Shown here: in pieces, positions 1 through 64,000 of the stretch
How the letters are laid out: each line of letters opens with the position of its first letter
Numbering within the stretch: position 1 is the first letter of the stretch
NCBI GenBank assembly: GCA_949130485.1
Contig: OX422199.1
Location: 906,402-970,401 of the forward strand
DNA from: Agelas oroides
Lineage: Eukaryota; Porifera; Demospongiae; Agelasida; Agelasidae
Length of the DNA stretch: 64,000 bases
Direction of reading: 5' to 3'
The notes under the pieces: model-generated
Seen by the model: only the letters and a program-made list of their open reading frames with translations
Told to the model about the DNA's origin: nothing
Databases searched by the model: none
Program-made: the position numbers and the translations under genes

Positions 1-491
1 TGCACATGTATATGTTTGAAACATATAGGAAGCCTGTTTTGAAATCAGATATACACACCTGTATGTTTACTATTGAGAAAAGAAAAAAAAAATTTTTTTT
101 GCACTGCAGATGCAACAAAGGCCATACCAAATTGATTTTATGTTTCACGGATTTCTTAGGTCAGAAACATGACCCGGTAGGCAGGCAAAAAAATAAAAAT
201 AAAAATGACCAAACTTCTCATGAATTTAATTAGATACCACTCAGCCACAAAACTGCTCGCCATCCTCCATTCTTGCCACGTGGTGAGTATTTAGCCTCGT
301 TTTCAGGCCTTCGCGCGTTCGTCACTTGCAGTACGATAATTCGTACTGCTAGCGACGAACGCGCAATGGCCTGGGAACGAGTACTGGATTACGTGTACAT
401 ATTAATTGCATTTTTACATTTTTTTTTCAATTTTCAAAAAAAAGACCCGGCCGGATCCGTGAAACATAAAATGAATTTGGTATGGCCTTAG

Positions 492-830
492 TAGTCACCT
501 ACATGTATGAGCATAGTCAGCAGTTTTTAAATATGGTGTTCTAAATTTGGAGTGGAGAAAAGGGTACTTCAACTCTTCTAGAATTTGTCTCCATTCCAGA
601 GGCATCAAGGCAATGTCTTTTTGACTATCAACGCACTGGGAAAGATCTGCATGGAAGCGTACAGCTTCACCACCCATGTAGCCAGCTAGAAGATTGTTTA
701 ATGTCGAAGCTTTGCAATGACATGTTCATTGTCTTTGTCGGTATGTGGATAGTTCATGGTCAGGTGCCACACAATGACAGTTTGCTTATCAACTGGCAAG
801 ACAGGATATTTATATAGTATACCCCTGTAT
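492..830 (-). other. Unidentified coding-like stretch
   Basis: Two minus-strand stretches read as plausible protein. About 720-830 has a run containing TVIVWHLTMNYPHTDKD. About 492-700 has a run containing GGEAVRFHADLSQCVDSQ that ends next to a GTGACT donor-like site. I do not recognise the family. It could be the end of a host gene or a decayed mobile-element gene. Nothing else within 2.2 kb supports a complete gene. Confidence 0.3.
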
Positions 831-1059
831 CCCTGGTGTAACAAAAGACAGGAAGCAATGCTGTTGCTATATTAAACATTATGACAGACTGCCGACTCTA
901 CACATAGTTTATGATGATAACATACAGTAGTGTGAAAAACCTATTAGCTGTGATTGTTCAAGGCCTACAGTTTCTGTCCTTGCTAATCCTTGGAGGAAGT
1001 ATAAGCAATCAAGAAGCTTGGGAAAACCATGAACCACAGAGAAAGGCATACACCCCAGA

Positions 1060-1131
1060 GCTCCTGTGGCTCAGTTGGTAAGAGCATCTGACAGCATTCA
1101 AAAGACCAGGTTCAAATCCTGGCTGTATCTC
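1060..1131 (+). repeat. tRNA-derived SINE-like sequence
   Basis: An A box (TGGCTCAGTTGG, 1067-1078) and a B box (GGTTCAAATCC, 1109-1119) are spaced as in a tRNA gene, and the T arm pairs well. The anticodon arm and acceptor ends do not pair, so this is better read as a tRNA-derived repeat than a working tRNA. Related A/B-box pairs occur near 22372-22427 and, on the other strand, near 19210-19260 and 61215-61240. Confidence 0.5.
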
Positions 1132-2251
1132 AATGTCCCTTTATTGTGGTAAGCCAAGTCTCTCAAGGTGAGTTTTGTTGTTTTTAAATAGGAACAATTA
1201 TAATATGAAACTGTTTTTTTTTCTATATCCAAATAAATGTCTTTACACAAATAATAATTTTTTTGTATAATAGTTATCATAAATAAAGATACCGTATACA
1301 GTAAACTACATAACTAGTGTTCTGATGACATCAGACCGCTCCTGATAAACAAATCTATAGCCATTTCCAAGTCCTGAACAAGAAAGAGATTTTAGCATGA
1401 AACAGTGACAATAGCATACATAGTCCCGTTCCAGACCTCATCTGAGAGGCGAGGTCTGGATTGTAGTTTACAGTGATTCTAGGTGTTTTACTCCAAAATT
1501 TAAGGACACTTCTAGCTATAATACTAGTCTATCGACTAGACACTTCCATGCTAAGGACCATCGTCAAAGGTTAAACTTTTCAGTTGGCTTCTGCATAATT
1601 GGAAAGGAAGGTTCTTTGATATCATAAGATCGGAATTTTTGCTGATGTTTTGACTGATGACAACTGGAGCATTCAGTCCAACATTGGCAAAGTTTTCTGA
1701 TGTTAAATTGGTATTAGAAAACCTTCCTTTCCATCCTCAAAGGTTACCTTTGTTCCTGAGAATGAGACTCAGCAAGCTTGGATGTTGACTGCACCAGACT
1801 CCATCAGCCTGAGCGAGCCCCACACTAGCATGACTGCATTGTGCACATGCGTGTGTATGCTTGCTTGCTTGTTTGTTTGCTTGTGACCAAGCGCGTTTAA
1901 ATATTTCACAAAGACGAAACATCCTCGGATTGATAGTCGGTGAAGCGCTACTGTCAGAGCGCAGCGTCGGCATGAAAAACCCCAGAGTGAGTAACGCATG
2001 CATGGCAACTGTGGACCATGGCAGACAACGACAGGCAGCTCACAGATGGTACAAGTTACGCACAGTAGTTGAGTTCGCTTCGAATCCGGGTAACTTGGCC
2101 ATGCATAATCGGTCATGGAACAGCAGACATGCTTGTAGTGATGAATCCTGCTGTGACTAACAGTGCGTGGTTTGTGTGCCATGTCAAACCATTAAATCAG
2201 CAATGCATTGCTCGCTCAGGCTCACCCCACAATGATGCATGAATCATCTTA
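1132..2251. other. Gene-poor stretch
   Basis: No supported gene. It contains a short foldback at about 1426-1460 (CCAGACCTC...GAGGTCTGG) and an imperfect inverted pair around 1597-1737 (GGAAAGGAAGGTTCT against AGAAAACCTTCCTTTCC), both looking like small DNA-element remnants. Confidence 0.4.
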
Positions 2252-12679
<10,428 letters not shown>

Positions 12680-13097
12680 GGCAAACTATCATCCTTCCTC
12701 CTGACTGCATCCCACAGCGGTAGAGAGAGAAAGAAAAAATTCTCACTTTAGTGGTCTACTCCATTTATAGCCCACCTCCCCACAGTTCGATGTTAAACTC
12801 AGCTATCCGTGATGAACTGGACAAAGGCGAACTTACATAGTTCCCGTGAAACTTGACTGTAGCTGCTTACGAGATCGATTGCCGACTTACAAAGCTAAAG
12901 TCCCAGGACCGTAGTGTGACTATCCCCCTCAACTCAGCTTCCCGCGAAATTTTTGGTTACTATTTATAACTACTAATAACTATCAATTTAAGTGCTTCCT
13001 TTTCCGGTATTGCGGAATACGGTCTTTTGATTCGTCAAAGTTCAGCTATTACATCATAGATAAATTAGTGTGGCAGTCTATATACTGGTATATAACA

Positions 13098-13305
13098 TTA
13101 TGAAGACTGTGGGGTGCCTATTAGCTTAGTTTGCCTTCCTTGAGCAATAATGGCCCCATCACCCTTCTTCACTATGTTCACTGACGCAAACGCCAGAGTC
13201 TTGCCGACTTTCTGACACTCAGCCTTCACCTCTAGTACATCACCAAGACAAGCAGCCTTCATAGACAGACAGACAGATAGATAGGTAGGTAGATAAGTAG
13301 GTAGG

Positions 13306-13336
<31 letters not shown>

Positions 13337-13405
13337 GTAGATAGATAGACAGACAGACAGATAGACAGACAGATAGATAGATAGGTAGGTAGATAGATAG
13401 ATAGG

Positions 13406-13440
<35 letters not shown>

Positions 13441-14572
13441 GTAGATAGGTAGATAGGTAGATAGATAGATAGGTAGGTAACAGACAGTTGATCTTCCTCA
13501 CGTGATGCTCATGTCTACGCTGACACCAGCAGGTTTGTCCTTGGTCATAATGGCAACAGTAGAGACAATGTCGACCAGTGTTGCTGTGAACCCACCATGC
13601 ATGAAGCCACCACGATTCAAGTGAGACTCATCCACCGTTACCTCACAGGTACACTTTCCTGGCACAGCTGACGCCACCTCTAACTATGCAAATAGAGCAA
13701 AGCAATATTTCATGGTTCATTTAGCGGAGTTGTAGTCTCAAACCCAGACTCAGACCTCCCTCCAAAGAGGGGAGAATGAGGGGCGGGTCTGGGTTGGAAA
13801 CTACCTGGGTTAACAAGGAGATTCCAATAGCACAATTAAGAGATTCCCGTGGGATCAACAGCTTAATGCGCCTATCAATATTATGCCCCATTACCCGGCG
13901 GGCAATATAGGGGCTTTGACCGAAGGAGGCTGCCCCTATAGTCGGGCATTTGATTACCTCTGAAGACATCTTGAATACAGCAGTGGTCTCCGTATACTGC
14001 ACAGTTACACTGCGTGTGTCAAATCCCCAGTAATCCCCCACCTTCTGCAAGGGGATTGATTGTAGGGTATGTCCCGTATATTGGGGCAATTGATATTTAA
14101 ATTAGTCAAATCCCCACTTGCCCCACTATAGCCCGTACAGGGGGTAGTGGGGCGTAACATTGATAGGCGCATAATGACTCCATGAAAATGTGTCATCTCA
14201 CACGAAACTGGCTCCGCGAGACTAGAAAATGTGAAGGGAAAATCTTCCTCAATTTTTGAGGTTTCACCACCCATAAGCTCCTGGCCGTGTGCACCCTGTG
14301 GCTAGAAACTGGAAGTAGTCTCACAAGCCACACCTTTGCAAAGGAGGTGTCTTGCAGACTCAGTTTCTACGTTTACATTACTAGATTTTATACCGCCAGT
14401 GCATGACAAATTGTATCCCAGTACAGAAGAAGATTTTCAGTTACACTGTTCACAAAGTGTGGTGGAGATAATACGTCCTTACGCTTTTGTACACTCTGTC
14501 AAATCCATTTCCCGCCGATATGGACTTCATAATCTGACGGGCATTGCGCAGCACGCTGCTAGCAGCCATCAT
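13098..14572 (-). CDS. ACOT13: ACOT13-like hotdog acyl-CoA thioesterase, junction unclear
   Basis: This family hydrolyses medium- and long-chain acyl-CoA and acts in mitochondria and cytosol. Exon 1 (14483-14572) gives the N-terminal helix that matches ACOT13 in position. Exon 2 (13502-13683) carries [11 protein letters not shown], then the active-site region [20 protein letters not shown] with the Asn and the LVD Asp present. Exon 3 (13098 to about 13258) carries [17 protein letters not shown] and ends [16 protein letters not shown]. Exon 1 joins exon 2 in phase. Exon 2 leaves at AC|GTGAGG in phase 2, but the intron is nearly all GATA/GACA satellite. The only AG before exon 3 is in ATGAAG, which would put exon 3 out of frame. 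The gene may use a non-canonical acceptor or may be impaired. Confidence 0.75.
13260..13482. repeat. GATA/GACA/GGTA microsatellite
   Basis: Over 200 bp of interleaved GATA, GACA and GGTA tetramers fill the second intron of the ACOT13-like gene. The minus strand of the array contains no AG dinucleotide, so it offers no splice acceptor. Confidence 0.9.
13863..14175. mobile_element. Inverted-repeat element (MITE) in ACOT13 intron 1
   Basis: The left end ATGCGCCTATCAATATTA pairs with the right end TAACATTGATAGGCGCAT. The pairing extends inward through GCCCCATTACCC against GGGGTAGTGGGGC. There is no coding capacity. Confidence 0.75.
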
Positions 14573-14992
14573 GAGTCGCACACCAGCTTGCAGGGTCAAG
14601 GTTCAATTACTCCAGCCCCACCCACTCTACCCGTCCATCGCAGCTTTCGTCACTAGCACTCCGCGTTTATCGCCTTGCAAGCTGAAAGTCCTGGTCGTGG
14701 GCATTGGAAACAGTGCTACTTTCATGTGTCTTAGATAACACATTACTTGCGTATTAAATTTAAAGATCCATGGTGGCCGCCGCCGCGCAGGGTCTGGCTC
14801 GCGATACTACTAGTACCCGGGCCACTTTTCCGGGGCTGGGTAAAGTCTAACCATGCCCGCCAGCGCTGATCGCTTCCTTTAACAGGCACGCACGATACTG
14901 AAAGCGATCTGTGTTAAAGGACGGAAAAGGTCTGGCTTGCGAGACTATGTCACCGGAGTCACATACATGCATGTTTACGCCAAATATGAATA

Positions 14993-16407
14993 ACAGGCCC
15001 GTAGCCAGGATTTTCAGAAGGGGAGTTACATGGGTGTCAGGTGTGTATGTATGCATGCAAAAGCATGCAAGACTAGGGGGGTGTGGGGGCATGCTCCCCC
15101 AGGAAATTTTTTGTAATTAGATGCTCTGAGATTGCTTCTGAGGCCATTTTGGGACAGAAGCAGAGCCGTAGTAGTTACATCGCTCGCGGAGTATTGCATA
15201 CAATTGGGCCATTTGATAGGAAAAGGGTCTTTGGGGTGATTTCTTGAAATGTGCATGTTTATGCACCAAATTATACTTTAGTATTTAACACTTTCCTGGC
15301 AAAGAATGCTTGTTGAAATAACTTATCACATTTGCTAGCCAGGTGACTTCGAATTTCCAAGAGAGAAGGTACTAAGGTTGACAGAACTGCAGGTGGGGTG
15401 TCGAGCGCCTGAAATAGCGATTTATTTACGCATGTATTTACGCGCGTCCCTTCATCGCGCGCAGCGGCATAAACAGCTTACGCGCGCGTTCCGCGCTGGT
15501 CCTCCGTGAACAAACTCGCATAGCTGCAACCAGACTCGTTAACCCTCGGCGCGCATGCGCAGCGAGGGTTACGGTACTTGGTCTGTGTGTCTGTGTGTCT
15601 GTTACTCAACATCTCACTTTATACGTGATTATTCGTGCCACAAAAGATACTAACCTTCTCAGCGGCGGATGAAGGTCGAAATTTTAAGCGATTTTCTCTG
15701 AAAATGCTTCGTTGCGAAGCTAGAGCGTTTCCTGTTGGTACGGCTAGGCCTACATGACAAGTCGGCCATTTTTTACTCCGCGGAAAACGCGCATGCGTAT
15801 GAATCTGGACCACGTGGCTAGCGGCGATTTTGTTCTTGGGAGAGACGTTCTTTGCGCGTTCGATTATTGGCCATTGGCAGTAAGTATGCCTCCAACAAAG
15901 GTATGCCCGCAGTGTAAAGCTGCTGTACCTGTAAGACGGAAGACATGTGAACGCTGTGATCATGTCTTTCGATCCAAACGAAAAGCAGAGTGTAATTTGC
16001 GAGAGAAAGCTATGAAATGTATGAGATCAGTAGAATCAGATAGCGTGAAATCAGCTAGGAAAGCTAAAGATAAGTTGCACAAGGTCTGTGAAAGAGCGTC
16101 AGAAACTCGTGAGCGAACTTTGTATGGGCAGGAACAAAACAGAATGCACAAAGCAAGCATGAGAGAGTCTGAAACCTTTGAGCAAACTGTGCATAGGCAG
16201 GAACAAAACAGAATGCGTATGGTAAGCATGAGAGAGTCTGCTGCGCCGAGGGTTTGGCACTTCAGTGCCTTTCATTTGGACGGCGGTGATTCTCAATTCA
16301 ATTTCAAACGGTAGGGCACGTACAGTTAAGCGGTGCATATAAAGTCTTTTGAAAGCCAAAAGGGGGGTTCGAGCGAACCCCCTCGAACCCCCCCTGCCTA
16401 CGGGCCT
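14993..16407. mobile_element. 1.4 kb element with AGGCCCGTAG ends
   Basis: AGGCCCGTAG at 14993 is matched by CTACGGGCCT ending at 16407. Inside is a second unit of about 0.7 kb that starts near 15540 (AACCCTCGGCGCGCATG) and ends near 16254 (GCGCCGAGGGTT), which suggests nesting. The inner unit holds the open frame at 15754-16314. No transposase motif was recognised. Confidence 0.5.
15754..16314 (+). CDS. Zn-ribbon and charged-repeat protein inside a mobile element
   Basis: The frame encodes 186 residues. A four-cysteine ribbon (CPQCKAA...CERCDH) is followed by a highly charged helical part with two imperfect repeats of GQEQNRM.KASMRESE type. Such basic Arg/Glu repeats occur at the N-termini of proteins from some replicative transposons, but no catalytic domain is present. 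The likely true start is MPPTKVCPQC, inside the open frame. It may be a fragment of a longer element protein; the function is unknown. Confidence 0.4.
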   Translation: MTSRPFFTPRKTRMRMNLDHVASGDFVLGRDVLCAFDYWPLAVSMPPTKVCPQCKAAVPVRRKTCERCDHVFRSKRKAECNLREKAMKCMRSVESDSVKSARKAKDKLHKVCERASETRERTLYGQEQNRMHKASMRESETFEQTVHRQEQNRMRMVSMRESAAPRVWHFSAFHLDGGDSQFNFKR

Positions 16408-16443
16408 GAATAAAGTAAGTGTAATTAATTTTACAACTTCAAC

Positions 16444-17019
16444 TCAGCGGGGAAAGCTACTTCTGAGCCACGCTTGACATTTGCACCTGCTGCGTAAGAG
16501 CTTGATGTTAGGTGCTGAATGGTCCACTCGTCTTGGAATGTATGGGCTGTGCATAAAGTCACTGTAGCTCCTTGGCTGCTCCAGTGCAGTCCTTTCTCCT
16601 ACCGCCGGACTTTGCCAGATCCAAGATTTCGTGATGAATATTTCTTCCCTTGGTTTTGCCATTTTTGCTAGAATAAAACTCTGTTCATGATTTTTAGCCA
16701 AAAAAGCATCAGGTATACTCGAATTTGTGTTCGATCCCTTTCTGCTGTAAAGCTGCACTCCACAGTAGCTCAGTGGAACACTAAATGTCCGAGGGGTTAT
16801 AGTCTCCATGGTAAACACCGCTGAATCAAGCCCAAACTGACTCTTCAGTTGTCTGCTGCTTGTGTAACTGCCACTGCTAGCACTCCAGGGAAAACTGCTG
16901 CAAGGCGTAGCAGAAGGAGATGAGAATTTCTGCACACTCATGGAGGAGGAACGATTAAACCTCTTTTTGGAGCTGCTACGGCCAGCTCGCTTGAACAGAG
17001 TTTGAATTTCTGCGTCCAT
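16444..17019 (-). CDS. Hypothetical 191-residue protein
   Basis: A single-exon frame starting MDAEIQTLFKRAGRSSSK. The N-terminal 60 residues are Ser-rich and basic. The C-terminal half is rich in Tyr, Pro and Arg (RSYSDFMHSPYIPRRVDHS) and has no signal peptide or membrane span. I do not recognise it. Its start lies 49 bp from the first possible start of the phosphodiesterase on the other strand, so the two probably share a divergent promoter. Short basic proteins with Tyr/Pro motifs include some axonemal proteins, but that is only a guess. Confidence 0.5.
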   Translation of the reverse strand: MDAEIQTLFKRAGRSSSKKRFNRSSSMSVQKFSSPSATPCSSFPWSASSGSYTSSRQLKSQFGLDSAVFTMETITPRTFSVPLSYCGVQLYSRKGSNTNSSIPDAFLAKNHEQSFILAKMAKPREEIFITKSWIWQSPAVGERTALEQPRSYSDFMHSPYIPRRVDHSAPNIKLLRSRCKCQAWLRSSFPR

Positions 17020-17067
17020 TTGACCTCCAGTTTAGTTAAAGCTTTCCAGGTGTGAGACCAAGTAACT

Positions 17068-20000
17068 ATGTTACCAATTAGCACTTCGCCAAGGGGCGTG
17101 CGCCACGTTGTAAACATTGTGCGCATGCGCGTACGGTGCAAGGCAACGGCGGGAGCTCAAACACCAATGTCTTCGCCCACGAGACTTCTGCGAAGTCGGC
17201 GCCCCGCTCCTTTACCGAGCCAGTACGCACCCTGCACAAAATGCAAAAGTGATGTGAAAGAGTACTCGCACTCAACAACAGACCTTTCCCGTCCTGCAAC
17301 AGGTGTTAGCTCCACCCAAGCGTGCCAAGGTAATTACGGGTGCGGCCCTTGAGTTAGCTACGTACAAATAGCCGTGTGACGCTCTTTCTTATTTGCAGAG
17401 TTGTCTGAAGACACAGTGAGAGAGTATCTCAGATTTCACAGGGACTTTTTGGAGAAGTTTATTTTGCAGGATGTGACCCAAGAAACGCTAGAAAGGCTAC
17501 TCATTAGGAGAGCAGGGAGCAAAGGTTTGTCAAGTTGATAACGTAGCTATTGTAAATAAATGTCGTTTTTTTTTCTCATGCAGCTTCACCTGGTTCCAAT
17601 CCACTCTCAAAATGGAAGGTAAATCACATTCTATTTCTGTCTCATCATCACTTGCATGCATACACAACCAGCTTATACCAAGACTTTTACCAGTATAAGA
17701 CACTCTAAATCAAGATACAATAAGATGAGCCACAGGTTGTGAGTTAGTCCTGTTCTTATTTAAGTTGTGTTAGGTACATTTATAACCATCTTGCAGTTTT
17801 GTGTGCATTCTGACAAACACGAGTTGATGCAGTCACTGACTGAAGACATCCTTCAAGGAGCAAACTTTGAAACTATTTTGAACCAGCTCTGTGAAGCAAT
17901 TGGACAAGGTAAATGCATATTCACCAACTCATGCTCAAGAGGGAACTGTCTTGATTAATGCCATACATAATCCAGTTCATCCTCCCCTTTTTTGTTGCAG
18001 TCCAAAAGAACAATTTCAGAGTTGCTTAGACAATCATTTCTGACATAAAGTAGCTACATGTATGTACAACTCACCTAGTTTACATTTGTACAGCTGTGAA
18101 TGTGGATGCCTTTGCTTTCTACATCCTTGATGCAAGTCAGTCTAACGTAAGGATATCTGTAATTCCATGAATCTTCACTCCACTATCTCAACAAAGCCTT
18201 TTCAATTACAGGTTTTGGTACCATGCGGCCAAACTGAACGTCCTGCTGGAGGTGAAAAAAGGCATACGTATGTAGCTACTGAAGGGGATACCATCCCTGG
18301 GTTTGTTGCAGCCACAAAGAAATCAGTGACAGTCAACATCTTGAAGGAGGCAAGCTACATAGCTACATGCAACCCTATACCTCAAGAGAAATTATGTGTA
18401 AAATGCATGCATATTTCACTCTTGTTTGCAGAGGAATGATCCTCGATTTCCCAAAGGATCAATAATTGATGGTATGAGGTAGCCTATTGGAGTGAGTCCT
18501 TTGCCTGCCAGTGTGATTAGCTTTGACTTGCACATTGCACGTGTACACAAACCATGCAGAGCCAGCTGTAGCTTCAGTTCTATGTGTGCCATTGTTGCAA
18601 GGAGGAGGAGGAGGAGAGAGGGAAGGGGGAGTCAGAGAAAAAGATCAAGGAAGAGTAAGAGAAGGGGAAGACAGAAGAGGAGATCAAGGAGGAGGAAGAG
18701 GGGGAGGTGAAGTGGTAGGGGTGCTCGAGCTAGCCAGGAAGGCTGGTGGACCACAGTTTGGCCCAGAAGATGAAGAGATTGTTCAGAGCTACTTTGCGTG
18801 GGCTGCAGTGGCCCTCCACTCCACTCACTGCTGTACAACCAGCAAGCAACAAAGAATTCTCAATGAGTCCATGATAGCTCTGACAAGGTACAGAACTGCT
18901 ATATGCTATCGGTCTAATACTCTGATACCTGAAATTCTCTTCACAGACTGATGCTTGAGGATCTACCTAGAATGGACAGCATTCTCCATCAAATTGAAGT
19001 ATGTAGCACTACCCAATTCTATAGACATTGTCAAGCTACATGCACATGTACAACCATGTACATTTCCAAACAGCCATATCACAGATTGAAGTGGTAATGT
19101 TATTGACACATGTTATTGGTGTAGGCTCTGAGCAACACAAGACTATGTGTACTATAATAAAGGAATTTAGATGTTATGAGGCGAAGATAGAGGAAAGTGA
19201 AAAAGGCCGGCAGTCGCCGGGAGTCAAACCCAGGACACCTCTGGCTTGAGCTGTGACTGCCGGCCTTTTTCACTTTTCACCTCATAACATCTAAATTCCT
19301 TTATTTCCAGCGTGAAGCAAGATGCTCTGAGCATTTATGCGTACTGTGCATTTTTGTCCCTTGATAAAATACACCCACACCATAGTACAACATCCATCCT
19401 ACTGCTTTCTCACAAAAACCAATTTGAGGTACAGACTGTATATTATGCACAGCTGTATTATTACTGATGTTTCTGCACTGCAGTCAAAGGCCACAGAGCT
19501 GGTAAATGCAGACCGTGCAGCCCTCTTCCTGGTAGACAGTGAGCGTGAGGATCTGTATGCCCATGTGTTCAGTGTGAGTCCATCAGAGAGTGACTGCGTG
19601 GATCGTGTTCTTGTGGAGAGTGAACCCTCATGTGTTGATGACTACATCAAGCAACTCGGCTCCACACTTCGGGAAGTTGTCTCTTATAACGGCAAGCTCA
19701 TCAGGTCTGGCAGATTGAATACTTTTTCCCTAGCAAGACAGCTTTGTACATAAAAACTATTTGGCCTAAGGTTTTCGTACTTGATTTAATCCAGTACATA
19801 TATGATGTATGTAGCTAACACGAACCAGGTGTAAGTTGGCAGTAAATCTAGCTACAAAGATAGGTATTGCAACATGCACTTTGTAAGACTAATTTAGCCT
19901 CCATCCCAGGCTCATGCAGCACTTGTTCTGTTACTTGACATGTACACATTTGTACCACAAGAAATATACCATGTGAGGCCTTAAAATGTTGCTGATGTAG

Positions 20001-23000
20001 ATTATTGTAACTCTGTAAATTCCATAGGAGACTGAAATGTACTGTATGTATGTTTTAGTGCAGCTGAATATCACTATGACATCTTCTCCATGCACATACA
20101 GGTTTCCCATTCACCAAGGAGTGGGGGGATACGTTGCTAGGACAGGAAAGCTCCTGAACATCACAGGGGCATATGACTCTGAAATCTTCAACCCAGTGGT
20201 GGATGAGATGACTGGATATACCACACATACACTGCTGTGTGCCCCTCTTATTGTGCAAGGAAAGTATGTTCGCTTTAACAGTGTATACATGCTTATGACC
20301 TTATTATCCATTCTCGTTCCCAGATCCTGCCCAGTTTGCAGTAGTATACCACAAGTGACAGAAAGCTGGGCAGTGGACTGGGAATGTGGCTACACAGATA
20401 CTTGATGAACATGTCTCATTGTTGTTACTGCAGAGTGATTGGAGTCCTAGAAGCAGTGAATAAGAGTGGCAGTAGTGCCTTCACATCAGAGGATGAAGAA
20501 GTGTTCCAAACGTTTGCACTCTTCTGTGGCCATATCGTGCACAGCTCTAACATGATCAAAGAGCTCAGGAAGATGAAGAACCAGGGGGAGGTGTGTGTGT
20601 CTGTGTGTGTGTGTGCACGTGCACATGTGTAACATCGTTCCCAGATTTTGCAGTATGCAAAAACATTCCTGCATACTGCAAGTGATCAAAAACTGGAGTC
20701 AGGAAAGGCCTGAGAACAAGGCTAGCTATGTATGTGTGTGCTTGGGTACGTGTATACTAGTGTGTGTGTGTGTGGAGAAGGAGAACTTTGTACTACCCTC
20801 TGTCGATACAGGTGCTGATGGAGATGCTCTCCTACCACAGACAGTGTCCAGAGGTTGAGTTCCAGAGACTGAGAAACCTAGATCCTCCTGAGAAACACCA
20901 GTACCCAATACAAAGGTTAGGCAACTCACTTTGTTCATGTACAGAATGGTGCTACGCATACTTTTATTGCATACATGCATACACAGTGCAAGTACCACAA
21001 GAAGCACTGTAAGCGTACTAATAATACAGTTAGCAGCTGCACTGCATGCATGCAATGTAATGTAATGCACTGGTACACACTAGTTCTTGAACATACTATA
21101 TGGCTAAGTTTTATATGTGTTCCTGTAAGTAGTCCTGAGAGGCAAGGTGGTTTCTACATAGTACATTTTCCAAATATTTGTTTGACTGTTGTGTGCAGTG
21201 TAAAGAGAATTTGAATGTCTGACTTGCGTGCAGTGTAAAGAGCTGTTCATTTCCTGTACTCATTTTGAGAGATGGCACCTCATGAGCACTGCACTATCTC
21301 TGCCATATAGCTTCACCCTGGATACTTATAAAATACCAACTGATTCAAAGATCCACCTGGTGATCACAATGCTTGGAGACCTTGTAGACCTCTCGCAGTT
21401 TGACTTTGACTGTCTCCTCCGGTTCTCCCTCACTGTGAACAGAAACTACCGCTCTGAGCCCTATCACAACTGGGACCATGCCTTCTCTGTGGGCCACTGT
21501 ATGTACACCATCATCAAAGGAGCCCCACAACACTTCAATGAAATTGAGGTCAGTGCATGAATGAAACTGGGCTTGTAATAAAGTATGAAAATATATACGC
21601 AAATAGTAGATGTGTTAATTGTTTGCCTCACCAGGATTTTATGCAGTACAGTTAGAATGGTGCCAGCTTATTTATTTTGCATAGGCTAAACTGGCTATAC
21701 ATTATACTTGTAGTCATAGCACCACCATTACATGTCTATAGTTTCATGTTGGTGGTGATTTATCTGTCTGTCTGTCTGTCTGTCTGCCTCTGTCTGTCTG
21801 TATGTCTGTCTGTCTGTCTGTCTGCCATCTGTCTGTCTGTTATCACCTTTCATCCATCATATGTCTTCCTTTATTTCTTTTCAGAGAATGTCTTTACTCA
21901 TAGCCTGCTTTTGCCATGACCTGGATCATCGTGGCTACAACAACGCTTTCCTTACAGAGACAGATGCCCCACTGTCTGCCCTCTACTCCTCTTCCTTGCT
22001 AGAGAACCACCACTTCACCCAGATGCTAGCCCTGCTACAGATCCCAGGTCTCAACATCTTCTCACATCTGACAGAACAGGAGTACAAGAAAGTATGTAGT
22101 ACAGACCCGTTTCTGTTTAATGTGGTTGCAGTGGTACTATAGCTTCATTCCCAGATGCTCAATTTTTCAAGCGCCTGGGAACAAGGCTATTACAGTGCAT
22201 GTTTACAGTTTGTTCACTGATTGCAAAAAATGCCTCTGGGGATGTTGTGAGCGGAAAATAGAGGAAAGTTGAAAAGGTGCTGAGTGGCTGTCGGTTGTGC
22301 GACTGAGGCATTTCAGTTCCACCTGTGCAGTACATAGATTGTGGGGGCTGGTGGTTGTCCAGTTGTTGTAGCTCAGTGGCAGAGCAGTGGCTGCACAAAC
22401 CAGCTAGGTGTCCTGGGTTTGATTCCCAGGTACGTAGACTAAATAGGTGAAAGTGTACGGTACAAGACTTTTATCTGCCCCAAGATCTGATGTCTGCAAC
22501 AGTTCAAAGTACTAACTTGAAGTCATGTGATACACAGGTTCTTCACATCATGCAGAAGGCTATTCTTGCCACAGACCTGGCCCGTTTCTTTGGTCGTAAG
22601 GAACAGTTCCAGGCCATCATCACCAGTGGAGAGTTCAGCTGGGAGAATGATCAGCACAGGTGATGCCAATTACAAGATTTAGCTTTGAGTTCAGTGCCAT
22701 TTGAATTGTGTACTCCCAGTAACCCTCCCTGTTGTGGAGCTCCGCAACTGCATGATGGTTTTGACACTGAGATTTGGAAACACATGCACTAATGTACACA
22801 CAGGGAGCTGGCCATGGTGCACAAAATTTAATCCTCTAGCTGTTGTGGAGCTCCACAACTGCATGATGGTTTTTACACTGAGATTTGGAAACACATGCAC
22901 TAATGTACACACAGGGAGCTGGCCATGGTGCACAAAATTTAATCCTTTAGCTTGGCTTGATTTTGGTTCAGTGCCATTGGAATTGTGTACTCTGTGATCA

Positions 23001-25127
23001 CACCAGTAACACTTCCTATTGCTTCACACAAACTGCATGATAGTTTTGACACTGAGGTTTTGAAACTCTATATACATATGCACACACGTACACACATGCA
23101 TATACAGGGAGCTGGTGCACTGTCTGACAATGACAGCTTGCGACATCTGCAGCACCTGTAAACCCTGGGAGGTCCACAGAAATGGGGTAGAAGACCTGTT
23201 CAAGGAGTTTTACCACCAGGTATGGCTAGACGCATGAGTGGCAGCGTGCATGATTATGTGATGTGTTTGTGTGTAATCTCTATAGTGAAGGATGACTGTG
23301 CAGCAATCAAGAGCGCATAAGAATGGTCGGCTTGAGTAAGAGAATGTATATATACTGCAAAAATTACTTGGTTAAAATGACCATGAGTGTGGGTTACTGC
23401 AGTTTAAGGGCTCATTGAACAGGTGAGTCTATGATTAAAGAAATCCAAAACACAATTATCAGAGACACTTGTCTGCTAGCCAATGCACACCAGTTCATAT
23501 GCATCCATCTGCTGGCTATTACTGTGCTTTGCAGGTAGGTTGTCAGCAGTTACAGGAGTAAAGTCAACTTGTGGTTTACCTGGTCAATCAATGGCTACAA
23601 AGACCGAGTCACATTTTATGGTTTCTTCAAAACACTTAATCAACCACAGATACATGCTGTCCGTTTCCTTCTGATAACCTACCTGCAAAGCGCAGTATCC
23701 GCTTCTGAACCAGATAATAGCCAGTTGATGGATGATAATTGTGTTTTGGAATTCCTTTAATCATACTACTCACCTGTTCAATGAACCCTGAAACTGCAGT
23801 AACCATGTACTTGTGGTCATTTTTTTGCTGTGTATAACTCCAATAGAAGCCCGTAGTCCAGTCAATATTATTGAACCGAAAAATAGAACACCCGGTCACC
23901 TGCTTAGCAACAATGGCTTATGTCTGCGCAGCATGCACAGTACATGTTACTATTTTAGTACTGGTGGTAAATTCCGACCAGTTTCAAATTTTACGGAGTT
24001 ACACACTCTTACTCCAGCCATCCGTTCTTATGCGCTCTTGAACAATGTACGTATTGTGTTAGTTTGAGCATGCATAAAATCCTTACATCCAGGGAGACGA
24101 GGAGAAGGCTAGGGGACTAAAACCAGTCAAGATGATGGACAGAGACTTTCATCATGAGCTACCAAACTGCCAGGTCAGAATTGTCAGACATGCCTGTCCT
24201 CTAGTACATATAGCTACATCACTCACATAAGAACACTTACCTGGTTCTCTCAGGTTTTCCATACTGCGAACTATAACAGAAAGCTGGTGCACCATAGGTG
24301 CATATTCTATTATCCACAGTGCTACTATATATATACTGTAAAAAAAGGAAAGGTTGTTACTATATATATAAAACACAGTGGAGTCCCACTACCTGCTTTA
24401 GATTCCAAAACAGATTAAGAACTTGATCTGGCTTTCCAGAACATTAGTAAATGTCATGGAACTAATGAAATTGTCCGATTGTGTGGAAAAGGGTATGAAA
24501 CTGAGGTAGCCAAAATGGATTAAAACTGTACATGTACATCTTGACTCATCCAGATTGGCTTCCTTAAGAGTATCACTTGTCCCTGCTGTGAGCTACTGAC
24601 AGCAGTGCTGCCGCATGTGAACATCATGCTACAAGGAGCACAGTGAGTTCACTAACTGAACAGTATTCTCCTTGATTGTCACGTTACCACAACATTCAGT
24701 GAATGTTAGATCTTGGAGGAGTTGGCAAAATTTTATTATGTACGTAATCCCTCTGCAGTTGCCTGAAGATGATTACCATGCAGAGTATATTCAAAATGTT
24801 GCAAATAAAATGTTGTGATAGTCCAAGATCTATATCCTTCATTGAAATGAGCAGTATTCTGCTATAGCAGTATGCCTAGTCTATCAAGCCAGACCATCTC
24901 TCACCCTCCAAAAGGGTGACAGATGGGCTGGCTTGATAGACTACAGTATGCCATGCATGATTAGAATTGGGTTAGCCCCATTCCCCAGGCTCTGGCTTGA
25001 GTGCATGTGGAATCAAGACAGACTGAGACTATTGAATTGTGTATCAACCATCATCAAATGTCTGTCTTGTAACACACACACATGCAGGAACAATATCAGG
25101 CAGTGGGAAAGTATGGAAGCTGTTTAG
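17068..25127 (+). CDS. GAF-domain cyclic nucleotide phosphodiesterase (PDE5/6/11 group)
   Basis: The enzyme hydrolyses cGMP and/or cAMP; cyclic nucleotide normally binds a GAF domain and regulates it. The exons are 17068-17329, 17399-17524, 17584-17618, 17797-17908, 18094-18146, 18212-18349, 18432-18471, 18560-18887, 18947-18998, 19484-19704, 20102-20263, 20434-20590, 20812-20915, 21311-21548, 21885-22091, 22538-22659, 23108-23219, 24093-24173, 24554-24642 and 25088-25127. All phases fit, giving 892 residues, or 859 if the Met at 17167 is used. GAF-A is about 150-345, GAF-B 370-560 and the catalytic domain 600-880. Metal ligands are visible in HNWDHAF, CHDLDHRG and MTACD, and the purine-clamp Gln in NCQIGF. 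The intron after 18349 starts with GC. GAF-A carries a Gly/Glu/Arg-rich insert of about 36 residues encoded by a GA-rich tract (about 18600-18710). Confidence 0.9.
19156..19305. mobile_element. 150-bp foldback with tRNA-like core
   Basis: AATAAAGGAATTTAGATG at the left pairs with CATCTAAATTCCTTTATT at the right, extending through TTATGAGG. A second inner pair is GGCCGGCAGT/ACTGCCGGCC. The core holds a reversed B-box-like GTCAAACCC. It lies in a phosphodiesterase intron. Partial relatives are near 22250-22440 and 61180-61300. Confidence 0.7.
21762..21845. repeat. TCTG microsatellite
   Basis: A TCTG repeat with a few interruptions, in the phosphodiesterase intron just before the exon with the metal-binding HD motif. 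Confidence 0.8.
22725..22945 (+). repeat. Duplicated splice-acceptor region in PDE intron
   Basis: Two copies of a segment of about 115 bp run from GTTGTGGAGCTCC to GGGAGCTGGCCATGGTGC. A third, diverged version at about 23015-23130 includes the true acceptor and the first bases of the next exon (ACAG|GGAGCTGGTGCAC). The upstream copies therefore carry decoy acceptors. Confidence 0.75.
23308..24040. mobile_element. Nested inverted-repeat elements in PDE intron
   Basis: The outer unit is bounded by CAAGAGCGCATAAGAA and TTCTTATGCGCTCTTG. An inner unit at about 23412-23787 is bounded by ATTGAACAGGTGAGT and ACTCACCTGTTCAAT. Removing the inner unit leaves a short non-coding outer element like the copies at 3678-3914 and 11080-11220. 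No transposase is encoded. Confidence 0.7.
24877..24943. mobile_element. 67-bp TAGTCTATCAAGCC foldback with 9-bp target duplication
   Basis: TAGTCTATCAAGCCAG pairs with CTGGCTTGATAGACTA. Perfect direct repeats CAGTATGCC flank it (24868-24876 and 24944-24952). It is in the last phosphodiesterase intron. Confidence 0.88.
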
Positions 25128-25860
25128 TGCAGGGAAAGAACAGCTATGTTGAAACTGAAACTGTGCATATGCAAACATTACACACATACTATGTGACTTG
25201 ACATATTATTGTTCTATTTATTGTGTATACCACACTGTGCTGTAGCTACAGGAAGTCATGCATGAAACTTACAGTGTAGTAGGGACTCAAGTCTGCAGAT
25301 ACGTCACAATACATGCAGAGGAGACAAGTAGCATCTATAGTAGTCAATTCTCTAGTAAAGTTGTCACAGTAGCACAATGCAGACTTGTATTGTGACAAAA
25401 CATAGAGTGCATGAACAGTCTGTGAACCACATCTCCCTGAAAAAAAGGTATGCAAAGTTACCCACTGCACAGGGCACGTTTCAGCCATGCATGACACACA
25501 TGTACAGTTGCGTCATGATCATGACATGTGAAAAATAACTTTGCATATGCACTTTCCATGTATTGTTAACACACATGCATGAGTATATAGTAAAAGACTT
25601 GTTTCTGTATAGTACCTCACAATACAAGAGAGAACAGTGGCTCTTTCAGTGACTCTACACAGTATTGTGCGACGATGTTACATAACATCATGTTACTGCA
25701 AAACTCAAGAGTGGATACATAACAAAACAGATGTTTCATGTAAGGTGAAACGATAATCATTTACTTAACAAAAAACAATGTTGTCATGTATTACAATCAT
25801 CTTTTAATAAAGATAAGCTAAGTGCATGAAATGTATCCAGCAACTAATAATTAATCCTGA

Positions 25861-26670
25861 TCACTTAACAAACAAAAGGTCCTTGATTGCAAACTCATCC
25901 TCCTCCTCCTCCACTTCTCCGTTGTTGCTGATGCTAGCCATACGTGAATACTGAGGCTCAAACACTGCTCGCATCTTTTTTAGGCCTGCTTTGAGGATTG
26001 ACTCCAAACTATATGGATCACCAGGCTTGTTCTTATGTTGAGCAATATCTTCTCGAGTCACCTTCCGAAGCTGCTTAGTAGGATCAAAACTCCTTATTGC
26101 GTTTAATAGTGCATCTCTCTCTGGTTGCTCTGGTATATTCAACTCAGTTGGTTGCTGCTTTCCATAAATAACACTATCAACCTGCTCAGTTTCATCCTCC
26201 TCACCGCCATCCACTGCCACACGCTTCTTGTCTCCTTCCAAGTCAGACAGCAAATCACTGGGAACAAGATGTGAAATTGCACTAAACAGCTTCTTCGCAA
26301 TGCCAACATCAGGAAAGTTGAGGCCGTACACAAAGGACTCAGAATCTTCGTATCTGAACACGTGAAAGTGATCCTTCAGTGCTGTGTACCGTGAGGAAAC
26401 CTCGATATTAAAATTGTGTCGGGGAACTCCGGTGTTTGCATCGGCTATGTATATGACAACTTTTTTATCCTTGGTAGCAATGACAGCAGGAATGCCATAA
26501 TCAATAATCTCCCATTTTTGTCCCTCTGCAGCTGGTTCACTCTTGTGAACTGATACCAGTGTCTCGTTCAGAAGCAGGAACCCTCCTTCCTCGAAAAGTT
26601 TGTCGATCGCCTCCTGCCTCTCAGTTGCGGGGGGAAGTTTTCTCTTTCGAGTGTTTTCTTCGGTTGTCAT
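25861..26670 (-). CDS. Minimal WASP-like protein: WH1, WH2, helix, acidic tail
   Basis: A single exon encoding 269 residues. An N-terminal WH1/EVH1 domain (about 30-145) shows the conserved Trp in QKWEIIDYG, then IPAVIATKDKKVVIYIAD and the WASP-type end FVYGLNFPDVGIA. A WH2-like actin-binding stretch (about 184-205) reads ERDALLNAIR...QLRKV. It is followed by an amphipathic helix (SLESILKAGLKKMRAVF, about 221-237) resembling the WASP connector, and an acidic run EVEEEEDEF near the end. The CRIB/GBD and the polyproline region of true WASP are absent, and the acidic tail lacks the usual Trp. By family it should act on actin, perhaps through Arp2/3; that role is inferred. A paralogue lies at 48776-49936 and remnants at 30.2-31.3 kb. 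Confidence 0.75.
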   Translation of the reverse strand: MTTEENTRKRKLPPATERQEAIDKLFEEGGFLLLNETLVSVHKSEPAAEGQKWEIIDYGIPAVIATKDKKVVIYIADANTGVPRHNFNIEVSSRYTALKDHFHVFRYEDSESFVYGLNFPDVGIAKKLFSAISHLVPSDLLSDLEGDKKRVAVDGGEEDETEQVDSVIYGKQQPTELNIPEQPERDALLNAIRSFDPTKQLRKVTREDIAQHKNKPGDPYSLESILKAGLKKMRAVFEPQYSRMASISNNGEVEEEEDEFAIKDLLFVK

Positions 26671-26983
26671 ATTTCAGCCCGTTTCGGCGCGCGATTCAGC
26701 CGCTGTGAATTACTCAGCGGCAAGCGACGACCAGCGGCAGTAAATGCACTCTACATGCACGCGCGCCAATTAACACTTCCTATACTTCGACTAGTAACAT
26801 TTCCTACTTCGCTGAATAATTGTGGCAGAGGTGTGGTAAAACCGGAATCCTGCTGGAGGCATATCGATTACATGCCGCAGCAGCGGTCGGATTTCACATT
26901 TTTTAAGTAATAGTGCACAATAAACAAGCGATGGCCGTCCCCAAAAGCCACACAATAACGTGCAAATTAAACCGGCTTCAATG

Positions 26984-27028
26984 TAGTCTCGCGTAGCCAG
27001 ACTCTCAGAGTCTGGCTACGCGAGACTA
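26984..27028. mobile_element. 45-bp perfect hairpin with 9-bp target duplication
   Basis: A 22-bp arm starting TAGTCTCGCGTAGCCAG is perfectly inverted around a single C. The flanking direct repeats are identical: GCTTCAATG at 26975-26983 and 27029-27037. It lies about 310 bp upstream of the WASP-like start at 26670. Confidence 0.92.
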
Positions 27029-27446
27029 GCTTCAATGTTGGTTTCCAAACTGGCCATTAATATGGTTCTGGCACTCCATGCCATTGAAGTGCAGCCATTC
27101 CTTCAGGCTTCACTGCTACCATGGATAATTATCCGTGCTGCTACGAAGTGAAAGACGTGGCGTAGTCCCCGATAAACAGCTAGTCAGCACACTGGAACTT
27201 GGAAGCGACACAGCTAGAGTTACGCGTAATTGGCGTGCATGGCGAAGACAAAGTATTTTTGGCTTCAGAAACGGGACGTAGACTGACTTACCCCCCTGTC
27301 CTATTTCACATATTTAGAGCTACCGAATATTCATAAGTTTCACCCTAAGGGCCCTTTTCCTATAAAATGGCCCATATAGCAAAATTAAGAGTCTTCCAAA
27401 CACTACCACACTAAATATTGTCTTTATTATCACCTAGATAGTTTCT

Positions 27447-29237
27447 TCAGTCATGCGTTTCTTCCTCAGTACTTGTATGTCGATGTTCAAAATATTCCTC
27501 TATGTAGACCCGCTCATTTATAATTTCGTCTCTCTGCCGATAAGTGTACCTTCTAGCAGTTACGACATAGGAGACTAGCCCAGCAAAACCAAACACCATG
27601 CTGAGAAGGTAGTAGTAAAATCCACAACTTGGTAAGGTGGGAGGCAGATTCTTCCAGGGACCAAATGAACTGAATGGTAGTATGAACACAGCTCCCAGCA
27701 GCTCAAATGCTCCCCTCAGGGCAAAGAATAACCCCATGAGAAGACCCTTCATGGAGTGTGGGCTTTGGGCACAGATGAACTCAAACATGGCTACCTTGAT
27801 GAGCGAATATGCAACGCCATTCAGTATGTTGGGGATGAGAAGAACAGTTGTATCAATTTGCAAATTGTCATTTGTCAAATTACCATTAGTGATGGTATCT
27901 GTTGACTTGTTGAGATGATAGTCCATTTGGAACATACAGGAGACGTTGTGGTGCACTCCATGGCCAACAGTGTCAATTACAAAGTTGCACACAACGCTCA
28001 TCCAAAGTATGATCATTCCTAGGCCTAGTCGCTTCAGGATTCCAGGCATGTACCTCCAAAAGTAGGGGTGAACAAGGCGGATGTAGATAGGAAGTAGTAT
28101 GATTGCTATTATGGTTGTAAGGATTCCTGATTCAATGAGAACTGCATTCGCACTACACTCTGGAACTGGATTAGGTCGCATGTGTTTGGCAAGAAGAGGA
28201 ATGGAGTACAATGCTGGAATTTCAATGACATACATCGAGCAAGCAGCAACAAGCACACCCAAGATACGCAGCAGTGTTTTCACGTCTTCAACCTGTTCAG
28301 TGGTAAAGGGACCACCGTACTTTTGCTTTCCCAGATCAATTCGCTTATAGGGCTTATTCTCACAGTATGTCATGGCACTGCGTTGAATCGGGTGTTTGTG
28401 CTTCTGAGCAAATTTGAGAACTTGCAGCACGGTCTTGTACGGGTTCTGATTTGCAGGTAGAGATGTGAATAAACTGTACACTGAACAACTGTAGCAAAGA
28501 ATACACATTAGTCCAAGAGTGATTAAGAATGTTACAAATGTTGCCACATCCATCACTACCGTTGGTGAGCAAGAATAAAAAGTGAAAGAAAGTTCTGAGA
28601 CTATGTGTCCAACGTAATCAGCCCAGACGTACCAGTGAATAAAGAAGCTCAGCTCTTCTCCTGGAGCTTCTAGCAACTGATCTGTCCCAAACTGCACGAC
28701 ATTAGCCTCAAAGCCAGCAAGTCCCACATACAGTACCACTCCAATAACCAAACCAACAACAACAAAGAGGATCTCAACGCCCCCAGTTAGTTTGTTATTC
28801 AAGTGTATGTAGTAGAGCACTGCAATACCAACTGAAGTGACAAGCGATGCAATCCATGTGAGCCAGAGGCTGGTCAACAACATTTTAAACCTACCAACAC
28901 AGACATCAGCAATGAAGCCACCCAAAGGGTAAAAGAGAGTCAGAAGTGCTTGGCTAGCGTATGAAACAAGCGCAATCGCTGCAAAGTGGGGTAAACCACG
29001 TAAGCCTCCATACTTGAGGAATACAAGTATGTATGCAGTCACTTTTGGACCAAAAACAGCAGCCACAAAGAGCTTCCATATAATCACGAGAAATGCTGGC
29101 TTTGATCTCACACACAGCAGTTGGTGTTGCCGATGACAACATGCACGGACAGTGGCTGTGCGAGACAAGGGCTGCAGTAAGGGTTGGGCCTCATTACTGT
29201 CGTCAAGATCTCTTCCACCATGGCCTGGACGATACAT
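27447..29237 (-). CDS. POT/SLC15-type proton-coupled peptide transporter, copy 1
   Basis: A single exon encoding 596 residues, an integral membrane protein with about 12 spans. The family signature is recognisable in PLGGFIADVCVGRFKMLLTS after the second span. The middle has a cytoplasmic loop with KYGGPFTTEQVEDVKTLLR, and the C-terminal bundle contains SLIKVAMFEFICAQSPHSMKG, a typical POT C-terminal motif region. The first 45 residues are cytoplasmic and contain a QPLLQPL acidic-dileucine-like sorting motif. The expected role is uptake of di/tripeptides or related solutes with protons; the substrate cannot be told from sequence alone. It is paralogous to 31535-33304 and nearly identical to it in the C-terminal half. 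Confidence 0.85.
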   Translation of the reverse strand: MYRPGHGGRDLDDSNEAQPLLQPLSRTATVRACCHRQHQLLCVRSKPAFLVIIWKLFVAAVFGPKVTAYILVFLKYGGLRGLPHFAAIALVSYASQALLTLFYPLGGFIADVCVGRFKMLLTSLWLTWIASLVTSVGIAVLYYIHLNNKLTGGVEILFVVVGLVIGVVLYVGLAGFEANVVQFGTDQLLEAPGEELSFFIHWYVWADYVGHIVSELSFTFYSCSPTVVMDVATFVTFLITLGLMCILCYSCSVYSLFTSLPANQNPYKTVLQVLKFAQKHKHPIQRSAMTYCENKPYKRIDLGKQKYGGPFTTEQVEDVKTLLRILGVLVAACSMYVIEIPALYSIPLLAKHMRPNPVPECSANAVLIESGILTTIIAIILLPIYIRLVHPYFWRYMPGILKRLGLGMIILWMSVVCNFVIDTVGHGVHHNVSCMFQMDYHLNKSTDTITNGNLTNDNLQIDTTVLLIPNILNGVAYSLIKVAMFEFICAQSPHSMKGLLMGLFFALRGAFELLGAVFILPFSSFGPWKNLPPTLPSCGFYYYLLSMVFGFAGLVSYVVTARRYTYRQRDEIINERVYIEEYFEHRHTSTEEETHD

Positions 29238-31534
29238 CTCTGCACCAATTCTGTTGGAAAGAAATGATCAAATTGGGTTTTGTTTCTTCTATTGCATCTG
29301 ACAGTACCACCTACACTGCTATTTGGTATGTTTACTACTGCAGGGTACATGTGTCATGGCAAAAGTTTTAATATCAGTGACACTAACTTCTTGATTTAGC
29401 TAGCTACATCTGTTTTTACGAATTGCTGTAGTGCTACATGTCAACTAAAGTCAGAGTTCATAGCAGTGATAGCACCATGCACCAATATGGACATTGTCAT
29501 GAGAACTGTTTGCAGAAACCACTATACCAGTCTACTGAAACATAAAAAACTTACGTACTACCTATGTCTGATTCTATATACATGTACACTTGTTCCAAAT
29601 ACGATGCATATTGGGTGTACTCACGTACAAGCAATGTACTGTAATGTTCCCATAATCTGAGCTCTTTTTCAGGAGCTTTCAGTAGTGGTCCTACACACAT
29701 CTACATTATAATACTGGCAATCTATAGCTGTATATACACATGTTCAAAGACTGTAAACTATGTATCAACAAGTTGCATGCTACTTGATCTTACCTTGATG
29801 AAGACTCTTATCTCACCAACACAGTGTAAGAGGGCACGTAACTTCCATCCCATGCGTCTGTTATGATAATACTGAATGAGCTGAAAGAAGTGGACAGAAT
29901 AGAGTTTTGTAAACATGCACATTGAAATGCACATTGAAACCAATGCACATGCACATTATGTTGATAACTTGCAGGATCACATGAGCTTCCCAACAAGTGA
30001 CGAATAAGCATTGAACCTCTGCAAGTACCAGTATGTCATTAGCCTTGTACCCAGGCCGTTCATTAAAAAAAAACAAAAAAAAACGGAACAGCTCGGGTAT
30101 TATGTGTGAACAGTCCATGCATCACACATTGAACTTTCAAGCATAAGGTCAGTCAATACTCAGGTTTCTTGACTAGCCATGGCACCTGTCATACATGTTG
30201 TTGAAGTTTTGGTCCACATCTTGAAATGTTTATTTAAAACGCTCAGGGTTGACTCGCCATGAAACTTGCCTGGCTGCCTTGGCTTCACCAGAGGGGCATG
30301 TAGATGGGATATTGTTGATTACAAAAGTCCTGCTGTCATTGTGACCAAGGACAAACTTGTTAGCTATAATTATGCAATATGCCAACATCAGGAAAGACAA
30401 TATGCAACAGACTCACATCATATCTAATTATGCGAAAATGATCCTTATGGTGAGGAAGACCCACATTGAATAGCAGCTGGAACCCCAGTGTTTGTACCTG
30501 CTATGCATATGAAAAATTTACCTTGCAAAGACACTGTTTAATGCAATTTCAGAGCTGTGATCTGCTCTCTGACTAGGAAGGTGACAGAAAGTGTGTAGTG
30601 GTGGATGGGTTGACACTCAGTGTGGTCAATGTTGCATTGTAATTATAAGTAGACAGGCAGTGGGAAAGTATGGAAGCTGTTTAGCACAAGGAAAGAACAG
30701 CTATGTTGAAACTGAAACGGTGCATATGCAAACACTATACATGTATATATTGACTTGACATATTATTGTTACACACATACTGTGCTATAGCTACAGGAAG
30801 TCATGCACGAAACTTGTAGTGTAGTAGGGACTCAGGTCTGCAGATATGTAACAATACAGGGGAGACAAGTAGCATCTAGAGTTTACACAAAACATAACAG
30901 CTACTCTTATAGTAGTCAATTCTCTAGTAAAGTTAATTGTTACATGCAGTAGCACAATGGAGACTTATATTGTGAACAAAACGCAATGAACCACATCTCC
31001 CTGTTTGTCATGATGACTTGCAAACTGAGGAAACCATTATTATCAGTGGCTAATCGGAGCGCACTCGTGGAGTGTTGAGAAGCACAGCGTCAAGCACTAT
31101 GCATATTTGAGAGTAAGAAAACTTTGGCAGGCTTGTAATATCTCACGCTAGCATTAAACCCTGCAAGTATGTCACTGGACTAAGTTAGCTGCAAGTTAAC
31201 ATGACAATGTCTTTATTGCTTCACAAACCAGAGGCTATCAAATACAAACTCATCAATTTCCCCCCCGTTACTTATATGTAAACATATACCCATGAAACTT
31301 GAAAGGCAGGCCTAGATGTTATGCAAAGTCACCCATTGCACAGGATGTGAATATACCAGGCCTCATCAGCTGCACTGGGGTGACTGGGAGCTGGGAACTG
31401 CTATCTCAAGGCAGTCAGGTGGCTGGCCTTGTCCATATGGCACTTTTCTTTCTCTTGTTCAATTTTAAGGGGTTAATAAAATTGATGACAACATTGATTA
31501 TACTGTTGAGTGTATATACTAACTATAATTGTAT
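29238..31534. other. Intergenic region with duplicated gene scraps
   Basis: There is no intact gene between the two transporters. The stretch 30655-30990 repeats the end of the phosphodiesterase gene and its downstream flank (25100-25440), including GGCAGTGGGAAAGTATGG. The part 31306-31395 is a copy of the GACCTAGATGTTA/AGTCACCC repeat family. Confidence 0.6.
30230..31262. pseudogene. WASP-like gene fragments
   Basis: About 30300-30360 reads on the plus strand as RWDIVDY..PAVIVTKDKLV, the centre of the WH1 domain. About 30378-30510 matches the next part of the same domain on the opposite strand. About 31205-31262 resembles the gene's 3' end on the minus strand. The pieces are inverted relative to each other and contain stops, so this is a rearranged dead copy left from duplication of the 25-29 kb block. 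Confidence 0.6.
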
Positions 31535-33304
31535 TCAATCACGCACATCTTCCTCAGCATAATGATGTTCAAAGTATTCCTCTATGTAGACCCGCTCATT
31601 TATAATTTCGTCCCTCTGCCGATAAGTATACTTTCTAGCAATCACGACATACGACACTATCCCAGCAAAACCAAACACCATGCTGAGAAGGTAGTAGTAA
31701 AATCCACAACTTGGTAAGGTGGGAGGCAGATACTCCCATGGACCAAATGAAAATGGTACTACGAACACAGCTCCCAGCAGCTCAAATGCTCCCCTCAGGG
31801 CAAAGAATAACCCCATGAGAAGACCCTTCATGGAGTGCGGGCTTTGGGCACAGATGAACTCAAACATGGCTACCTTGATGAGAGAATATGCAATACCATT
31901 CAGTATGTTGGGGATGAGAAGAACGGTTGTATCAATTTGCAAATTGTCATTTGTCAAATTACCACTAGTGATGGTATCTGTTGACTTGTTGAGATGATAG
32001 TCCATTTGGAACATACAGGAGACGTTGTGGTGCACTCCATGGCCAACAGTGTCAATTACAAAGTTGCACACAACGCTCATCCAAAGCAGGATCATTCCTA
32101 GGCCTAGTCGCTTCAGGATTCCAGGCATGTACCTCCGAAAGTAGGGGTAGACAAGGCGGATATATATAGGAAGTAGTATGATTGCTACTATGGTTGGAAG
32201 GATGCCAGATTCAATGAGAACTGAATTCACACTACACTGGGAAGTTGAATTAGGTCGTATGTGTTTGGCAAGAAGAGGAATAAAGTACATGGCTGGTATT
32301 TCAATGACATACACCGAGCAAGCAGCAACAAGCACACCCAAGATACGCAGCAGGGTTTTCACGTCTTCAACCTGTTCAGTGGTAAAGGGACCACCGTACT
32401 TTTGCTTTCCCAGATCAATTCGCTTATAGGGCTTATTCTCACAGTATGTCATAGCACTGCGTTGAATTGGGTGTTTGTGATTCCGGGCAAAATTGAGAAC
32501 TTGTAGCACGGTCTTGTACGGGTTCTGATGTGCAGGGATAGTTGTGAATAAAGTGTACATGGAGCAACTGTAACAAAGAATACACATTAGTCCAAGAGTG
32601 ATTATGCATGGCATAAATGCAATCATGCCTATCACTACCGTTGGTGAGCAAGAATAAAAAGTGAAAGAGAGTTCTGAAACTATGTGTCCAACATAATCAG
32701 CCCACGCGAACCAGTGAATAAAGAAGCTCAGCTCTTCTCCTGGAGCGTCCAACATCTGGTCGGTTCCAAACTGAACAACATTAGCCTTGAAGCCAGCAAG
32801 CCCTACAGCCATCACCAATCCAAAAATTGAACCAAGGACAATAAAGGGGACCTCGATACCCCCAAGTAGTTTAGTATCATCTTTAACCAAATAGAATGTC
32901 ACTGCACCAACTGAAGTGACAAGCGATGCAATCCATATGAGCCAGAGGCTGGTCAACAATGTTTTAAACCTACCAACATAGACATCAGCAATGAACCCCG
33001 CCAAAGGAAAGAAGAGTGTCCAAAGTGCTAAGCTAGTGTACGAGGTAAGCGCAATCACCACGAAGTGAGGTAAACCGTGTAAACCTCCATACTTCAGGAG
33101 TACGAGTATGGCTGAAACCATATCTGGACCATAAACCGCAGCCACGATAAACTTCCATACAGTCACGAGGAAAGCTGGCTTTGATCTGACACACAGGAGT
33201 CGATGTTGCCGGTGACAACATGTACGAAAAGTAGCAGTACGAGACAAGGGCTGCAGTAAGGGTTGGGTCTCATTCAGACTGCTTTCATGGCCTCGGTGAT
33301 ACAT
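31535..33304 (-). CDS. POT/SLC15-type peptide transporter, copy 2
   Basis: A single exon encoding 589 residues, with the same architecture as copy 1. It has a cytoplasmic N-terminus with QPLLQPLSRTATF, the family motif PLAGFIADVYVGRFKTLL, a central loop TTEQVEDVKTLLRILG, and the C-terminal SLIKVAMFEFICAQSPHS bundle. The N-terminal half differs from copy 1 at many residues, while from about the central loop onward the two are almost the same in DNA as well as protein. That pattern suggests recent gene conversion of the 3' half. The start lies about 140 bp from the 8.2 kb element. Confidence 0.85.
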   Translation of the reverse strand: MYHRGHESSLNETQPLLQPLSRTATFRTCCHRQHRLLCVRSKPAFLVTVWKFIVAAVYGPDMVSAILVLLKYGGLHGLPHFVVIALTSYTSLALWTLFFPLAGFIADVYVGRFKTLLTSLWLIWIASLVTSVGAVTFYLVKDDTKLLGGIEVPFIVLGSIFGLVMAVGLAGFKANVVQFGTDQMLDAPGEELSFFIHWFAWADYVGHIVSELSFTFYSCSPTVVIGMIAFMPCIITLGLMCILCYSCSMYTLFTTIPAHQNPYKTVLQVLNFARNHKHPIQRSAMTYCENKPYKRIDLGKQKYGGPFTTEQVEDVKTLLRILGVLVAACSVYVIEIPAMYFIPLLAKHIRPNSTSQCSVNSVLIESGILPTIVAIILLPIYIRLVYPYFRRYMPGILKRLGLGMILLWMSVVCNFVIDTVGHGVHHNVSCMFQMDYHLNKSTDTITSGNLTNDNLQIDTTVLLIPNILNGIAYSLIKVAMFEFICAQSPHSMKGLLMGLFFALRGAFELLGAVFVVPFSFGPWEYLPPTLPSCGFYYYLLSMVFGFAGIVSYVVIARKYTYRQRDEIINERVYIEEYFEHHYAEEDVRD

Positions 33305-33556
33305 CTCTAGACTCTACCCGTAGGTTTACAAATCTATGCTTTAATATCCGGCCGTGACCATGACATTTGGTATCCTCGCATTCTCAGGCGGCGAACATGA
33401 GAGCACTCGTACGAGTACGCCACGGAACTGGAACAGAGATACATACTAGCCTCGTTCCCAGGCTCCTCCGCTCCGGAACGTGAAATTGAACTTGTGCATG
33501 CGGAGAGAGCCTAGTATTTTTTCTCACGTGAGCACCGCCAAAGCTAGAACGGAGGT

Positions 33557-33860
33557 TAGTCTCGTGCCCAGCCGGATATAACCTACGGAAAATCCGTCTG
33601 GTAAGATAAGGTGGGCTTTTGCACACGTCAGCAGGGTTTGAATGCGGCCGGCGCTGACCATATATGGAAGTTCTCGCCTCTAAATGGCTTCAATTATCAC
33701 CAATTAGCATCCGCACAAGCGCTAGTGCGCCAGTGGGCCGCCCGAGTAATTGGACATGCTACAATTTGATTGGCACGTTCAAATAACTCCGTCGAAATTA
33801 CCAGGAATCCAGCCTTACCGTACCACCAGACGGACTTTCCGTGGGCTGGTCACGAGACTA
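33557..33860. mobile_element. 304-bp TAGTCTCGTG element inserted in the left arm
   Basis: The ends TAGTCTCGTGCCCAGCC and GGCTGGTCACGAGACTA pair. Perfect 9-bp flanks AACGGAGGT (33548-33556 and 33861-33869) mark the insertion. A second inner inverted pair, ACGGAAAATCCGTCTGGT against ACCAGACGGACTTTCCGT, is also visible. Confidence 0.9.
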
Positions 33861-34023
33861 AACGGAGGTAGAACGACCTTAATTGCGCGTGGGCGTACCC
33901 GAGACTCAGAACAGGAAAAAGAGCAAAGGTAGCGGCCAACTTACTACATGTATCTAGTTATCGGGGGTTGAATATCATACACACCGAGCGTTGAACGCAT
34001 AGTTGGTTGAACAACGCGCAAAA

Positions 34024-34409
34024 CGTTGCCTTTCTGTTTTAGTCCTATTTCGATTACGTCATGCTTATGGAAATAGCCTCGTTCCCAGGCTTCTCCCGGA
34101 ACGCGAATTGTACACGCGAGAGCCTGGTATCTTCTTTTTTTTTTTTTCTTTTTTTTTTTTTTTTCTATGATAATTTATGCAAATGCAAAGGATACATAAT
34201 AGCTTCCTAGGCTAATACAAGTATGTACCCTGATTATAAAATTACAAGAACATAGGTGCAACATTCAACTTAAAAGTGCGAAGTGAAGGTGCAATAAGTG
34301 CATCGTGGGGTAAGTGATTCCAGATGGAAATAGTGCTAGGAACAAATGATGATTGGGTTTCTACGTAAGCATGACGTAATCGAAATAGGACTAAAACAGA
34401 AAGGCAACG
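34024..34409. repeat. 44-bp perfect inverted repeat pair inside the element
   Basis: 34024-34067 (CGTTGCCTTTCTG...) is the exact complement of 34366-34409. The space between holds a T-rich run and a TAGCCTC half-element (34073-34120). The left copy overlaps the inner edge of the left arm, so this may be a local inversion-duplication made when the element was assembled. Confidence 0.85.
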
Positions 34410-34486
34410 TACACCAGCTCAGCACTTTGGACACTCTTCTTTCCTTTGGCGGGGTTCATTGCTGATGTCTATGTTGGTAGGTTTAG
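34410..34486 (+). pseudogene. Captured fragment of the SLC15-type transporter
   Basis: About 76 bp closely match the transporter coding sequence around its GFIADVYVGRF motif (compare copy 2 near 32980-33055). It lies in plus orientation, opposite to the two intact genes. It begins exactly where the 44-bp inverted repeat ends and stops inside the codons for GRF. It is too short to function and reads as host DNA picked up by the element. Confidence 0.85.
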
Positions 34487-34779
34487 GGTTAGGGCCATGG
34501 GTTTGGTCCCTTTTCGGTCATTTCCGTCCCAATTTTGGCGAAATGGGACCTCGCCGGCGATTTCCGGGACCGCGGGCCTACATCCCGTCCCGCCCCGATC
34601 CAGCCAGCAAAGTCCCGTGCGGGACCGCGGGGTCGCCCTTGCGTCCCTTTTTTTTAAAAATCCCAAAAAATCAATCAAATCACCAACCCCCCGCCGTCCC
34701 GCTCGAATTGGCGGTAGTTAGCCACAGAAAAATCGGGACCGCTTTGCGACCCTTCGTTTCAAAAAGGGACGACTGTGTG

Positions 34780-36120
34780 TAGCGGTATAGGAGCGTCCCG
34801 TTGCGTCCCGTTTGTTTCGGTTAATGCGCAGATTGGTGGAAATGGGTTTAATGCTTGCTGGTCGTCGCTGCGAGCCTTATGGCAAGCTCGGTCCTTCTAT
34901 GGTTGCAAGGTTTCCGTTTGGGAGCGTTTTCGTCCCAATCAGAGGAAGTCAGATGAGGGAACGCAATGTGTCTGTGGATGTGTTGGATTGTGTGTATGGT
35001 TTCGTGCTAGGTAGTCGTTAGGTTTGGACAAGGGTCGCGGTCGAAATGGGACGTCTAGGTGTCCCGTTTGCCTTCTCTGTGTCGTCAACAAATTGTTGTG
35101 ATGTGTTTGGAAACAATGGTGGATATTAGGAAGAACCAATGCAAAAATAATTTGCTCGATCCTAGGTTGTTAAAATGGGACGTGCAAAGGCGTCCCGTTT
35201 TGTTGCCCGGTATGCTAGTATGCACATTCTTACATAATTGGAAACCATGGAGTCCATGGTCAGTAACTGTTTTATTATTTTATATCCAATCGAAGGTTGA
35301 AAAGTTCGGGACATTAAGGCGTCCTAATTTTCTCCAATGTATTCAGAAGCTCTTACTCTGATGTAATTATAAACTATGGTGTTCATGGTCATTAACTTTG
35401 GTAATATCTATTCTGGTGATTTAAGGTTGCAAAAACGGGACGCCTTGGGCGTCCCTTTTTTGATAAAAACTTTTGGCTTTTAATTTTTCCAAATTTGTAA
35501 ACCATGCAAGTGCTGCTCATTAACCTCTGAAAAATTTTTTGTTGATTTAAGGTTGCTAAAAAAGGACGCTTTTTGCCGTCCTGTTCCTTTTATTTGAAAC
35601 CTGGAAATTTATTTAATGCAAAAATGTAAACCATGGAAGTAGTTGTCAACAACCCAACACCAATTTTTCAAAATTTGAGGTTGCAAAAAAAGGGACGCTC
35701 GGGGCATCCCATTTATTATTTGAGGAACCTAAGGCTTTAAATATTGCATGTTTGTAAACCATGAGTTTATGGTAAGTTACCATGCAATTATTTTGTTGCC
35801 AATCGAAGGTTTAAAAAGTGGGACATTAAGGCATCCCATTTGTATACTAGTATTTAGATGTTCACACTGATGTACTTTGTAAGCCATGCTGTTCATAGTC
35901 AACAACCTTGGTAATATTTTTGTGCTGATTGAAGATTGAAAATACGGGACGGTGAAAGTGTCCCGATTTATTTGTTGGTGACCTCAGCATTTATGTACGG
36001 CAGAATTGTAAACCATGGAGTTCACGGACAACATTCTTCGCAATTTTATTATCAAAGGTTGAAAAATTTGGACAAGGGCATCCTGATTTTATCTTGGTAA
36101 CCTCAGCGTTTAAATATGGC
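34780..36120. repeat. Array of about 127-bp units, each with a GGGACG/CGTCCC hairpin
   Basis: Units recur with hairpins at about 34789, 34917, 35044, 35172, 35300, 35431, 35557, 35683, 35811, 35937 and 36059, a spacing of 122-131 bp. Each has a poly-A-flanked stem of the GGGACG..N..CGTCCC type followed by a T run, plus a shared TTGTAAACCATGGAGTTCATGG block. The units have diverged, but most stems keep compensating pairs. It sits between the captured fragment and the 3' end of the recombinase gene. Confidence 0.8.
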
Positions 36121-36359
36121 CGAATTGTGCAAGTTGAAATCAATTCAGATCAAATGTGCATTAAACAAATTACAAAAATCACCTGTTGAACTCAATTAAA
36201 TGGAAGGTCTTCAATGAGTAAATACTAAGTAGTCAAGTAACAAAACCAGATTACATGGAAGGTCTTCAATGAGTAAATACAAAAATGATAAGTAGTAAAG
36301 TAACAAAACCAGATAAATACCACGTACCAAACTACCATTTACTTTTTATTGAAGTTTTT

Positions 36360-39300
36360 TTATCTTATCCTGTATCTGTTTTGGATTTCTCTGCACAGGG
36401 GATGGTTTTTAAGGAAAGTAGAGCACTCAGATAGACTCGGTGTTTTTCTGAACTTTAAATAGTCGTCAAAATAAAGCCGAACCGTTTCTTCCTCTTCAGC
36501 GGAAAATGGTACCCTCCTCTTCGGAGGAGTGAGGGCTTGGATGGTGGTCGGCTTTGCAAGGGCAGGGCTGGGACTGGAAGTGGTAGTGAGGGAATTGTCA
36601 GGTGTGGTAAAGGCAAGGGTTTTGCCGGGGTCAAGGGCACTGGGTATTAATTTCTTTTTCTCCTTCCTCATTCTGTTGAGGCTGACAAAAGCCTCAGCAG
36701 CATGTGATGGCCCTGAGAGGGCCTGATAGAATCTTGCGTCAGTTTCAGTACTGTGGGAGAGCTGCCGTGTGACTAGTGCAGCCTCTGGGCTTGAGAGGTG
36801 ACGGGCTGCCTCTGTAGATGCTCTCTTGCGTACATCTGTTGCTGTAATCGGTTTTATGCCAAAGCTTTTAGCTAGTGTCCTAAAACGTGCATTAAAGTTT
36901 GAGAGTTGTTTTGCACCATCAAGGCACAGCAAATAAGGACACTTGCGATCCGGGTCCTGACAGGGTTGTACCACCGTTACATACGAGTGCAGCTTTGACA
37001 GGTCTTCAGGTGGGATGACCAGCTTTGCACTTCCAAACAGACCAGTCTTGTGGTCAGCAACCCTCAGTACTGTTACAGTCTCACCGTCTTGCACTATCTC
37101 CTGGCTGTTACGGTACTCAGCCATGGTCGCATTTGCAACGGCACCTGGCCGCTGCCAGCTCCGAAAGGTGAGCATAGCAGCGACCATAATGGTGCAGGAA
37201 TCCATTTCCCGCTTAGACACTGGTAGATCCTTTCCCACCCTGTCTACGATGTCATTGAAGCTCTTCCACATTGACTTGTCCTGAATCACCTCGTCCACCT
37301 CATCCAGGGTAAGATTTGAAGAGCTCAGATCCTCCATCCTTTTCATTCTGTGTTTGGTCTTTTCTTTCCGCAGCGTACACTTCCATCCTTTAATTGTGTC
37401 GGAGATGCGCATTGCGCGTTTAAAAATGGAATTATCCGGGTCATCCTTACACAGGTTCCTCCGCATGAACATCAAGCCTGCGTCCAGAGCGTCCAGCTTT
37501 GAGATTTGTCCGTCTGCCTCAACCTTGAAGCGTTTGAGCTTGTCTATATATGCAATGATCATGTCACGGTCGAGAAGCCGCTCCCAATTTGGGAGTGGTG
37601 CTGTCCCACATGCAAATTTTAAAAATTTGCTAACATCTGTCGTGATTTCGTGGGCAACCTTAGGGCTCCTTCGATTGCCGTCAATGTTCTGGAGGAAAGC
37701 TTCAAATGACATGAGTGTACTCTCCGAGTTTGAGTACCGCGGAAAGCTTCTGGTGCCAACTCCCTCGTCTTCCCTCTCCATAACCTCCTCCTCTTCACTA
37801 GAAACCGGTCTTGGTGGTCGAATCACCTGTTCTAAAGTAGGCTGCCCCTTTGTAGCCCGCAGCACCACCCGGTTCTTCTCAAACCTTGGAACCTTCTTTG
37901 CGTTCTTGATCATTGGCCGGCGTTCCTTCTTGCTGATGTTCTTGTGTTTCTCATCAAAATGGTTGGACAGTTTCACTTGCGGTTTGGCCCGGCAGCCTGG
38001 AATTGGGCACACTTTTCTGAAGTTCCTCTTGTTGCTCTTCCGCTTGCCACTACTGCCTTTCCCTTCTGTTGGACAAGCAATAGAAGTTTGAACTGAAGCA
38101 TTCACTTGATAAAGTGAACCCTTCAAATCTGGAGATTTGTATACGTATGCCATTCAGCCTGGTGTAACTAAATATTAGTTAATAAAAGTAGATGTACACT
38201 ACTGAGTTATTACCATGAATATTTAGTTTGGAGGTTAAATAGTTAACAAGCCAAGTTATTAAGTCCGCTCTCATTGTAGTGTGATGAGGTTGCAGAATGT
38301 GCATGCGAGAACTACATAAACCTAATTTAAATTAGTAAAATTAGTGGTGTAGTCCCTTTGGCTTAGATTATTAATCACAACTAAATGTGGTGAGAGTAAA
38401 AACTAAATTAGAAGAACTATCAATTGATTTCCTTATATATGGTAATGTTAACCCACAAAAGTGTAGATTCCACTTTTCTTACCCTGCACTTGGACTATCA
38501 CTGGGTCATCACTTGAAGCTGTTGGAGTAAGCACATGAGCAATTGCTGTAAATACTTATAAAAATGATGTAGCATGCAGTTGTAGTAAAAAATGTAGGAA
38601 CAGTAGGCAACAATTGGTAAAGGGACTTATACTTTGTAAGGCTTGCTAGGCATTATTTTTGAAAAATTAGAACTGAATTCAGTCGCAAAATTTAATTTCT
38701 GTGACGTGTTGAACACTGGTAAGCATTATTTAGGCATCAAAATTACCTACAAAAATCGGTAGTAAGATTTCTGCCAACTAATATGGCCACAAAAGTATAC
38801 TGACGACTAACAATAACTTACACTGCTCATCATCGTCACTGTCCTCGATCCACAAAGCTCTCTTCTTTCCTATCATAGAAGAAAAATAAAACCTAATGGT
38901 AGGCTTATCTTTGCACAAGTTTTAAATTCCATTAAAATGCTGACACTGGTAACTGACAAAAAATACCAAAATTCAGACAAAGCAGCTCTGTCAACTAGTA
39001 CGGCATTCAGTATGTTATGACAGCAACTTACTCATCTCACTCTCATTCCATCTCCTCTTCCTGGTTGTTGGCAGCTTCACCTCCTGGAACCTCACCTGGA
39101 AGTGCAGTTGATAAAAACCTTGAAAAATTTTGGTGCTGAAGTAATCATTACTTGGAGGTATGCTTTGTAGGTGTATTCTCTTAAAAGATTGACATGGCAA
39201 AATACCATTTCATCTTCCTCTTCACTGGACGATGTTAGTCGTCCCCTGTAGGGAGGTTCCTCTACAGTTGCACCCCTTGAAGATCCCACATATTCAAGCT

Positions 39301-40606
39301 GTATTTGAGTAAATTACCAAACATCTTTTGTAAGCAGGTGTTACATGTCTTGATCATTTGCCTTTACATGTTTATTGTGTTACATAATGAAAAATTTTGG
39401 TGTGGTGGTAATCATTACTTGGAAGTATGCTTGTATGTGTATTCTATTATAAAAATTGTCATGGCAAAATACCATTTCATCTTCCTCTTCACTGGACGAT
39501 GTTAGTCGTCCCCTGTAGGGAGGTTCCTCTACAGTTGCACCCCTTGAAGATCCCACATATTCAAGCTGTATTTGAGTAAATTACCAAATATCTTTTGTAA
39601 GCAGGTGTTACATGTCTTGATCATTTGCCTTTACATGTTTATTTGTGTTACATAATGAAACATTTTGGTGTGGTGGTAATCATTACTTGGAAGTATGCTT
39701 TGTATGTGTATTCTATTATAAAAATTGTCATGGCAAAATACCATTTCATCTTCCTCTTCACTGGAAGATGTTTGTGGTCCCCAGTAGGGAGGCTCCTCTG
39801 CTGTTGCACCCCTTGAAGATTCCACATATTCAAGCTGTATTTGAGTAAATTACCAAATATCTTTTGTAAGCAGGTATTACATGTCTTGATCATTTGCCTT
39901 TACATGTTTATTGTTACATAATTTTTAATACGAAGTGCACCTTCGGATCTTCCTCTTCACCGGAATGAGGGATTTCTCTCCTGTGGGGGTGCTCTTCCCT
40001 TGAACCAGGGACACAACTGCTGGTTGTCTTCCTTCCTGCTGTGAAACATAAACCTCAGGATGAGTTTTCATTTCAATTTAAGCAACAAAAATGTGCATTA
40101 GGGTTGATCATTGCCTGTACAAATCTATTGTTCTCATAAGGCTTACCCCATGAAAACTCTTCCGTTACATCCTCATCACTTGTATCTGTTGCATTTAAGA
40201 ACATGAACTTAAGTGAAGACTTACAAAGTTCTTGATATAAAGCCGTTGTAAGCAGGCCTGGATGGATTATTTTTACCTTATCTGTAGTATTTCCCAATTT
40301 TTACCTATTAAACTTATTAACTGTGTAGGCCTTTTCTCCCTGTGGTGCTTCAGGGGCTCAGTGGGCAGCACAACTGGAGTTGTCAGATAAAATTGTGAAT
40401 TACTCAGTGAATAAAGAACAGGGATAACTGTAGTAACACTGGCAAGCTTTTATGCCACCTAAAACTTGGCTACAGTAGTCAAAAATTGTGATCACAATAC
40501 TAGCATGGTTAAACTGCCGTCTTGTCTTTTCTCTACTGAGGTCTGCGATCCGTTGCATTCGAGGCGCCCGTTCATCCCCTGGACACCCAATCAGAAACTC
40601 TCCCAT
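36360..40606 (-). CDS. Tyrosine recombinase with zinc finger, 11 exons, repeated acidic exons
   Basis: The predicted exons on the minus strand are 40501-40606, 40305-40373, 40147-40185, 39941-40038, 39742-39834, 39473-39565, 39206-39298, 39032-39083, 38822-38869, 38483-38518 and 36360-38065. Every junction is GT-AG and in phase, giving about 810 residues without a stop. The N-terminus is acidic and serine-rich; four exons encode versions of one module (GSSRGATVEEPPY...SSSEEEDEM). The last exon has a C2H2 finger (CPIPGCRAK...HFDEKHK), a SAM-like core-binding region, then the catalytic domain with Arg in QRPGAVANA, Lys in DHKTG, Arg in TDVRKR, His in QLSHS and Tyr in RFYQAL. That is the tyrosine recombinase set, with Thr at the usual first His of HxxR. 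It is probably the element's own recombinase; domestication is an alternative. Confidence 0.8.
39206..39834 (-). repeat. Three tandem 268-bp units, each with one 93-nt exon
   Basis: The exon and flanking intron are repeated with a period of 267-269 bp. The exons at 39206-39298, 39473-39565 and 39742-39834 are each 93 nt and phase 0 at both ends, so any number can be included without a frameshift. The two lower copies are nearly identical. A fourth, diverged copy is the exon at 39941-40038. Confidence 0.9.
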
Positions 40607-40957
40607 CACCCTTGTCACTTCTGAAGCTGAGCTCCATGTGGAGCACAGTGTTTAATATTTTGTTTCAATTACCCCTCAAACTGATTCTATTCTCAAAAAC
40701 CTGTACCTTGACATTCCTAATTTGTTTTTGTTTTGTATAGTCTCTTCTCCTTTTCCTTTATTCAGAAAAAAAAAAAAAACTAAAACAGAAAGGCAACGTT
40801 TTGCACGTTGTTCAACCAACTATGCGTTCAACGCTCAGTGTGTATGATATTCAACCCCCTAGATACATGTAGTAAGTTGGCCGCTACCTTCGCTCTTTTT
40901 CCTGTTCTGAGTCTCGGGTACGCCCACGCGCAATTAAGGTCGTTCCACCTCCGTTCT

Positions 40958-41279
40958 TAGTCTCGTGCCCAGACCCCACCCAGCTCACGCGAGGAGAAGG
41001 GGTCTGGTGTCACAAGTCGAAATCCTTGGGCTAGCTCCAGAAACGTGGAGCGACCAATCAAATTGCAGAGCGGCATTTATTGGACTAATGCGGAAGCACG
41101 AACAAGTACTTCAATCGTACTGCTCAAAGTGATGTTATGAGATTCATTATTCAACACTGACCAATTTGTAATCCTACACTAACAATTACAAGGCTTCAAC
41201 ACTTCCGCAAGCCCAAGGATTCAGGCTTGTGACACCAGACCCTTTCCTCGTGAGAGGGTTGGGTCTGGACACGAGACTA
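40958..41279. mobile_element. 322-bp TAGTCTCGTG element inserted in the right arm
   Basis: The ends TAGTCTCGTGCCCAGACC and GGTCTGGACACGAGACTA pair, with an inner pair around GGTCTGGTGTCACAAG. Perfect flanks CTCCGTTCT (40949-40957 and 41280-41288) mark the insertion. Related, older copies are at about 53070-53380 and 60205-60455. Confidence 0.9.
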
Positions 41280-41340
41280 CTCCGTTCTATCTTTGGCGGT
41301 GCTCACGTGAGAAAAAATACCAGGCTAGGCTCTCTCCGCA

Positions 41341-41591
41341 CAGAGGAGGTCGGACACGGTTGAACTTTACTAATTAAAATGGCTGAGGTCACACTAATTG
41401 ATCTTGGATATTGCAAGGTAGAAAGCTTTTTAGCTTTTTATATGACTTGCCCCAGCCTTGAATCTTGATTTGAAAACTGGGGCCCCCCTCAGTAAAAGTC
41501 GAGAGAGCTAGTCTGTTGAGATACGCAAAATCAATTAGTGTGACCTCAGCCATTTTAATTAGTAAAGTTCAACCATGTCCGACCTCCTCTG
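41341..41591. mobile_element. 251-bp CAGAGGAGGTCGG element inserted in the right arm
   Basis: The terminal inverted repeats of about 60 bp start CAGAGGAGGTCGGACA. Perfect 9-bp flanks CTCTCCGCA lie at 41332-41340 and 41592-41600. It is non-coding. It is a different family from the TAG...CTA elements but has the same target-duplication length. Confidence 0.9.
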
Positions 41592-41652
41592 CTCTCCGCA
41601 TGCACAAGTTCAATTTCGCGTTCCGGAGCGGAGGAGCCTGGGAACGAGGCTA

Positions 41653-44141
41653 GGATACTGAAACAACGGAATAAAAATTCCAGGAATGCGTATGTGCACA
41701 GTACGCAAACCACGCCCCTTTGCCTAGACCAGCCCTACCAGGTATACGTAACCTGGTACAGGGAGAGGCATGTCAGTCTCCACAGAAGTTGACTCCCCAT
41801 TTACTTTCCTTGTATATCCTTACACCTTACACCCCCCTCCCCCCATATTTTACTCTCTGTTTTATTCCTTATTTCAAGGCAACCAAGCCAGGCCATGCAC
41901 ATGAGGACTGCCACGGTGCTGCCACTCAAACCTCAACCAGTAGTCCTTTGCACCAAGGATGTCCAGGTAAAAGCATTTGAGGAATTGCTGGAATCGCTCG
42001 TAGAAAAATCAGTTAGCTACAGCTGGGTTGTCAATGACTGCGTGCCTGCACCTAGTAGTATTAATACCTATCTGTATCTATCGTGTCTCATAAGGCTGGT
42101 TGTGTATACACACAAGTGAGACATAAATAAAATTTGATTGATTGATATCCAGAGGTTAGACCATGTAGACGCTGTTTTTGAGCTACAGACTCTTGCTGGC
42201 GAGGATTCACTAGCAAATTAGGCTTCATTATTTCATATAATGTTAATTCATCTCATGCATATCTAGCTAGCTACATAACTGCCTGTTAAAGCCCAAGGGG
42301 TAGTCACTTATATGTCCCATGTAGAAGCGTTTGCAACCGGGATCAAAATTGAATCAAGCGATCAAAGCCCTTTTGGGGGGCCGATCAAGGGATCAAGGTG
42401 GCCTCCGAGCTGTTAAAATCAACGGATCAAGAACGCACGGCTGCAATTTGACCTTTGACCCTTCTGCACTCTAAGATCAGTACCCTTGTTCTGTTAAAGA
42501 CCCTCGACAATTGCCGCTTAGCCAGGTAAACAGTAGTGGACAGACTGTCGGTGGCATCCTGTCACTACTTGAAATTTTGGCCAGCAAGACTCCTTAGCCC
42601 ACAACAGCATTGGATCGGTCAGGCTTTCAGAGCCGCATCTAACTGTAGTGTACTAGTCGGCATGAGTATAACTTCTCTCTGTGAACCCTCCAAGGCAAAC
42701 AGATACACAGTTTATAGTGCCAGTTCAGTTCTTGATATGCGCAGGGAATACTCTGCGCATGTGTTGATTGATTGATTTATTCTGTTGTTTAGTTATTCCC
42801 GGCACCGCATGTCCACTAATGTATCTCCTCTGCAGGCAGTGAACGAAATTTGAAATCACTGTGAGCACCCGTGCATGCACTGAAGGCATTTAATTTACTA
42901 CCAGCAGTGCACTGCTTTAACCTGCTTGTACGCTGTAACACTAGCATGTGTATTACCCTAGCCTCATTCTCAGACCCACGCACGAGAGCCTGGGAACGAG
43001 GCTAGTATATTACCTATATTGATTGTCTCTGATTGCTGTCCCTAAATTGATGTAGATATTGGAGGTACCCTTATGATCATGTACATGTCTAGATTGAATG
43101 TTAACATACAATTTAGTTGTACATGTAGTTCCCTGACTACAGACAATAAACTGAACTGAAAGTATCCAAAAGGAATGCATTGTACAGGGGGTTAAGGGTA
43201 ACCTATATGTGGAGTACTCCCCCACGTACAGAAATAAACAAGCACAAAGCACTGGTGTGAACCTATAGCCTCATTTCATGTGTGAACCTGGGAATGGGGC
43301 TAGCAGTGGCCTGGGAATGAGGCTACCAAAGAGTGTACAAAGCTCGTGTAAGGTGCTACAGCACAAGGAACAGTACTGACAAGACAAATACGCATTCAAA
43401 GTTGCACAAAACAAACAACTAGAGAGATAATATGCTGTTACCTTACTTTTGAATACAAGTAGCATGTAACTTGATGCATACCTTGATAAAGATTTTATCA
43501 AAACATCATGACAAGAGGGCACTTCAACTTCCATGCACTTGCATGCACATGGACATGCACTAAAATGCACATAATAGTCATAATGGGTCAAGTGGAGCAT
43601 GATTGGTCACCTCAGTTGTATCATGGCATCATCTTTTGCCATAGTTTAGGGTTACATCTCGTGTATGCAGGATTAATAAAGGCACAAATACTTGTCTAAA
43701 AAAGCACGAATAATACCCAGAGCATGTGACTGGGTTAATCTAATAACACATAAATATAGTCGGAGTTTCACCTCCTTGTCTGGCACAAACAAGGAATTTG
43801 TGTACATATTTTATTTGAACCAGAGAGAAACACCAAAAAGATTGGAATAGGATTCCAGTGGCAGAGTGGCCTCATGCACAGAAGGGCATCTAATAAATTC
43901 CATGCTTGTTATAGCATTTTTACAGGTAGGTTCATTCTCTCAATCATAATCATCACTCCACAATAATATGGTAGTACACACAGCTCCATAGAAAATATTT
44001 TACAAAAGAAACAAAAAACAAACAACAAGTTTTACCACATAATTTCCTACACCAAATTCTATCTCTTGTGTTGAAGTAGTTCATACTACACTGTGGTGGG
44101 TGAAATTTATTGCATTTTCACTGTGTGCGTGTAATTATTTT
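41653..44141. other. Intergenic region
   Basis: No gene is supported. An open frame at 41895-42119 has a coding-like start (TATVLPLKPQPVVLCTKDVQ) but no recognisable domain. About 42085-42150 ends with AATAAAATTTGATTGATTGAT, resembling the 3' tail of a non-LTR retroelement. Foldbacks of the TAGCCTC type lie at 42959-43004 and about 43266-43325. About 43470-43570 resembles 29790-29950. Confidence 0.4.
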
Positions 44142-47100
44142 TCACACATCGTCATGCCTGGTTGAATTGTTAAGTGGATGGTAGTTGAGAGTTTCATGCA
44201 TCCTTTGGCTTAGGTCAGCAAGATTAACTTCAGGATCTGCAGAGTCAGTAGCTGAACTGCCTTCTTTGCTTTCGGAATTGCTCAGAAGAGTGAGTCTCTC
44301 TGATGCTGTAGAAACTCGACAACAACAACAACAACACAGTTTGCGAATAAGTGTCTTTTTGGAGTATAGTATGTACAGCACCATGTAAATAAGGGGACAA
44401 TAGATAAGAATATATTGCAGAATAAGTGACCAAATGTCATGTGTGTCTAACGTCTCAAGGTAGTTGGTGTACAGAGATAGAGTGTTGATAGCTGCAAGAA
44501 TTGTGAAAATGATTGCATCAACATTGTTGTAGAAATCTACTAAATAGGGTCTCACTATGGCAAAGAGTAGTGTACCAGCCATGAACAGCAACTGGTTGAC
44601 AAGAAACTGCAGCAACCAGTTGGGAGTAGTTGCTACAATAACAACAAAGATGATGATGCGGAAGATGAGGTACAGTCCAGCAAAATATCTACAGTCTCGA
44701 GTTCCGTTAGTTCCATCTTTGAAGCAGCCCTGGAAGATGTTGAGCAGAAGAGTACATCTAACACCTGGAACACACTCCTTAGGACAGCAAAGTTTGAGGC
44801 AGTTTTGTAGCAATTTTAAGGGGTAGACAAGAAGTAAAAGTGGTGGTAACAGGATGAAAAAGGAAAAGATTAACCCAAGAAGAAAGTAAGGTATGTGATC
44901 ACGACTCAGAAATAAAGTACTGCCCCTAAAGTACAGTACATATTGCATTATTGCTCCATGGTCATCATAAAGAGATGTTGGCAAGAGGAAGTAGATGGAC
45001 ACAAATATGAACTTTGTGTATGAGAGAATAATAAATGTTGCAAAGGCGTCTGCCAAAGATCGCTGTAGGTCCCAACTTCTGCGCAGATATGCAAAGCATC
45101 GATGGATGGGCCTACAGAAGCATACAACTGGCCGAATACCTGACTCATACAGCTTGACAGTAATGTAAATAAGCAAAATAAGAACCAAGGGATACACTGC
45201 AACCACATACTCCAAAACAATGAGCTTGAGGACACCGATTTCTGGAGAAAGACACGTTGGTGGGATCAGGGGATAAAAAAAGTTCAGAGTGGCAAGGCCA
45301 TAAATTATAACATAAAAGTCTTGAAAAAATTCAAAAGGATTGTTAAGTTCTTGTATTGGAATATACTTGACATTTGGTTTAGTGAGTAAAATTTGCGCAA
45401 AAAATATGAATGCATGCGCTGGTCCAGAAGTCATGTTGATTCGAAAAACGATAACAAGCATGAAGAAAATTGTTGGTAGTAGAAACTTTGCAAGGATGTA
45501 GTATAGCCAGTGGTATTTTGCTGCAGTGTCTGAACATGGTACACAGTCAAATGATGGAGAGGTAAATGCTGGTGAGTAACCCTTCAAACAATCTGCACAA
45601 AGTACGCCAGTTCTGTGCAGTGATCCACATATCATCTGGTCTAAAGCAGTTGTTTCATTTGGCAAGTCAAAGTACTCGACAAAGAGTGAACCCTGGGAAT
45701 AGGGGTGATTGCCAGCCATGACCACATTCTCAGAACCAAGCATGCCCATCCAACTACCAACTCTCAGTTCTGCCTTGAGTTCCTCTTGTGAGCATCTTAC
45801 TAGTCCTGCGTACCCTCTCCCACAGATGCAGGTACTCTTCTCAGCAGTGTAAACAAATCCAGGTGGACAGGAAAGGAGATCAATGGAAACTAATGTGTAG
45901 AGTACTCTTGGATCAGCTGTTTCCAAATAAAGATCTGCTGAGGAATTTGGCTTACCATAAACTTGCACCGTGTAATCAGAGATATAAATACTATTCAACC
46001 AAACTGAGTTTGTTAAGGCCTGTACACCAAATACTTGGGGACCTGTCACAAGCTTGTTATAATCATTTAGTACTCTCACTGGGATTTCAGTGCTCACTCC
46101 AGGAAAAGCTGTCATGTTGTATGGGGTTCCGGTCACTGTAAACTGGGCAGGAGCAGTCATTATCTCGCTGCTGCAGTTCCTTCCATTGTAATCCCATGCA
46201 TCCCCCCAACAGAAGACCTGTTCTACGAAAGACTCATGTGCCCCATTTGAAGGGCCATAAGCCCCACCCCATATGCATTGTAGCAGGGATGTGACGTATA
46301 TTGAATTACTCCGTTTGTTAGCCTTGTTCCCCGCAAAGTAAAACTTGGAGGTCCAGTTCCAAGGCGCTACCGTAATGTCTTTAAATTGAATAAAACAATT
46401 TTCTGTAGAAATCAAATTGCTCTCTGAAACAGACTGAAAATAAATTGCACCACCCTCATATATGGCAGTATTGTTAACAAACGACATGGTTGTGTTGTCA
46501 TGAAGCCTGATAGAGGCATGGCCAAGAAGATAAATGGCACCACCTTTTCGACCAAAATTCCAAGCAAAGCTTGCAATGGAATTGTCTAACAATTCCACTG
46601 ATGCACCTATTATGACAAGAGCTGACCCCGTGTTATCTGTGAAATGCATAGAACCACCAAACTGAATGGGAATTGAGTCACTGAAGAATGCTCCTATGCC
46701 AACATAGCTTCCCAGGATGCTTGCAATTGAAACAGAATTGCCACAGGCAGAGGAGTCTGAAAACTTGACCTGAACAGTAGCCCCTTTGGTAACAGGATGC
46801 CAAACAACTAAGTCTATTGCTGCACCTAATCTTGCACTATTGGATTGCCATGAGCAGCTTGTAAATTCCAGCGTGTTTGTTGCAACCATTGTATCCATTT
46901 CCCGGGATGTATAAAATGATACTCCACCTCCCCAGTAGGCTTTATTGTTATTAAAGGATGACGATATGAAGAACATTCGATTGTAATGGGCTCTAGATGT
47001 GTTGTAGAAAATATATCCTGCTCTCACCCCTCCCCCTCCAGTTCCATTGAAGAGGCTGCTTGTATAGCAGGTGTTCCATTCTATAATCGAGGAATCCATT

Positions 47101-48122
47101 ATAAAGCTGTTGTATAAACTTTCATCCTGAAATTCCACAAAAACACCACCACCCCATAATGCATCATTGTAGCACACCACAGTATTGTCGACAAGGATTG
47201 AAATATTTTCTGCATTACCTTTGAAGAACACTGACAGTCCACCACCCCTTCCAAAGGCCCAGTGATCACTTTGATGTGGAACATAGGGTATAAAAGTAAT
47301 ATTGGGGATTGAGTTCACCTGTGCACGATTCTTTTCAAATGTACAGTGATTCAACACATATGTTGCATCAGACGAGTACTCAAATGGAATTTTTGATTGC
47401 CCAGAGCCACACGTTAAGTCGCCAGGGATGCAGTAAGGGAATTCAATGTATAGCCCACCTCCTCCTGCAATGCTTCTGTCGTTAACAGTGTTATGTGAGA
47501 AGTTACAGTATTCAAAACTGTTTCTACCCACTGTGGCATACATGACCATACCAGTCCCATTGCTGTAGGTAATGGTGACACGAGAATATGAAACACTGTC
47601 ACAAAATAAGAAGTAAAATCCAGCTTGGAATTCCAAGAAAGAAAAGGATTTGTTTCCAAAATCTCTGCTTGTGCTCACATGTAGGGCTCCGCACCCAGAG
47701 AATGTAATGTTCTCAATATGAATTCCACTCACCTTAAGAAATGTTAACCCTGCTCCAGCTAAACAGGTCACTTGGAGGGCAAATTCAGCTTTGATTTGAT
47801 CTGATGGAGCGAGGGTCGGTGTACTGTTCCCGACTAACGCAATGTTTTGCATGCCTTCAAATATAGTTGAATTTCGTTCGGGGTATAGTTCATACTTCCC
47901 AGCTGCAAGAATCACCATGGTTGAGTTGCCTCTCATTTGGATCCCTTCCAATGCGAAATTCAGAGTCCGGCAAGGCACAGAGAAATCGCTTTCATTTCTG
48001 CATTTTTCGTCGTCGTGGCCTCTGCTGCCATCCACAAAGATAACATTGCGATACTCAGCTTGAGCAGCGGCCAGAGCAATACTGACGGATACTAAGAAAC
48101 TTAAACCAAACAGCCCTGTCAT
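44142..48122 (-). CDS. Beta-helix ectodomain plus multi-span membrane protein
   Basis: A single exon encoding 1326 residues. A signal peptide (1-21) is followed by a long extracellular part (about 25-700) with repeated Asn/Gly-rich turns such as NNKAYWGGGVSFYTSRE and NTAIYEGGAIYFQS, typical of right-handed parallel beta-helices of the polymorphic outer-membrane-protein type. A Cys-rich segment (CPPGFVYTAEKSTCICGRGY ... CADCLKGYSPAF) leads into about nine or ten hydrophobic spans (roughly 870-1240). A cytoplasmic tail follows with CCCCCC near the membrane and an acidic end. N-glycosylation sequons are frequent. It is probably a cell-surface adhesion or sensing protein; the exact function is unknown. 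Large families with this layout are familiar from sponge gene sets. Confidence 0.8.
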   Translation of the reverse strand: MTGLFGLSFLVSVSIALAAAQAEYRNVIFVDGSRGHDDEKCRNESDFSVPCRTLNFALEGIQMRGNSTMVILAAGKYELYPERNSTIFEGMQNIALVGNSTPTLAPSDQIKAEFALQVTCLAGAGLTFLKVSGIHIENITFSGCGALHVSTSRDFGNKSFSFLEFQAGFYFLFCDSVSYSRVTITYSNGTGMVMYATVGRNSFEYCNFSHNTVNDRSIAGGGGLYIEFPYCIPGDLTCGSGQSKIPFEYSSDATYVLNHCTFEKNRAQVNSIPNITFIPYVPHQSDHWAFGRGGGLSVFFKGNAENISILVDNTVVCYNDALWGGGVFVEFQDESLYNSFIMDSSIIEWNTCYTSSLFNGTGGGGVRAGYIFYNTSRAHYNRMFFISSSFNNNKAYWGGGVSFYTSREMDTMVATNTLEFTSCSWQSNSARLGAAIDLVVWHPVTKGATVQVKFSDSSACGNSVSIASILGSYVGIGAFFSDSIPIQFGGSMHFTDNTGSALVIIGASVELLDNSIASFAWNFGRKGGAIYLLGHASIRLHDNTTMSFVNNTAIYEGGAIYFQSVSESNLISTENCFIQFKDITVAPWNWTSKFYFAGNKANKRSNSIYVTSLLQCIWGGAYGPSNGAHESFVEQVFCWGDAWDYNGRNCSSEIMTAPAQFTVTGTPYNMTAFPGVSTEIPVRVLNDYNKLVTGPQVFGVQALTNSVWLNSIYISDYTVQVYGKPNSSADLYLETADPRVLYTLVSIDLLSCPPGFVYTAEKSTCICGRGYAGLVRCSQEELKAELRVGSWMGMLGSENVVMAGNHPYSQGSLFVEYFDLPNETTALDQMICGSLHRTGVLCADCLKGYSPAFTSPSFDCVPCSDTAAKYHWLYYILAKFLLPTIFFMLVIVFRINMTSGPAHAFIFFAQILLTKPNVKYIPIQELNNPFEFFQDFYVIIYGLATLNFFYPLIPPTCLSPEIGVLKLIVLEYVVAVYPLVLILLIYITVKLYESGIRPVVCFCRPIHRCFAYLRRSWDLQRSLADAFATFIILSYTKFIFVSIYFLLPTSLYDDHGAIMQYVLYFRGSTLFLSRDHIPYFLLGLIFSFFILLPPLLLLVYPLKLLQNCLKLCCPKECVPGVRCTLLLNIFQGCFKDGTNGTRDCRYFAGLYLIFRIIIFVVIVATTPNWLLQFLVNQLLFMAGTLLFAIVRPYLVDFYNNVDAIIFTILAAINTLSLYTNYLETLDTHDIWSLILQYILIYCPLIYMVLYILYSKKTLIRKLCCCCCCRVSTASERLTLLSNSESKEGSSATDSADPEVNLADLSQRMHETLNYHPLNNSTRHDDV

Positions 48123-48775
48123 CTTCCAGGTTTCGTCTGGAGGGGCTAGGCCTATGTAACAAATACCTATACGGAAAATTTACGGAGAGATACAGCCGGG
48201 GGCCGGCGGGAAGGGGGACGTGAAAATTTGTATCTTCGCTTCACTTGTAACGTGGGGTATATTGTTGTACACATTTTTCTGCTACAAGACTTAACTATAA
48301 ACTATTTAGGAGCATACTTTACTAAAAAATTTGTCACTATCACTTCACAAACACCCCCCCCCCCCCGCAAACTCATTATCCTCCTCTTCTTCATCCAACA
48401 CATGCATTATTATACTTCTCTTTTCAGGTGTTGTTTTACAATCATTTTAGTTATAGTTACATTATTAAATTTCTCCACAACCCTAGTATTTAGTCAGTGA
48501 AAAAAGGTAGTTTTGTGTTTTAGTATAGTTATGGTTTCTTCGTGATACAAAAATGATGATAGTAGGCAAAATTGACAGTTTGAGTGCACTCATGAATCTA
48601 ACTACAATATGGCTGCATTGCACACATTTGTGACATAACTTGAGCTACAATTATACTACAAGATTGGCTATTGAGAATAACCACATGTATACTGACCCCA
48701 ACAATGAAATAATTCGAGCTACAACTAAATTTTACGAATAACTGCATGTACTGCACCAAGAATGGAAAATGGTGA

Positions 48776-49936
48776 TCACGTTACAAACAAGAGGCCCTCG
48801 ATTGCAAACTCATCCATTTCCTCCACTTCTCCATTACCACAGATGCTAGTCATGCGTGAAAACTGACACTGCAGCTTCTCCCGCATCTTTTCAAGGCCTG
48901 ACCTGAGAAGTGACTGAATACTAAAGGGATCATCGTCTGATGAAACAGACATGCTTGCAATATCTTCCTGAGACACCGGTCGAAGCTTGGTAGTGTCAAA
49001 ATGCTTTATCTCCTCTAGTAGTGAATCCTGATCTGACATGGGAGGTGCTTCTGGGATGCTAAATTCGATCTCTGCTTCTGGTGGAATTTCAGTGATAGGA
49101 GGCTGTGTTCTCTCTGAAGGTGAGGTTTGATCAGCCGGGGGTGATGTCTCACCACCACCTGGTGTTTCCGCACTTGGTTTAATGTCTTCAAATGACAAAG
49201 TGCTAGGTTCAACAGGCTGCGTGAGAGGTTCAGTTTCTGCTTTTTCTACTTCCATGCCCTCCCCTGTGGAATGCCTACGTACATGCATTTTGTTCTCCAC
49301 ATGGCTAAGATGCCTAAAATCTTTTGGAGAAGAAATTTCCAAGACACGACGCTTGTTCTTTGGCTTTCTTCCAAGAGTAAAGAAATGACCATCTACCTCC
49401 TCAATGGCTTCCTCTCTCTCTTCTTCCTTGACAGCTTTGCCACCTTCACGCACATCAAGCTTCACCCCGTCCCCAAAATCTGTCTCTTCCACTTCTTCTA
49501 ACTTACGCACTTTAGACGGTGGATCGCTGGGAACAAGCTCTGAAATTGCACAAAGCAATGTCCTTGCAATGACGACATCAGGAAAGCTTAAACCATATAC
49601 AAAGGAATCCTCTCGGCCACAACCTTCGTGTCTAAATATGTGAAAATGATCCTTCAGTGCTGTGTACTGTGAGGAAGACTCGATCTTAAATTTGTGTACT
49701 ACAGCCCCAGTGTTTGCATCTGCTATGCACATGACTAGTTTATCCTTGGTAGCAATGACAGCAGGGATACCATAATCAACAGTATCCCATCCATGTCCCT
49801 CGGGTCCACTCCTGTGAACTGATACCAGTGTCTCGTTCACAATCACAAATCCTCCCTCCTTGTAGAGTTTGTCGATTGCCTGCTGCCGCTCTGCGGGGGA
49901 AAGTCTTTTCTTTCGAGGGTTTCCCTCGGCTGCCAT
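48776..49936 (-). CDS. WASP-like protein, longer paralogue
   Basis: A single exon. I take the start at MAAEGNPRKKRL (386 residues) by alignment with the 25.9-26.7 kb paralogue and for its GTGATGG context; an upstream Met at 49960 is in frame. WH1 domain: FVIVNETLVSVHRSG, GWDTVDYGIPAVIATKDK, then FVYGLSFPDVVIARTL. A charged, Pro/Glu/Ser/Thr-rich linker of about 130 residues replaces the short linker of the paralogue. The C-terminus keeps a WH2-like stretch (SLLEEIKHFDTTKLRPV), a helix (FSIQSLLRSGLEKMREKL) and an acidic end (GEVEEMDEF). No CRIB motif is present. A function in actin assembly is inferred from this layout. Confidence 0.75.
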   Translation of the reverse strand: MAAEGNPRKKRLSPAERQQAIDKLYKEGGFVIVNETLVSVHRSGPEGHGWDTVDYGIPAVIATKDKLVMCIADANTGAVVHKFKIESSSQYTALKDHFHIFRHEGCGREDSFVYGLSFPDVVIARTLLCAISELVPSDPPSKVRKLEEVEETDFGDGVKLDVREGGKAVKEEEREEAIEEVDGHFFTLGRKPKNKRRVLEISSPKDFRHLSHVENKMHVRRHSTGEGMEVEKAETEPLTQPVEPSTLSFEDIKPSAETPGGGETSPPADQTSPSERTQPPITEIPPEAEIEFSIPEAPPMSDQDSLLEEIKHFDTTKLRPVSQEDIASMSVSSDDDPFSIQSLLRSGLEKMREKLQCQFSRMTSICGNGEVEEMDEFAIEGLLFVT

Positions 49937-49955
49937 CACCGCACCTGTACATGTA

Positions 49956-50821
49956 ATCATGGATAATATAGTACACGTAGGTGGATAGGAAACGCAGGTA
50001 GTATACGGAATAGTCCACGGAAAAATTGTTCAGGTAATGCCGCTTTTGTGCTAAGTTTTGTGTTAGCTAATCTCGGCAACAGAAGGAGCTACAGCTAAAA
50101 GCTACAGGAGTCATAAAGTATAATAGCGGATGTACTGGGATAGCTATGTAAGAACCCGCTCAGTGTTGGCAGTGTCGTTCAATAAACATCTGAATTTCCG
50201 AATTGACCATTGTAACGGCCAAATTCGCTGCATGCGACAGCAAACTTTGTGTTAGGCAATCTAGGCAACAGAAGAAGCTACGGCGAAAAGTTGCAGGATT
50301 CATGAAGTATAGTAGTTGGTGTACTGGGATAGATATGTGAGCGCTTGCTCAGTGCTAGCAATACCGTCTGCAGTTGCCGAATACCCCGAATTTTGCCCCA
50401 TTTAGGAGCAAATCCCCTGTTAGCAGATCTCAGCAACAGAAAGCGCTACGATAAAAAGCTGCAGGAATCATAGAGTACAGTAGTTGGTCTACTGGGATAG
50501 CTATATAAGAATTAGCTCAATATTAGCAATGTCGTTCAATAGATGTCTGAAGTTTCCAAAATGGAAATTTTCAGCCCGTATACCCGTACCGGGTGTTGTT
50601 TTCCAGCATCCACGCCCGGGACAGACAAGCTGCTGCTTTCTATGGTTGCTATCCCAGTAGACCCATTATTGTACTTCAGCTGTAGTATAGTAAGAAAACC
50701 TGGTGATGTTCAGGTGTTGAGATCAGCTAACAGGGAAAAACCGTTTCTTGGATGGCAACCAGAAGTGCTCCGTATACTACGTCGTTTCCTATTCACCTAC
50801 GTGTATTATATTATCCATGAT
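49956..50821. mobile_element. Inverted-repeat element containing three tandem 180-bp units
   Basis: The ends ATCATGGATAATATAG and its near complement TATATTATCCATGAT are followed by a matching CACGTAGGTG/CACCTACGTG and GTAGTATACGGA/TCCGTATACTAC pairing. Inside are three diverged direct repeats of about 180 bp (about 50035-50570), each containing CAACAGAAG.AGCTACG and TACTGGGATAGCTAT. It begins about 20 bp upstream of the WASP-like start and may supply its promoter. Confidence 0.7.
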
Positions 50822-51005
50822 GTAATATACTCGGGTCAAAGTGCAACACGTGCTAGCGACTCGCACGTGAGAGTCGCGTGGTTACTGTTCGTATGCGCAT
50901 ATGTAAAGCAGTAGACAAAACACCGTTTAGCGTCTTTCTTGTGCCAACCCCAGCCCCTTGGAAGGCGAATTATTAAAGGAGGAGTAAGGTAGACAGCTAG
51001 CAAGA

Positions 51006-54000
51006 ATGGCAGTAAACGTCTTTAACACAGCCTCGACTTCTGAGAATCTCAGTCGCCATGACATGCTGATGTGGATCAACGACAGCCTGGAAATGAGCTA
51101 CGCAAAGATTGAAGAAATGTGTTCTGGTAAGTGCGTGGGTGTTTGGGGAGAGCAGCATGCTGCATGTTGGAATGTATGGATGATGATGAGTCCTCCATGC
51201 CAAGTTTTGTCCTAAAATACGCCTGTGCAGTGAAGCCAAGTATATGATGTGTGTGTATTAATGGAGGGTATGCGTTTGATGTTGTTGCGACTGTGTTACC
51301 ACATATTTTCACGTGTGCTGTTGCAAGTAAATTGGAACGAAGTATGGTGAGACTATTCTAAAGCGTGCTTTCAGTAACCTCGTTCCCAGACCCTCCTGCC
51401 CAGCTTTCTGTTGCAATATGGAGAAAAGTGGGAAAGCAGGAGTGTTCCTGGTATCTTTCTCATGTGAACGATGTCAAAATAGAGAAGAGGGTAGGAAGAG
51501 TTTAATTGCATGTGGGCACACTGCAACTCCAAAGATTCAACTTATCTATGCTTGATAGCTTCCATTTTCCCCCACAAGATGTCGGCTTGCTGTAATACTA
51601 TGACGTAGTGCACACCCTCTATAAACGTATGTACACATGTCAGTAAACAGCAGCAGGGTTCTCACGTATGGCTATATTCATGCAGCTCACACACCTGCAC
51701 AAACACATGTGTATATGTAGTCATGTATGTGTGATGTTAGTTGGACAAGCTGTACCCATTCTGTTCCGCAGGACCAATCACTTTTTGGGAAGTGATTGGT
51801 GATGTGGAATGGAATCGGTCTTGTTTCCAAGATAGCATTGTGTTATGTCCTGTGGCAGTAAGAAAGGGACTTGCACTTGTGCTACACTACAATCGTTAGT
51901 ACATGTACTTCCTGGCAACCTAATGACTTCCTACTAACTGTCTGGCTTTCAGGGTGCAGGTAGTATGACAATTAGCTAGCCACAGTACGTTGTAGTATAA
52001 CCTGCTTAAAACTCACTCTCCTGGCTTCACCCAGTAGCCTTATTCCAGGCTGCTGAGAAGGGGGCCGGCAAACGCTTCAAGTCATAGCTAAGCTCATTCC
52101 GAGAAAGGGCCTGGTGCATGTAAGCGGTAGCTTAAGAATGCTGCTTCGCAGTACTCATAAGCTCTTGATGGAAATAATGGCTTCACCCAGTGTATAGCAT
52201 AGCCTTGTTCTCAGTACATGACATGTGTTCCTATGGTGATGTGTTACTATGGTGATGTGTTGCTATGGTGATGTGTTCGCTCTTGTTGTCCCCAGGTGCA
52301 GCGTACTGTCAGTTCATGGACATGTTGTTTTCAGGTAAGGTTTTATCTATGCCAAGCGCATGTACATCCAATGGTATCCCACATACTTGACTGCATTAGT
52401 GTACGAATAGTTACACAACTGTGTGCTTGTGATTTTTACCAAATTGGGATTTAACAATCAAGCAAAATCGCTACAATGAACAGTTATCTCCTTTGTTTTT
52501 GCAACTTCAATGACCACAAACTTCACTACTTTCGTTTGCGTACGTTTCCTCCCACACTTTTAGCATGTACAGTCGTACATACACTGCACATCACTACTGT
52601 GTGTTTGCAACTTAGAGTTGCAACAACATCAACCATGTGGGCCAATGAGAGAGCAGAATTTTGCAGTGTGATTAGATGCCATAGTTCTTGTTCGTGCAAC
52701 CAAAGTTACAAGAACCAGCTTACAAAAATGCCATGCCAGATTTGATGTGAAATGATTCAGTCTCTCCCTCGACATGGCAATCGTGAAACCATCACGACTG
52801 TGTCTAGCTGGAACTCTAACCCTCCCCATGGCACCGGGAACCATGCTAGACTGTGTCCTTGGTTGCAAGATCATAAACTGTTCAAACGAATGAGAGAGCA
52901 GGGTTTAGTTAGATTGTACAATTACGTTAGGATCAATACTCAGTTGTACTATGACTGTAGGACAGGTTATTAGAGTCTAGAATCTAGGCAATCATTACGC
53001 CACACATAGTGTGTACTACTGAGCGTGGTAGCTAGCATGTACTAGACATGATCTGTTGTCCCCCGTCATGTAGTCTCGTGCCAAGACCCCACCTGTGAGG
53101 AGAGGGTCTGGTGACATTCGGGTGATTCTCGGGCTTCATTAAAAACTCATAGCTTGCTGTATGCACAGTTGAGAACTGATAACTAATTTACGTGCTAAAA
53201 AAGTATTGTGTCATCGTGCTGAAGTAGTCAAGGATTTCCAGTGTTGCACTACAGATTGTGTTTTCTGCAATGTGATTGGCAGAGGGAAAATTCTCTCCAG
53301 AAAGTAATGAACCCCGAGGGATTGGCAGAACGTCACCAGACCCTCTCCTTGTGGGTGGGGTCTGGGCACTCATGTGACGCTCTCCTGACCTTCTTCCTCC
53401 CCCAATTTAGGTTGTATTCCTCTAAAAAGAGTGAAGTTTGCAACGCGGCTGGAACACGAATATATCTCGAATTTCAAGCTGCTTCAAAACTCCTTCAAGA
53501 AAGTTGGAGTCGACAAGGTAAGGGACACACATGCTGCGTTTATTGTGTTCCTTGCACAAACAAATAGAATGAGCGCAAGCACTGATAGCAACATTCTTAG
53601 TGTACATCTGCCTCTTATCTCGGCATGTGACATACATGCCATTCACACATGTATACTCACATACACACATTGTTCTGTCACATGTATTGTAGTAGCTGCT
53701 TCTCTTCCGATTTCCCTACCCTCTCCTCCTCTCCTCCTCCTCTTCTGCAACCCCCCCCCCCCCAAACCTCCTTCTCCCCTGCCCCCTCTGTCCCTCCTCC
53801 TCCTCTCCTTCTCCCCTGCCCCCTCTGTCCCTCCTCCTCCTCTCCTTCTCCCCTGCCCCTTCTGTCCCTCCTCCTCTCCTTCTCCCCTGCCCCTTCTGTC
53901 CCTCCTCCTCCTCTCCTTCTCCCCTGCCCCTTCTTGTCCCTCATCCAATACTTCTATGCTAAAAGTTCCATGTAACCACTCACACACATGTACACCCACC

Positions 54001-54201
54001 ACATACACACACACACACACAGAGTATCCCAGTTGAGAGGCTGGTGAAAGGTCGGTTTCAAGACAACTTTGAGTTTTGCCAGTGGTTCAAGAAGTTCTTT
54101 GATGCAAACTATGGTGGACACGACTACGACCCAATTGCAGCGAGAGAGGGACAGAGTGTCGCAACTGGGGGCTCTGTGGGCGTGATTGCAGTGGCAAAGA
54201 A

Positions 54202-54246
<45 letters not shown>

Positions 54247-56474
54247 AGTGATAGAGGGAGATGAGGGGAGATATTTGTTCTGAAGTTTATTTGTATGTGT
54301 ACTTTTCTCATTGTTCCCTTCTCCCTCACACCCCCAGCACCCCCACGTAAGCCTCTCTCCACAAGCCCAGCAAAGCCAGTGTCCGGAGCATCCCGGTTGC
54401 AGCGCAAGCCCCAGCAGGCTGCCTCACGTCTTCCCGCTGGTGGTCGGGCTGGTGGAGGAGGTGGGTTACAGAAGGCAGCGGGGGGAGGTGCCAGCGCCAG
54501 TGAACTCAGAGCTGCAGAGGAGGAGATCAAGAGATTAAAAGATCAGGTCAGTCCTCACATCTGGTCTTGTGTCCAGACTCTCTTACATGTGCCCGTGTGA
54601 AAGAGACGATATCTAGCCCCTCCCCCTTTGCGTTCTGTATTGAAAGAGAGGAATTATCTAGCTTGCATTACTGGCCCCTTTCTCCCTCATGTCTTCCGTT
54701 GTGTTCCATCGCTTGCATTACTGGCCCCTTTCTCCCTCGCGTCCTCCATTGTGTTCCATGGCTTGCATTACTGGCCCCTTTCTCCCTCGCGTCCTCCGTT
54801 GTGTTCCATGGCTTGCATTACTGGCCCCTTTCTCCCTCGCGTCCTCCGTTGTGTTCCATGGCTTGCATTACTGGCCCCTTTCTCCCTCGCGTCCTCCGTT
54901 GTGTTCCATGGCTTGCATTACTGGCCCCTTTCTCCCTCGCGTCCTCCGTTGTGTTCCATGGCTTGCATTACTGGCCCCTTTCTCCCTCGCGTCCTCCGTT
55001 GTGTTCCATGGCTTGCATTACTGGCCCCTTTCTCCCTCGCGTCCTCCGTTGTGTTCCATGGCTTGCATTACTGGCCCCTTTCTCCCTCGCGTCCTCCGTT
55101 GTGTTCCATGGCTTGCATTACTGGCCCCTTTCTCCCTCGCGTCCTCCGTTGTGTTCCCATTACTGGCCCCCTTTCTCCCTCGTGTCCTCGGTTGTGTTTC
55201 ATAGCTTGCCCCCTTTCTCCCTCATGTCTTCATAGGTTGGAGAGTTTGAGGTGTCAGTCCAGGGTCTAGAGACAGAGCGCGACTTTTACTTCAGCAAACT
55301 GCGAGAGATTGAGCTGATCTGTCAGGAGAACGAAGGCATACCCGTCCTCCAGCAGATCATGGAGGTCATGTATGCCACACAGGTACGTAGTATTATCAGC
55401 GATACACTTTGGGAGGGAGAGTGGAGATGGGTGTTTAGAAGTAAAAGCAGGGGTGAAGGACTGGGTATGTATGATTGAGAGAGAGAGAGAGAAGGAGAGA
55501 ACTGGGGGGGGGATAGGAGGAAAAGCAGGAGTGACGGACTGGGTAGAGGCATAGGGAACAAGGTTATACAATAGAAGTCACTTATCCAAACACGTTGGGA
55601 CCGAAGGGTGTTCGGGTAACTGAAATGTTCAGATAAGTGAAATCATACAGTAAGCATACATTATACATGTACAAGCATATTACTTTCTTTTTAATGCACG
55701 GCAATAAGTATCATTATTTTGTGTGTTTGGGTAAGTGGAGAATTGGATACCGTAAAGCGGGTATTTTTCGCGGGGGTGTAATTTTCGCATTTTTCGCGGT
55801 CGAGTGGGATCCGCGAACAATTAACCCGCGAAAATTTACAACTCGTATCCCCGTGCGTGTAGTTCTACAGACAGCTCTGTCCATGAAACACATTGCTGCT
55901 ACAATAGCCATACCGCGAAGACAGTTACCAAACTCCAAGGGCCCACTCTCCTTCTTGGTTTAGCCTACTGGTGTGAGTGCGCCTAGTCTCGCGTGAGCTA
56001 TATAGCCCACTTCCGCTGGCGATACTAGTCCGCATGCCGCTAACAAGTGCGTACATAACCGTAATACTGCACAACTTGACAATCGTTTCCATTGCGAGCA
56101 TCTCTGATAAACTATAGCTAGCTTACTTTGCGCTTGGTGAATGTATAAATGATTTCGAAATTCGCTTCCGTGAAAATTAAACCCGCAAAAATTTTCCGTA
56201 ATGCAATAGATCATGGTTCCGCGTAAATTTTGCCCCACGAAAAATACCCGCTATACGGTAACTGAAGTTCAGATAAGTGACTTCCTACCGTAGTGGTAAA
56301 CTAGCCTCATTCCGACGAAACGGGGGAGGCCTGGGAACGAGGCTAGTGGTAAACTACATTTATGTCCATTTTGTCCCCTAGGATGGGTTTAGCCCACCTG
56401 AAGGAGAGGTAGAGGCAGAGGAAGAGCTTCCTCCTGAAGAGTATGAGTACGAAGACGAACAAGAAGAATACTAG
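51006..56474 (+). CDS. MAPRE: EB1-type microtubule plus-end binding protein
   Basis: The protein tracks growing microtubule ends and recruits partners. The exons are 51006-51126, 52296-52334, 53411-53517, 54023-54203, 54338-54546, 55236-55382 and 56382-56474; all phases fit, for 298 residues. The N-terminal calponin-homology domain (1-130) shows [32 protein letters not shown] and the signature [16 protein letters not shown] Pro/Ala/Gly/Arg-rich linker follows. The coiled coil and EB homology domain (about 200-265) contain [19 protein letters not shown]. The C-terminus ends EDEQEEY, with the EEY motif that binds CAP-Gly domains. The exon 4 donor lies at the start of a (TG)n run. Confidence 0.93.
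53070..53380. mobile_element. Older TAGTCTCGTG-family element in EB1 intron 2
   Basis: The left end TAGTCTCGTGCCAAGACCCC and the right end GGGGTCTGGGCACTCATG pair imperfectly; GAGAGGGTCTGGTGAC is matched by GTCACCAGACCCTCTC. It ends 30 bp before the acceptor of the EB1 exon at 53411. Confidence 0.7.
53725..53945. repeat. CT-rich minisatellite in EB1 intron
   Basis: About five copies of a unit of roughly 33-36 bp containing CTCCTTCTCCCCTGCCCC, next to a run of 14 C. It is non-coding. Confidence 0.85.
54203..54243. repeat. (TG)n microsatellite at a splice donor
   Basis: A TG run that begins at the 3' edge of EB1 exon 4 and provides its GTGTGT donor. Confidence 0.85.
54660..55230. repeat. 50-bp minisatellite in EB1 intron 5
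   Basis: About eleven copies of a 50-bp unit containing GCTTGCATTACTGGCCCC and CCTCCGTTGTGTTCCATG. The central copies are identical, implying recent expansion. All three plus frames are open through it only because 50-bp units cycle the frame; it is not coding. Confidence 0.93.
56302..56345. mobile_element. 44-bp TAGCCTC foldback with 9-bp target duplication
   Basis: The left end TAGCCTCATTCC and the right end GGGAACGAGGCTA pair imperfectly. Perfect direct repeats GTGGTAAAC flank it (56293-56301 and 56346-56354). It lies 36 bp before the last EB1 exon. Confidence 0.88.
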
Positions 56475-57160
56475 AGTATACTGGAATATGCAGACATTTT
56501 GCTACACCTACTCATACACCATCATGACAGTGCCAGGTCATTTAAATTTTCATGTACAGTGCATTCAACTCGTTGAACAGTTTTTATTATGATATTGTGA
56601 AGATGACATGCTGCTTTGTTTGTGAAAGAATACTTTTTCACAATTTATAATTCTTGAGTGTATTAAATATTGCTGCTGCAACTGTCAGTGCTGTCCATGA
56701 GAAGCTTGTACCCCATAAGACCAGCCACAGGTTGTGCATGGAGTTCATTTTTTTTTGCGGCTAGCTGTGTGTTAGTTACTGCGTGGATATGGAAGGTATT
56801 CATAGAGTCCGCCACTGTGTTTCTTGCATGAGATAGCAGTCCCCATCTCACACATGCAAGCAAGTTAGCTATAGCTTCCACAGAAAGCGATTTGGAACAG
56901 ATTTGTAGTTGGTACATATTTCTCGACTTCAGTCTTTTCATAGATATTATAGACTAGTTACTAATCTATAATATCTATGGTCTTTTCTACTCAATTTTTG
57001 TGGTGAAAAAGCTGCAAGGTTGACATCACATCCCAATACAGCATCATTCCCATTCCATTCTGCTAGTTTACGTTCCGTTCCGCTAATTATCCATTCAGCA
57101 ACTCAGCCGGACAAAACTGATCGTTCTTTCAACTAGCTTCCACAATCGCGGTCTGGTGAG
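56475..57160. other. Intergenic region between EB1 and the selenoprotein
   Basis: It holds the EB1 3' untranslated region and the selenoprotein promoter. At 56940-56981 a palindrome (CATAGATATTATAGA / TCTATAATATCTATG) could form a hairpin. No other gene is seen. Confidence 0.5.
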
Positions 57161-60100
57161 ATGGCTACGACTGAAGAAGACCAGCAGATCACGGAGCAAG
57201 CGGATCCTTCCTCTCAGGAACAAAACGGACCCGCCAGCGAGGACGCTGCGCCCGAGCCCAGCTCTGGACCACCGTCTGATTGGATCGCATGGTTCAACTC
57301 AACCATTCAGCAGTACGACGCCACTTTCATCGTCTACTACCGCGGACTGTGGTGACCCTACTGCAAGGCTAGTAAAACCATGTATACTAGTAGAAGATCG
57401 AACGTTGTGGGGCGACAAGCAATAACTTTTTCTTTTTTACGTGTGTATTAAATCATCCAGATAGACTTGTGCAGCCTAACTGCAGCTGCTAGTGTCATTA
57501 GGCGCAGCGATCAGCTATGATGAAAGCCCCACCAAGATGGTAAAGGCTGAACCTTCCTATAATTAGGGATGCTTGTTCCAACTAGACAGATAATCATCAT
57601 AGCTGATCGCTGCGCCTAATGACACTAGCAGCTGTAGTTAGGCTGCACAAGTCTACACGTAAAAAAAAGTTATTGCTTATCCGAAATTTCGCGGAATGTC
57701 TCCAGACCCTCCAGAAGAAATTTCCACAGTTTTAATTTTTTTGGAATGCGAGTCATGCAAGCCACACCCCTACCAAATGATTGCCACGCCTCTTCCTTAA
57801 CACGTGCAAACCTGGCACCTCCCAAATCAGTCACAGTCAAAATCGACGTCAATGATGACGAAGCGAAGAGCTAAGTTGCTACAACAGTCTTCTTTCTTGT
57901 AGAGGCAATGGTCAGAGGCTACAAGGACATTTTCCTAGTTCATGGTTTTTATTTTTGCGGTTGCTGATCAATCCGTGACAATCGAGAAAATTTGCTCCCA
58001 GCGAAAATTTCCTGGTATACGGTGTTAGTATGGAGTGCGCATGAAACTGTAGGAGGATCTCCTGCTACCTTTGAGCAGACTGACTTCTCTTTCATGCTTG
58101 AGAGAAATTACTGCCTCCAAATTCCCATTCACAGGCACACTTCTGTAACGCAAGTTTCACATTCCTCTTTGTAAAATAGTGTGTATCTAGCAAGACTATC
58201 CCGCTCTCCTCCCCTTGTGACTTCCTGTAACATTACATCATTCTGTACTAGGTTTTAGAATACACACACACACACATACACACACACACACACCCTCCTC
58301 TCTGTATCTGCAGGGCTACCTCAAGGAGTTCAACGAACTCATTGAGGAGCTCCGGGGAAAGAAGGTGGGGATATTTGGGATCTGTGCCGAGGCACGACAG
58401 GAACTGGCCGACCAGGCTGTCAAAGACTGGGGGCTCCACTTCCAGGTACCTACCCTTGACCTTTTGACCTTTCTCACATAATTACACTTGAAACAGATGG
58501 TGGATGGATATTTGTTGAGCAGTAGGAAGACGACGCTCATTGGAGCATTAGTACAGTGGTAGAGTTTGTGAGCTTACACCGACAACGAGGCGTGTAGGTA
58601 AACATATTTGCTTCAGTGAGCTGTAGGTCCTGTTGAGACCTTGCGTGTTCTGTGAAGTGTTAACCAGTTCTTGCACTCATGCAAAACGAGCTTGCAAACT
58701 GTCCCGCTGTGTTCAAGCTTCTTGCTCTGTTTTGCCACTCAATGGCAGTGTAATTATTTGGACGTCTGTCCACTGTCAGTTTCATGTGTAGTTACACAAA
58801 CATTGCAATGTGTAAGAGACACATAAGGTCCTATTAACAGAAGGAAGCTTCTCTGCTACCAGCTTAGGATTGGAGGAAGACTTTTGCCTGTTGTGAAGAT
58901 GTGGAGGGTGTGTTTAGACCAACATCAGACCTTATCCACTACCACGAGTTGACCACGATAAACAAAATAAAACAATTGGCAGCCAATATTTACACTTGAG
59001 CCCACTCAGTAGGGCTGAGCCCTTATATCAGCCTCGTTTGGAACCGCTCCCAGGCCTTCACTGCCTCTAGACTGTCACTGTCTCCGGTCTCTGATTGCTT
59101 ACAGTATGCAAATACGGAGGGGAAGGGCCTGGAAGATCGGGTCATGTGCAGTGATGTCAGGTAGACAGAGGGTAGACTGTTAGACACAGGAAGGTTAGAC
59201 GCAGGTTCAGAGTTCTCCCATTCTACCATCCTTTCAGCACTCACATGAGAAAGATACCAGGCTCTCTCCTGTTTTACCATCCTGCAAGCCACAGAAAGCT
59301 GGGCAGTTATCACATGATCCTTCTCATTTTGTAGCTGGACACAAGGTTAACACGTTACCTTTCTTCTTCTGCAGTGTTTCTCTGACCCGACCCACGTCCT
59401 GCGAAACTACCTCTCCGAGGAGGGGCTCATCACGATCAGGATCTCTGGAGGGGAGAACGCTACCGACTCCAACTTCTACCAAGTTCATCCCAAGATCAAA
59501 CATTACAAGCACGGAGTGGCACAACCAGGTAGGAGCTAGCTCAGTGGCTTCTCAGCTGGGTCCTGCATAAGTGGAAAAAGGGTTCTCTATTACCAACTTG
59601 AAATCGAAAATAACTTTTACTAAAGGAGTCAGTCATCAGGGTGAAAGTGTATAGAGGTGTGAACAAACACTACTGTTTATGGTCATGCACCACTCAGTCG
59701 ACCTTTGACCTCCAATGAGGTGTATATCCTTAGTAGTGCATGGCTATAAGTATAGTGGTGTTCTGAAATGTCAGCAAAAATTTTTTTTGTTGTTTGCATG
59801 TTCACACTTTTTCACTTTCACCTTATGACAACTGGAGAAGCACTTGATTGAAATGTCTGGCAAAAAGTTTTTTTTTTTTTCATAATCAAGTTCGTAACAG
59901 CGAGCCTTCGTTCCATTTAGGAGATCCTAGATACGGCCCTGGTAGCAATTTCTCATCTTGTTACGAGGCTTCTACCCAGATTGTAGCTGTGGGGAAGAGT
60001 CTGGGTGGAGGGCTGGGAATTTTAACAAGGCTAGGTTGGAGCCTCAACAGCTCACACAAATATTTTGCACTTCAAGATGATGACAAATTAACCACATGGC

Positions 60101-61623
60101 GGTATTTGGCACCCCACCTTAAAGCAGTTGTGTAAACTTGTTACCTAGGCAGTTGCTGAAGAATGTTGCTCACACACATGAACAAACAATGAACCACATC
60201 TCTCTTAGTCAAGACCCCACCCTCTCACGAGGAAAAGGGTCTGGTGACCATTGAGCATTTTCTTGTGTGTGCCGAGTCAGCAGTCTTGATTCTGAACAAG
60301 CCAATGAAATAGCGCAACGTTGTACAAGCGTTGACACTAACCAATGAAATAGTGCTACGTCATAAAGATATAATCATTCACTTATTCGAAAATCAAGATT
60401 GCTGACTTGGCACAACCAAGGAAGCGCTCAATAGTCTGGGCACACTACATCTTCCTAAAATAGACCTAGGTGTTATACAAAGTCACCCACTGCGCAGGAC
60501 ATGATTTGGTCAATACCAGGCCTTATCAGCTGCGCTGAGGTGACTGGGGGGATGGGGACTGCTATCTCATGCACAGAATGCACTTACATGTACACCTTTT
60601 TAATTCTACATGCAGTGGGTGTTGCCTAGGTAACAAGTTTGTTAATGTTATTGTATCGTCTATTTCTTCTTCAGGCGTGCTATGTGTGAAGCCAGATAAG
60701 ACCGTGCTGTATGCCTGGGCCATCGACCCCAGCGTTGTGAGTGGGTGTAGGTGTGAGTAGGAGGAGGTGTGTGGGTGGGTGTGTATGCCTGGGCCATCAA
60801 CCCCAGCATATGTGAGTGGGTGGAGGTGTGAGTGTGTGTGTGGGGGTGTGTGGCATGTGAGGGGTGTGGATGGGATGTTGAGTTGGTGGTGGGCACATGC
60901 ACGATTACATAATATCTTCTGGTATTTGTTAGCATGGAGACAGAAAGCTGGGGTCAAAGGTCATGTGAGTATAGTGCCTGATCATGTGGTTGCTGAGTGT
61001 AGACATTAAAGGTTGTGGACTGTCCATTAAAGGTTGTGGTTGTGAGTTGTAGCACCTGACAGGACACGGCACCATGGTTGTGTTGTTTTATACTATCAAC
61101 AATCGTTGTGGAGACCTGAAAGGTCTACCGTGTCTGTACTTTTCCAGCTTCTGAGTCCAAAGCGATCAGTCTGAGAACGCAGCAAAGATAGAGTGAAGTG
61201 AAGATTTGGTAGTCGCTGGGAATCGAACCTGACTTGAGCTGCCAGGTCTTTGACCTGGTTCAATTTCTGCAACTACCAGATTTTTCATTTTCATTTTTTG
61301 CTGATATTGATTGTAACTGTTTTGTTACCATGGTAACTCACTGCCACACCTCCTCCACCTTTTTAATACTACCACTGGTACCACTGTTAACATCACAAAA
61401 CACACGTCTCCTCACATATCCACACCCACACCCTCATAACCCCCCCCCACACACACACACACTACACACACAGATGAACCTCGGGGGTGCATCCGATCGT
61501 CCAGTCCCTCGAGATATTTGGACCATTATTCAAGCCAAACTTGCCGACCCAGAGAACGCAGACAAGATTGAATACAATCGCATACGAAGACGAGGAGTGT
61601 GTTCTCTCTGCGCCATTTTGTAG
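57161..61623 (+). CDS. Peroxiredoxin-like selenoprotein (Sec-x-x-Cys) with C-terminal CaaX motif
   Basis: A thioredoxin-fold protein of the AhpC/TSA-related peroxiredoxin-like family, expected to act in thiol redox reactions. The exons are 57161-57367, 58314-58445, 59375-59528, 60675-60736 and 61474-61623, giving 235 codons with the TGA at 57353-57355 read as selenocysteine. The active site becomes RGLWUPYCKGYLKEF, where homologues have CxxC, so the TGA sits exactly at the first catalytic Cys. Downstream exons continue the fold (GIFGICAEARQELADQAV, RISGGENATDSNFYQVHPK, HYKHGVAQPG, VLYAWAIDPSVMNLGGASDR). Intron 1 starts with GC (AAG|GCTAGT), the only donor that keeps the frame and the KGYLKEF motif. 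The C-terminus RIRRRGVCSLCAIL resembles a polybasic prenylation signal. A SECIS lies 184 nt past the stop. The N-terminal 45 residues are acidic and disordered. Confidence 0.9.
57417..57679. mobile_element. 263-bp inverted-repeat element in selenoprotein intron 1
   Basis: AAGCAATAACTTT at the left pairs with AAAGTTATTGCTT at the right. The pairing continues through AGACTTGTGCAGCCTAAC and GCTGCTAGTGTCATTAGGCG. It lies about 50 bp past the GC donor. It is non-coding. Confidence 0.88.
60470..60555. repeat. GACCTAGGTGTTA / AGTCACCC repeat copy
   Basis: One of at least five copies of a family containing GTTA.RCAAAGTCACCCACTG and CAGGCCT.ATCAGCTGC. Others are at about 6686-6775, 25440-25490, 31306-31395 and, inverted, 62398-62500. 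Several are preceded by GAACCACATCTCCCT. It lies in selenoprotein intron 3. Confidence 0.7.
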
Positions 61624-61806
61624 ACGAGAGAACCGAGTGGATATTTCATATACGTGTAGATTACCGTTTTCAGATTGCCATGATAATTAATTTTAGCAAC
61701 CAACCGAGTGATCAATCTTAATCAAAAACAATCATGTTTCAGTTTCGTTATTAGTATGACTTGTTCTGTAGATTTTCTGTTGGTTGTACTTTGCACTCTG
61801 TGTCTC

Positions 61807-61855
61807 ATGACGAGGGACGCACTAAACCAGTTTACACTGGAGTGCTCCCTCTGAT
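61807..61855 (+). promoter_or_regulatory. SECIS element, type II form
   Basis: The core is ATGA (61807-61810) opposite TGAT (61852-61855). The helix between them pairs GAGGGA with TCCCTC and GCACT with AGTGC, with one bulged C. The apical AAA is at 61824-61826. A further small hairpin, CCAGT-TTAC-ACTGG (61827-61840), makes it type II. The spacing from ATGA to the As (13 nt) is in the normal range. It recruits SECIS-binding protein so that ribosomes insert selenocysteine at the upstream TGA. Confidence 0.92.
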
Positions 61856-62018
61856 GCTATTGTACACATGTTGCCATGGAAACCAGACAGTTGTCTGCAG
61901 ATCTGAACTTCATTAAAGACCAACCTTGTTACAGTAGCAGTGTAGAAATACTTGTGTCCGAAATTCCACGAATCAAGTAAAAGAGATACGTTATTTTCTT
62001 TCTTGGTTTGTGCATTAT

Positions 62019-62640
62019 TTGAAGGGCTGAGAAGCATAGTGGTCTAACCCACAAATGTTGAGTTAGCCCCCCCTAACATGGGGATACTCTTAAAATGCAT
62101 TTCAGAAGATGCTGAACATTTAGGAATTTGAAATTTCTGACCACATCTTCATATGGTATGTACGTTTTTTATTGCATATTTGCACAATTCATGCAATTTC
62201 CAGTACTTGATTTTGGGTTAGACCACTATGCTTCTCAGCCCTTCATTTGTGAGAATCTTATAATTTTTGAAGCCTTTGCTTTGGTGTGTGTGTGTGTGTG
62301 TGTGTGTGTAAACCATATTATTTGAAAGGCCGAGAACCGGGGTGGACCAATCCAAAAATCAAGTACTGGAAATTGCATGAACTGCACAAAAATGCAATGA
62401 AAGACCTAGTGCAGCTGATGAGGTCTGGTATTGGCCGAAACGCGTCCTGCGCATGCAGTGGGTGACTTTGCATAACATCTAGGTCTATTTTTTTTTAGGG
62501 AGATGTGGTTCGTTGATTGTTCATACAGTCATGCATACCCTATGAACATGTGGTCAGAAATTTGAAATACTTAAATATTCAGCAGCTTCTGAAATGTGAG
62601 TATTCCTGTGTTAGGGGGGCTAACTCAACATGTAGTGGGT
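62019..62640. mobile_element. Nested inverted repeats downstream of the selenoprotein
   Basis: TGAAGGGCTGAGAAGCATAG (62019 on) is the exact complement of a block ending at 62246. A second, wider pairing joins GTTGAGTTAGCCCCCCCTAAC near 62058 with GTTAGGGGGGCTAACTCAAC near 62612. Between them lies another copy of the AGTCACCC repeat family. No coding capacity is seen. Confidence 0.7.
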
Positions 62641-62653
62641 TATAAGCCATGCA

Positions 62654-62748
62654 TAGCCCCGTTCCCAGGCCTGCGCCCAGCTTCCCGTCGGTTGCAGTAC
62701 CGTACTGCAAGCGACGGGAAGCTGGGTGTGGGCCTGGGAACGAGGCTA
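62654..62748. mobile_element. 95-bp TAGCCCCGTTCCCAGG foldback with 9-bp target duplication
   Basis: Long arms TAGCCCCGTTCCCAGGCC / GGCCTGGGAACGAGGCTA continue into CAGCTTCCCGTCG / CGACGGGAAGCTG. The flanks AGCCATGCA (62645-62653 and 62749-62757) are identical. Confidence 0.92.
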
Positions 62749-63158
62749 AGCCATGCACTCTGGTTTTCTTGTATGCTAGCATAATTTCTGAAATAAAAAT
62801 GCACGCATGGAATGAAGTTGTAATGAATGACATATCTGAACCATGTTAAATTAATGTCTTGAATCTTGAAACCATGATTTCTGCCGCACCTGGCCTTCGC
62901 CGCCTCCTGACAATGACATCATACCACAAACAATACCACATCATACCACAAACAATACCACTTACTCCAGGACCTTGTTGCAGTATAATAATGCATTGGT
63001 TATTAATCTAGTCTCATTCCCAGGCCACCCCCATGTAGCCTGGGAATGAGGCTACAGAAGAAACATCATACTGCAGTTACTGTGTCCAAAGAGATTCATG
63101 CCAATATGCAGTTACATTACAATAATAATATACACACACACTGCAACAACACACTGCA

Positions 63159-64000
63159 CTAGGCGGGGCCACTGTAAACACTCGAGTTATTAATAGACAG
63201 TTCTGAGACGTGGCTAGTTCGCGACTCGGGGTTACTCTCAATGTCCGTACCTTGCTGCAGAACTCTGACCACCGGTGCATCGTCCAACCAAATGTTCAGC
63301 CCTTCCCTGGTACAAGAACACATACATTGATAATGTCGGTATATTGAATGCAAGCGTTTTGCAATTCGAAGCGTAGCCGTGAGATCTTGTACCCCAGCCT
63401 GTGTGTTTAGGAGAACGGAAAGTCCGACAAAATCCAGACCTCTTTGCATGATCTGATTTCGGCTTTGCACTAGAATTGCTAGACAGATGAAGAGAGGGAA
63501 AGAGTCGACAAACGGCACTTGAAGAGACCCTTCTCTCGTGACAGCTGGCGCTGATTGTTCGACTGACACCAGCTGAGAGATGATTTCCGAGTTCGCTTGT
63601 GATCTGGCGTGGTGGGGAATGGTGGAGGAGGTGGCTAGTTGCTCCATCGCATCAAAAAATGGAACAGGTGTGATCCTGGATGATGTAAACACGTCATCGT
63701 GCACAGACAATACAGCTGCATTATCTTGGTCTTCGCTGTCACTTAAAATCTGCTGCGTGTGACTGTTGAGATTGGCTTGGAAAGAGACGGGAAGGCTACA
63801 CGTTGCTAGGCAACCATTTGTAAGTATGCTAGAAGGATGAGCAGGTGATTGTATTGGTGTTGGTTCAACACTTTTGTCCAATCCCGACTCACTGAAACCT
63901 TCAGCCACACCCCTGTTAGCAAGTAAGTGTCCTGAACGTAGAAAGGGCCCATTCTCCAGTGAGGCTTCTAGGTTGCTAGGCCGCCTGCAAATTTTCGAAT
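63159..64000 (-). CDS. TBC1D25: TBC1D25-like Rab GAP, C-terminal part (runs off the window)
   Basis: Only the C-terminal exon is inside the window. TBC1D25 is a Rab GTPase-activating protein linked to autophagosome traffic. The part seen contains FFDAMEQLATSS, matching the DAVDHLATAS block after the human TBC domain. It then has the conserved C-terminal helix region FPLFICLAILVQSRNQIMQR followed by GLDFVGLSVLLN, matching FLCLAILLEHRDHIMRNGLD of the human protein. It stops at 63159. The catalytic Arg and Gln fingers would lie upstream, beyond position 64000. The exon may begin at an acceptor near 63915 (TTGCTAACAG). Confidence 0.75.
   Translation of the reverse strand, partial: SKICRRPSNLEASLENGPFLRSGHLLANRGVAEGFSESGLDKSVEPTPIQSPAHPSSILTNGCLATCSLPVSFQANLNSHTQQILSDSEDQDNAAVLSVHDDVFTSSRITPVPFFDAMEQLATSSTIPHHARSQANSEIISQLVSVEQSAPAVTREGSLQVPFVDSFPLFICLAILVQSRNQIMQRGLDFVGLSVLLNTQAGVQDLTATLRIAKRLHSIYRHYQCMCSCTREGLNIWLDDAPVVRVLQQGTDIESNPESRTSHVSELSINNSSVYSGPA

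Follow-up and report, generated by a model that had tools for sequence, protein, structure and literature searches.

Sponge-specific AhpC-like selenoproteins were described by Jiang et al. 2012 (PMC3473315), and the part of that paper available to us names Aq.AphC.like a-c from Amphimedon together with members from Oscarella carmela and Suberites domuncula, and has its authors stating that no homologues were found in other eukaryotes. The gene analyzed here, which lies in a 64,000-nt window of the Agelas oroides genome, shares with that family, as far as the same text goes, the sponge host, an AhpC/Trx-like domain, a SECIS and local homology to prokaryotic AhpC around the selenocysteine (Sec). 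Like Aq.AphC.like c it has five coding exons, whereas Aq.AphC.like a and b have two; the Amphimedon SECISs are reported with GUGA, whereas ours carries AUGA; and a CaaX tail, which ends our protein as CAIL, is not mentioned in that part of the paper. An AhpC/thioredoxin-fold domain around an in-frame TGA, followed by a SECIS, is the combination that marks the Jiang et al. family, and it is found here, so that by description the gene is very probably a member. The initial annotation had read the locus as a eukaryotic selenoprotein; that reading is upheld, but it is refined in that the selenoprotein is most likely not a new kind, since its kind, judging from the text seen, was already published in 2012.

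Two further systems are alike by description, from partial texts. The prokaryotic peroxiredoxin-like thiol:disulfide oxidoreductase selenoproteins (PF00578, UxxC/UxxU; PMC13188914) have the same domain and UxxC layout, but their hosts are prokaryotes and not a sponge. AhpC_b of the diatom Thalassiosira oceanica (PMC7539508) is a eukaryotic AhpC-TSA selenoprotein with UxxC whose known relatives, as for our gene, are prokaryotic Cys forms, although its host is an alga.

Two other families were considered and rejected. PF13911 (AhpC-TSA_2), which we take to be the SELENOU/PRXL2 family, was not among the Pfam matches listed at E <= 1, and the SELENOL profile (NF040769, SelL-related) scored 17.7 bits against a cut-off of 120.

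An in-frame TGA at a conserved cysteine

When the five exons (Table 1) were joined in silico, an open reading frame of 234 codons plus TAG was obtained, with the TGA as its sole internal stop, which bears out the single frame of 235 codons over five exons claimed at first. An in-frame TAG is present at 57134, 5′ of the ATG. Introns 2-4 are GT-AG, whereas intron 1 is GC-AG, and the requirement for a rare GC donor counts against the gene model.

Table 1. Features of the Agelas oroides selenoprotein gene (positions in the window)
Feature	Positions	Strand	Basis or content
Exon 1	57161..57367	+	ATG, low-complexity N-terminus, DATFIVYYRGLW-U-PYC-K; PF00578 match begins in this exon
In-frame TGA, read as Sec, codon 65 (RGLW-U-PYC-K)	57353..57355	+	aligned with first Cys of YRGxxCPxC of bacterial relatives
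Cys68, second residue of UxxC motif	57362..57364	+	reading frame and alignments
Intron 1, GC-AG, inverted repeat inside	57368..58313	+	splice-site sequence TGCAAG/gctagt...ctgcag/GGC
Exon 2, GYLKEFNELIEELRG...WGLHFQ	58314..58445	+	frame
Exon 3, CFSDPTH...KHGVAQP, with Pro164 at cis-Pro position	59375..59528	+	frame and alignments
Exon 4, (G)VLCVKPDKTVLYAWAIDPSV	60675..60736	+	frame
Exon 5, MNLGGASDRPVP... up to TAG 61621-61623	61474..61623	+	frame; aligns with NLFGASDRPLP of bacterial relative L026
C-terminal RRRGVCSLCAIL: polybasic stretch, extra Cys228, CaaX box CAIL (Cys231)	61585..61620	+	sequence and background count; lipidation predicted
SECIS element, type II	61799..61868	+	ATGA (61807), AAA in apical internal loop, apical hairpin, TGAT on 3′ side; pattern, fold, Rfam
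ATTAAA, possible poly(A) signal, 3′ of SECIS	61912..61917	+	sequence

We then analyzed the alternatives for intron 1 by pairing GT or GC donors after 57320-57419 with AG acceptors before 58260-58344, and 15 combinations kept the frame. Nine of them, with donors further 3′, add residues that are absent from the bacterial homologue, and later acceptors remove residues. Among the combinations tried, only 57367/58314 gave a gapless join, CK-GYLKEF against CQAYLREL of the homologue; every other choice, which deletes or inserts residues relative to it, was rejected. The remaining three use the GT donor at 57332, which avoids the TGA at the cost of VYYRGLWUPYCK. Splicing from 57332 to 58314, which is open and keeps the frame, could in this way bypass the TGA, but the donor is poor (ATC/GTCTAC) and the product would be without the whole YRGLWUPYC active site, the invariant part of the family alignments, so that this is the least probable of the explanations, with only a very slight chance of being right.

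Aligned with the bacterial relatives that were examined, Sec falls on their first Cys of YRGxxCPxC. Cys occupied this site in all six plasmid homologues fetched (of 12 records matched), in a search whose query itself had Cys there. From a pattern search of contigs, which yielded at least 592 stretches, the best 80 of at least 420 relatives were kept; their first Cys is present by construction, as the search pattern demanded CP there, but the second Cys, which the pattern did not demand, was found in 80 of 80 loci. Relatives were searched for in viral contigs and phage records, and none was found. The closest relative among the matches listed (E 1e-29, the next at 1e-13) is a Cys form from an Acidimicrobiales MAG (L026, CALLPT010000095.1), with 34% identity to our protein over 171 columns and the segments WGLxxQxxSDP and VLYxWAxxPxxxNLxGASDRPxPxDxW in common. 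It differs in having Cys for Sec, no CaaX tail, and Ser at the cis-Pro position, where our protein has Pro164. In a tree with 79 of 81 rows the two pair together (support 99/89), and long branches meet at this pair. In a sample of 396 genomes from the phylum of L026, the strict limit of E <= 1e-15 left one match, L026 itself.

SECIS element and selenocysteine machinery

A type II SECIS 184 nt past the stop had also been claimed, and an ATGA is indeed found at that distance, at 61807, within a stem-loop 3′ of the stop that has the eukaryotic AUGA/AA/UGAU core. Pattern, fold and Rfam agree on it, with the qualification that its match to RF00031, full length and with every pair standard, scores 26.5 bits and does not reach the gathering score of 35. 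When both strands of the 501 nt that follow the stop were compared with 4227 Rfam families, it was the sole match at E <= 1 (E 0.0051), and it folds at -26.8 kcal/mol (z -3.49), a value equalled or bettered by one of 200 shuffles. A strict SECIS pattern matched twice on both strands of the window, the site at 61807 folding at -23.5 and the other at -5.6, while 40 shuffled windows gave a mean of 1.05 matches, of which three in all reached -15 and none -20. Genome-wide, about one site with such a score is expected by chance (25.2 bits corresponds to E 1.5), and hence the element is significant because it is placed directly behind this gene, and not by its score over the whole genome. In a genome-wide RF00031 search, with 150 of 3834 candidates scored, none of the five matches listed reached the cut-off of 35, and the site 61799-61868 was not among them because only those 150 were scored.

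The genome carries two copies of tRNA-Sec (78 bits), one of them confirmed by ARAGORN, and six matches to SepSecS over the cut-off on one contig (C18), one with stops inside the aligned stretch. Eight loci of other TGA-bearing genes, which are SelL-like, were scanned, and in seven of them a SECIS-like site follows the stop at 30-64 nt; cmscan, run on seven SelL-like loci, listed a SECIS in one, and a looser pattern gave further sites, probably chance, in three of the eight. Silicatein-type exons, a sponge mark in the part of PMC6233156 seen, identify the genome as that of a sponge: of 55 matches, 30 loci were fetched and 21 inspected, among which CGASYAF occurs in three and CGASYVF in one.

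A TGA at a conserved Cys position in one frame, with a SECIS behind the stop, is thus present in the sequence. If the gene were decayed or mis-assembled, a Cys codon would have become TGA by mutation or sequencing error and translation would stop at codon 65; such decay does happen in this family, as a decayed copy of exon 1 lies about 250 kb off (C17:714438-714515, LWQPYYW). However, the rest of the gene is intact, with five exons, splice sites and 169 more codons and the SECIS just behind the stop, and the genome holds tRNA-Sec and SepSecS as well as further redox genes that carry a TGA and have SECIS-like sites, which makes this explanation very improbable. The selenoprotein reading, by contrast, is supported by the conservation of the coding sequence to either side of the TGA, the Cys at this site in the relatives examined, the SECIS, tRNA-Sec, SepSecS and the other TGA-bearing redox genes, and the UPYC selenoprotein initially proposed is sustained on these grounds. 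The product is almost certainly a selenium-containing redox protein made by reading a stop codon as Sec. Its insertion by the ribosome at codon 65 would depend on the SECIS and tRNA-Sec. We put the probability that the five-exon sponge gene encodes a selenoprotein of 234 residues with such a redox domain, AhpC/TSA (thioredoxin-fold), at about 0.86.

Placement of selenocysteine in the active site

The domain matches AhpC-TSA (PF00578) with 38.3 bits against a cut-off of 26. In the profile alignment, the first Cys of the family (the Sec site) corresponds to the Ser or Thr of S/TxxC in the peroxiredoxins (Prx) 2cx3 and 2ywn; in ResA its counterpart is the first Cys. The second Cys (Cys68) falls on the Prx Cys, and the Pro of the family on the Prx Arg. 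A MAFFT alignment of five sequences likewise paired the Prx Cys with Cys68, although the placement rests on the profile alignment. In Prx, according to the part of PMC2757866 seen, the first Cys is lost and Arg occupies the cis-Pro position. By this alignment, Sec is at the thioredoxin-type (ResA) first Cys and does not take the place of the peroxidatic Cys in peroxiredoxins, so that the peroxiredoxin-like character originally assigned holds for the domain but not for the position of Sec.

A Sec-dependent peroxidase with true peroxiredoxin function is nevertheless an explanation to be weighed, because the domain is AhpC-TSA, Cys68 falls opposite the Prx Cys, and the structure model of the bacterial relative (pLDDT 83, pTM 0.82) matched Prx as well as ResA and DsbE structures. 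We consider it unlikely, since the PxxxT/SxxC motif and the cis-Pro Arg of a classical peroxiredoxin are absent, with Sec where Thr/Ser should stand and Pro where Arg should stand. Our reading of the product is instead a thiol-disulfide oxidoreductase built on a peroxiredoxin-like scaffold, and not a proven peroxidase. In such an oxidoreductase, Sec65 would be the attacking selenolate of the U-P-Y-C redox pair. During thiol-disulfide exchange it would bond to Cys68 as a selenenylsulfide, in the manner of thioredoxin or ResA, and would not act as a classical peroxidatic residue.

A polybasic CaaX tail

The protein ends in RIRRRGVCSLCAIL, a polybasic CaaX tail. Among 2080 stop-to-stop frames of at least 20 aa in the window, four end in a CaaX-like box and one of these four has at least three basic residues just before it; as the tail of the selenoprotein gene passes this test, that single frame is its own. 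From this tail we predict a geranylgeranylated, membrane-tethered selenoprotein, in which the CaaX box and the basic stretch would probably act as an anchor on the cytosolic side of a membrane. A comparable arrangement is described, in the text available, for MIEN1 (PMC3527542), a thioredoxin-fold redox protein with kinship to a selenoprotein family and a C-terminal geranylgeranylated CaaX box, CVIL, where ours is the predicted CAIL; but MIEN1 is SelW-like, has Cys and not Sec, and belongs to a different family. More tentatively, at rather less than even odds, the features of the protein may be combined into a membrane-tethered selenoenzyme, with Sec in UxxC and a geranylgeranylation box (polybasic stretch, extra Cys, CAIL), working as a selenolate oxidoreductase at the inner face of a membrane, on a fold that it has in common with a rare bacterial Cys protein and that may have come from bacteria.

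A gene finder that takes TGA as a stop would truncate or split this gene, for which a full model is now given, in a sponge assembly of 259 Mb and 141 contigs. It very probably belongs to a kind of eukaryotic selenoprotein reported, in the part of PMC3473315 seen, from three sponges only, to which are added here a named bacterial Cys relative for comparison, the mechanistic placement of Sec and the polybasic CaaX tail, and the membrane tethering predicted from this tail is directly testable.

Gene model and SECIS element

The candidate selenoprotein gene is real and well supported (coordinates in the table below). When the five exons that the initial annotation had placed in one frame were spliced, they gave 234 codons followed by a TAG, and the sole internal stop was the TGA predicted to encode Sec65; an in-frame TAG precedes the ATG. 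Introns 2-4 have GT-AG ends and intron 1 has GC-AG ends, and 14 of the 15 in-frame splice combinations for intron 1 either lose the active site or gain or lose residues relative to the bacterial homologue. The protein carries an AhpC-TSA domain (PF00578, 38.3 bits, cut-off 26).

The SECIS proposed 184 nt past the stop was also recovered; RF00031 matched it at full length with all pairs standard. Its score was 26.5 bits against a gathering score of 35, and within 501 nt 3′ of the stop there was no other Rfam match with E<=1. The folding z was -3.49, with equally good folds in 1 of 200 shuffles. Scanning the 64 kb on both strands with a strict SECIS pattern gave two sites, and this one alone folds strongly; in 40 shuffled windows the mean was 1.05 hits, and three hits reached -15 kcal/mol and none -20. 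About one score of this size is expected genome-wide by chance, and therefore the position of the element counts. In a genome-wide RF00031 search, which scored 150 of 3834 candidates, none of the five matches listed was above the Rfam cut-off, and the SECIS of this gene was not among them. An ATTAAA lies 3′ of the SECIS.

Several other features were recorded in the window. Intron 4 holds a partial copy of exon 4 (TATGCCTGGGCCATCAACCCCAGC), spotted by eye, and long inverted repeats, whose matches to Rfam miRNA models are far under the cut-offs, look like small mobile elements. On impression only, two highly similar open frames look like a membrane transporter duplicated in tandem, and a third, whose C-terminal half resembles a tyrosine recombinase, is possibly a Crypton-like mobile element.

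Coordinates of the features in the window and elsewhere in the genome
Feature	Location	Strand
Selenoprotein gene, five exons	57161-61623	+
In-frame TAG before the ATG	57134	+
TGA, codon 65	57353-57355	+
SECIS, ATGA	61807	+
ATTAAA	61912	+
Partial exon 4 duplicate	60784-60807	
Long inverted repeats	57483-57634, 60246-60436, 62654-62748	
Two open frames, ~600 aa	27447-29267, 31535-33313	-
Open frame, 597 aa	36360-38153	-
Decayed exon-1 copy (L007/L008)	C17:714438-714515	-
tRNA-Sec genes	C16:6146481-6146566 and C16:6177681-6177766	-
SelL-like loci (L109-L114, L116, L118, L127-L138)	C3:4808310-4849363, C1:7258886-7259806, C7:399867-400775, C9:5274165-5275348	

Relatives, placement of Sec and the C-terminal tail

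A search of the sponge's own genome with the protein gave six matches, namely the five exons themselves and one decayed exon-1 copy, which reads LWQPYYW where the gene has LWUPYCK. Among plasmid homologues, searched with a query that carried Cys typed at the Sec site, CPxC was found at that site in all six fetched of 12 records matched. From a genome collection 80 of at least 420 relatives were kept; their Cys at the Sec site is there by construction, as the search pattern demanded CP, and the second Cys, which was not demanded, was present in 80/80. The closest by far among the matches listed was L026, from an Acidimicrobiales MAG (CALLPT010000095.1; E 1e-29, next 1e-13), and in a sample of 396 genomes from its phylum no other match reached E<=1e-15. 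The other open frames of its contig look bacterial. L026 shares NL-GASDRP-P-D-W with the sponge protein and groups with it (support 99/89) in a tree built from 79 of the 81 rows after two short ones had been dropped, although this join is not secure because long branches meet, as the tool warned. Acquisition of the gene by transfer from bacteria is possible.

The initial annotation had described a peroxiredoxin-like selenoprotein with a UPYC site; the domain bears this out, with one refinement on the position of Sec. When a profile of 20 bacterial relatives was aligned with solved structures, the Sec site (the first Cys of the family) matched the first of the two Cys in the CxxC motif of ResA. 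In the S/TxxC motif of the peroxiredoxins 2cx3 and 2ywn it matched the Ser/Thr, and the second Cys of the family matched the Cys. Furthermore, a family Pro (Pro164 here, by alignment with L026) fell on the Arg of 2cx3 and 2ywn. In peroxiredoxins the first Cys has been lost, leaving TxxC, and the cis-Pro position is occupied by Arg (PMC2757866, in the part available). Since Sec aligns with the lost first Cys and Pro replaces the Arg, the site is thioredoxin-like; counter to this, the cis-Pro position is Ser in L026. The predicted L026 structure (pLDDT 83, pTM 0.82) matched 3u5r, an uncharacterised protein, first; peroxiredoxins came next, and ResA and DsbE were also among the 50 matches listed (query TM-scores 0.42-0.56). 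Sec65 would attack disulfides or other oxidised substrates, and Cys68 would then release it.

The C-terminal residues, RIRRRGVCSLCAIL, resemble a signal for geranylgeranylation; Ggamma2 ends in CAIL. The window has 2080 stop-to-stop frames of 20 aa or longer; four of them end in a CaaX-like box, and the single one of these that also has a basic stretch must be the gene's own tail. L026, in contrast, is without it. MIEN1 offers a precedent for a prenylated thioredoxin-fold redox protein (PMC3527542, as excerpted). A literature search on selenoproteins, CaaX and prenylation returned no prenylated selenoprotein in the titles listed, which is not proof of absence.

Sec machinery and a SelL-like family in the same genome

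Two tRNA-Sec genes with equal scores (78 bits) lie ~31 kb apart on one contig, with four weaker matches under the cut-off, and ARAGORN confirmed the one copy submitted. SepSecS gave six matches on contig C18, all above the cut-off, one with stops within the aligned stretch. A silicatein search gave 55 matches, with 30 loci fetched and 21 inspected; exons in which Ser takes the place of the cathepsin Cys read CGASYAF in 3/21 and CGASYVF in 1/21. This replacement is the silicatein trait (PMC6233156, in the text available), and such exons mark the genome as a sponge's.

The PF00578 genome search also revealed a separate SelL-like family with in-frame TGAs (PF13911 above cut-off; NF040769 90-94 bits in the two members tested, short of the 120 that this model requires). 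On contig C3 a tandem expansion packs six loci, one of them split, into 41 kb, and C1, C7 and C9 hold one each. Their active sites vary between UxxC (UPPC, UGPC twice, UGEC, USPC) and UxxU (UGPU, UGKU, USPU, UPPU), a natural series of predicted selenenylsulfide and diselenide sites. The C1 copy may be decayed because it has an additional TGA outside the motif. In seven of eight loci, a pattern scan found SECIS-like sites that closely resemble one another, 30-64 nt past the stop; after the stop of L114 it found none. With cmscan (E<=5) a SECIS was seen in one of these seven (L116, 26.6 bits), which suggests that the Rfam model detects this genome's SECISs weakly.

Relation to known selenoprotein families

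UxxC is known in a diatom AhpC selenoprotein (PMC7539508) and is listed for prokaryotic Prx-like selenoproteins (PMC13188914), as the accessible parts of these papers report. According to the available text of Jiang et al. 2012 (PMC3473315), Amphimedon queenslandica has three AhpC-like selenoproteins, one with five coding exons, with relatives in Oscarella carmela and Suberites domuncula, and its authors found no homologues in other eukaryotes. Matched by description, our gene shares its domain, its host group, its number of exons and the presence of a SECIS with that family, whereas the SECIS core is AUGA here and GUGA there. The C3 SelL-like loci could also be the members named a and b (tandem, two exons); that no homologues were reported in other eukaryotes is a better fit for our gene. 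Most likely, then, our gene adds one more member to a sponge selenoprotein family already described, and the SelL-like family is perhaps more unusual. The analysis contributes a model of the gene, a relative in bacteria, the placement of Sec at a thioredoxin-like site and the prediction of a lipid anchor.
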